Origin: an uncultured Elusimicrobia bacterium | Lineage (GTDB): Bacteria; Elusimicrobiota; Elusimicrobia; Elusimicrobiales; UBA9959 | Direction of reading: 5' to 3' | NCBI GenBank assembly: GCA_903889965.1 | Contig: CAISZM010000007.1 | Location: forward strand, 1 to 34,895 | Length of the DNA: 34,895 bases | Notes under the pieces: model-generated | The model's database searches: none | What the model saw: only the letters and a program-made list of their open reading frames with translations | Told to the model about the DNA's origin: nothing | Shown: one piece after another, positions 1 through 34,895 of the stretch | How the letters are laid out: the number at the start of each line of letters is the position of its first letter | Position numbering within the stretch: the stretch's first letter is position 1 | Made by a program: the position numbers and the translations under genes

Positions 1-63
1 GCCCAAATAAAAAGGCCGTCGCTTTTCAGCGACAGCCTAAATATATGCGCGGGAAGGGAGTTG
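1..63. repeat. 63-bp direct repeat, copy 1 (tRNA-Leu 3' end plus terminator)
   Basis: Bases 1-63 are identical to 190-252 (offset 189) and may extend past the window start. The unit holds the last 17 nt of tRNA-Leu followed by its terminator on the minus strand. The first mismatch is at 64/253, inside the T-loop, so only the tRNA 3' end and its downstream sequence were duplicated. Confidence 0.9.
5..37 (-). terminator. duplicated copy of the tRNA-Leu terminator
   Basis: This is identical to the terminator at 194-226 and sits downstream, on the minus strand, of the tRNA-mimic element at 47-191. An element transcript reading past the first terminator would therefore end here. It is part of a 63-bp exact direct repeat. 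Confidence 0.8.
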
Positions 64-191
64 GCCACAACTCCGTTCGCGGCCGCCGCCGCTCACGGGT
101 CGCGGCCCCGGCTCCCTCGTCCGCCTGCTGGCTCCCTCAGTCCGCCTTTCAACTCCCTCCGCGGGACAAATTGTTGTCCCGCTTCCCGCGC
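47..191 (-). repeat. tRNA-mimic element A, linked to tRNA-Leu
   Basis: A 145-nt element on the minus strand. Its 3' end (plus 47-63) is an exact copy of the last 17 nt of tRNA-Leu. Its 5' end (plus 182-191) is the perfect reverse complement of the last 10 nt, forming a 10-bp terminal stem, GCGCGGGAAG/CTTCCCGCGC. The antisense copy resumes after a 22-nt hairpin (161-182) with CAACTCC at 150-156, which pairs with GGAGTTG at 57-63. The GC-rich core (about 64-149) resembles the core of element B. It could be a small mobile element targeting tRNA 3' ends or a structured RNA co-transcribed with the tRNA. I recognise no family for it. Confidence 0.75.
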
Positions 192-252
192 CCAAATAAA
201 AAGGCCGTCGCTTTTCAGCGACAGCCTAAATATATGCGCGGGAAGGGAGTTG
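190..252. repeat. 63-bp direct repeat, copy 2 (in the functional tRNA-Leu)
   Basis: This is the partner of the repeat at 1-63. This copy belongs to the intact tRNA-Leu and its terminator. The two copies flank the unique part of the tRNA-mimic element at 64-189. Confidence 0.9.
194..226 (-). terminator. rho-independent terminator of tRNA-Leu
   Basis: On the minus strand a 9-bp stem, GGCTGTCGC/GCGACGGCC with one G-U pair, has a 6-nt loop (TGAAAA) and is followed by a run of T. It begins ten bases after the tRNA-Leu 3' end. An identical copy lies exactly 189 bp away at 5-37. Confidence 0.85.
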
Positions 253-318
253 AACCCATAAGACCTTTCGGTCACACGGTCCTGAGCCGTGCGCGTCTGC
301 CAGTTCCGCCACCCGCGC
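236..318 (-). tRNA. tRNA-Leu (anticodon CAG)
   Basis: An 83-nt class II tRNA on the minus strand. The 7-bp acceptor stem GCGCGGG/CCCGCGC is perfect. The anticodon loop CTCAGGA is closed by CACGG/CCGTG and gives anticodon CAG. A long variable arm is present, as expected for leucine, and the T-arm carries GTTCAA. CCA is not encoded. It reads a common leucine codon (CUG). A TATAAT on the minus strand (plus-strand 368-373) may be its own promoter, or it may be co-transcribed from tRNA-Tyr. Its 3' end is followed by a terminator and then by a structured element that copies this tRNA's 3' end. Confidence 0.96.
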
Positions 319-334
319 ATTAAAACCTGAAACC

Positions 335-374
335 GCGAGCCCTGCCGGCCCGCTTTTCAACAGTCGTATTATAT
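335..374 (-). repeat. partial third copy of the tRNA-mimic element
   Basis: A 7-bp hairpin at 335-353, followed by TTTTCAACAGTCG and an AT-rich stretch, resembles the 5' end of element B plus its flank (490-535). Only the 5' portion remains, ending close to the tRNA-Leu 5' end at 318. It may be a decayed element, or a leader structure for tRNA-Leu, because TATAAT on the minus strand (368-373) falls inside it. Confidence 0.4.
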
Positions 375-520
375 GGTTGGGGAAGGATTCGGTCACAGCT
401 CCAGCCCTCGCCGTCGCTCGGCCTGGGTCGCGACCCCGGCTCGCCGCTGCGGCCTACTGGCCTCGCGGCTGCGCCTTTCGAATCCTCGCGCGAGCCAAAC
501 TGTTGGCTCGCTTCTCAACC
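375..520 (-). repeat. tRNA-mimic element B, linked to tRNA-Tyr
   Basis: A 146-nt element with the same plan as element A but with ends matching tRNA-Tyr. Its 3' end (375-391) is an exact copy of the last 17 nt of tRNA-Tyr. Its 5' end (511-520 and 479-486) is the antisense of the same region, interrupted by a 22-nt hairpin at 490-511. The core shares blocks with element A, such as GAAAGGCG and CGCGACCC on the minus strand. It lies directly downstream of tRNA-Tyr, separated by an AT-rich spacer. No terminator is duplicated with it, unlike element A. Confidence 0.75.
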
Positions 521-535
521 GTCAGTTATATATAT

Positions 536-618
536 GGTTGGGGAAGGATTCGAACCTTCGTAGGGCGTAGCCCGACGGTTTTACAGACCGTTGCTTTTGA
601 CCGCTCAGCCACCCAACC
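536..618 (-). tRNA. tRNA-Tyr (anticodon GTA)
   Basis: An 83-nt class II tRNA on the minus strand. The acceptor stem is GGTTGGG/CCCAACC, the anticodon loop CTGTAAA (anticodon GTA) is closed by ACGGT/ACCGT, and there is a long variable arm as in bacterial tRNA-Tyr. The T-arm is GAAGG-TTCGAAT-CCTTC. CCA is not encoded. An extended -10 (TGCTACAAT on the minus strand, hexamer at plus-strand 655-660) lies about 37 nt upstream. Immediately downstream is a tRNA-linked structured element. Confidence 0.96.
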
Positions 619-654
619 GTATTGATTTAAAGAACAAATTTACTACGGATATAT

Positions 655-660
655 ATTGTA
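655..660 (-). promoter_or_regulatory. extended -10 promoter of tRNA-Tyr
   Basis: Reading the minus strand, TGC followed by TACAAT matches the extended -10 form TGn-TATAAT at five of six hexamer positions. Transcription would begin near 648, giving a leader of about 30 nt before the mature 5' end at 618. No convincing -35 is seen at 17 nt, which is usual for extended -10 promoters. Confidence 0.5.
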
Positions 661-719
661 GCAAAAAAACACGGGCTTGCAGTTCTCCTCGCGCGGCCCG
701 CCCGCCCGGTGTAAAATAG

Positions 720-725
720 TATAAT
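720..725 (+). promoter_or_regulatory. -10 element of the hyp operon promoter
   Basis: A perfect TATAAT lies 58 nt before hypC. No good -35 is visible at 16-18 nt. Transcription would start near 732, which places an 8-bp hairpin (GGATATTA at 736-743 with TAATATCC at 751-758) at the very 5' end of the mRNA, ahead of the GGAGG ribosome site. The region 619-777 otherwise contains only this and the opposing tRNA-Tyr promoter. Confidence 0.45.
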
Positions 726-735
726 TATGGTTCGG

Positions 736-758
736 GGATATTAATAAAACTAATATCC
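736..758 (+). promoter_or_regulatory. 5' leader stem-loop before hypC
   Basis: A perfect 8-bp AT-rich inverted repeat (GGATATTA / TAATATCC) with a 7-nt loop lies between the -10 element and the hypC ribosome site. It could be an operator for the regulators encoded in this operon, or an mRNA-stabilising 5' hairpin. Nothing in the sequence chooses between these. Confidence 0.4.
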
Positions 759-777
759 GGGTCAAGCTGGAGGAGCC

Positions 778-1038
778 ATGTGTCTTGCCGTTCCCGGTAA
801 AATAATCTCTATTGAAAACAATAACGCCCAGGTAGATTTCAGCGGCGTTAAAAGGGCGGTTTCGCTGGACCTGGTCCCTGGCGCCGGGAAAAACGATTTC
901 GTGCTGGTTCACGCAGGTTTTGCCATACAGGTGCTGGACCCGGCGGAGGCGGAGGAGACGCTGAAACTATTTCGCGAGATATACGGCCGCGAACACGGCG
1001 ACGCCGGTTCCGGACCGCTTTCCCATAAAAAGCCATGA
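778..1038 (+). CDS. hypC: HypC, [NiFe]-hydrogenase maturation chaperone
   Basis: HypC is a small chaperone that works with HypD to assemble and deliver the Fe(CN)2CO unit to the hydrogenase large subunit. The 86-residue protein begins MCLAVPGK, the invariant HypC N-terminus in which Cys2 contacts HypD and the apo-hydrogenase after Met removal. Length is typical (75-95 aa). A GGAGG ribosome site precedes the ATG. The last four bases overlap the start of hypD. The last 15 or so residues (after about residue 70) are beyond the conserved fold and look unstructured. Confidence 0.95.
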   Translation: MCLAVPGKIISIENNNAQVDFSGVKRAVSLDLVPGAGKNDFVLVHAGFAIQVLDPAEAEETLKLFREIYGREHGDAGSGPLSHKKP

Positions 1039-2165
1039 AGAAAAATTCCGACGCGGCGCGCTTCTCCTCCCCGCTCTGGCGGGACCGGGCTCTTGCGTCC
1101 TCGGCCTTTTCGGAGATGCAAAAGCTTTGCGCCGCGGCTGTGTCCAAAGCCGGCGGCGAGATAGCCTTTATGGAGGTATGCGGTACTCATACCATGGCCA
1201 TAGCGGCCAGCGGCATGCGCCGCCTGTTCCCGAAAGGGCTCCGCATGCTCTCCGGCCCGGGCTGCCCGGTCTGCGTAACCTCGCAGGGGGATATAGACCG
1301 CGTTCTGGCCCTCGCCCGCGTGCCCGGGGTCATAATCGCAACTTTCGGGGATATGATGAAGGTGAAAGGCTCGAAGGGCCTGGACTTGAACTCCATGAGG
1401 GAGCGGGGCGCCGACGTGCGGGTCGTTTATTCTCCGCTGGATGCCGTGGCGCTGGCCCAGGCGAATACCGGGCGGGAGGTCGTTTTCATAGGCGTGGGTT
1501 TTGAGACGACCGCGCCTGTCATAGCCGGCTCGGTCATTAGGGCTAAAAAGGCCGGCGTCAGGAATTTTTCCTCAACGTCCTTCTTTAAACTGGTGCCTCC
1601 GGCGCTTGAAGTCCTGCTTTCCGACCCCGGCAATAAAATTTCAGGCTTCATGCTGCCGGGCCATGTGAGCGCCATTATCGGGCTGGGCCCGTACCGTTTT
1701 GCGGCGGAAAAATACCGCGTTCCCTGCGTGGTAACAGGTTTCGAGCCGCTCGATATCCTCGCCGGCATAAACATGCTTCTTAAACAGGTCGTTTCCGGCC
1801 GGCCAGCGGTGGAGGATGAGTATTTCCGGGCCGTGCCGAGCGGGGGGAACCCGGCCGCGCTCAAGCTTATAAAGGAAGTGTTCACCGTTTCGGACGCTTC
1901 CTGGAGGGCCATAGGCGTGCTAAAAGGCTCCGGCCTCGCTTTCTCAAAGGCCTACGCCGCCTTCGACGCCGTGAAGCGCTTCAATATCCCGTATTCGGAC
2001 GCGCCGGAGCCGGCGGGCTGCTTATGCGGGAAAATATTGATGGGTAAGTCGCTTCCCCCTGAATGCAGGCTTTTCGGGAAAGCCTGCACCCCGTCTTCCG
2101 CCGTGGGGCCCTGCATGGTTTCTTCGGAGGGAGCCTGCGCGGCCTGGTTCAAGTACGGGGGATGA
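1035..2165 (+). CDS. hypD: HypD, hydrogenase maturation Fe-S protein
   Basis: HypD is the iron-sulfur scaffold on which the Fe(CN)2CO group is built with HypC and HypE. The 376 residues fit the family. Signature motifs are present: CGTHTMAI starting at Cys49, and GPGCPVC with Cys77 and Cys80. A C-terminal cysteine cluster (CLCGKILMGK and later Cys residues) should bind the [4Fe-4S] cluster. The start overlaps the hypC stop as ATGA, indicating translational coupling. Downstream a 70-base gap leads to an embedded LysR-type regulator. Confidence 0.96.
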   Translation: MKKNSDAARFSSPLWRDRALASSAFSEMQKLCAAAVSKAGGEIAFMEVCGTHTMAIAASGMRRLFPKGLRMLSGPGCPVCVTSQGDIDRVLALARVPGVIIATFGDMMKVKGSKGLDLNSMRERGADVRVVYSPLDAVALAQANTGREVVFIGVGFETTAPVIAGSVIRAKKAGVRNFSSTSFFKLVPPALEVLLSDPGNKISGFMLPGHVSAIIGLGPYRFAAEKYRVPCVVTGFEPLDILAGINMLLKQVVSGRPAVEDEYFRAVPSGGNPAALKLIKEVFTVSDASWRAIGVLKGSGLAFSKAYAAFDAVKRFNIPYSDAPEPAGCLCGKILMGKSLPPECRLFGKACTPSSAVGPCMVSSEGACAAWFKYGG

Positions 2166-2235
2166 ACGGACAACTTGCATCGGGCAACCGGGCGGAGCCC
2201 CCGGTCCATGCGCCTTACGCGCTCCGGGTATATTT

Positions 2236-3147
2236 ATGAACATAGAAACTCTTAAGGTTTTCCGGGATCTTTCCGATACCGGCAGTTTTTCCAAGACCGC
2301 GGAACTTAACTACATTTCCCAGTCCGCGGTGAGCCAGCAGATAAAGAAGCTGGAACTGGTCCTCAAGTGCAAACTTTACCACCGCCAGGCCGGGAAAATA
2401 CTGTTAACCGGGTGCGGAAAAAAATTCTACGAGGCTTCCCGCCGGATAGCCGTGCTCTACGACGACACGATAAGGTCCGTGCGCGCCCTTGGCGCCGAGA
2501 AGCCCGCCGAGGAAATAAAGATATCCACCATCTACAGCGCCGGCATTTATATCATCCAGAACTACATCAAGCAGTTCCTCTCCAGGAACCCGGGCACGAA
2601 GATAAGCGTGGAATATCGCCAGTTCTCGCAGATATATTCTGATATCTCCTCCGGCCGCGCCGATTTCGGTTTCATGGCCTGCCCGTACCGCAAATCATCG
2701 GGTCTTAAAATGGTGCCGGTAGCCAGGGACGAGATGGTCCTGATAGCGGGGACGCTCTCCCCGCTGGCCGGGCGCAGGAGCGTGAACGTGGGGGAGCTCG
2801 AGGGCCTCGATTTCATATTTTTCGACAAGGTCTTCCCGTCGCGGCGCTACATAGACGCTTTTCTGAGGCGTCACGGCGTCAAAGTGCGCGTTAAAATGGA
2901 ACTGGACAATATCGAGACCATCAAGACCGCCGTCGCCTCCGGAGCCGGGGTTTCTATATTGCCGCGCACCGCCGTCCGCGAGGACGAGAACGGGGTCAGC
3001 CTGCACGTGATGAGGATCTCCGACGCGCCGTTTCTGCGCCCGATATACCTTATACACAGCCGCTCGCGCGCGCTTTCCCCGGCTGCCAGGAATTTCATGG
3101 GGATCTTCGAAAAGCCGCGCAAGATCGCGGCGGGGAGGGAAGCATGA
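2236..3147 (+). CDS. LysR-family transcriptional regulator inside the hyp operon
   Basis: A 303-residue LysR-type regulator. It has an N-terminal winged helix-turn-helix (about residues 1-60, with SFSKTAELNYISQSAVSQQI) and a periplasmic-binding-like effector domain (about 90-295). It lies between hypD and hypE in the same direction, and its stop overlaps the hypE start as ATGA, so it is part of the operon rather than divergent as most LysR genes are. It may sense a metabolite and autoregulate hydrogenase maturation. The effector cannot be told from sequence. CysB/CysL-like subfamilies are alternatives. Confidence 0.92.
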   Translation: MNIETLKVFRDLSDTGSFSKTAELNYISQSAVSQQIKKLELVLKCKLYHRQAGKILLTGCGKKFYEASRRIAVLYDDTIRSVRALGAEKPAEEIKISTIYSAGIYIIQNYIKQFLSRNPGTKISVEYRQFSQIYSDISSGRADFGFMACPYRKSSGLKMVPVARDEMVLIAGTLSPLAGRRSVNVGELEGLDFIFFDKVFPSRRYIDAFLRRHGVKVRVKMELDNIETIKTAVASGAGVSILPRTAVREDENGVSLHVMRISDAPFLRPIYLIHSRSRALSPAARNFMGIFEKPRKIAAGREA

Positions 3148-4154
3148 CCGGTCCCGGCAAAGTGCTTCTGGGCCACGGCAGCGGAGGCCGCCTGAGCCGC
3201 GAGCTGGTGGAAAAAGTTTTTCTCAGGAGTTTTTCAAACCCGGCCCTGCGGCCGCTTGAGGACGCCGCCGAGATCACGGTCGGCGGGGCCTCGCTGGCTT
3301 TTACCACCGATTCCTACGTGGTTACCCCCGTGGAATTTCCCGGCGCCGACATAGGGCGCGTCGCGGTCTGCGGCACGGTCAACGACCTGGCCGTCAAAGG
3401 CGCGAGGCCGGCCGCGCTGTCCGCCGGTTTCATACTGGAGGAGGGGTTCCCGATGGAACTCCTTTTGCGCATAACGTCTTCCATGCGCCGCGCCGCCGCC
3501 GAGGCTGGCGTATCCATCGTGACCGGGGACACCAAGGTCGTTGAAAAAGGGAAAGCAGACGGGATATTCATAAACACCGCGGGCGTGGGCCTTATACCGC
3601 CGGGGCGCCGTCTAGCCTCAGCCGCGGTGAAGGCCGGCGACGTAGTCATAGTGAGCGGCCGCCTGGCCGACCACGGCGTTGCGGTCATGAACGCGCGCAA
3701 CAGGCTGGGTCTGGAAGGCGGGATCAGGAGCGACGCCGCTCCGCTTAACGCCATGATCGAGGCCGCGCTGCGCGTCCCGGGGGTGCGCTGCATGCGCGAT
3801 ATAACCCGCGGCGGTCTTGCCACGGTTCTTAACGAGGTTTCCGGCGCCTGCGGCCTGGGCGCCGAAATTGACGAGGATTCCGTCCCCGTCGCGCCGGCCA
3901 CCAGGAAAGCCTGCGCGCTGCTCGGCCTGGACCCGTTCTACGTGGCGAACGAAGGCAAGATAGCCCTGTTCGCCGCTCCCGGTTCAGCGGAAAAGATATT
4001 AAAGGCGCTGCGCTCGAACCGGTACGGCCGCCGGGCCGCCTTGGTGGGCCGTATGGTAAAAGAGGCCAGGCCGAGGGTGCGCCTTCAGACCTCGATAGGC
4101 GGCGCGCGGATCATGCTGTCGCTGGAAGGGGAGCAGCTCCCCAGGATATGCTGA
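3144..4154 (+). CDS. hypE: HypE, hydrogenase maturation carbamoyl dehydratase
   Basis: HypE uses ATP to convert the thiocarbamoyl group on its C-terminal cysteine, received from HypF, into a thiocyanate that supplies the cyanide ligands. The 336-residue protein has the GHGSGG N-terminal motif, the PurM-like ATP-binding core (TTDSYVVTP; VNDLAVKGARP) and ends exactly in PRIC, the catalytic C-terminal cysteine signature. Length is standard. It overlaps the preceding lysR by four bases and is followed after 28 bases by hypF. Confidence 0.96.
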   Translation: MTGPGKVLLGHGSGGRLSRELVEKVFLRSFSNPALRPLEDAAEITVGGASLAFTTDSYVVTPVEFPGADIGRVAVCGTVNDLAVKGARPAALSAGFILEEGFPMELLLRITSSMRRAAAEAGVSIVTGDTKVVEKGKADGIFINTAGVGLIPPGRRLASAAVKAGDVVIVSGRLADHGVAVMNARNRLGLEGGIRSDAAPLNAMIEAALRVPGVRCMRDITRGGLATVLNEVSGACGLGAEIDEDSVPVAPATRKACALLGLDPFYVANEGKIALFAAPGSAEKILKALRSNRYGRRAALVGRMVKEARPRVRLQTSIGGARIMLSLEGEQLPRIC

Positions 4155-4182
4155 CCGCCAGGGCGCCGTACTGATTTCCGCT

Positions 4183-6492
4183 ATGGTAAGGAAAAAAATA
4201 TTAATAAAAGGCGTAGTGCAGGGCGTAGGCTTCAGGCCGCATATCTACAAGCTCGCCCGCGCACATTCCCTGGCGGGCTGGGTCAGGAACGACGCCTCGG
4301 GGGTTACGGTTGAGGCCGAGGGCCCGGCTCCCGGACTTGCGGCTTTTATCCGGGATATCAGCCGCCTGAAACCGCCGGCCTCCCGGGTGGATTCGGTTTG
4401 CGTATCCGCAGTGCGGGCCTCGGGTGGAAAGGATTTTTCAATAGTCAAAAGCGGCGGCGCCGCGCCGGCTGCTGCCATGATCCCCGCCGACCTGGCCCTT
4501 TGCACGGACTGCCGGCGCGAACTGCTTGACCCAGCGGACAGGCGTTATCTCTACCCCTTTACTAACTGCACCAACTGCGGGCCGCGTTTTACCATAGTGA
4601 AAAGCGTGCCCTACGACAGGCCCGCCACTACCATGTCGGGGTTTAAGATGTGCCCCGACTGCCTGAAGGAATACGGGGACCCGCTGGACCGCCGTTTCCA
4701 CGCACAGCCGAACGCCTGCCCCGCCTGCGGGCCCTCGATCGCGCTGTCCGCCGGCGGAAGGACTTTTACCGGCCGCGGCGCGCTGGAAAAAACAGCCGGC
4801 CTGCTGCTCTCAGGGCGCGTGGGCGCCCTCCAGGGGATCGGAGGTTTTCACCTGGCCTGCCGGGCCGACGTCTTGGCGCCGATCAAGAAACTCAGGCTGG
4901 CAAAGCGCCGGCCGCATAAACCTTTCGCGCTGATGTTCCCTTCGCTGCGCGCCGCGCGGGAAGTGTGCCGAGTCTCCGCGGCCGAAGCCGCCGCGCTGAC
5001 TTCCCCGGAAGCGCCGGTAGTCATGCTGCGAAGGCGCTCAGGCGTTTTCGAGGCGGCTGCCCCGGGCCTCTCAAGGCTGGGAATTATGCTGCCCTACACG
5101 CCGCTCCACGCGGCGCTGTTCGCCGTCCTGGCCGCCAAGGGCTATGCCGGTCCCCTGGTCATGACGTCCGGTAATTTCCGGGACGAGCCCATCTGCAAGG
5201 ACGTCTCCGAGGCCGCTTTGCGCCTTTCCGGCGCGGCCTCTTTTGTGCTTTCCCATGACAGGCCGGTGCATAACCGGGCGGACGACAGCGTGGTTTTCGA
5301 GGCGGCCGGGAGCATACGTCTTGCCCGGCGGGCCAGGGGTTTCGTTCCGTCGGCCGTAAAGCTCGCCTCAGGGGGCAAACCAGTGCTTGCCTGCGGGGCG
5401 GACCTGAAGAACTCCTTCTGCCTGACACGCGGCAGGGAGGCTTTTATGTCCCAGCACATAGGGGACCTCTCGGAGCCGCTGAACCAGGAATTTATGACGG
5501 AGACGCTTTCCAATCTCCGCAGGCTGCTTAAAGTATCTCCGTCGGTTACGGTCTGCGATCTACACCCGGACTACGCCTCCTCGGCGCTTGCGCGCTCGCT
5601 GCCGGGCAGGAAGTTCGCGGTGCAGCACCACGCCGCCCACGCCGCCAGCGTGGCGGCGGAACACGGCCTCACGGGACCTTTCGCCGGCATATCTTACGAT
5701 GGGACCGGTTACGGTTCCGACGGGAAAATATGGGGTTCCGAATTCCTGGTTTTCGCCGACGGCTCATGGCGGCGGGCCGGGCATATTAAATATTTCCCGC
5801 TGCCCGGGGGGGATATCGGGGCTCTGGAGATATGGCGCCCGGCCCTGGCGCTGATAAAGGATGCCTTCGGCCGGGGCTGGCGGGTACAGTCCGGGAACCT
5901 GTTCGATAAGGTCTCGGCCAAAGACCTCTCCTCCGTGGAGCGGATGATAGAGACGGGCCTCAATTGCCCTATGACCTCCAGCATGGGCAGGCTGTTCGAC
6001 GCTTTCAGCTTTATTGCCGGATTGCGCGACGAGGCCACTTATGAGGCCCAGGGACCTATGGAGATGGAGAGTTCCCTTTCCGGCCGGAAAATATCCGGTG
6101 CTTACCGTTTTTGCCTCGACATGGCGGGTGATGTATTCGAAATAGACCCCGCCCCCGCGGTAAAGGCGGCCGTGGCGGACCGGCTTGCCGGCCGGGAGGC
6201 GGCCTTTATTTCTGCCCGGCTGCACCGCGGCCTGGCCAAAATTACCGTGGAGGCGGCTTCAGCCGTTTCCGTTAAAACCGGTATAAAGACCTTCTGCCTG
6301 TCCGGAGGGGTTTTTCAGAACCGGGTACTGCTTGAACTGGTGACCGAGGGATTGGAAAGGCGCGGTTTCAGCGTCTATTCAAATAAGCTTGTTCCGTCCA
6401 ACGACGGCGGCATAGCGCTCGGACAGGCCTGGTGCGCCCTGAAAGGCTGGCGCGAAGCCGGATCATCTGAAGGTGGGGGCGGTAAGGCATGA
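4183..6492 (+). CDS. hypF: HypF, carbamoyltransferase of hydrogenase maturation
   Basis: HypF transfers the carbamoyl group of carbamoyl phosphate, via carbamoyl-AMP, to the HypE C-terminal cysteine. Domains occur in the usual order over 769 residues. The acylphosphatase domain (about 1-90) has GVVQGVGFRPH. Two zinc-finger pairs follow, with Cys107/110/129/132 and Cys157/160/179/182. Then come a YrdC-like domain (about 200-380) and a Kae1/TobZ-like domain (about 390-760) with metal-binding His482, His483 and His486. The stop overlaps the next gene as ATGA. No Shine-Dalgarno is evident before the ATG. Confidence 0.96.
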   Translation: MVRKKILIKGVVQGVGFRPHIYKLARAHSLAGWVRNDASGVTVEAEGPAPGLAAFIRDISRLKPPASRVDSVCVSAVRASGGKDFSIVKSGGAAPAAAMIPADLALCTDCRRELLDPADRRYLYPFTNCTNCGPRFTIVKSVPYDRPATTMSGFKMCPDCLKEYGDPLDRRFHAQPNACPACGPSIALSAGGRTFTGRGALEKTAGLLLSGRVGALQGIGGFHLACRADVLAPIKKLRLAKRRPHKPFALMFPSLRAAREVCRVSAAEAAALTSPEAPVVMLRRRSGVFEAAAPGLSRLGIMLPYTPLHAALFAVLAAKGYAGPLVMTSGNFRDEPICKDVSEAALRLSGAASFVLSHDRPVHNRADDSVVFEAAGSIRLARRARGFVPSAVKLASGGKPVLACGADLKNSFCLTRGREAFMSQHIGDLSEPLNQEFMTETLSNLRRLLKVSPSVTVCDLHPDYASSALARSLPGRKFAVQHHAAHAASVAAEHGLTGPFAGISYDGTGYGSDGKIWGSEFLVFADGSWRRAGHIKYFPLPGGDIGALEIWRPALALIKDAFGRGWRVQSGNLFDKVSAKDLSSVERMIETGLNCPMTSSMGRLFDAFSFIAGLRDEATYEAQGPMEMESSLSGRKISGAYRFCLDMAGDVFEIDPAPAVKAAVADRLAGREAAFISARLHRGLAKITVEAASAVSVKTGIKTFCLSGGVFQNRVLLELVTEGLERRGFSVYSNKLVPSNDGGIALGQAWCALKGWREAGSSEGGGGKA

Positions 6493-6920
6493 AAGAAAAA
6501 CTCGTCAGGTTCGGAGTGTCGCTGGAGGCGGAACTCCTAAGGCGCTTCGACGCTTATATCGGCGCGGAAGGCTGCTCCAACCGCTCAAAGGCCATAGCCG
6601 GCCTTATACGGAAGGAATTCGTATCCGACGCTTTATCGGGCGGCGGCACTGTGGCCGGGGCCGTTACCGTAATTTACGACCTTGGCGCCAGGGTCGCGGT
6701 TATTAAACTGACGGGCATACAGCGCGCCAACGCCGGCATTATAATCTCCGTACAGCGCGTGCGCCTGGACCGCGGCAGCTGCATGGAGATAATGGCCGTG
6801 AAGGGCTCCGGGGTGAAACTGAAAGCCCTGGCCGATTCCCTGGCGGCCGTGAAAGGCGTAAAACACGCCGCCTTGAGCGTGACCGGGGGGCCATTCGCGC
6901 CTTCGGGGGGGGGCGCATGA
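6489..6920 (+). CDS. NikR-like ribbon-helix-helix regulator lacking nickel ligands
   Basis: A 143-residue protein with the NikR plan: an N-terminal ribbon-helix-helix (VRFGVSLEAELLRRFDAYI, then SNRSKAIAGLIR) and a C-terminal ACT-like ligand domain ending GVKHAAL. NikR normally represses nickel uptake when Ni binds three His and one Cys. Aligned on the conserved C-[LM]-E-I motif, the two His before it are both Arg (QRVRLDRGSC) and the upstream His is also absent. Only the Cys remains. It may therefore bind another ligand or act constitutively. It is translationally coupled to hypF and to the next gene. Confidence 0.85.
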   Translation: MKEKLVRFGVSLEAELLRRFDAYIGAEGCSNRSKAIAGLIRKEFVSDALSGGGTVAGAVTVIYDLGARVAVIKLTGIQRANAGIIISVQRVRLDRGSCMEIMAVKGSGVKLKALADSLAAVKGVKHAALSVTGGPFAPSGGGA

Positions 6921-7570
6921 ACGCTGAAACAAGGGATTTTTTCGACCGCAACGCCGCCCGCTGGGACAGCTATGAAAAGCCGGAGATAGTGCCCGTCATC
7001 GAGGCTATCCTTGACCGCATAGGCGTCTCGCATTCGGACCGCGTACTTGACGTAGGCTGCGGTACCGGCATACTTGCGCCTCACTTCGAGCGGAGGGGTG
7101 TGCGCGATCTCCGGGGTATAGATCTGTCTCCGGAGATGGTGAAAGAGTACCGTAAAAAATTCCCCGGCAGAGAGGTTATGGCGGGTGATTTCGAGGACGG
7201 CGGGCTGTACCCGCACGGAAGTTTTACGAAGATCGTTATCTTCAACGCCTTCCCCCACTTTGACGGGCGGGAAAAGGTTTTTGCGAACGCGTATGCGTAT
7301 CTCAAGCCGGGCGGGGGGCTTTACATAGTCCATTCCATGAGCCGTCTGGACCTGGACCGTCTTCATCGCGAGGCCGGGGAGGCGGTGGCGGAGCACATGC
7401 TATATTCGAATACCGGATTTTTTAAACTTTACGGCGCGGCCGGTTTTCAGAAAGTCGAAGTGGATGATGGCGCCCGGTTCTTCTCCTGCGGTTTTAAGCC
7501 GGAATTAGGGGGCGGTGCGGCCAATATCCCCGAAGCCGTCAAAACCGCTCAAGGGCCGCAAATATTTTAG
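6917..7570 (+). CDS. class I SAM-dependent methyltransferase
   Basis: A 217-residue soluble protein with SAM-binding motif I VLDVGCGTG (residues 43-51), an acidic residue after the second strand (GIDLSPEM) and KPGG before the later strand. The substrate cannot be inferred. It overlaps the NikR-like gene by ATGA and is the last gene of the hyp operon, which is an unusual member. Possible roles include a small-molecule methylation linked to metal handling, but nothing in the sequence supports a specific one. Confidence 0.85.
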   Translation: MNAETRDFFDRNAARWDSYEKPEIVPVIEAILDRIGVSHSDRVLDVGCGTGILAPHFERRGVRDLRGIDLSPEMVKEYRKKFPGREVMAGDFEDGGLYPHGSFTKIVIFNAFPHFDGREKVFANAYAYLKPGGGLYIVHSMSRLDLDRLHREAGEAVAEHMLYSNTGFFKLYGAAGFQKVEVDDGARFFSCGFKPELGGGAANIPEAVKTAQGPQIF

Positions 7571-7592
7571 CTCTGACGCGGATATTTTTTGG

Positions 7593-7598
7593 TAGAAT
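7593..7598 (+). promoter_or_regulatory. extended -10 promoter before a probably leaderless gene
   Basis: TAGAAT preceded by TGG gives an extended -10 (TGn plus hexamer). It ends 10 bases before the ATG at 7609, so transcription should start within a few bases of the start codon. No Shine-Dalgarno is present. Confidence 0.5.
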
Positions 7599-7608
7599 AT
7601 CACATCTG

Positions 7609-8466
7609 ATGAGACGACCTGCCCTTATTTTGTTGTGTCCCATCCTGTGCCTGGCTTTCGGCCGGCCCGCTAGCGCGCAGCTTCTTTTTCCCATAGTGGC
7701 GTCCAATATCCAGCTCAGTACCTCCTCTATCCTGGAGCAGCTGGCTAATATTCCCGACTACTCCGTAGACCGCCCCAGCGTTCCGGGCGTGACAGAGGCG
7801 GATGTGGTAGACCTGGAAGAAGGCGAAGAGGCCGACACCGACATTTTTATCAGCAGCGCCCTGTCGCACCCCCCCGAACCTGTTAACCTCGGCGGCAACG
7901 GCAGCCTGACCATTACCAGGCATGATACGGGGGAAAAGATAAACGCGCATTACCGCAACAAGGACGGCAGCTACAACCCGGAAGAACTGGCCAAGATAAA
8001 CCATATCATGCGCTGCAGCCTGACCGGCGAAGAGACCGAAATTTCAATAAAACTGGTGGAATTGCTTGACGCCATGGAGGATAAGTTCGGGAAAAGGGGT
8101 ATCACGCTGCTGAGCGGCTACCGTACACCCAAACTTAACAGTAAGACCCCCGGAGCGGCCAAGCACAGTATGCACATGCTGGGCTGGGCGGCCGACATAA
8201 GGATCCCCGGTTATAGTTCTACGAAGGTGAAGAGGGCCGGGATCAAGATGGGCATCGGAGGGGTGGGCTACTACCCCTATAAAGGCTTCACTCACCTGGA
8301 CGTAGGCAATGCGCGATACTGGGTCGTCAGTCGCCCCGTTCATCGCCACAGGCGCCGGTCACCGTACAGGGAGACGCAGAACCGCCGCACGGCCGCGGCG
8401 CGCAGGCGCTCCGTTCCTGTCAGAACGGTTTCCCGGCAGAAAGCCGCCAAAAGAAAATCCGCTTAA
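7609..8466 (+). CDS. exported M15-like peptidase (DUF882/YcbK type)
   Basis: A 285-residue protein with a signal peptide (about 1-23, cut near ASA-QLL). It has an acidic linker (about 60-80) and a C-terminal M15A metallopeptidase-like domain (about 130-240). The zinc ligands His189 and Asp196 (in HMLGWAADI) and His229 (FTHLDVG) are all visible. These enzymes cleave peptide bonds in peptidoglycan in the periplasm. After the domain comes a very basic Arg-rich tail (about 243-285), which may bind the envelope or nucleic acid. Its promoter is separate from the hyp operon. Confidence 0.85.
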   Translation: MRRPALILLCPILCLAFGRPASAQLLFPIVASNIQLSTSSILEQLANIPDYSVDRPSVPGVTEADVVDLEEGEEADTDIFISSALSHPPEPVNLGGNGSLTITRHDTGEKINAHYRNKDGSYNPEELAKINHIMRCSLTGEETEISIKLVELLDAMEDKFGKRGITLLSGYRTPKLNSKTPGAAKHSMHMLGWAADIRIPGYSSTKVKRAGIKMGIGGVGYYPYKGFTHLDVGNARYWVVSRPVHRHRRRSPYRETQNRRTAAARRRSVPVRTVSRQKAAKRKSA

Positions 8467-8531
8467 AAGATAAAATACCCCGCCGGTTTTGAGACCGTCG
8501 TGCCCCGAACGCGCCGGGATAATAGCATGCG

Positions 8532-8559
8532 TTCATAACTTTATGTATAATAGTATGAA
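8532..8559 (+). promoter_or_regulatory. promoter with an overlapping dyad, possible NikR-like operator
   Basis: A perfect TATAAT (8546-8551) ends 7 bases before the ATG at 8559, pointing to a leaderless transcript. It is enclosed by an inverted repeat, TTCATA (8532-8537) and TATGAA (8554-8559), spaced like a ribbon-helix-helix dimer-of-dimers site. E. coli NikR sites use GTATGA-N16-TCATAC. Here GTATGA occurs at 8553-8558, but the half-sites face the other way. Autoregulation by the gene product is an inference. Confidence 0.4.
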
Positions 8560-8996
8560 TGAAATCCTCATATAGATCCCTGGACCGTTTTACCGTTTGC
8601 CTTGAGAAGGGCCTGCTCGCGAGGCTGGACGAGATATCCGCGGAGCGCGGTTATCCCAGCCGCTCACAGGCGATGGCGGACTTTATCCGGCGCGCCGTGG
8701 TAAAGAAAGAGTGGCGGGGCGGTCGTGAATGCGCCGGGAGTATTTCCATAGTATACGACCCGGCCGACAGCCGCCCCGGGCGGGGCTTAGAGACCCTGCT
8801 GCGGGCCAACTCTAAAAACCTGCTTTCTTTGCAGATAAATATCCTTCCGGGTGGGAAAATGCTCGCCACGGCCGCCGTCACCGGACAGCCGGCGGCCCTG
8901 GAGCGCCTGGCGGACGCGATGCGCGCGCTGAAAGGTGTAACTCACGGTTCCTTTTCAATAATAACGCAACTGGGGGAAATAAATGAAAAAAAATAA
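8559..8996 (+). CDS. second NikR-like ribbon-helix-helix regulator, ligand residues absent
   Basis: A 145-residue homologue of the NikR-like protein at 6489-6920. The DNA-binding region is clear (RFTVCLEKGLLARLDEI; SRSQAMADFIRRA), and the C-terminal ligand domain has ISIVYD and GVTHGSFSII. At the positions of the NikR nickel ligands it reads LQINILPGGK, so both His and the Cys are missing. It overlaps the downstream TonB-dependent receptor by 14 bases, which makes that receptor operon its likely target. It may sense a different metal or a metal complex. Confidence 0.82.
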   Translation: MKSSYRSLDRFTVCLEKGLLARLDEISAERGYPSRSQAMADFIRRAVVKKEWRGGRECAGSISIVYDPADSRPGRGLETLLRANSKNLLSLQINILPGGKMLATAAVTGQPAALERLADAMRALKGVTHGSFSIITQLGEINEKK

Positions 8997-11007
8997 TATC
9001 GTGAAGCCGGCAGCGGCTTTGTTGCTAACGGTCTCATGCGCGGCCGCCCTTAAGGCGGCTGAGATCAATATCACGGTGGTAACGCCGTCCCGGACCTCGC
9101 AGGCGATAGGCGACGTTCCCGGCGCGGTGGAAGTGATAACCGGGGAACAGCTCAAGAACGCTCCCGGGGCAACATTGAACGATAAACTGGTCGCCATCAT
9201 TCCGGGCGCGGTGAGCAACAGGGCGAACGGTATATATTCCTTCACTTCAGTGGTCACCCTGCGCGGCCTGCCGGCTAACGAACAGGGCCGCACGCTGGTC
9301 CTGCTGGACGGTGTCCCGGTCAACACGGGGGCCACCGGCGCGGTGAACTGGAACCGCCTCGCTGTGGAAGACATAGACCGCATAGAGGTTTACAAAGGCC
9401 CGGTCTCTTCGCTTTACGGTTCCAACGCCGCGGCGGGCGTTATTAACGTGATAACCAAAAAAGCCTCCTCCGGGGGCCGGCTGGGAGCGTCATACGGAAC
9501 TAACAACACCTTCCAGGCGCATGCCGGCGCCGGAGTAAAAATAAAGAATTTCACGCTGTCAGCGGACGGCAGCTACCTGACGAGCGACGGATATAATTCG
9601 ACTCCGGACGACCTTTTGACGGCGTATTCGGTAAACAAGTATGTGCGCGAGAAAACAGCTTCGGCCAAGGCCTCCCTCGACCTGGGCGAGGACGGTATTG
9701 TGGACGCGCAATACTCCCGCAACGAGGGACTACGGGGCGAAGGCACGCGCGTGCTCACCACTGATGGAACAAGCCGCCGTTACAATACCGATTTCGCCCG
9801 GGCGGCCTGGCACGGAGAAAAGGACGGCGTGGCCTGGCAGGCCCAGGCCTATTACCAGCTTGAAGATTACCTGCGGCTTAACGAGTCTTCCAGCCCGGCC
9901 AAGGGCTATGCGCGCGTAGACACCGACGCCCAGCGCGAAGACGACGGCGGGCAGGCGGCCGTTTCCCTGCCGTTCGCCGGCCTTCTTGCCACGCTGGGGG
10001 TCGACTACAAACTTGGCTCCGTGGACGCTACCGACCACAACCTGGCGCCGACCGTGTACGATTCGAAGGACCGCGGCCGGACCAGCCAGTACGCCCCCTA
10101 TGTCCAGGCCGAAAAGAAGCTGTTTTCAGACAGATTGAAGCTGCTGGCGGGCATGCGCTATGACAATGCCACGTATTTCGGCGGATATTTTTATAATCCT
10201 TCCAATACGATAAAACTGGTCAACGGTCCGCAGAGCGATCATTACTGGGACCGTTTCTCCCCAAAAGCGGCCGCGTCCTGGCGCTACTCCGATCCGGTGG
10301 AGCAGTATATTTCATACGGCCGGGGCTTCAGGCCGCCGGCGCTCGAGGATATGTGCCTGACCCTGCTGAAGGGAAAAGGCTCCAGCCAAAGACTTAATGT
10401 AGCCAACCCCGGCCTGAAACCGGAGATCGTGGATACCGCTGAAACCGGCTTCAAGGTGTCTCCCCTGGGCGGACTGTATATAGAACCCGCCGGCTACTAT
10501 ACTATAGGCAGGAGTTTTATGTACACCGTGGACACCGGCGATATTATCGGCGGAACCAAGGTATCCCAAAAGGAGAATATAGGGAAAGTCAAGATATACG
10601 GGGCGGAACTGCCGGTAAAGTATTACTCCGGAGACCTGTCCCTGGCCGCGTCTTACGCCTGGTCCGAAAGCGAAATAATGGAGGGATATTCCGGGGCCGC
10701 GGCGCTGGAAGGCAGGGCCCTTACTTATTCCCCGCGCCAGACCTTTTCAGGCTCGATCGGGCTGAAGGCCGATCCCGTGTATCTTACGCTTGGCTGGATG
10801 TATAAATCCAAACAGTACACTCAGGACGACAACAGCGCGTATGTCAGGGGGTACCACACCTTCTCGGCTTCCGTCACGCGCGAGTTCACGCCCGCCGTGA
10901 CAGCGCGGCTGTCGTTCGAGAACATCTTCAATAAACTCTACCAGGAAAGCTCCTCGGATCTTGCGCCCGGCCGGACCGTGACGACTTCCATAGAGGCTAA
11001 ATTCTAG
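8983..11007 (+). CDS. TonB-dependent outer-membrane receptor
   Basis: A 674-residue receptor for energised uptake across the outer membrane. It has a signal peptide (about 1-26), a TonB-box-like ITVVTPSR just after it, and a plug domain (about 35-150) with LRGLP, VLLDGVPVN, IEVYKGPVSSLYGSNAAAGVINVIT. The 22-strand barrel ends in the terminal Phe typical of outer-membrane proteins. The plug resembles BtuB/CirA-type receptors. The substrate is not evident. Coupling to a NikR-like gene and proximity to hyp genes suggest nickel or a metal chelate, which is inference. A GGGGGA ribosome site lies before the ATG. Confidence 0.93.
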   Translation: MKKNNIVKPAAALLLTVSCAAALKAAEINITVVTPSRTSQAIGDVPGAVEVITGEQLKNAPGATLNDKLVAIIPGAVSNRANGIYSFTSVVTLRGLPANEQGRTLVLLDGVPVNTGATGAVNWNRLAVEDIDRIEVYKGPVSSLYGSNAAAGVINVITKKASSGGRLGASYGTNNTFQAHAGAGVKIKNFTLSADGSYLTSDGYNSTPDDLLTAYSVNKYVREKTASAKASLDLGEDGIVDAQYSRNEGLRGEGTRVLTTDGTSRRYNTDFARAAWHGEKDGVAWQAQAYYQLEDYLRLNESSSPAKGYARVDTDAQREDDGGQAAVSLPFAGLLATLGVDYKLGSVDATDHNLAPTVYDSKDRGRTSQYAPYVQAEKKLFSDRLKLLAGMRYDNATYFGGYFYNPSNTIKLVNGPQSDHYWDRFSPKAAASWRYSDPVEQYISYGRGFRPPALEDMCLTLLKGKGSSQRLNVANPGLKPEIVDTAETGFKVSPLGGLYIEPAGYYTIGRSFMYTVDTGDIIGGTKVSQKENIGKVKIYGAELPVKYYSGDLSLAASYAWSESEIMEGYSGAAALEGRALTYSPRQTFSGSIGLKADPVYLTLGWMYKSKQYTQDDNSAYVRGYHTFSASVTREFTPAVTARLSFENIFNKLYQESSSDLAPGRTVTTSIEAKF

Positions 11008-11014
11008 GGGGAAA

Positions 11015-12676
11015 ATGGCGCATCCTGGAAACAAAGGCATTGTCTGGCGTAAAGCGGCCGTCCTGGGCAGCATCTGGGCGGCTTCCGAGATCGTGCTGGG
11101 CAGTTTTCTGCATAACGCCAGTATTCCGTTCAAGGGTGAGTTGCTTACCGCCATAGGCATAGCGATAATGGTGGCCGGGCACAGGCTTTGGCCAGAGAAG
11201 GGCCTCCTATGGCGCTCCGGGCTCGTCTGCGCGGCCATGAAGTCGGTTTCGCCCAGCGCGGTCATATTCGGGCCCATGGTAGCTATCTCCATGGAGGGGT
11301 TCCTGGCGGAAGCGGGGGTAAGGTGCCTGGGAGGAAATCTGGCGGGTTACAGCCTTGCCGGCGGCCTTGCCATGACCTGGGCAATACTCCACAAGGCGGG
11401 CAACCTGTACATCTTCTATGGTCCGGATACCGTCCGCATGTATCTGCGCGGCCTCGGCTGGCTGCGTTCCATCGGGCTTGCCCCCGGAAATTTGTGGGTG
11501 CCGCTGGTATTTCTGCTGTCGGCGTATTTCCTGGGCGGTATGTTCGCCGCGGCTATGGGCATGCGCGCGGGAAAGAAGATAGTTGAGCCGGACGCCCTGC
11601 CGTTATTTAAAACCGGGAAAAGGCTGATGGATACGGCGACGGAAGGTAAATATTCCATAGCGGCCCTTATATCCCACCTCGCTCTTATGGCTGCCGTCAT
11701 GGCGGCCGGAAAAAAAATACCTATGCCCGCTCTGTGCGCCGGCGCCGCGGCGTACGCCGCAGCCTGCTCATTCTTCTATCCCCGCGCCGGGGCGCTCGCG
11801 AGGCGCTTCGGGGTATGGGCAGGGGTGCTGGCCGTTTCGCTGTTTGCGGGCCTGCTGATAGGCAGTATTTCCTCCGGGCTATATATGGCCGTCAGGGCTT
11901 TCGTACTCACCTTCGGTTTTTCGGCCGTCGGTTCGGAGCTTATGAACCCGCGTATACGTTCGTGGCTGGAGCGCCGCGGCGGCGGCGTGTTCTTCGAAAC
12001 GCTTGAATACGCTTTCAGCGCGCTGCCGGGCATCATCTCAGCCCTGCCCTCCGGGCGGGAAATGGTGCGGCGGCCGGTGACCTCGCTGAATAAGGTCATT
12101 TCAACCGCGCCTTTCTGGCTGGACGCGATACGGGGTACGCCTGTTTTCATCATAACCGGGAAGCATGGCGGGGGGAAGAGTGAACTGGTGCGGGGGATGG
12201 CCGGGGCGCTTGGAACCGCGGGGAAAAAGCCCGGGGGGATAATGGCCGAGGGTTTCTGGGAGGGTAAAACCCGCGCCGGGTTTGACCTTGTCGACCTCTC
12301 ATCCGGTTCGCGGTTCCCGCTGTGCCGGCGCGGCCCCGGCGGCGGCGTCCGGGCCGGTGAATTCCATTTCTTTGATGAGGGCTTGGCCGCCGGGTTAGCC
12401 GCGCTTTCAGGCAGCGCGGTTTCCGGAGCCGACGCTGTATTCGTTGACGAAATAGGATTTCTGGAGCTTGAAGGCAAAGGGTGGGCGGGGCCGCTCAGGG
12501 AACTGCTCACCGGCGCGCGGCCGGTAGTGCTGGTTGTGCGCGATTACCTGGTCGACCGCGTGACCGCGCATTTCGAACTTGGCCGGCCCGTCATCTGGAA
12601 GGCCGGAAGCACAAATCCGTCCGCGGCCGCCGCCGAACTCCTCGCCGCGGCGTCAGAAAACGCGAAAAACGGCTAA
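11015..12676 (+). CDS. polytopic membrane protein fused to a THEP1-like P-loop NTPase
   Basis: A 553-residue fusion. Residues about 15-185 contain several hydrophobic helices resembling a small-molecule transporter S component. Residues about 215-345 hold more helices and an amphipathic stretch (about 310-360) loosely like ECF T-component coupling helices. Residues about 375-545 form a THEP1/NTPase_1-type ATPase with Walker A GKHGGGKSE (382-390) and Walker B AVFVDEIGFLE (474-484). It starts 7 bases after the receptor stop, so it is the likely inner-membrane partner of the TonB system. The NTPase similarity is firm. The ECF comparison is inference. Confidence 0.75.
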   Translation: MAHPGNKGIVWRKAAVLGSIWAASEIVLGSFLHNASIPFKGELLTAIGIAIMVAGHRLWPEKGLLWRSGLVCAAMKSVSPSAVIFGPMVAISMEGFLAEAGVRCLGGNLAGYSLAGGLAMTWAILHKAGNLYIFYGPDTVRMYLRGLGWLRSIGLAPGNLWVPLVFLLSAYFLGGMFAAAMGMRAGKKIVEPDALPLFKTGKRLMDTATEGKYSIAALISHLALMAAVMAAGKKIPMPALCAGAAAYAAACSFFYPRAGALARRFGVWAGVLAVSLFAGLLIGSISSGLYMAVRAFVLTFGFSAVGSELMNPRIRSWLERRGGGVFFETLEYAFSALPGIISALPSGREMVRRPVTSLNKVISTAPFWLDAIRGTPVFIITGKHGGGKSELVRGMAGALGTAGKKPGGIMAEGFWEGKTRAGFDLVDLSSGSRFPLCRRGPGGGVRAGEFHFFDEGLAAGLAALSGSAVSGADAVFVDEIGFLELEGKGWAGPLRELLTGARPVVLVVRDYLVDRVTAHFELGRPVIWKAGSTNPSAAAAELLAAASENAKNG

Positions 12677-12728
12677 AGTCAGCTTTAAAACGCTGAATTT
12701 CGGGATCTGGCTCCGCTGCGTCCTTTCC

Positions 12729-13520
12729 TTACCTCGCCAGGGCTTTCATCAACAGGGGCGTGAACTCGCCTTCCGACATCGGATTTTGTGCGGTGATAAG
12801 CTCCCTGTCCTGCACCGCGTGGCTGGTCCAGGGCGCGCCGGCTTCCAGCAGTCCGCCGGCCTTTGTGAGCGCCTCCGCGGCGTAATAGCGTACAAACCCC
12901 CCAAGGGCGGTATCATTTTCCTGCTGCTGCTCCTCCGGGGTGGAGAAGACGGTCATCCGGTAGCCGCGGTATATCCATTTTCCCCGGCCCGTAGTTGACA
13001 GAAGCGCCGCCGGCCCGTGGCAGATAAGGGCCGTCGGTTTTTTCATGTTGTGGAAAAAAGTCAGTATCCGCCCCAGGTCCCTGTTCACGGCCAGGTCCTC
13101 CATGGGAGCGTGTCCTCCGGGTATGAATATAGCGCTGAACGAGTTAAGTTCGTCTTTCGTCAGCGAATCCAGCCTGCGCGGATTTTTCAGGCCGGCGGCT
13201 CCGTCTATAAAGGCTTTGGCCTGCTGGTAATCCTGTTCGGTCTTAAACCACTGTACGTTGTCGCTCGCTTTGTCCATGGCGGGTTCTTTGCCGCTGGGGT
13301 TTGCGAAGATCAGCTCGTAGCCGGCGGCGGTCAACGCCTGGGCCGGACCTGTCAGTTCGGACATGAAATAGCCGGTGGGGTGCCGGGTCCCGCTCTTGAG
13401 GGTCAGATAGTCGACCCCGGACATGACCACTAATACTTTTCCGTTATTGGCCGCGGCCTGCGCTGCCGTTCCCGGTACGCCGGTTATAAACAGTAAAAAC
13501 GCCATTATCGATATTTTCAT
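12729..13520 (-). CDS. exported DJ-1/PfpI-family protein
   Basis: A 263-residue member of the DJ-1/ThiJ/PfpI class I glutamine-amidotransferase-like fold. It has a signal peptide (about 1-22), the FIPGGHAPMEDL motif, and the nucleophile elbow ALICHGPAAL with Cys167 and His168. It most resembles the Hsp31-like branch (glyoxalase III or chaperone), but export is unusual for that branch. A ribosome site GGAAGG precedes the ATG. It is transcribed away from the gene at 13658 from its own promoter. Confidence 0.88.
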   Translation of the reverse strand: MKISIMAFLLFITGVPGTAAQAAANNGKVLVVMSGVDYLTLKSGTRHPTGYFMSELTGPAQALTAAGYELIFANPSGKEPAMDKASDNVQWFKTEQDYQQAKAFIDGAAGLKNPRRLDSLTKDELNSFSAIFIPGGHAPMEDLAVNRDLGRILTFFHNMKKPTALICHGPAALLSTTGRGKWIYRGYRMTVFSTPEEQQQENDTALGGFVRYYAAEALTKAGGLLEAGAPWTSHAVQDRELITAQNPMSEGEFTPLLMKALAR

Positions 13521-13557
13521 GATCCTTCCCCGTCCCGTTATCCTCGTATCTTGTGCT

Positions 13558-13586
13558 ATTCTTGCAAACTAGGGTATGATAGTCAA
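13558..13586 (-). promoter_or_regulatory. promoter of the DJ-1/PfpI-like gene
   Basis: On the minus strand TTGACT (plus 13581-13586) and AAGAAT (plus 13558-13563) are separated by exactly 17 bases. The gene begins 37 bases further on. A TATGAT on the plus strand (13575-13580) overlaps it and may serve the divergent gene at 13658. Confidence 0.5.
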
Positions 13587-13657
13587 GCCGGGTTCCCGGC
13601 GTAAACGGACGGCGGCCGGCTGCCGTAAAGGCACGGTTCATGGATCCTGGGAAGAAG

Positions 13658-14440
13658 ATGAGATCAACATTAATAGGACTGGCATTGCTCTGTTTTATTA
13701 CCGGTACACTGGCCGCGCAGCAGGCCCGCTACGACGACCTGCGCATACGCGCGCCGGAATATTGGCAGCCGGTGAAAGTGTACAGTCTTGACCTTTCCGC
13801 GGGCGGAAGCTATGCGAACGGTAACGTGGATAGTACCGGATATTACGGCAGGATGGATTTCAACAGGATACTTAACGAAAAGAATTCCGTCTTCATTCAG
13901 GCCGAGGGGAACCATGTCGAGTACGGCGGCGCTGTCGTCCAGGATAAACTCCGCGGCGCGCTCCTGTATACCTACGCCTTATCGCCTCATGTGAACCTGT
14001 ACCTCAGCAGCACCCACGCCCAGAACAAATTCCTGCTTCTGAATTACCGCACAGCCGATTCCGCAGGCGTTTGTTACCATTTCCTGCTGCAAAAGAACGC
14101 CAGGGACAGGATGCTTATAAGCGCGGGGCCCATGCCGGAATACTCTTCGTATAAAACCGGGGTAATACAGCGTGAATTCCGCGGCGCGGCAAGGCTGATA
14201 GTTCCGCTGCAGTTATCCGACTACGCGAAACTAGGCACGGATTTTATGTATTTCCCGCTTATCGCGGATCCCGGCGATTACCGCACGTACACCGAAGCGT
14301 CCCTTCAATTCACTATCGTGCCGGAAAAATGGTCCTTCCGGATAACGGCGAACAACGAGTATTCGTCCAGGCCGCAGCCGGGAGTCAAGCGCAACGACGT
14401 CAGTCTTAATTACTCGGTGTCGCTGAAATTCGCCAAATAA
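13658..14440 (+). CDS. DUF481-like outer-membrane beta-barrel protein
   Basis: A 260-residue protein with a signal peptide (MRSTLIGLALLCFITGTLAA). Alternating aromatic/hydrophobic strands and repeated N-G-N-V-type turns follow, as in DUF481/YdiY salt-induced barrels. I chose the ATG at 13658 because GGAAG lies just upstream and the signal peptide begins directly there. An in-frame ATG at 13640 would add six residues. A paralogous-looking barrel lies at 27559. Function is unknown. A hairpin follows the stop. Confidence 0.75.
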   Translation: MRSTLIGLALLCFITGTLAAQQARYDDLRIRAPEYWQPVKVYSLDLSAGGSYANGNVDSTGYYGRMDFNRILNEKNSVFIQAEGNHVEYGGAVVQDKLRGALLYTYALSPHVNLYLSSTHAQNKFLLLNYRTADSAGVCYHFLLQKNARDRMLISAGPMPEYSSYKTGVIQREFRGAARLIVPLQLSDYAKLGTDFMYFPLIADPGDYRTYTEASLQFTIVPEKWSFRITANNEYSSRPQPGVKRNDVSLNYSVSLKFAK

Positions 14441-14441
14441 A

Positions 14442-14470
14442 CGCCGTCCTGAAACTATTTGGGGACGGCG
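14442..14470 (+). terminator. stem-loop after the DUF481-like gene
   Basis: CGCCGTCC (14442-14449) pairs perfectly with GGACGGCG (14463-14470) around a 13-nt loop, beginning just after the stop codon. There is no T-run, so it may be a weak terminator or an mRNA 3' stabiliser between convergent genes. Confidence 0.45.
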
Positions 14471-14542
14471 CTGGTGTGCAGGGGTCGGTTTGGCGGGGAA
14501 AGGCGGCGGGAGGCTTTCGGCCGATGGCGCGCCGATAAATGG

Positions 14543-15319
14543 CTACATGGCGGCTGGAACGCGCCAGGTTATAAGGGCTTTTCGCACGGTGGTGGTCTGT
14601 ACTACCGAGCCGCGCCGGGTGAACTTCTTCAGAAGTTCCTTAACCCATTCCGTCTTCATTCTTGCGCCGTTAACGCGCAGACTTACTTCCAGCTCCCTGA
14701 GAGTCTCCTCCGGCGAGGACTTTTTCACCCAGGAGTCTTTTATAAAGCGTACCGAGTATTCGCGCTTCATCGAGCGCAGGGCGGAGATCATGGCTTCCGC
14801 GCCGCGCGGGGCCTTGTATTCCAGGCCGTGTTCCGTATATACCTTTTCCATCAGGGCGTTGCGGCGCACACCCGCCCAGCCTATATAGACGCAGCGTTCC
14901 CCGGCGGCTGCCTCCATCTTAAGCAGATCCGCCCTGTTCTTTATGGCCATCGTCATTGAGGCCAGGGCTATGTCGAAGCGGCCCCGCAGTTTTTTTGCCG
15001 GGAGCTCCGACCAGACGGCGCGCAGGCAGGCCGCGTTCTTTATACCGCGCTTGCGGCGTTCCGCCCGGAAGACTTTCAGCATGGCGGTGGAGGAGTCCAC
15101 ACCAAGGGCGGACCTGGCCTTAAGCGCCAGCGGCAGGCAGTAATTGCCGGTGCCGCAACCGATGTCGAGAACGCGCCGCCCTTTGAATTCCACGCCCATG
15201 CCGCCGAGTATCCGCAATATGCGGCCGGTCTTAGCGAGGTTGGTCCTGGTGAAAGGCAGGGGGTAATTCACCGCCCGGCAGTTCCAGAATATCTTTTCGT
15301 TGGCGCGAGTTCCTTTCAT
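14543..15319 (-). CDS. class I SAM-dependent methyltransferase
   Basis: A 258-residue protein with motif I VLDIGCGTGNYCLPLA at about residues 49-64 and GVDSSTAML for the ribose-binding acidic loop. The C-terminal half is rich in Arg and Lys. The N-terminus contains FWNCRAVNYPLPF, seen in uncharacterised corrinoid-neighbour methyltransferases, but I cannot name a substrate. It stands alone, convergent with the DUF481-like gene and divergent from the DUF134 gene. Confidence 0.85.
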   Translation of the reverse strand: MKGTRANEKIFWNCRAVNYPLPFTRTNLAKTGRILRILGGMGVEFKGRRVLDIGCGTGNYCLPLALKARSALGVDSSTAMLKVFRAERRKRGIKNAACLRAVWSELPAKKLRGRFDIALASMTMAIKNRADLLKMEAAAGERCVYIGWAGVRRNALMEKVYTEHGLEYKAPRGAEAMISALRSMKREYSVRFIKDSWVKKSSPEETLRELEVSLRVNGARMKTEWVKELLKKFTRRGSVVQTTTVRKALITWRVPAAM

Positions 15320-15391
15320 AGTAAAGGTATTATACGAAAAAGCGGCTATGAACCCCGCGGGCGTTGACTTCGGGCGGGCAAGTTGTTAATA

Positions 15392-15413
15392 TATAGTTAT
15401 TGGCATATGCCAA
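15392..15413 (+). promoter_or_regulatory. promoter and palindrome at the DUF134 gene start
   Basis: A -10-like TATAGT (15392-15397) ends 9 bases before the ATG at 15407. The perfect 14-bp palindrome TTGGCATATGCCAA (15400-15413) covers the expected transcription start and the start codon itself. This is the right place and size for an autoregulatory operator, with DUF134 as the obvious candidate. Confidence 0.5.
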
Positions 15414-15739
15414 CTACTATGACCAGGCCATTCAAATGCAGGCGCATAAGTTCTTCCCCCAAGGCCTATTATTTTAAGCCCCGGGCCGTGCCGCTTTGCG
15501 AGCTGGAGGAAATAACGCTCCAACTTGATGAGTATGAGGCGCTTAAGCTTTCCGACCTGCAAAAGAAAGAGCAGGACGCGGCAGCGGCTATTATGAAAAT
15601 TTCAAGGCAGACCTTCGGCAATATACTGGCTTCAGCCAGGCGGAAGCTGGCCGATGCCGTGGTGAACGGCAAGGCCCTTAAGATAGAAGGCGGACCCGTG
15701 CAAGTAATGCGCGGGCCCTGCGGAGGAGAACAAAAATGA
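15407..15739 (+). CDS. DUF134-family putative DNA-binding regulator
   Basis: A 110-residue protein. It has the DUF134 N-terminal PFKCRRI motif, an ELEEITLQLDEYEALKLSDL segment and a sigma-70 region 4-like helix-turn-helix (DAAAAIMKISRQTFGNIL). Such genes are commonly paired with NifX/NafY-like proteins, as here. I prefer the ATG at 15407, which gives MPTTMTRPFKCRR, close to the family start MPRPxKCRR. The TTG at 15383 would put the promoter inside the gene. It overlaps the next gene as ATGA. Confidence 0.85.
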   Translation: MPTTMTRPFKCRRISSSPKAYYFKPRAVPLCELEEITLQLDEYEALKLSDLQKKEQDAAAAIMKISRQTFGNILASARRKLADAVVNGKALKIEGGPVQVMRGPCGGEQK

Positions 15740-16101
15740 ACATTTGTGTACCCGTTGAAAACAGTGACGGTATGAACTCGAAGGTTTACGGCCATTTTGG
15801 CAGCGCGCCTTTCTTCGCCATCTGCGATGTCGAGACCGGCAAGGCTGAATTCCTGGACAACGGCAACCAGCATCATGAGCATGGGCAGTGCAACCCGCTT
15901 GGCGCCATTACAGGCAAAGGCGTAAAGGCCATACTTGTGGGGGGCATAGGCGCCCGCGCCCTCGAACTGCTTAACGCGGGAGGCATAAAAGCTTACCGCT
16001 CACCGCAGGGCCCGCTTTCGACCGCCATTGAAATGTTCAAGAAGAAGGAATTGCCCGAGATACTCCCTTCCGGCTGCTGCCAGGGTCACGGCTGCCACTA
16101 A
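15736..16101 (+). CDS. NifX/NafY-family (dinitrogenase FeMo-cofactor-like) protein
   Basis: A 121-residue protein of the NifB/NifX/NafY small-domain family. It begins NICVPVENSDGMNSKVYGHFG and contains GIGARALELLNAGGIKAYR, both hallmarks. Family members bind iron-sulfur or FeMo-type cofactors. The tail carries CCQGHGCH, an extra Cys/His cluster that may bind metal. A GGAGG site precedes it within the DUF134 gene. No nitrogenase genes are in view, so a role in nitrogen fixation is not implied. Confidence 0.9.
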   Translation: MNICVPVENSDGMNSKVYGHFGSAPFFAICDVETGKAEFLDNGNQHHEHGQCNPLGAITGKGVKAILVGGIGARALELLNAGGIKAYRSPQGPLSTAIEMFKKKELPEILPSGCCQGHGCH

Positions 16102-16112
16102 GCGCCGGCTGC

Positions 16113-16475
16113 ATGGAAGACAAAACAATGCCTTTCGATGAGGCCGTAAAGAAATACTCCGGCCGCATGAATGACGCCGACGCTTCGGCCTCAATTACCG
16201 GCGCCTGCGGCGATACGATGGAATTCTACCTGAACATAAGCGACAATAAGGTTCGGGAAGTGCGCTTTCACGCCGACGGCTGCGGCTATACCACCGCGTG
16301 CGGAGCGGTAGCCGCGTTTTACGCGGACGGGCGCGTGCTGGAGGAAGCCCTGTATGTTTCCCCGGGGTTGATATTGAAGACGCTCGGCAATGTGCCCGAA
16401 GACCACCGGCACTGCGCCATACTGGCTGCCACTGCGCTGTATAAAGCAGTAGCTGATTGCTTGCTTAAGGATTAG
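16113..16475 (+). CDS. NifU/IscU-like iron-sulfur scaffold protein
   Basis: A 120-residue protein resembling the NifU N-terminal scaffold. It has SGRMNDADASASITGACGD with Cys32 and Asp34, DGCGYTTACGA with Cys57 and Cys63, and HRHCA with Cys101. Such scaffolds assemble transient Fe-S clusters. The usual leading H-P-R-H is replaced by KKYSGRM. It follows the NifX-like gene by 11 bases. No NifS/IscS cysteine desulfurase is adjacent. It may be a dedicated scaffold for the NifX-like partner. Confidence 0.8.
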   Translation: MEDKTMPFDEAVKKYSGRMNDADASASITGACGDTMEFYLNISDNKVREVRFHADGCGYTTACGAVAAFYADGRVLEEALYVSPGLILKTLGNVPEDHRHCAILAATALYKAVADCLLKD

Positions 16476-16492
16476 TTTTATACAATATGTTT

Positions 16493-16771
16493 ATGAGGGT
16501 TACCGCTCCGTTGAAAGCCTTCCTCTGCCTGGCCCTGGCGGCTTCTGCCGCCGCGGCCTGGAACTTGCACATATTGGAAACCCACCACGAGGCGGGCGAA
16601 AACTGCCAGATCTGCGCCGTGGCGGCCGCCCCGGAATTAAATTCGGATTGCGGCTCCGACCTGCTGCCCTGCCCTGAAAATTTCAGCTTATTAAAGCCGG
16701 AAGCGCTTCCGCTGATGGCTGCCGTTGTATTCATACCGTCCTTTAACTGCCGTGCTCCGCCGTCGGTCTAA
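16493..16771 (+). CDS. small exported His/Cys protein, putative zinc-uptake accessory
   Basis: A 92-residue protein with a signal peptide or single membrane helix (about 1-22). A short His/Cys segment follows (HILETHHEAGENCQIC, with His26, 31, 32 and Cys38, 41) and then a hydrophobic C-terminal segment. Proteins with this layout occur beside zinc ABC transporters and are thought to be metal chaperones. The neighbours here fit that. The ATG at 16493 lies 6 bases after TACAAT (16481-16486), where transcription should start. An ATG two codons earlier overlaps the promoter. Confidence 0.6.
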   Translation: MRVTAPLKAFLCLALAASAAAAWNLHILETHHEAGENCQICAVAAAPELNSDCGSDLLPCPENFSLLKPEALPLMAAVVFIPSFNCRAPPSV

Positions 16772-16851
16772 CCACCATTAAAGTCTCAGGGCTATTTAGG
16801 TCCCGGGATTTCCATTAGCTTCAAGAAAACTTTCCCATAAGGAGGGTGTTC

Positions 16852-17910
16852 ATGCTTAGAACACGCATCGTTTTGATCATTGCTTTTGCATTTTTGTGTA
16901 ACGCCGTTTGTTCCTGTGCCCTGCACGCCGGTGTGGTCAATCCGGATATTTCCGTTATCGGGCAGATAATTTATAAATACCACGATGACAGGACGGTTGC
17001 GGACGGCCGCAAGCCGACGCTTGACCTGGGCGAGACGGAACTGGTCTTCGATTCCTACCTGAACCCTTACGCGAAGGGCACCTTCGTCTTTAGCGTCGGT
17101 GAGGAGGGTTTAGGCACGGAGGAGGCCTATATTGACGTCATAAAAGGCCTTCCAGACGGACTTGCGCTCCGGGGCGGAAAATACCGTCTCGGCTTCGGCA
17201 AGCTGAACCCCGTCCACCCGCATGCCTATCCGTTCATTGATGCGCCGAGGGTTATGGGGGCCATGCTTCCGGGTGAGGACGGGTTTAACGATATCGGTAC
17301 GCGCGCGTCGTATTTCCTGCCGCTTCCGTGGGCCTCCGACATCTCGGCTGATGTTATTAAAGGCCTCGCGTTCCACCCTGACGAGAAAAATGCGGCGGCT
17401 GGCTGGCTGGCTCATTGGAATAACTCGCTGCTTCTCGGAGAGGCGACACCGCTGGATGTGGGCGTTTCCGCTACGCGGGGGACCAATAATGTGCAATGGG
17501 GAACGAAGACTGCGGTTTACGGCGCCGATATTAAGACCAAGATCCCGTTCTCCAGTCTGACCAAGCTGACCTTGCAGGGCGAGTACTTCTACAATAACAG
17601 CACGGTGGCCGTGGATACAAACACCGGTGATCCCACCCATATGGGCAGGCAGGGTTTTTACGCTTTCGCCGACCTGAACTTCAAGCAAAGGTGGAACGCG
17701 GGTCTCATTTACGACCAGTATAATCCTCCGGAGAACAAGGACCGGACCAATAGGGCGATAAAATGTTTCGCCGGCTACTCGCTGCTTGAAGAAACTACCC
17801 TGCTCCGGATCACGGGTGAGCGTTTTAAGCCTGAGAATTCTCCGGCTGTCCACACCGTTATGTTCCAGGTGTTGTTCAGCATGGGGCCGCATAAAGCGCA
17901 TCAGTTCTAG
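16852..17910 (+). CDS. outer-membrane beta-barrel protein of the zinc-uptake locus
   Basis: A 352-residue protein with a signal peptide (about 1-27). Amphipathic beta strands follow, with porin-like turns, and the protein ends in Phe, as outer-membrane barrels do. It has no TonB plug. Its position just before znuA- and znuB-like genes suggests passive or facilitated entry of metal. A strong AAGGAGG six bases before the ATG fixes the start. The GTG two codons earlier lacks such spacing. A 46-bp tandem repeat begins at its stop codon. Confidence 0.75.
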   Translation: MLRTRIVLIIAFAFLCNAVCSCALHAGVVNPDISVIGQIIYKYHDDRTVADGRKPTLDLGETELVFDSYLNPYAKGTFVFSVGEEGLGTEEAYIDVIKGLPDGLALRGGKYRLGFGKLNPVHPHAYPFIDAPRVMGAMLPGEDGFNDIGTRASYFLPLPWASDISADVIKGLAFHPDEKNAAAGWLAHWNNSLLLGEATPLDVGVSATRGTNNVQWGTKTAVYGADIKTKIPFSSLTKLTLQGEYFYNNSTVAVDTNTGDPTHMGRQGFYAFADLNFKQRWNAGLIYDQYNPPENKDRTNRAIKCFAGYSLLEETTLLRITGERFKPENSPAVHTVMFQVLFSMGPHKAHQF

Positions 17911-17953
17911 ACTATGTCTGTGCCGTATTAAGCGCTATGCGCCTCAGACGGCC
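17908..17953. repeat. 46-bp tandem repeat, unit 1
   Basis: This unit is identical to 17954-17999. It starts at the TAG stop codon of the barrel gene. It contains a nested hairpin: GCCGT (17922-17926) with ACGGC (17948-17952), and inside it GCGC-TAT-GCGC (17932-17942). It lies in the gap before the znuA-like gene. Confidence 0.95.
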
Positions 17954-17999
17954 TAGACTATGTCTGTGCCGTATTAAGCGCTATGCGCCTCAGACGGCC
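17954..17999. repeat. 46-bp tandem repeat, unit 2
   Basis: This is an exact copy of the preceding unit with no divergence. That implies a recent duplication or strong constraint. It ends 26 bases before the znuA-like start codon and repeats the same nested hairpin. Confidence 0.95.
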
Positions 18000-18025
18000 T
18001 AACAGCGGATAAAGGAGCTTCTAAA

Positions 18026-18907
18026 ATGAAAAGGTATCTGATCGTTCCTCTTACAACTGTGTTAGCGGGGTTTGCGCCTTTGAGGGCCGCCCCTGTTAAA
18101 ATAGCGGCGGCCTTGCCGGACATTGGTTCGATCGCCTCATATATAGGCGGCGACAAGGTGGAGGTCTTCTCTATCGGTAAGAGCAATTCCAACCCGCATG
18201 CCGTGGAGGTCCTGCCGTCCTACATGATAAAGGTCTCCCGTGCCGCGATCTACCTGAAGGTCGGCCTGGCGCTGGATCAATGGTCGGACGCCATAATAGA
18301 CGGCTCGCGCAACGGCAAACTGCTCACTGTTGACTGCTCCAACGGGATAACGGCCCTGCAAAAGCCGACAGGCAAAGTGGACGCCTCCATGGGGGACATC
18401 CATCCCGAGGGGAACCCTCATTACTGGCTGGACCCGGCGAACGGGGCCATCATAGCGAACAACGTGGCCGCCGCTTTAAAGAAGGCTGACCCGGCGAACA
18501 GCCAGTATTACGATAAGAATCTCGCGGGCTTCAAGGAAGAGTCAGCCGGGCGCATGGCCGGCTGGAAAGCCCGGCTGTTAAAAGTTTCCGGCCAAAAAGT
18601 CATTACCTATCATTCTTCCTGGATATACTTCACTTCGGCGTTTAACCTGGCGATAGCGGGGACCGTGGAGCCCCTGCCCGGGATCCCGCCCACGGCGAAG
18701 CATCTCGCGGAATTAGTCGAGATAATCAAGCGGGACGGGATATCCATACTGCTGCAGGAATCATATTTCCCTGATGACGCTCCCAAGTTCCTGGCGCGTC
18801 AAACCGGGGTAAAGATATTCAAGTTCTCGCCCTCGTGCGCCGACGTTAAACCTGATTCGTATTTCAGGCATTTTGAAGAGATCGTAGCCCAGATAGAAGG
18901 GAGGTAA
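18026..18907 (+). CDS. znuA: ZnuA-like zinc/manganese ABC transporter binding protein
   Basis: A 293-residue periplasmic solute-binding protein of cluster A-I (ZnuA/TroA). It has a signal peptide (about 1-21). Metal ligands are His58 (NPHAVE), His132 (GNPHYWLDP), His196 (YHSSWIYF) and an acidic residue in the QESYFPDDAP segment near 265. It lacks the His-rich loop typical of E. coli ZnuA. With three His and an acidic ligand it could take zinc or manganese. An AAAGGAG site is present. It is followed by the permease after 5 bases. Confidence 0.9.
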   Translation: MKRYLIVPLTTVLAGFAPLRAAPVKIAAALPDIGSIASYIGGDKVEVFSIGKSNSNPHAVEVLPSYMIKVSRAAIYLKVGLALDQWSDAIIDGSRNGKLLTVDCSNGITALQKPTGKVDASMGDIHPEGNPHYWLDPANGAIIANNVAAALKKADPANSQYYDKNLAGFKEESAGRMAGWKARLLKVSGQKVITYHSSWIYFTSAFNLAIAGTVEPLPGIPPTAKHLAELVEIIKRDGISILLQESYFPDDAPKFLARQTGVKIFKFSPSCADVKPDSYFRHFEEIVAQIEGR

Positions 18908-18912
18908 TATTT

Positions 18913-19749
18913 ATGATGTTATTCCAGTACCATTTCGCGGTCATAACGCTTCTTGTCTGCCTTGTCCTTTCCGGGATCTATACCTATTTCGGGTATCACG
19001 TGGTCCGGAGGGGCGTCATCTTCGTGGACTTGTCGCTTGCGCAGGTAGCGGCGCTCGGCTCAAGCGTGGGCGTCCTGCTGGGCTGGGGGGAACAATTCCC
19101 GGTCCAGAATTATCTGATGTCCCTCACATTCACGCTCCTGGGGGCCTTGCTGTTCGTGGTATTCCGGAGCAAGCGTCAGAAAGTCCCCATAGAAGCCCTG
19201 ATCGGCATTACATATGCCGGCGCGATAGCGTTGTCGCTCATTGTTCTTGAGCGCTCCGCTTCGGGCACCGAGGAGATAAAGGAGATGCTTACCGGCTCCC
19301 TGCTCACGGTTTCTCCCAGGGAGTTGATGTTCATAGCGGCGCTTTGCGCGGCCATGGGGCTTATACACTGGTTCGCCAGGAAGAGATTGATCCTGGTAAC
19401 TGAAGATCCCGCGGCGGCTCGCGGCAAGGGGATGAAGATATGGTGGTGGGATTTCCTTTTTTACGCCACTTTCGGCCTGATAGTGACGTCTTCGGTCAAG
19501 GTGGCCGGGGTATTATTGGTTTTTGCCTTCCTTATAATCCCGGCTGTCGCGGCTATGCTGGCGGTAGAAGGCATCACCCGGCGGATAATATTCGGCTGGC
19601 TGTTCGGCGTGGCCGGCTGTTTCGGCGGCCTTGAATTATCCATGCGGCTGGATCTGTCGTCAGGACCGACGATCGTGGCGGTATTCCTTGTTTTGCTCAC
19701 CGGGACCTGGGCGGCGAAGAAAATGCTAACATGGAAAATCGGACAATGA
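18913..19749 (+). CDS. znuB: ZnuB-like metal ABC transporter permease
   Basis: A 278-residue ABC-3-family integral membrane permease with about eight hydrophobic helices. It carries family motifs VDLSLAQVAALGSSVG and KVAGVLLVFAFLIIPA. It partners the ZnuA-like protein to move Zn2+ or Mn2+ into the cytoplasm. No ATP-binding subunit is encoded anywhere in this window, so the ATPase must come from another locus or be shared. Its stop overlaps the likely start of the sigma factor gene. Confidence 0.9.
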   Translation: MMLFQYHFAVITLLVCLVLSGIYTYFGYHVVRRGVIFVDLSLAQVAALGSSVGVLLGWGEQFPVQNYLMSLTFTLLGALLFVVFRSKRQKVPIEALIGITYAGAIALSLIVLERSASGTEEIKEMLTGSLLTVSPRELMFIAALCAAMGLIHWFARKRLILVTEDPAAARGKGMKIWWWDFLFYATFGLIVTSSVKVAGVLLVFAFLIIPAVAAMLAVEGITRRIIFGWLFGVAGCFGGLELSMRLDLSSGPTIVAVFLVLLTGTWAAKKMLTWKIGQ

Positions 19750-20288
19750 CACAGGAAAACGAACTTATAACACGTGCGCGTGAAGGCGACAGTAAGGCTT
19801 TCGAGGAGCTGGTCCTGAAATATAAGGACCGGCTTTACGGCATCGCTTCCAGCGTCTGCGCAAGGATGCCATCGGAAACCCAGGATGTGGCGCAGGAAAC
19901 TTTTATCTCCGCGTTCAAACACATGGGTTCATTCAAAGGGAACGCCGCTTTCGGCACCTGGCTTTACCGTATAGCCGCAAATAACTGCTGGCAGCGGTTC
20001 CGGAAGGCCAAAACGGAGAAACTTTCCGGGATGCCGGGTGAGAACAGCGGGCATCCTTCCCGTTCCTGCGTCAACGAGAACGCCCTTAAGAACGAACTTT
20101 CCCGGGCGGTAAGCAAAGCGCTGGCGGCCCTGCCGGCGGATTACCGCATAGCGATAACCCTCTGCGATATAGAGGGCTTGTCCAACGCCGAGGCCGCCGC
20201 GCGGGTTAAAGTATCCCTGGCGGCTCTTAAAACCCGGCTCCACCGCGCCCGCGGCCTGCTGAAGGCACAGCTTTCAGGCTTCCGCTAG
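19746..20288 (+). CDS. ECF-type RNA polymerase sigma factor
   Basis: A 180-residue sigma-70-family protein with region 2 (about 5-75, ending with TFISAFKHMGSFKG and FGTWLYRIAANNCW) and region 4 (about 120-175, with LPADYRIAITLCDIEGLSNAEAAARVKVSLAALKTRLHRAR). I chose the ATG at 19746, which forms ATGA with the permease stop. An in-frame ATG at 19731 adds five residues. No anti-sigma factor follows. Being coupled to metal-uptake genes suggests a role in metal or envelope stress, which is inference. Confidence 0.9.
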   Translation: MTQENELITRAREGDSKAFEELVLKYKDRLYGIASSVCARMPSETQDVAQETFISAFKHMGSFKGNAAFGTWLYRIAANNCWQRFRKAKTEKLSGMPGENSGHPSRSCVNENALKNELSRAVSKALAALPADYRIAITLCDIEGLSNAEAAARVKVSLAALKTRLHRARGLLKAQLSGFR

Positions 20289-20369
20289 CGCGAGTAAGGC
20301 TCTCAAGGGGCGCCCCGCCCCGGATATCCCGCTGTCACGGCGCAAGACGGAGGGCGGAAATATTTCTGC

Positions 20370-20375
20370 TATAAT
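20370..20375 (+). promoter_or_regulatory. extended -10 promoter
   Basis: TGC followed by TATAAT is a consensus extended -10. It ends 13 bases before the ATG at 20389, so the leader would be only about seven bases. Confidence 0.55.
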
Positions 20376-20388
20376 TACACTCTGCAAA

Positions 20389-21072
20389 ATGAGACATCGA
20401 ACTGATGCTGCCGGCTCCGGGGAACTGCCCGGTATCAATAAATACAAAGTCCCGATGGCGGCCAAAGTTGCCGGTACGGCCTTTCTCGCCGTTCTCGTCC
20501 CCATCTATCTGCGCACCTACGGGCCTACCAATTTTTTATGGTTCTGCGACGCTGCGCTGATCCTGGCGGTGGCCGGCATGTGGCTGGAAAGCCCGCTCCT
20601 CATCAGCATGTGCTCCGTAGGCATCCTTGTCCCGCAAATCCTCTGGCTCGTAGACTTCGGCAGCGGCCTCCTGGGTTTTTATCTTTTCGGCCTTACTGGT
20701 TACATGTTCGACGCGCGTATCCCGGTCTTTATCCGCGGGCTTTCTCTTTTTCACGGCTGGCTGCCCCTGCTGCTGGTCTGGCTACTGACCCGCCTCGGCT
20801 ACGACAAGCGGGCGCTGGCCTCCTGGACCGCTTTGGCCGCGGGGTTGCTGCTGGCCTGTTATTTTATATCTCCCCCGGCCGGCGCCACGCCGCCGGATCC
20901 CAACACGCCTATCAACATCAATTACGTTTACGGTTTGGGCGAGCAGCACGCTCAAAAGTGGGTCAACCAGAACCTCTACGTCGTCCTGTGGCTTGGAGCG
21001 TTGTGGCTGGGCGCCTTCCTGCCTACACACCTGGCACTGAGCCGGACCTTCGCGGCTAAGCGCCCCTCCTGA
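20389..21072 (+). CDS. uncharacterised multi-pass membrane protein
   Basis: A 227-residue integral membrane protein with about six or seven hydrophobic segments (about 22-40, 50-68, 70-88, 90-103, 120-140, 145-165 and 195-215). A conserved-looking NINYVYG motif lies in a loop near residues 182-190, and several Trp and Tyr residues sit at interfaces. No catalytic motif was recognised. The gene stands alone, with its own extended -10 promoter and nearly no leader. Confidence 0.65.
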   Translation: MRHRTDAAGSGELPGINKYKVPMAAKVAGTAFLAVLVPIYLRTYGPTNFLWFCDAALILAVAGMWLESPLLISMCSVGILVPQILWLVDFGSGLLGFYLFGLTGYMFDARIPVFIRGLSLFHGWLPLLLVWLLTRLGYDKRALASWTALAAGLLLACYFISPPAGATPPDPNTPININYVYGLGEQHAQKWVNQNLYVVLWLGALWLGAFLPTHLALSRTFAAKRPS

Positions 21073-21226
21073 TCGGTTTCGGTTACCGCCCGCAAATCTC
21101 CGGTTTAGTATACCGCGGGGTTGCACCGGATAATAAAAATTATTGTACAATTGGCTTGGTTAGAGGGAATTAAAAATCACTGTAATATGCCCCAGGGCGC
21201 TGAGCCGGAGCGGAGGATGAAACGCG

Positions 21227-22288
21227 ATGAGAATTAAAACTTTTGTCAGGTATTTTAAAATATTGCCCGCCGCGGCGCTCCTGGGAGGGTTGTCCCTCGC
21301 GGCCTTATCAGGCTGCGGGCCGTCGGCGAAGGAAATAGCCCAGCGCCAGGAGGCCATGTTGCGGGCGGAGGCGGCGCGCGCCGAGGCGGAAAGAGTCCGT
21401 CAGGAGGAAATAGCCGCTAGGCAGGCAAAGCTTCTCAAACTGGAACAGGACGGTGATAAGGCCGCAGAGGCCCGCGACGTCGACAACGCGCTGGCGGATT
21501 ATAAAGAGCTCCTTAATATGTCGCAGGATAACCGTGACGAGGACCAGAGGGTGCGCGAAAAGATCATAAAGTTCGTGGCTACGCTAAAAACACCTCCGCC
21601 CGTTCCCGAGGAGGCCCGGCGTTACGCCGTAAGGGCTCAGGCCCTGGTGAAGACGGAGCAGAGCGCCGGTTTCGCTCCGGCCGCGGCCGAGCTTTCGAAC
21701 GCGGTGCTTCTGGTCCCCTGGTGGGCCGACGGTTATTATAACCTGGGCCTGATGCAGGAGGGCGCGGAGGATTACGGCGGCGCCGTCAGGAGCCTTAAAT
21801 TATGCCTTCTGGCGGACCCTCATGCAGCCAACGCCGACGCTATTCAGAACAAGATCTATGAACTTGAAGTGCAGAAGGAAGAGGCGGATAAGGTCCAGGC
21901 CATGGCGGGCACATGGACCAATCCCAAATCTGGCAGCGTGTACACGGTCTCAATGAACGGGAAGAACTTCGAGGCGGAACATTCCGGCTGGATCCTGCGC
22001 GGGGTCAAGGAGGGGAATGTCATAGAGGGTACGATAACCGTCCCGGGAATGGCCCTGTGGTCGAATAAATGCGTGAGCCCGGAGTATACGGTCCCGATGA
22101 AGGGACAGATCTCTCCCGACGGCAGATCGATAACTTTCCAGTACACACAGAATAACTACGCCTCGACCCATTGGAATATAACGGGGCAGGGTATCTTCGG
22201 TACTAACAGGACCGGTCATAACCAGGGGGACTGCATCTCCGTCACCCTGCAGGGTACCTCACCCGACGAGTTTACCATAGCGCGCTAA
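21227..22288 (+). CDS. lipoprotein with coiled coil and TPR-like region
   Basis: A 353-residue lipoprotein. The signal peptide ends in the lipobox LSGC (Cys near residue 30). A charged Ala/Glu/Arg-rich coiled coil covers about 34-85. TPR-like helices follow (about 85-215, including VPWWADGYYNLGLMQEGAEDYG). A C-terminal beta-rich domain (about 225-350) has TYTVS-like strands and two Cys. It is probably an envelope scaffold. Function is unknown. The next gene, 24 bases on, is also a secreted coiled-coil protein, suggesting a pair. Confidence 0.7.
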   Translation: MRIKTFVRYFKILPAAALLGGLSLAALSGCGPSAKEIAQRQEAMLRAEAARAEAERVRQEEIAARQAKLLKLEQDGDKAAEARDVDNALADYKELLNMSQDNRDEDQRVREKIIKFVATLKTPPPVPEEARRYAVRAQALVKTEQSAGFAPAAAELSNAVLLVPWWADGYYNLGLMQEGAEDYGGAVRSLKLCLLADPHAANADAIQNKIYELEVQKEEADKVQAMAGTWTNPKSGSVYTVSMNGKNFEAEHSGWILRGVKEGNVIEGTITVPGMALWSNKCVSPEYTVPMKGQISPDGRSITFQYTQNNYASTHWNITGQGIFGTNRTGHNQGDCISVTLQGTSPDEFTIAR

Positions 22289-22312
22289 GGCCGGCTGAAA
22301 GGGGGGCGGATA

Positions 22313-23395
22313 ATGGGAAAATATCGCTGCGGTTCGGCCGGGATCCTGCCGGTTCTCCTGGCCGCGGTACTTGCCTCCCTCCCTTCCTCGGTCTTCGGCG
22401 AATGCGGCGCCGCCCCGAACGACGGGTGGGGTTCTAATTATTCATCTTACGCGTCCTGGTGCACAGGGTGCGGAGGCCGCCCTTACAACGATAACGGCGT
22501 GGGGTGCGATATGAGCGGCGCGCCCTCCGGAAGTTCGTACACGGCCCCGGCCGTAGGCGGGGTTCAGGGCGCCATACTGCAGGGCATTCAGAACGGCATA
22601 CAGCAGGCGCAGCAGGACGCGGCCTTGCAGAAACAGCGGCAGCAAATAGAAAATGACCGGTCCGCCGAGCAAATGATGCGGGACGGCGCCGCGATAGAGG
22701 AAGACGCCCGCGAAAAAGCCCGGCTCCTAGAGGAACAGGAAAAAAATTCCGCGGATAAGGAAAAACAGACGAAAGCGCGCCGCGCCGAGGAGATACTGTC
22801 CCAAATGAGGGGGGGCGCAGGTGCTGGCGTACTGCCGCAGCAGGCCCAGGGCGCGCCGTCGGCTTCTCTCGCGCCTAAGGACCTCGCCAAGGCGCCTTCC
22901 GATACGGAAAAATGCGCGCGCGAAACGGATTTTAAAACATACCAGGATAGAGCGGCCGAAAGAAGGCAGGTTCTGGGCAGGCTCTCCGGCTATCCCCCCG
23001 GGAACCGTATATTGAAGGCCAGGGCGGACTGGTGCAAGCTGCATATCCCCCTGCCGCCCAGCCCCTCCTCAGCGGATTATTGCGGTCAAAACCCCGTTTA
23101 CGAGGGCAGGATGATAGAGTGGCGTGGCAGGTGCGCGGTGGTAGCCGAGGCCTCCTCCGCGGCTGCTTCGCCCGCTCAGGCGGCTGCCGGGAATACCGCA
23201 AAGGGGTCCGCTAAAGCCGGTCCTGCGCCGGATTGTCTCGGCGTTTACGACGGCGAGACGGACAGTTGTTCCCGTGAAGACCTGATACTTTATTCCAATT
23301 GCATAAATAAGGCCCTGCGCAGTTTTTCAAGCTGCATGAATTTCCAGGACCCGGCCAAGGGCACGCCCGCGACCGGTTCCGCGGCTCCGCATTAG
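22313..23395 (+). CDS. secreted Cys-rich coiled-coil protein
   Basis: A 360-residue protein with a signal peptide (about 1-29, cut near VFG-ECG). An N-terminal Cys-rich Gly/Tyr segment follows, with a CTGCGG motif. A long Gln/Glu/Lys/Arg-rich coiled coil spans about 85-170. The Ala/Pro-rich C-terminal half holds scattered Cys, including GQNPVYEGRMIEWRGRCAVV. No family was recognised. It probably shares a transcript with the preceding lipoprotein. The 194 bases after it show no feature I can support. Confidence 0.6.
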   Translation: MGKYRCGSAGILPVLLAAVLASLPSSVFGECGAAPNDGWGSNYSSYASWCTGCGGRPYNDNGVGCDMSGAPSGSSYTAPAVGGVQGAILQGIQNGIQQAQQDAALQKQRQQIENDRSAEQMMRDGAAIEEDAREKARLLEEQEKNSADKEKQTKARRAEEILSQMRGGAGAGVLPQQAQGAPSASLAPKDLAKAPSDTEKCARETDFKTYQDRAAERRQVLGRLSGYPPGNRILKARADWCKLHIPLPPSPSSADYCGQNPVYEGRMIEWRGRCAVVAEASSAAASPAQAAAGNTAKGSAKAGPAPDCLGVYDGETDSCSREDLILYSNCINKALRSFSSCMNFQDPAKGTPATGSAAPH

Positions 23396-23588
23396 GCGTG
23401 ACGATTTAGTCAGGTTAAGTCTGCGGGGGGGATACACAATAATTTCGCGTGCGGCGCTTCGGGATCGCTCTGCCGGTCCATGTGGCCGCGCCGGCGTATT
23501 CCGCCTTCGCCCGGAAAGCCTAGCGTCTTCTGGTTCGAGCTTAACGCCTGAGCGGGGGCGTGTCTATATGATCAGCAAGGGGTGAACA

Positions 23589-23942
23589 ATGAGCTGCATT
23601 ATCGAAGACGAACTGAGGCTGAGGGCAATTGTATCTTCCGGCGCTGACGCGCTGGTGTTGTTTTACGCGTCGTGGTGCGGATTTTCGGCCAAATTCCTGC
23701 CTATTTTCGAAAAACACGCCCGCGGCCCCAATTGTTTCAGGGTGCTCACCGACGAGGTCGAGGGCGTTGAAAACGCTTATTCCGTAGATTTCGTGCCTAC
23801 CGTGATGTTCTTCCACAAAGGCAAGCTGCACATGCGGCTGAACGGCATTGCAGGTGAAGGGCTTAACGAGGAAATGCTGCTGGGTTTGATGCGGACCTGC
23901 GGGCTGAAGCAAGAAGGGAAGTGGAGGAAAGATGAAAAATAA
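23589..23942 (+). CDS. thioredoxin-fold protein with CGFS active site
   Basis: A 117-residue thioredoxin-like protein with FYASWCGFSAKFLPIFE in place of the usual WCGPC. The resolving Cys is replaced by Ser33, and Cys30 remains. The cis-proline is present at Pro70 (DFVPT). CGFS is the signature of monothiol glutaredoxins, which bind [2Fe-2S] clusters with glutathione, but the rest of the sequence is thioredoxin-like. It overlaps a CDGSH iron-sulfur gene by 11 bases, so a cluster-handling role is plausible. An AGGGG site precedes the ATG. Confidence 0.82.
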   Translation: MSCIIEDELRLRAIVSSGADALVLFYASWCGFSAKFLPIFEKHARGPNCFRVLTDEVEGVENAYSVDFVPTVMFFHKGKLHMRLNGIAGEGLNEEMLLGLMRTCGLKQEGKWRKDEK

Positions 23943-24444
23943 ACCGGCAAGAACAAGGCGTATCCTTATTAAAATACTTAAGAACGGGCCCTATGAAGTT
24001 ATCGGGAATGTCCCGCTGCGTAAACAGACGGTCGTCTCCGGACAGGACGGCGTTCCCGTAAAATGGGGGGGCGGGCCAACCCTGCGGCCAGCGGATAAGC
24101 CATACCACCTCTGCCGCTGCGGTCATTCATCCCGCAAGCCATACTGCGACGGAACGCATCTTGAAATAAAATTTAACGGCGCGGAGGCGGCCGGGCGCCG
24201 GAAACATGCCGAGACGGCCGAGAGCACCTTCGGTCCCGGGCTGGAGCTGAGGGACGCGGAAAAATTATGCGCGGTAGGTCTTTTTTGCCACCGTGCCGGC
24301 GACGCCTGGACCCTGACGGAGAAGTCGGGTAATAAAAAGCCCGGAAAACAGCCATACAGGAGGCCGGGAACTGCCCGTCGGGCAGGCTGGTGGCCGTGGA
24401 TGCCGTGCAAGGCGAACTTGAGCCGGAGTTTAAGCCCGGGATAA
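23932..24444 (+). CDS. CDGSH iron-sulfur protein, N-terminal part (frameshifted)
   Basis: This reading frame encodes a CDGSH-type [2Fe-2S] domain (CRCGHSSRKPYCDGTH: three Cys and one His, with Thr for Ser) and then the linker ending DAWTLTEKSGN. Past that point the frame loses similarity and becomes Arg/Pro-rich. The expected continuation (KTAIQEAGNCPSGRLV) is present in the -1 frame from about 24345. The break lies in 24331-24350, an A-rich stretch. A one-base deletion, a sequencing error or programmed slippage would each explain it. Confidence 0.8.
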   Translation: MKNKPARTRRILIKILKNGPYEVIGNVPLRKQTVVSGQDGVPVKWGGGPTLRPADKPYHLCRCGHSSRKPYCDGTHLEIKFNGAEAAGRRKHAETAESTFGPGLELRDAEKLCAVGLFCHRAGDAWTLTEKSGNKKPGKQPYRRPGTARRAGWWPWMPCKANLSRSLSPG

Positions 24445-24641
24445 GCCTGGTGGAAGACCCCTTCCGGAAAGCCAGCGGGCCGCTTTGGGTTAAGGGCGGC
24501 ATACCCGTGAAATCGTCCAAAGGCTTCAGGTACGAAGTCCGCAACCGCGTGACCCTCTGCCGCTGCGGGAGGTCGGGCAATAAGCCGTTCTGCGACGGCA
24601 GCCACCTGCCATTTAAAGACGGGGACGGGTCCGTGGGGTAA
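24390..24641 (+). CDS. CDGSH iron-sulfur protein, C-terminal part (frameshifted)
   Basis: This is the continuation of the protein begun at 23932 in a different frame. It carries FKPGISLVEDP, GPLWVKGGIPV and a second CDGSH motif (CRCGRSGNKPFCDGSH), with all four cluster ligands intact. The natural junction is near 24345 rather than at this ATG, because conserved residues lie upstream of it. Joined, the two parts would give about 236 residues with two CDGSH domains. A terminator follows at once. Confidence 0.75.
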   Translation: MAVDAVQGELEPEFKPGISLVEDPFRKASGPLWVKGGIPVKSSKGFRYEVRNRVTLCRCGRSGNKPFCDGSHLPFKDGDGSVG

Positions 24642-24657
24642 CGGGTGCCTGTCCGGT

Positions 24658-24685
24658 TAAAAGGGCGCCGCGGGGCGCCTTTTTA
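24658..24685 (+). terminator. rho-independent terminator after the CDGSH gene
   Basis: AAAAGG-GCGCC pairs with GGCGCC-TTTT with a single bulged G, followed by a T-run (TTTTT). It begins 17 bases after the stop and separates this unit from the Rrf2 gene. Confidence 0.8.
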
Positions 24686-24767
24686 ATTCCCGGGACGCGG
24701 TACGTTAAATATGCGGATCTGATCCGCTCCCCAGGTATGATAGGAAGCCGCCCGGGCCGCTCCTGGC

Positions 24768-24802
24768 TTGACAAGACCCTTGTATATAGGTATAGTAATA
24801 CC
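24768..24802 (+). promoter_or_regulatory. consensus promoter with overlapping operator-like palindrome
   Basis: TTGACA (24768-24773), 17 bases, then TATAGT (24791-24796) form a near-perfect sigma-70 promoter. The palindrome GGTAT-AGTA-ATACC (24789-24802) covers the -10, which is where a repressor would block it. The gene it drives encodes an Rrf2 regulator, so autorepression is likely. Transcription should start near 24803, and an AAAGGAG site precedes the ATG. Confidence 0.75.
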
Positions 24803-24828
24803 AAATAGCCGGAAAGGAGACGTAAATC

Positions 24829-25236
24829 ATGAAAAGCATACTCAATATCTCTGACGGGGCGGTGATCGCGCTCCACGCCGCCGACTGCCTTGCGGGCCAG
24901 GCCGGCCCTTTAATGTCCACGGCTGATATGGCCAAAGCACTGGGGGTTTCCGCTAACCACCTTTCCAAGGTGCTGCAGCAGCTCACAAGATCCGGCCTGC
25001 TGATCCCGGAGCGCGGTCCGAAAGGGGGCTTCGCCCTTTCTCCGGCGGGGAAAAAAGCCAGGGTCAGGGATTTTATCGCTGCCATAGACGGGCCTCCCGC
25101 CGTGAAGACATGCCTGCTGAAGGGTAAGGTGTGCAAACACCGCGGCTGCCTGCTCGGGAACCTGCTGGCTGAAACCAACCGGCGCTTTGAGGCGGCACTG
25201 AACGGCAAGATCTCTGATTTGTCAAAACGCGTGTAA
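24829..25236 (+). CDS. Rrf2-family iron-sulfur transcriptional regulator
   Basis: A 135-residue Rrf2 protein. The winged helix-turn-helix spans about 10-70 (TADMAKALGVSANHLSKVLQQLTRSGLL, then ERGPKGGF). Three cysteines (Cys95, Cys102, Cys107) could ligate an Fe-S cluster, as in NsrR and IscR. It lies 35 bases before the hybrid cluster protein gene, a typical NO-responsive pairing, so it is probably an NsrR-like sensor of nitric oxide or cluster damage. The Cys spacing (x6, x4) differs from both NsrR and IscR. Confidence 0.9.
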   Translation: MKSILNISDGAVIALHAADCLAGQAGPLMSTADMAKALGVSANHLSKVLQQLTRSGLLIPERGPKGGFALSPAGKKARVRDFIAAIDGPPAVKTCLLKGKVCKHRGCLLGNLLAETNRRFEAALNGKISDLSKRV

Positions 25237-25271
25237 AGGACCAGGCGGATCGAAATATAAGGAGGATCATA

Positions 25272-26930
25272 ATGAGCGACAACATGTTCTGCTACCAATG
25301 CGAGCAGACCGCGAAAGGCACCGGCTGCACAGTGCAGGGGGTGTGCGGCAAGGATCCCGAAACCGCCAGGATGCAGGACCTCCTGCTCTGGCAGGCCAAG
25401 GGGATAAGCATGTACGCGCGGCGGGCGGCGCTGGCGGGCGCGCGGGACAGGGCGATAGACGTCTTCGTAGTAGAGGCCCTTTTCACTACCGTCACCAATG
25501 TCAACTTCGACGCCGCAGAAATAGAGAAGCTTGTGCGGAAAGGACAGGCTGTAAAGGAGCAAGCCCGGCTGATGTACGAAAAAGCGGCAAAGGACCCGGA
25601 AAAGCTCGGAGGCCCGGCCGCCTGGGTTCCCCCTGCCGATCATGCGGCCCTCCTGGGCGAAGCTTCAGCGGTAGGTATAGCCGGGCGCAGGAAAGCGCTG
25701 GGCGACGATGTCGCAGGCCTACAGGAACTGCTCACCTCCGGTCTTAAGGGCATGGCCGCCTACGCGGACCACGCGATGATACTGGGACAGGAAGACGAGG
25801 CTGTATATGCCTTCATACACTCGGCGCTGGATTTCCTGACGCGGCCCGACCCGTCCGCGGACGAGCTGGTCGGCTATAACATGAAATGCGGCGAGGTTAA
25901 CCTGCGCGTGATGGAACTGCTGGATCAGGCCAATACCGGCGCCTATGGCCACCCGGTGCCTACCAAGGTGCGCGTCAACCCGCTTAAGGGCAAGGCCCTG
26001 CTGGTTTCCGGGCACGACCTTAAGGACCTTGAGAATATACTCAGGGCCACCGATGGCAAGGGCGTGAACGTCTACACTCACGGCGAGATGCTCCCGGCCC
26101 ACGGCTACCCGGGGCTGAACAAGTACAGGCATCTGGCCGGCAATTATGGCGGCGCCTGGCAGGACCAGCAGAAAGAATTCGACGCCTTCCCCGGCGCGAT
26201 AGTGATGACCACGAACTGCATACAGAGGCCGCTGGCCGGTTACAAGTCCCGCATCTTTACCACCGGACTGGTAGCTTTCCCCGGTGTGACGCACCTTAAG
26301 AACGGGGAATTCGGCCCCGCGGTAGAGGCCGCCCTCGCGGCGGAGGGCTTCAAGGCCGACGGGGACCCGAAGACCATACTGGTAGGTTTCGCCCATAATA
26401 CCGTGATGGGCGTGGCGGGAAAGGTCATAGACGCGGTAAAAGCCGGCCAGATAAAGCACTTCTTCCTGGTGGGCGGCTGCGACGGCGCGAAGCCGGGGCG
26501 GAATTACTATACCGAGTTCGCCGAGAAGGCGCCGAAAGACACCGTCATCCTGACGCTGGCCTGCGGCAAGTTCCGCTTCAATAAGCTGGAGTTCGGCGAC
26601 ATAGGAGGCATACCCCGGCTGCTGGACGTGGGTCAGTGCAACGACGCCTATTCAGCCATACAGATAGCCCTGGCGCTCTCCAAAGCCTTCGGCGTGGGGG
26701 TGAACGAACTCCCGCTCTCGCTGGTGCTGAGCTGGTACGAGCAGAAAGCGGTCTGCATACTGCTTACGCTCCTGTTCCTCGGCATAAAGAACATAAGGCT
26801 CGGCCCCACCCTGCCGGCCTTCGTGACGCCGGCAGTGCTTAAGGTGCTGGTGGGTAAGTTCAATATAATGCCGGTGACCACGGCTGAGAAGGACCTGGAA
26901 GCGATACTCGGCGCGAAAGCGGCGCATTAA
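25272..26930 (+). CDS. hcp: hybrid cluster protein (Hcp, NO/hydroxylamine reductase)
   Basis: A 552-residue hybrid cluster protein. These enzymes carry an oxygen-sensitive 4Fe-2S-2O type cluster and reduce nitric oxide or hydroxylamine. The N-terminal ligand set is Cys7-x2-Cys10-x8-Cys19-x5-Cys25. This is the anaerobe-type [4Fe-4S] arrangement rather than the enterobacterial [2Fe-2S] form. Later motifs such as GGCDGAKPGRNYYTEFAE and ACGKFRFN fit the hybrid-cluster site. A strong AAGGAGG site is present. No reductase partner (Hcr) follows. Confidence 0.97.
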   Translation: MSDNMFCYQCEQTAKGTGCTVQGVCGKDPETARMQDLLLWQAKGISMYARRAALAGARDRAIDVFVVEALFTTVTNVNFDAAEIEKLVRKGQAVKEQARLMYEKAAKDPEKLGGPAAWVPPADHAALLGEASAVGIAGRRKALGDDVAGLQELLTSGLKGMAAYADHAMILGQEDEAVYAFIHSALDFLTRPDPSADELVGYNMKCGEVNLRVMELLDQANTGAYGHPVPTKVRVNPLKGKALLVSGHDLKDLENILRATDGKGVNVYTHGEMLPAHGYPGLNKYRHLAGNYGGAWQDQQKEFDAFPGAIVMTTNCIQRPLAGYKSRIFTTGLVAFPGVTHLKNGEFGPAVEAALAAEGFKADGDPKTILVGFAHNTVMGVAGKVIDAVKAGQIKHFFLVGGCDGAKPGRNYYTEFAEKAPKDTVILTLACGKFRFNKLEFGDIGGIPRLLDVGQCNDAYSAIQIALALSKAFGVGVNELPLSLVLSWYEQKAVCILLTLLFLGIKNIRLGPTLPAFVTPAVLKVLVGKFNIMPVTTAEKDLEAILGAKAAH

Positions 26931-26980
26931 ACGCTTCGTATGAACTAACGGCCGGCTGCCGGCCGGCGGCGCGGTTCAAT

Positions 26981-27019
26981 AGCCTGGGCCCGGGCCAAAA
27001 GGCGCGGGCCCAGGCTTTG
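26981..27019 (+). terminator. strong stem-loop terminator after hcp
   Basis: AGCCTGGGCCCG (26981-26992) pairs perfectly with CGGGCCCAGGCT (27005-27016) around a 12-nt loop, followed by a short TTT. The T-run is weak, but the 12-bp GC-rich stem is striking. Confidence 0.7.
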
Positions 27020-27048
27020 CCGGAGCGGCCGCGGAAACGGGAGGGAAT

Positions 27049-27390
27049 ATGACCAAGGTTAAAGAAAAAAAAGAAGATCTCATGGGCAGGGCGCTGAAAG
27101 CCTCGGAACTGGTCGCATATTCCGGGGGCGCCGTGGTCAGCCGCACCATAATAGAGAAAAAAACCGGTACTGTCACGCTCTTCGCGTTCGACAAAGGCCA
27201 GGGTCTGAGCGAGCACACGGCCCCGTTCGACGCGCTGGTCGAGATCCTGGACGGCGAGGCGCAGATCCTGGTAGCCGGAAAGCCCAACAAGGTAAAGGCG
27301 GGGGAGTTTATAATAATGCCGGCCAACAAGCCCCACGCGCTGAAAGCGGTTAAAAAATTTAAAATGGCCCTGGTGATGATACGGTCTTAA
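27049..27390 (+). CDS. small cupin-domain protein
   Basis: A 113-residue single-domain cupin. Motif 1 appears as SEHTAPFDALVEILDGEAQILV and motif 2 as AGEFIIMPANKPHAL, with metal-ligand candidates His (SEH), Glu/Asp and His (PHAL). The second usual His of motif 1 is replaced by Ala or Pro, so the metal site may be incomplete. Such cupins are often found near hcp and Fe-S stress genes. Function is otherwise unknown. A GGGAGGG site precedes the ATG. Confidence 0.85.
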   Translation: MTKVKEKKEDLMGRALKASELVAYSGGAVVSRTIIEKKTGTVTLFAFDKGQGLSEHTAPFDALVEILDGEAQILVAGKPNKVKAGEFIIMPANKPHALKAVKKFKMALVMIRS

Positions 27391-27486
27391 CGTTTTGCGG
27401 TCCTTCCCTAAGGTAAAGATATTCCTGTTAAGGAGATATCTGCGAAGTCCCATACTCTGCGAGCGGGCCCGCGGGCTTCCGGCTTT

Positions 27487-27515
27487 TTGACAAGGACCGG
27501 GCTACTTTGTATATT
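27487..27515 (+). promoter_or_regulatory. sigma-70-type promoter of the DUF481 gene
   Basis: TTGACA (27487-27492), a 17-base spacer, then TATATT (27510-27515). Transcription would start near 27522, about 37 bases ahead of the ATG at 27559. Confidence 0.65.
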
Positions 27516-27558
27516 TCCTAGGGTTTGGGAACACGAAAAACAGCGCTTAGGAGCGTGT

Positions 27559-28275
27559 ATGAAAAATCTGATCGCGGCCGTCATCCTGGCCGGACTGGCG
27601 TCGCCGCTTATGGCGCAGGAAGCCCCCAAAAAATGGAAGGATGCGGCGGAACTTTCCTACGTGCAGACGTCCGGCAACTCGAAGACATCCACGCTTTCGG
27701 CCAAGAACCTTTTTAACTATGACTGGGAAAAAGCCGCGCTGGAGCTTAACGCCGGAGGCCTTGGCGCTAAAAGCGGAAGTACCATGACCGCCGAGCAGTA
27801 CAACGCCTCCGAGAAGGTCAGCCTTAAGCTGTCCGGGAAGAACTACGCCTTCGAGAGAACGGCCTGGGACAAGAACCGCTTCGCCGGCATAAAGGACCGC
27901 TACGATATGGGTTTGGGCGTGGGCAGGAATCTCGTCGATACCGCCGGCAATAAGCTGTACGCCGAAGCCGGCGGCGGTTATATCGCCGAAGACCGCCTGG
28001 CATCCGAGAATAAGTCGTTCGGAACCTACCGGGGCTTCGCCAAGTATATCCACACTCTCTCGCCCACGGCCAGCGCCAGCCAGGACCTGGAATACATGGG
28101 TAATTTCGAGGACGCGAAAGGCTACCGCATGAACGCGGAGACGGCGCTGGTTACCTCCATCTCCACCCATTTCTCGCTGAAGGCTTCCTACCTGTGGAAA
28201 TACGTGAACAGCCCCGGCCCCGGCTTCAAAAAAACGGACACCATGACCGCGGTGGCGCTGATAGTGAATTATTAA
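27559..28275 (+). CDS. DUF481/YdiY-like outer-membrane protein
   Basis: A 238-residue protein with a signal peptide ([20 protein letters not shown]). A beta-barrel of the DUF481 type follows, with [25 protein letters not shown] at its start and a terminal aromatic (VNY). I trimmed the start to the ATG at 27559 because of the adjacent TAGGAG site and signal peptide. Earlier in-frame codons overlap the promoter. It resembles the barrel at 13658. It may be a structural or osmotic-stress outer-membrane protein, and it is followed by mscL. Confidence 0.85.
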
Positions 28276-28301
28276 GACGATGGAAAATTAAGGAGACCAA
28301 A

Positions 28302-28745
28302 ATGTTCAAGCACTTTAAGGAATTCATAATGCGGGGTAATGTGGTGGATATGGCCGTGGGCGTCATAATCGGAGGCGCCTTCGGTAAAATAGTTGCCTCG
28401 CTGGTCAACGACGTGCTGATGCCGCCCATAGGGCGTCTTACGGGCGGCGTAGATTTCTCCAGCCTCTACATAAACCTGTCGGGTACCGCTTATACGAGCC
28501 TGGCCGAGGCGCAGAAAGCCGGGGCCGCCACCATAAACTACGGCGTGTTCCTGAACACCGTCATCAACTTCCTGATAGTGGCCGCGGCCATTTTCATCCT
28601 GATAAGCCAGCTGAACAAACTTAAGAAGCGCTTTGAGAAGCCGGCTGAAACGGCGGCGCCAGCGGTCAAGGAGTGCCCGCTGTGCCTTTCGGTCATACCG
28701 CTAAAAGCCGTGAAATGCGCGCATTGCGCTTCGGACCTGAAATAA
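28302..28745 (+). CDS. mscL: large-conductance mechanosensitive channel with zinc-ribbon tail
   Basis: MscL releases solutes on hypo-osmotic shock. The 147-residue protein begins [21 protein letters not shown], the conserved N-terminus and first helix. The second helix follows ([16 protein letters not shown]). After the cytoplasmic helix it carries CPLC and CAHC, a C-terminal zinc ribbon found in some MscL proteins. The AAGGAG site fixes the ATG at 28302, not further upstream. It lies 26 bases after the DUF481 gene, probably co-transcribed from its promoter. Confidence 0.95.
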
Positions 28746-28837
28746 ACGCGGAGTGTTTACGGGGCGGGGTCCGCTTTGAAAATGACGGGATCAAGGCGCT
28801 CAGCCTGCCCGCGCTTTAAAGAACCGCGTTGAAATTG

Positions 28838-28843
28838 TATACT
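28838..28843 (+). promoter_or_regulatory. -10 element before the lipoprotein gene
   Basis: TATACT lies 29 bases before the ATG at 28873. A TTGAAA (28829-28834) occurs too close to be its -35. The start would be near 28850, within a leader ending in a G-rich ribosome site. Confidence 0.35.
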
Positions 28844-28872
28844 AATTTCTGACACTCGGTCAGGGGGGACGT

Positions 28873-29286
28873 ATGAAATATGGCACGCTGATTCTCGCGC
28901 TTCCGTTGTTCCTGCTTTCATTTTCCGCTTGTTCGGAGAACCTGCGAAAGACGGCGCCGCCTATCGAAGACGCTTTGCACGCGGGCCCGCTTGCCACCAT
29001 ACTTGTCTACGCCGGCAATGTGGCCGTGGGCCAGACCGGACCCAGCCCCGACGGCCTTAAACTCGCCATCGGCGGCACGGCCGTGCTCAGCGCGCAGGGC
29101 CGCGATGTGAACAACCGCCCGATAAAGATCACCCCCGTCTGGACCGCCAGCAAGCCTGAACTTATAAGCGTCACACCTTCCGTGGGAGATATCGTGGCCG
29201 TTAAGGGTTTAAGAGAGGGGACAGCCGAAATCGTGGCGGAATATAAAGGCGTGAAAACGACCGTTAACTATATCTTCATCAAATGA
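28873..29286 (+). CDS. lipoprotein with Ig-like (BIG2-type) domain
   Basis: A 137-residue lipoprotein with signal peptide and lipobox FSAC (Cys20). A single bacterial Ig-like domain follows (about 50-137), with LAIGGTAVLSAQGRDVNNRPI, WTASKPELISV and GTAEIVAEYKGVKTTV, a typical BIG2 pattern. It is probably anchored in the envelope. Its stop overlaps the next gene as ATGA, which is odd for a gene followed by a soluble protein and suggests joint expression. Confidence 0.75.
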   Translation: MKYGTLILALPLFLLSFSACSENLRKTAPPIEDALHAGPLATILVYAGNVAVGQTGPSPDGLKLAIGGTAVLSAQGRDVNNRPIKITPVWTASKPELISVTPSVGDIVAVKGLREGTAEIVAEYKGVKTTVNYIFIK

Positions 29287-30608
29287 AACTGGAAGCAGAT
29301 TACGAACTTTCCGGGAGCGCCGGGAGATCCGCCGAAAAGGGCCATGCCGCGGTCTCTTTAGCCAAGGATTCCATCGTCGTTTCTCCGGCGGGAGCCCATG
29401 CCATTGTAGTTCCCTGGGAGGAAACCCGCAGCATCTCATTTCAGGATTATGGCGCGCGCATAGGCCTGCCGGCCGGAGAGACGCTCATATTAGGAGCTCT
29501 CGGATATAAATTTGAGGATTTCCAAAGGCAAGCGGCGCGCTTTAGGAACGAAAAACTTATAACGCTCAGCCTGGCCGATGAGCCGCTGAAAAGGTCCATG
29601 ATAGAAGCGGAACTCGCGTGTACGGGTCCCGCCGGTGATTTTAAGGAGAATTGCGAACTCCGGATCTACGAGACCTCCCTTATAGCGCTTCCGGAAACGA
29701 GGGATTTCCTGCGGATGCCTTTTCGCTATATACAGGAAATAAAGAACGACGGTTATGCGATCGAGATAATTTCCGAAACCGGCGAAACCTGGCGGCTGAC
29801 CGGTCTCGGGAGGAAATACGATCATTTTCTGGATTCGCTCCGGGGGCAGATGGGTGAACTCGATATCTTCGTGCAAAAGGCCCTGGGCGCGGCCATGGGG
29901 GGGGCCGGTCCCCTGGACATCAGGGCGCTGGCCGCCCGCCTCAGGGAAGGCCGGCTGGTGTCTTTCAGCGATATAGAGCGGACCGTGCCCGGATCGTTGG
30001 GAAAACTGGAAAAAAGAATATGCTCCAATAAAACCGATTCCGGGGAATATTCGTTCTTGAAAAGTATTTCAAACCCGGCGGATGCCGCGCTCGGGATAAA
30101 AAAAGGTTTTGCGGGCGGCGCGGATTATTATAGTTTTGTGTTCAGGCTGGAAAAACCGGCGCCGCTGGCCGCTGTCGAATCGTTCCTGGTCGAACCCGGG
30201 GCCGCTGCCGCCCCCGGCGCCGATAAGAAAGCCACCTATTTTTACAGGCTGCCCAAGTCCGATGCCCCATGGGAAGATTTTCTTGGGTTCTTTAACAAGG
30301 CCATGACGGCCGTGAATTTCAGGCGTATGCCTGTGCTCCTTTCAGAAGAACGGCTTTCTGACCCCAAGTACGCTGTATACGCCGGCGCGGTAGAACGCGT
30401 GCCGGAGCTCCGGGAGCTGCGCGGGCTTTACGTAGGACGCGCCATACACGGCGAACATGACCGGTGGACCGGGGATATCTCCGCCATAACCCTGTTCGCT
30501 TCCCTCAATCTCATCCCCGGAACCAGGTGGAACAAGGACGGAGTTGAAGAAGAGACTGAGGAAAAGCCCGCAGCTGCGAACGCGGTCAAGCCGGTCAAGG
30601 AGGTTTAA
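29283..30608 (+). CDS. uncharacterised protein with PH-like N-terminal repeats
   Basis: A 441-residue soluble protein without signal or membrane segments. The first about 210 residues look like two copies of a PH/GRAM-like beta module (AAVSLAKDSIVVSP with IGLPAGETLILGAL, then CELRIYETSLIALP with WRLTGLGRKYDHFLDSLRG). The rest (about 215-430) is mixed alpha/beta, ending in an acidic, Ala/Lys-rich tail. No known enzyme motif was found. It overlaps the next zinc-ribbon gene by one base (TAATG). Confidence 0.6.
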   Translation: MKLEADYELSGSAGRSAEKGHAAVSLAKDSIVVSPAGAHAIVVPWEETRSISFQDYGARIGLPAGETLILGALGYKFEDFQRQAARFRNEKLITLSLADEPLKRSMIEAELACTGPAGDFKENCELRIYETSLIALPETRDFLRMPFRYIQEIKNDGYAIEIISETGETWRLTGLGRKYDHFLDSLRGQMGELDIFVQKALGAAMGGAGPLDIRALAARLREGRLVSFSDIERTVPGSLGKLEKRICSNKTDSGEYSFLKSISNPADAALGIKKGFAGGADYYSFVFRLEKPAPLAAVESFLVEPGAAAAPGADKKATYFYRLPKSDAPWEDFLGFFNKAMTAVNFRRMPVLLSEERLSDPKYAVYAGAVERVPELRELRGLYVGRAIHGEHDRWTGDISAITLFASLNLIPGTRWNKDGVEEETEEKPAAANAVKPVKEV

Positions 30609-30970
30609 TGCCAGGTTACAAACACCCCTGCCGCTATTGCGGCGAGCTAATTCCCCCGGATTCACAGGCCTGTCCTTTTTGCGCCAAGCTTAACCCGGCC
30701 GGTCCTTTCAGGTGCCATAAATGCCGGGCCCCTGTCGAAGAAAAATGGAAAACCTGTTCGTCCTGCGGGCTTAAGCTCGAAATCCCCTGCCCCAAGTGCG
30801 GTGAAATCGTTTTTTTCGGAGACTATTGCTCTAAATGCGGTGCGCGTCTGACCGTGGTCTGCCCGGATAAACGCTGCGCGGAAGAACAGCCGCCGGTATC
30901 GCCCGTTTGCCGGAAATGCGGCAAGCCTCTGGCCCCGGGCGGGTCCAGACGCGGCCCCGCGGATATTTAA
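30608..30970 (+). CDS. multi-zinc-ribbon protein
   Basis: A 120-residue protein made almost wholly of zinc ribbons: CRYC/CPFC, CHKC/CSSC, CPKC/CSKC, then a CPDKRC/CRKC pair near the C-terminus. Such rubredoxin-like or double-zinc-ribbon modules mediate protein or nucleic-acid binding. No catalytic part is attached. It is translationally coupled to the PH-like protein and followed by another zinc-ribbon gene, so the three probably act together. Confidence 0.75.
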   Translation: MPGYKHPCRYCGELIPPDSQACPFCAKLNPAGPFRCHKCRAPVEEKWKTCSSCGLKLEIPCPKCGEIVFFGDYCSKCGARLTVVCPDKRCAEEQPPVSPVCRKCGKPLAPGGSRRGPADI

Positions 30971-30996
30971 ATCGAATTTAGAAGGAGGAACATAAT

Positions 30997-31668
30997 ATGC
31001 CAGGAGATAATCCCATAGGTTTCACCAGCAACTTCGCCGACAACAGCACGGAGGCCGGTTTTCAGTTCACTTTTTTCTGTGACAACTGCAAGGAGGGGTA
31101 TAAAACCCGTTTTGTGGAGTCTAAGACATACAAAAAGAAAAAATTCTTCAAAGGACTCGGCGACGTGATAGGCGCGGTGGCCCAGATGGCCGGCAAGGGC
31201 AATCTAGGTTACGGCTTTGAGCGAGGCACCAACGCCATAAGCGAAAAATTCAGCGGCATGTCGCCCGATTGGCACAAGGAGCACGAGGCCGCTTTCGAGC
31301 TCGCCCAGAACGAGGGCCGCGGCCATTTTAAGCGCTGCCCGAAATGCAATAAATGGGTTTGCGAAAACTGCTGGAACGAGCAGGAAGGCCTCTGCGTCAA
31401 GGACGCGCCCAGGGAGAACGTCGAGATAGCCGCGGCCAAATCGAAAAAGATGGTGAAAGATATAGAGGGAGCGGCCGAAGCCACGCCGGTGTTTACCGGC
31501 AAGGTGGAAAGTAAGCAGACCATCTGCTATAAATGCGGCAAGCCGGCCGGGGAAGGAAAGTTCTGCGGCAACTGCGGCGCCTCCCTGGAAATGCCCAAAT
31601 GTCCTAAATGCGGCGCTAAAAACCAGTTGGGCGTGAATTTCTGCGGCGAGTGCGGCACAAAGATCTGA
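30997..31668 (+). CDS. zinc-ribbon protein with Gly-rich linker
   Basis: A 223-residue protein. The N-terminal CDNC (FTFFCDNCKEGYKTRF) is followed by a basic/hydrophobic stretch (KKKFFKGLGDVIGAVAQMAG). A central CPKC/CENC pair follows (CPKCNKWVCENCW). The C-terminal double zinc ribbon has CYKC/CGNC and CPKC/CGEC pairs. A strong AAGGAGG site precedes the ATG. Function is unknown. The order lipoprotein, PH-like protein, zinc ribbon, zinc ribbon looks like a small conserved operon. Confidence 0.75.
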   Translation: MPGDNPIGFTSNFADNSTEAGFQFTFFCDNCKEGYKTRFVESKTYKKKKFFKGLGDVIGAVAQMAGKGNLGYGFERGTNAISEKFSGMSPDWHKEHEAAFELAQNEGRGHFKRCPKCNKWVCENCWNEQEGLCVKDAPRENVEIAAAKSKKMVKDIEGAAEATPVFTGKVESKQTICYKCGKPAGEGKFCGNCGASLEMPKCPKCGAKNQLGVNFCGECGTKI

Positions 31669-31683
31669 GGTCTTAAACGCGCG

Positions 31684-31709
31684 GGCGGGGCCCGTTCCGG
31701 GATCCCGCC
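31684..31709. terminator. stem-loop between convergent genes
   Basis: GGCGGG (31684-31689) pairs with CCCGCC (31704-31709) in the gap between the zinc-ribbon gene and the opposing propeller gene. There is no clear T-run on either side, so this is only a possible bidirectional terminator. Confidence 0.3.
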
Positions 31710-31760
31710 TGCGGTTTTCGCGGCCAGGCCGCCTTACAACACCCGGTAATTAAAACCGGT

Positions 31761-32792
31761 CTATCTTCCAACCACGAGCACCGCGAAACTCCCCGGGATC
31801 ATCGGGGGGCGCTGTTTTTTGGCGCCTTCCTGCTGCGGTTCCGGCACGGGCCCGAATTCCGCCGCCGGCAGGTAGACATTGTGGGTTTTCAGGTCAATGG
31901 CCATCGTGCGCGAGCGGTTCTGGGTGGCTAAAGTTTGCGCCACCGTGAACTCCCCCGGAGCGGTCTCGCTCGATATGGTTAAAGTCCCGTCACCGTTCGA
32001 GCTGAACGCGTATCCCGGCCCGGGATCAAAGCCGTTGCCGTCTACGCCTCCGCCTATCGGCACGGCGGCTATCACTTTGCCCTGAACGGTATCCAGCACG
32101 GACATGACCTTGTTGTGACAGCCGGAAAAGACCCTGTGGTTCTTTTTATCCAGACCTATCCCGGAAGGTTCTTCACAGGGCTTAAGGGGGAAACGCCTGG
32201 CAACCGCTAGCGTGGCTGTGTCTATCTCCACGACCTCGCTGGTATCCTCTATATTAGCGTAAATATGGCCCGCCGCGTCGGTTTCCGCGAACTCCGGCCT
32301 GCCCCCGAGAGCTATGGTGGCGGTAACCGTTCCCGAGGCCGCGTCAAATACCGTCGCGTCGCCGCTTTCGGCGTTGAAGGCGAATACCAGCTTCGAGGCC
32401 GGGTCGTAAACGATGGCGTCGGGATCCTGCCCGGTCTTTACCTGGCCCAGGGTTTTCAGCGTGTCCAGGGAGAAAATCGTGACGGTGTCCGCTTTCCCAT
32501 TGCTCGTAAAACCGCGGTTTAATTCGGGAGCCAGGGCTATTCCGTGCACACCGGGGGTATCCGGGATATCGCCCGCCAGGGTATTGCTGTCTATATCGAC
32601 TACCATAACGTGAGTGCTCCTGGAAATATACAGGCGCCTGGCCGCGCTGTCCACGGTCAGGGCATCCCAGCCGCCCTCTCCTCCGAGCTGGATCTTGTTT
32701 ATAACGCGGTAACCGGTTTCAGCGGCATTGGCCGCAGCGGCCAGCGGGATCACCGTGAGAAAGCAGAGCGTTTTTAATGGCGGTAACTTCAT
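31761..32792 (-). CDS. exported YVTN-type beta-propeller protein
   Basis: A 343-residue protein with a signal peptide (MKLPPLKTLCFLTVIPLAAAANA). Repeated blades follow of the form DALTVDSAARRLYISRSTHVMVVDI, as in YncE/YVTN seven-bladed propellers. I start it at 32792, where the signal peptide begins. Longer in-frame starts only add a basic, non-conserved leader overlapping the upstream gene. It lies 55 bases after a phosphoesterase gene on the same strand, a combination also known as fused or paired in other bacteria. Confidence 0.85.
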   Translation of the reverse strand: MKLPPLKTLCFLTVIPLAAAANAAETGYRVINKIQLGGEGGWDALTVDSAARRLYISRSTHVMVVDIDSNTLAGDIPDTPGVHGIALAPELNRGFTSNGKADTVTIFSLDTLKTLGQVKTGQDPDAIVYDPASKLVFAFNAESGDATVFDAASGTVTATIALGGRPEFAETDAAGHIYANIEDTSEVVEIDTATLAVARRFPLKPCEEPSGIGLDKKNHRVFSGCHNKVMSVLDTVQGKVIAAVPIGGGVDGNGFDPGPGYAFSSNGDGTLTISSETAPGEFTVAQTLATQNRSRTMAIDLKTHNVYLPAAEFGPVPEPQQEGAKKQRPPMIPGSFAVLVVGR

Positions 32793-32847
32793 ATGCGTGT
32801 TTATCCTCCGTATGACTTTTGACCGTACTCTTTTAAATCGTGCGCCG

Positions 32848-33861
32848 TCAGCGCCATATTCCTGTAACAGGCGAGGCCGAAAGGTCATTCTGTCCCAGGG
32901 TGCCAAGGCCTAAAGTGTCCTCAATGGTGCGCAGCAGGCTGTAATGCGTATAGCTGCCTTTAGATACGCTGCCGCCGACTACGGAATCCCCGTAAAGCGC
33001 GGTATAAATGTGGTTAGTCGCGGTCGAATTGTCGTCTTCGTCAAAGGTGATAACCAGGAGCATGTCCTTCATGAAATCCGGGTTCTTCATCAGGGGGGCG
33101 AAATATGAATTCAGCCATTTCCCGGAGTAATCTACCCCCGTATCATGACCGTCGTTCTTGATGTCTGGGATGAAGAGCGAGAAATCCGGCAGTTTTCCGC
33201 CGGAGATGTCGGAGCTGAAGCCCGAATCGTCCACTATCGCCGCGCAGCGTCCCGGGTCCTGCTGTACGTCGAGATAGCTGAGGAACGGCACATGTTTCCG
33301 TACATAGTTGCCGGACCTTTCGCCTAAAAAACAATGTCCCGGGTACCCCTGCGCATAGACCTTCCATGTCTTGCCTTTAGCCTCCAGGAGGTCGCCGAGG
33401 TGCCGTATCTTCAGGTTATAGGGCTTGTCGGAGGCGACTCCGGCCACCGTGCCGGCGGTCAGCGCTATGTAATTGCCCTGTGAAGGATGCGTTTCCGCGC
33501 TGAAATTAGCGAGGAGCGCTCCCTTCCCCGCAAAGCCGGCCAGGAAGTCCTGCGACATGGCCGCGCTATAGCTTATGTTTTCAAGCACGATGATCATTAC
33601 TTTTTTGAAAGAAGGCGGGGGCTTTACCGCTTTATCCTGCCGTATGGGGTCGGACGTCGTAGGGATATGTAAATCTTCGCCGCCATCCTGCTTCGCCCGG
33701 CCGTCCATATAACCGAGAGAGCGGGCGAACTGGGCGTCCGTTATCCTGGAAGGGCTTTGCCCGGAGGCTTGAGCCGGGTTTACGGAGCATACGCAGAAGG
33801 TAGACAGCAGGTAAACTATTGTAAGGTACGCCGGGACGCCGCAATTCCTGTATGTACTCAT
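32848..33861 (-). CDS. exported phosphoesterase-family protein
   Basis: A 337-residue member of the phospholipase C/acid phosphatase phosphoesterase family (alkaline-phosphatase superfamily). It has a signal peptide (about 1-32). Metal and active-site motifs follow: IIVLENISYSAAM (Glu-Asn), ETHPSQGNYIALTAG, DIKNDGHDTGVD and ITFDEDDNSTATNH. It probably hydrolyses phosphate esters in the periplasm. Its substrate is unknown. A GGGAG site lies before the ATG. It is followed on the same strand by the propeller gene. Confidence 0.88.
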   Translation of the reverse strand: MSTYRNCGVPAYLTIVYLLSTFCVCSVNPAQASGQSPSRITDAQFARSLGYMDGRAKQDGGEDLHIPTTSDPIRQDKAVKPPPSFKKVMIIVLENISYSAAMSQDFLAGFAGKGALLANFSAETHPSQGNYIALTAGTVAGVASDKPYNLKIRHLGDLLEAKGKTWKVYAQGYPGHCFLGERSGNYVRKHVPFLSYLDVQQDPGRCAAIVDDSGFSSDISGGKLPDFSLFIPDIKNDGHDTGVDYSGKWLNSYFAPLMKNPDFMKDMLLVITFDEDDNSTATNHIYTALYGDSVVGGSVSKGSYTHYSLLRTIEDTLGLGTLGQNDLSASPVTGIWR

Positions 33862-33893
33862 CTTTAATCTCCCGGTTCCCGCATTCTCAGACT

Positions 33894-33914
33894 GGTAAAG
33901 TTCAGCGCTTTACC
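33894..33914. other. hairpin upstream of the phosphoesterase gene
   Basis: GGTAAAG (33894-33900) pairs perfectly with CTTTACC (33908-33914) around a 7-nt loop. It lies 33 bases before the phosphoesterase start, in the divergent gap (33862-34065) with the two-component genes. It could be an operator or leader structure. The rest of the gap holds the -10 of the response-regulator gene. Confidence 0.35.
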
Positions 33915-34032
33915 GTGTCCATATACATTTATACAAGATATCCTTGCAGGCCAATATGAAAATCAGATGAAGCGTGGCGATGGCGGTCAGCCGGACGAGC
34001 GTGGAATTCATATATTTTTCATCTTTATTTGT

Positions 34033-34038
34033 TAGACT
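34033..34038 (+). promoter_or_regulatory. extended -10 of the two-component operon
   Basis: TGT followed by TAGACT matches an extended -10 form. It ends 27 bases before the ATG at 34066. No Shine-Dalgarno is visible in the short leader. Confidence 0.35.
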
Positions 34039-34065
34039 AGCGATGTAGATGATTACGCTTTCCAT

Positions 34066-34740
34066 ATGAGATTACTCGTTATAGAGGACAATGAGAAGCT
34101 GGCACAATCGCTGAAGCGCGGGCTTGAGCAGGAGGGCTACGCTGTAGATACCGCCTTTGACGGCGAAGCCGGCTGGAAAAAGCTGCTGGCCGGTCTTGAA
34201 GATTACAACCTGGTCATCATGGACCTTACCCTGCCCAAAATCGGCGGGCTTGACCTTTGCCGCGGCATGAGAAAAGAGGGTATCATGCTGCCGGTCATAA
34301 TGCTTACCGCCCGGGACACAGTGGAGGACAAGATTATCGGCCTTGATTCCGGCGCCGACGACTATGTAATAAAGCCTTTTTCTTTTGACGAACTGCTGGC
34401 AAGGCTGCGCAGTTGTCTCAGGCGCCCCCGCGAGTCCCTGCCGGGGGAACTTAAAGTTAAAGACCTGACTCTGGACCTAGCCGGCGCCAGGGCTTCCAGG
34501 GGCGGAGTCGAAATGCAGCTTACGCTTAAAGAATTTCGCCTCCTGGAATACTTTATGCGCCATCCGAACCAGGTCCTGCTGAGAGAACAGATCATCGGCC
34601 ACCTCTGGGATTTTGATTTTGACTCGGTCAGCAACGTCCTGGACGTCCATATGAAGAATCTGCGTAAAAAGGTTGACGGCGGATATGAAGATAAATTATT
34701 TGAAACGGTCCGCGGCATGGGCTACAGGCTTAAAGGGTAA
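34066..34740 (+). CDS. OmpR-family two-component response regulator
   Basis: A 224-residue response regulator. The receiver domain (about 1-115) has acidic residues Glu7/Asp8, phospho-acceptor Asp53 (IMDLTLP), Thr in MLTARD and Lys in IKPF. The OmpR/PhoB winged helix (about 125-222) has TLKEFRLLEYFMRHPNQVLLREQI and VDVHMKNLRKKVD-like sequence, ending GMGYRLKG. It resembles the CusR/QseB/TctD group. The kinase gene overlaps its 3' end. The divergent phosphoesterase gene may be a target. Confidence 0.95.
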   Translation: MRLLVIEDNEKLAQSLKRGLEQEGYAVDTAFDGEAGWKKLLAGLEDYNLVIMDLTLPKIGGLDLCRGMRKEGIMLPVIMLTARDTVEDKIIGLDSGADDYVIKPFSFDELLARLRSCLRRPRESLPGELKVKDLTLDLAGARASRGGVEMQLTLKEFRLLEYFMRHPNQVLLREQIIGHLWDFDFDSVSNVLDVHMKNLRKKVDGGYEDKLFETVRGMGYRLKG

Positions 34741-34895
34741 CATCTTCCTCTACGCGCGCCTGCGGTTGAGCGTGCTCTACCTGCTTGCCATGGTCCTGGT
34801 GGTCGGGGTGTACAGCACCGCCCTGTTCTTCTCCATCAAGGCGAATATAATAGAGGATTTCGAGGACCGCTTCGAGCAGGTGGATGTCCGCAGCA
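34685..34895 (+). CDS. sensor histidine kinase, N-terminal fragment (cut by window end)
   Basis: An open frame runs to the window edge. After a short basic lead it encodes a membrane helix (YARLRLSVLYLLAMVLVVGV) and FFSIKANIIEDFEDRFEQVD, the usual N-terminus of a kinase partnered with an OmpR-type regulator. The earliest ATG is at 34685, overlapping the regulator by 56 bases. A later non-ATG start is possible, so the start is uncertain. The catalytic domains lie outside the window. Confidence 0.7.
   Translation, partial: MKINYLKRSAAWATGLKGNIFLYARLRLSVLYLLAMVLVVGVYSTALFFSIKANIIEDFEDRFEQVDVRS

Follow-up and report, generated by a model that had tools for sequence, protein, structure and literature searches.

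Near the left end of the window (by which we mean the whole stretch of 34,895 nt analysed here) two tRNA genes are each followed by a short element of which one end resembles the 3′ end of the neighbouring tRNA and the other end its reverse complement. The question raised by this locus is how both ends of an element can come to fit whichever tRNA it lies behind. The window is the whole of contig C7 in a 2.24 Mb assembly of 87 contigs from an uncultured Elusimicrobia bacterium (the source genome) and, beyond the tRNAs, contains a row of genes at 779–6492 which we take to resemble those of hydrogenase maturation factors. At the gathering threshold Rfam identifies only tRNA in the window and only tRNA or tmRNA in 12 further loci; weak matches below this threshold in eight loci were taken as chance.

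As shown in Table 1, both elements read on the minus strand, which is the direction of their tRNAs. A first-pass annotation had described the two as alike in length, plan and core, and this description is accurate: 96 of 147 aligned columns are identical and the folding plan is common to both, with z-scores against shuffled sequences of −7.05 and −5.01. Each element starts with an antisense copy of the 3′ end of the host tRNA, split by a 9 bp hairpin (P2), continues through a core with two arms (P4 and P5) and finishes with a sense copy of the same tRNA end; P1 and P3 are formed where the antisense copy at the 5′ end pairs with the sense copy at the 3′ end. The split antisense end had also been noted in that annotation and is present in both elements, although its acceptor part is imperfect behind tRNA-Tyr. 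The 3′ end had been described as the last 17 nt of the tRNA; it is indeed a copy, but of 18 nt starting at C56, and it may extend past the tRNA. The direct repeat at the Leu locus is perfect over 63 nt and includes a terminator-like hairpin, and that at the Tyr locus is perfect over 22 nt (370–391 and 531–552) and contains the sense copy. We note that tRNA-Leu scores only 47.4 bits and shows a mismatch in the T stem on inspection by eye, as would result from an exchange of its 3′ part. Contigs C7, C57, C62 and C37 of the source genome end within a few hundred bases of elements, so the copies in this genome are probably under-counted; a segment of C57 (226–307) may continue the left edge of the window.

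Table 1. Coordinates of the tRNA genes, the elements behind them and the direct repeat at the left end of the window.
Feature	Position	Strand	Remark
tRNA-Tyr(GTA)	535..618	-	Host of second element
tRNA-Leu(CAG)	235..318	-	Host of first element
Element behind tRNA-Tyr	374..520	-	Model R2, 150.4 bits
Tyr element, P1 5′ strand	512..520	-	Antisense to tRNA-Tyr acceptor 3′ strand, imperfect
Tyr element, P2 hairpin	490..511	-	Splits the antisense copy
Tyr element, P3 5′ strand	479..486	-	Antisense to tRNA-Tyr C56-63, 8/8
Tyr element, core with arms P4 and P5	392..478	-	Fold, alignment, covariation
Tyr element, sense copy	374..391	-	tRNA-Tyr C56 to discriminator, 18/18
Element behind tRNA-Leu	46..191	-	Model R2, 127 bits
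Leu element, P1 5′ strand	184..191	-	Antisense to tRNA-Leu acceptor 3′ strand
Leu element, P2 hairpin	161..182	-	Fold
Leu element, P3 5′ strand	150..158	-	Antisense to tRNA-Leu C56-63
Leu element, core with arms P4 and P5	64..149	-	Fold, alignment
Leu element, sense copy	46..63	-	tRNA-Leu C56 to discriminator, 18/18
63 nt direct repeat, left copy (tRNA sense)	190..252	-	tRNA-Leu 3′ end and terminator-like hairpin
63 nt direct repeat, right copy	1..63	-	Contig ends here

A covariance model built from 25 copies (R2) finds five strong copies of this tRNA-bound type in the source genome (E = 2e-22 or better), together with three weaker matches at sites of a sister type (type B, described below) and one at E = 0.7. 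Apart from the two in the window, copies of this genome lie behind tRNA-Ser(GGA) (L003), tRNA-Val(CAC) (L005) and an RNA-like stretch with a Ser-like end (L004), and a copy behind tRNA-Gln(CTG) (L008) is broken by an insertion. Further copies beside other tRNAs, which the first-pass annotation expected of a family that rewrites its ends, are plentiful, with hundreds of matches in relatives. At E ≤ 0.001, R2 matches 103 of 121 genomes (the source genome included) and 17 of 19 genera; across a sample of the phylum at E ≤ 1e-5 it matches 111 of 294 genomes, 106 of which belong to the same order and five to four other families. The observation in the window, as these numbers and the five strong copies indicate, is not due to chance. 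From 80 fetched regions, scans of 63 and 80 loci gave 190 matches, of which 138 distinct copies of at least 120 nt were retained; these measure 123–204 nt. A tRNA lies upstream on the same strand within 320 nt of 113 of them, with 19 anticodon types represented, while the remaining 25 are near contig ends, behind inserts or an RNA-like stretch, inverted or without an explanation. In five loci (L004, L053, L055, L133 and L148) an alike stretch of about 75 nt (cctcggg.tgttgcgc.aagta) replaces the tRNA upstream of the element. It has a near-CCA end in most of these loci and gives no Rfam match; tmRNA was considered and rejected as its identity, because the strong tmRNA match of the source genome is on another contig.

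The ends of the elements follow the neighbouring tRNA. Over the 113 copies with a host, the sense copy agrees with positions C56–N73 of its own tRNA at a mean of 15.5 of 18 positions, compared with 9.9 for tRNAs of other isotypes; it is perfect in 61 copies, and in 85 the own tRNA is a better match than all other isotypes. The antisense ends are likewise conserved in relatives: positions 56–63 are matched 8/8 in 98 of the 113 (mean 7.8, compared with 6.1 for other isotypes), and the acceptor part is matched at a mean of 6.5 of 8 positions (4.5 for other isotypes). The claim that both ends are rewritten to suit each tRNA is also supported by a stricter comparison of 44 pairs, drawn from 36 elements, with cores at least 90% identical and different host tRNAs. 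With anchors set blind to the tRNA, comparison of the fit to the own tRNA with that to the partner's gave 67 better, 15 tied and none worse for the sense end, 54, one and none for the antisense T part and 83, one and one for the antisense acceptor part, comparisons which are not independent events since the pairs have elements in common. An earlier count in which the anchors favoured the own tRNA gave 354 to 3, 103 to 1 and 269 to 16 positions. Near-identical cores behind different tRNAs therefore have locally fitting ends. One genome (G016) has Gln and Met copies with 97% of the core in common that differ in P1, P2 and P3, and Arg(TCG) copies with alike flanks in two genomes (G015 and G005) have identical cores and different, compensated P2 stems.

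Each copy sits between the 3′ end of the host tRNA itself and a second sense copy of that end. The junctions were defined in 62 copies whose spacer was at most 70 nt long and whose sense copy matched at 16 or more of the 18 positions, and in all 62 the repeat starts exactly at C56. Its far end varies, lying 0–45 nt beyond position 73 (at least 3 nt in 41 and at least 8 nt in 23 of the 62). Among copies outside this filter the sense copy is truncated or has short deletions, such as the TTC missing in many Arg copies.

Species differ in what they carry at one orthologous locus. We compared the tRNA-Arg(CCG) locus beside a conserved ATPase gene, which is present in 29 of 32 genomes; 28 loci were examined, without one partial match, and 27 of them showed the tRNA. 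Of these 27, 13 carry the element, five carry only an inverted type B copy and nine carry neither in recognisable form, so that orthologous loci may have the element, lack it or have it replaced. Type B is a self-closed form of about 125–130 nt with fixed ends (5′ GTGAGG and 3′ CGTGAC). In the source genome an inverted type B copy (L008:1369–1493, contig C48) is nested within the element behind tRNA-Gln(CTG), where it separates P2 from P3. Part of the inheritance is nonetheless vertical: in 30 of 62 cases, where 6.8 would be expected, the closest core from a different genome lies behind a tRNA of the same anticodon. The core tree requires 58 host changes for 19 hosts against a mean of 82.8 after shuffling, a rough figure given the short core and weak tree.

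The family extends beyond the Elusimicrobiota. A scan of named genomes with a core pattern returned at least 80 loci, of which, besides those of Elusimicrobia, at least 30 have names that we read as Patescibacteria. Among the matches listed, R2 matches 30 of 30 Patescibacteria-named loci at E ≤ 0.01, a figure that is no prevalence because the loci were chosen by the core pattern. The scan loci gave 61 R2 matches; 17 were set aside as Elusimicrobia, and the other 44 are mainly Patescibacteria, some being named only as bacterium. Again among the matches listed, 37 of these 44 have a tRNA or tmRNA host within 320 nt, the sense copy is perfect in 11 of the 37 and agrees at a mean of 13.9 of 18 positions with its own host, compared with 10.1 for others, and the own host ranks first in 23 of the 37. 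The tracking of the host by the ends thus holds in Patescibacteria too, but less cleanly. Fifteen genomes of 0.6–1.4 Mb reached through Patescibacteria-type loci contain three to 19 R2 matches each (E ≤ 0.01), in a sample selected in that every genome was picked for holding one match. Elements also occur behind tmRNA genes (L242, L271, L295 and L316, all Patescibacteria-type loci), and in some copies of the Patescibacteria set (L307, L278 and L242) P2 appears by eye to be missing. The core, with its conserved letters, is one family in the two phyla. Two loci with clearly unrelated names among the matches listed (L284 and L287) gave no R2 match. An IMG/VR viral contig (L353:4504–4557) has an exact match to the core pattern, with no R2 match at E 0.01 and no tRNA, and this match is likely to be chance.

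In our view, these elements are somewhat more probably mobile than not: small non-coding units, mostly of 120–200 nt, that enter behind tRNA and tmRNA genes at C56, duplicate the 3′ end and acquire their antisense end by folding back. The first-pass annotation had wavered between a mobile element with a fold-back copying step and a structured RNA evolved with its tRNA; the gain, loss and replacement of copies and their nesting favour mobility, and the covariation described below shows that the folded strand matters as well. Entry would take place within the tRNA gene at U55|C56, and duplication of the target would leave an intact tRNA upstream, with which the host would survive. The antisense end would arise, as its geometry suggests, once the newly made strand has folded onto the copied tRNA 3′ end and used it as a template. 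Copying primed at the target, after which the new strand snaps back on its own primer, is one geometry that fits: the junction at C56 would be fixed, the far end would vary and one end would be inverted. The machinery would then recognise P2 and the core, and the enzyme may act in trans or may come and go. At the Ala loci L043 and L047 the tRNA end, terminator and antisense copy appear by eye to form one long inverted repeat, the kind of trace expected if fold-back copying had passed around a terminator hairpin. Several considerations weigh against the mobile reading, among them the partly vertical inheritance and the lack of a linked transposase or integrase in the searches made. In addition, gene conversion between resident copies could shift cores without transposition, the truncations and small deletions seen in many sense copies are not expected at birth from plain target duplication, and P2 is not accounted for by fold-back copying.

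In SINE-like target-primed retroposons, too, the first junction of the repeat is fixed and its far end varies, and reverse transcription would give the junctions that we observe. A match to the reverse transcriptase family PF00078 (RVT_1) was found in seven of the 24 genomes searched; the 17 without a match include the copy-rich G014, G022, G073, G308 and G312. A resident reverse transcriptase is therefore not general, in which the family differs from SINE-like elements, as it does in having a core that is not derived from tRNA as far as we have seen. In the searches made, no link to a transposase or integrase held up. It is possible, and we put this forward tentatively, that the elements represent a new class of bacterial mobile element in Elusimicrobiota and Patescibacteria, harmless within tRNA and tmRNA genes because the target duplication would rebuild the tRNA, and with both ends templated on the tRNA that was entered, so that the folded element would in every case be closed by sequence specific to its host tRNA.

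The main rival to a mobile element is a functional RNA, which we regard as the less probable reading: a structured RNA encoded in cis, co-transcribed with the tRNA and cut free, with a function in the host, its cores homogenised by gene conversion. Its function would lie in pairing with the tRNA 3′ end, or in resembling it, which would keep the ends in step with the tRNA; possible roles would include tRNA 3′ processing, turnover and stress signalling. The strong covariation speaks for such an RNA. In a MAFFT alignment of five copies from the source genome (A2), 25 of 52 predicted pairs are changed on both sides. In a second alignment (A4), 93.6% of cells pair and 37 of the 52 pairs are changed on both sides; the covariation is 0.495, compared with 0.154 after shuffling (reached in none of 500 shuffles) and 0.058–0.085 with slid partners. 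A4 was fitted to the structure in a way that favours covariation, but A2, which was not, agrees. The fold is thus kept by covariation. Conservation of the core in two phyla fits a functional RNA too, as does the small-RNA annotation carried by rttR of Escherichia coli. So does the antisense T part: among the 45 copies in which the exact match from C56 falls short of 14 nt, it is matched 8/8 in 44.

The base pairs bear on which strand is folded. G–U pairs outnumber A–C in P3 (32 to 9) and in P5 (205 to 5; two fixed positions account for 192 of these 205, one nearly invariant G–U pair being present in 124 of 137 copies), which suggests that the tRNA-sense strand is the one folding, either as RNA or as single-stranded DNA. 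P1 (46 G–U to 51 A–C) and P4 (23 to 20) lack this bias, which counts against a structured RNA; these two stems are uninformative as to the strand. The spacer between tRNA and element, assessed in 103 of the 113 copies (the rest having gaps of more than 70 nt or N), is similarly two-sided. It is at most 20 nt long in 61 copies and contains a terminator in none of them, so that co-transcription with the tRNA is plausible there, although the pattern requires at least 21 nt and has hardly any room; where the spacer is longer, a terminator-like hairpin precedes the element in 38 of 42 copies, which counts against this reading. The antisense acceptor part is perfect in 26 of the 42 copies with a longer spacer, compared with six of the 61 with a short one, a difference that, like the inverted repeats at the Ala loci, fold-back copying at a terminator hairpin would produce. 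The tRNA-Arg(CCG) loci described above that have no recognisable element, or type B in its place, also argue against a host function. Finally, a protective role for the sense copy, as a decoy that soaks up the antisense end so that the tRNA can fold, was considered and gains no support from equilibrium folding. In 36 copies the mean T-stem pairing is 0.83 for the tRNA alone, 0.19 with the element and 0.165 with the element lacking its sense copy, and in 22 others the values are 0.52, 0.11 and 0.11, respectively, in a folding model that ignores co-transcriptional and tertiary folding.

REPINs are short, dispersed, paired palindromes, and elements of that kind moved in trans by a Y1 transposase (RAYT) offer a further explanation, in which type B would be mobile and would have given rise to the tRNA-bound type. 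We consider this improbable. The short conserved ends of type B outside its hairpins do resemble those of REPINs, and 11 of 19 loci with the type B end pattern have no tRNA within the locus; the type B copy nested in a tRNA-bound copy also fits. The arms of P2 are almost perfectly complementary (1217 Watson–Crick, eight G–U, three A–C and four other cells over the 138 copies), the few G–U pairs being what correction of one arm by the other at the DNA level would also leave. Matches to Y1 genes were obtained in 24 of 41 genomes, but the source genome, G003, G016 and ten genomes of the f2 family (G040–G044 and G046–G050) hold copies without any such match. Moreover, for 30 of the 69 Y1 matches the locus yields no type B at E ≤ 10 with its model (R3), the only one used for this search. 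The family thus shows no Y1 link in the part tested, and its main type differs from REPINs in being tied to tRNAs and copying them.

It is very unlikely that the elements are scars of site-specific integrative elements that used the T arm of the tRNA as an attachment site, with the sense copy as the att repeat, and this explanation is already disfavoured. Integrative elements with tyrosine recombinases use the 3′ part of the tRNA from the T loop, where integrases commonly act, and the direct repeat that they leave behind makes the tRNA whole again. The repeat that we observe likewise runs from the T loop to the 3′ end and restores the tRNA. However, copies of 123–204 nt, commonly about 145 nt, are too small for an integrase gene and contain none, and neither a core common to all hosts nor an antisense end, let alone ends that fit each host tRNA, is predicted for att scars. 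An ORF resembling a tyrosine recombinase by eye lies upstream of one Gln-type copy (L061:1835–2869), and upstream of another there is a single-ORF insert of about 1.1 kb (L050:352–1460); both inserts separate the element from the tRNA, or from what is left of it, and so look like later insertions into the same tRNA. Equally remote is an origin by tandem duplication and template switching at palindromes behind tRNAs with no dedicated element, the likeness of the cores being due to convergence or conversion, for although tandem arrays of elements occur and long inverted repeats surround terminators, the copies have in common one core family with conserved letters that spans two phyla and passes nearly unchanged behind different tRNAs.

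The family was also compared with other known systems. Casposons, some of which insert at the 3′ end of a tRNA with a short target duplication, differ in being large, in carrying Cas1 and in having no antisense end. Integron attC sites have as hallmarks the core sites RYYYAAC/GTTRRRY and an integron integrase. Among the titles and abstract openings listed in literature searches, none names such tRNA-copying elements. The closest likeness is to the repeats at tyrT/tyrV of E. coli K-12 (rttR, rtT); rtT RNA is a stable RNA released from a tRNA transcript. These units are arranged in tandem behind tRNA-Tyr, with a sense copy of its 3′ end on the 3′ side and a 10 nt antisense copy on the 5′ side; the two copies are predicted to pair with each other, and the repeat extends beyond CCA. 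They differ from the family described here in having neither P2 nor a common core (the best R2 score is 8.2 bits, E = 0.16), in being confined to one locus and in a repeat that starts, by eye, at another T-loop base. We found no evidence of movement of these repeats. The layout is common to both, whereas Rfam and the application of R2 to the E. coli region give no membership of rtT by sequence or structure. As the E. coli units have the antisense and sense layout without the common core, we call the family new and its plan partly precedented. The first-pass annotation had not recognised the plan of an antisense end with a hairpin; for the antisense and sense layout the precedent existed in E. 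coli tyrT, but the hairpin is absent there.

If the favoured reading is correct, the target of this mobile element writes its ends, rather than the ends being carried along, and the tRNA 3′-end repeats of the E. coli tyrT type could be explained as one case of a wider process. This raises the question of the enzyme that cuts a tRNA gene, or copies it, at C56. Being easy to recognise, the elements can also serve as markers with which to follow gain, loss and transfer among tRNA genes in two phyla that are poorly cultured. With regard to the E. coli units themselves, the whole 171 nt of rttR folds at chance level (z = −1.06), and the parts between copies have z-scores of −3.07 and −3.83. We also note that the motif GGAGCGAAGCGAC recurs in or beside four elements (L039, L053, L055 and L170) and is present in the tyrT–tyrV spacer of E. 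coli.
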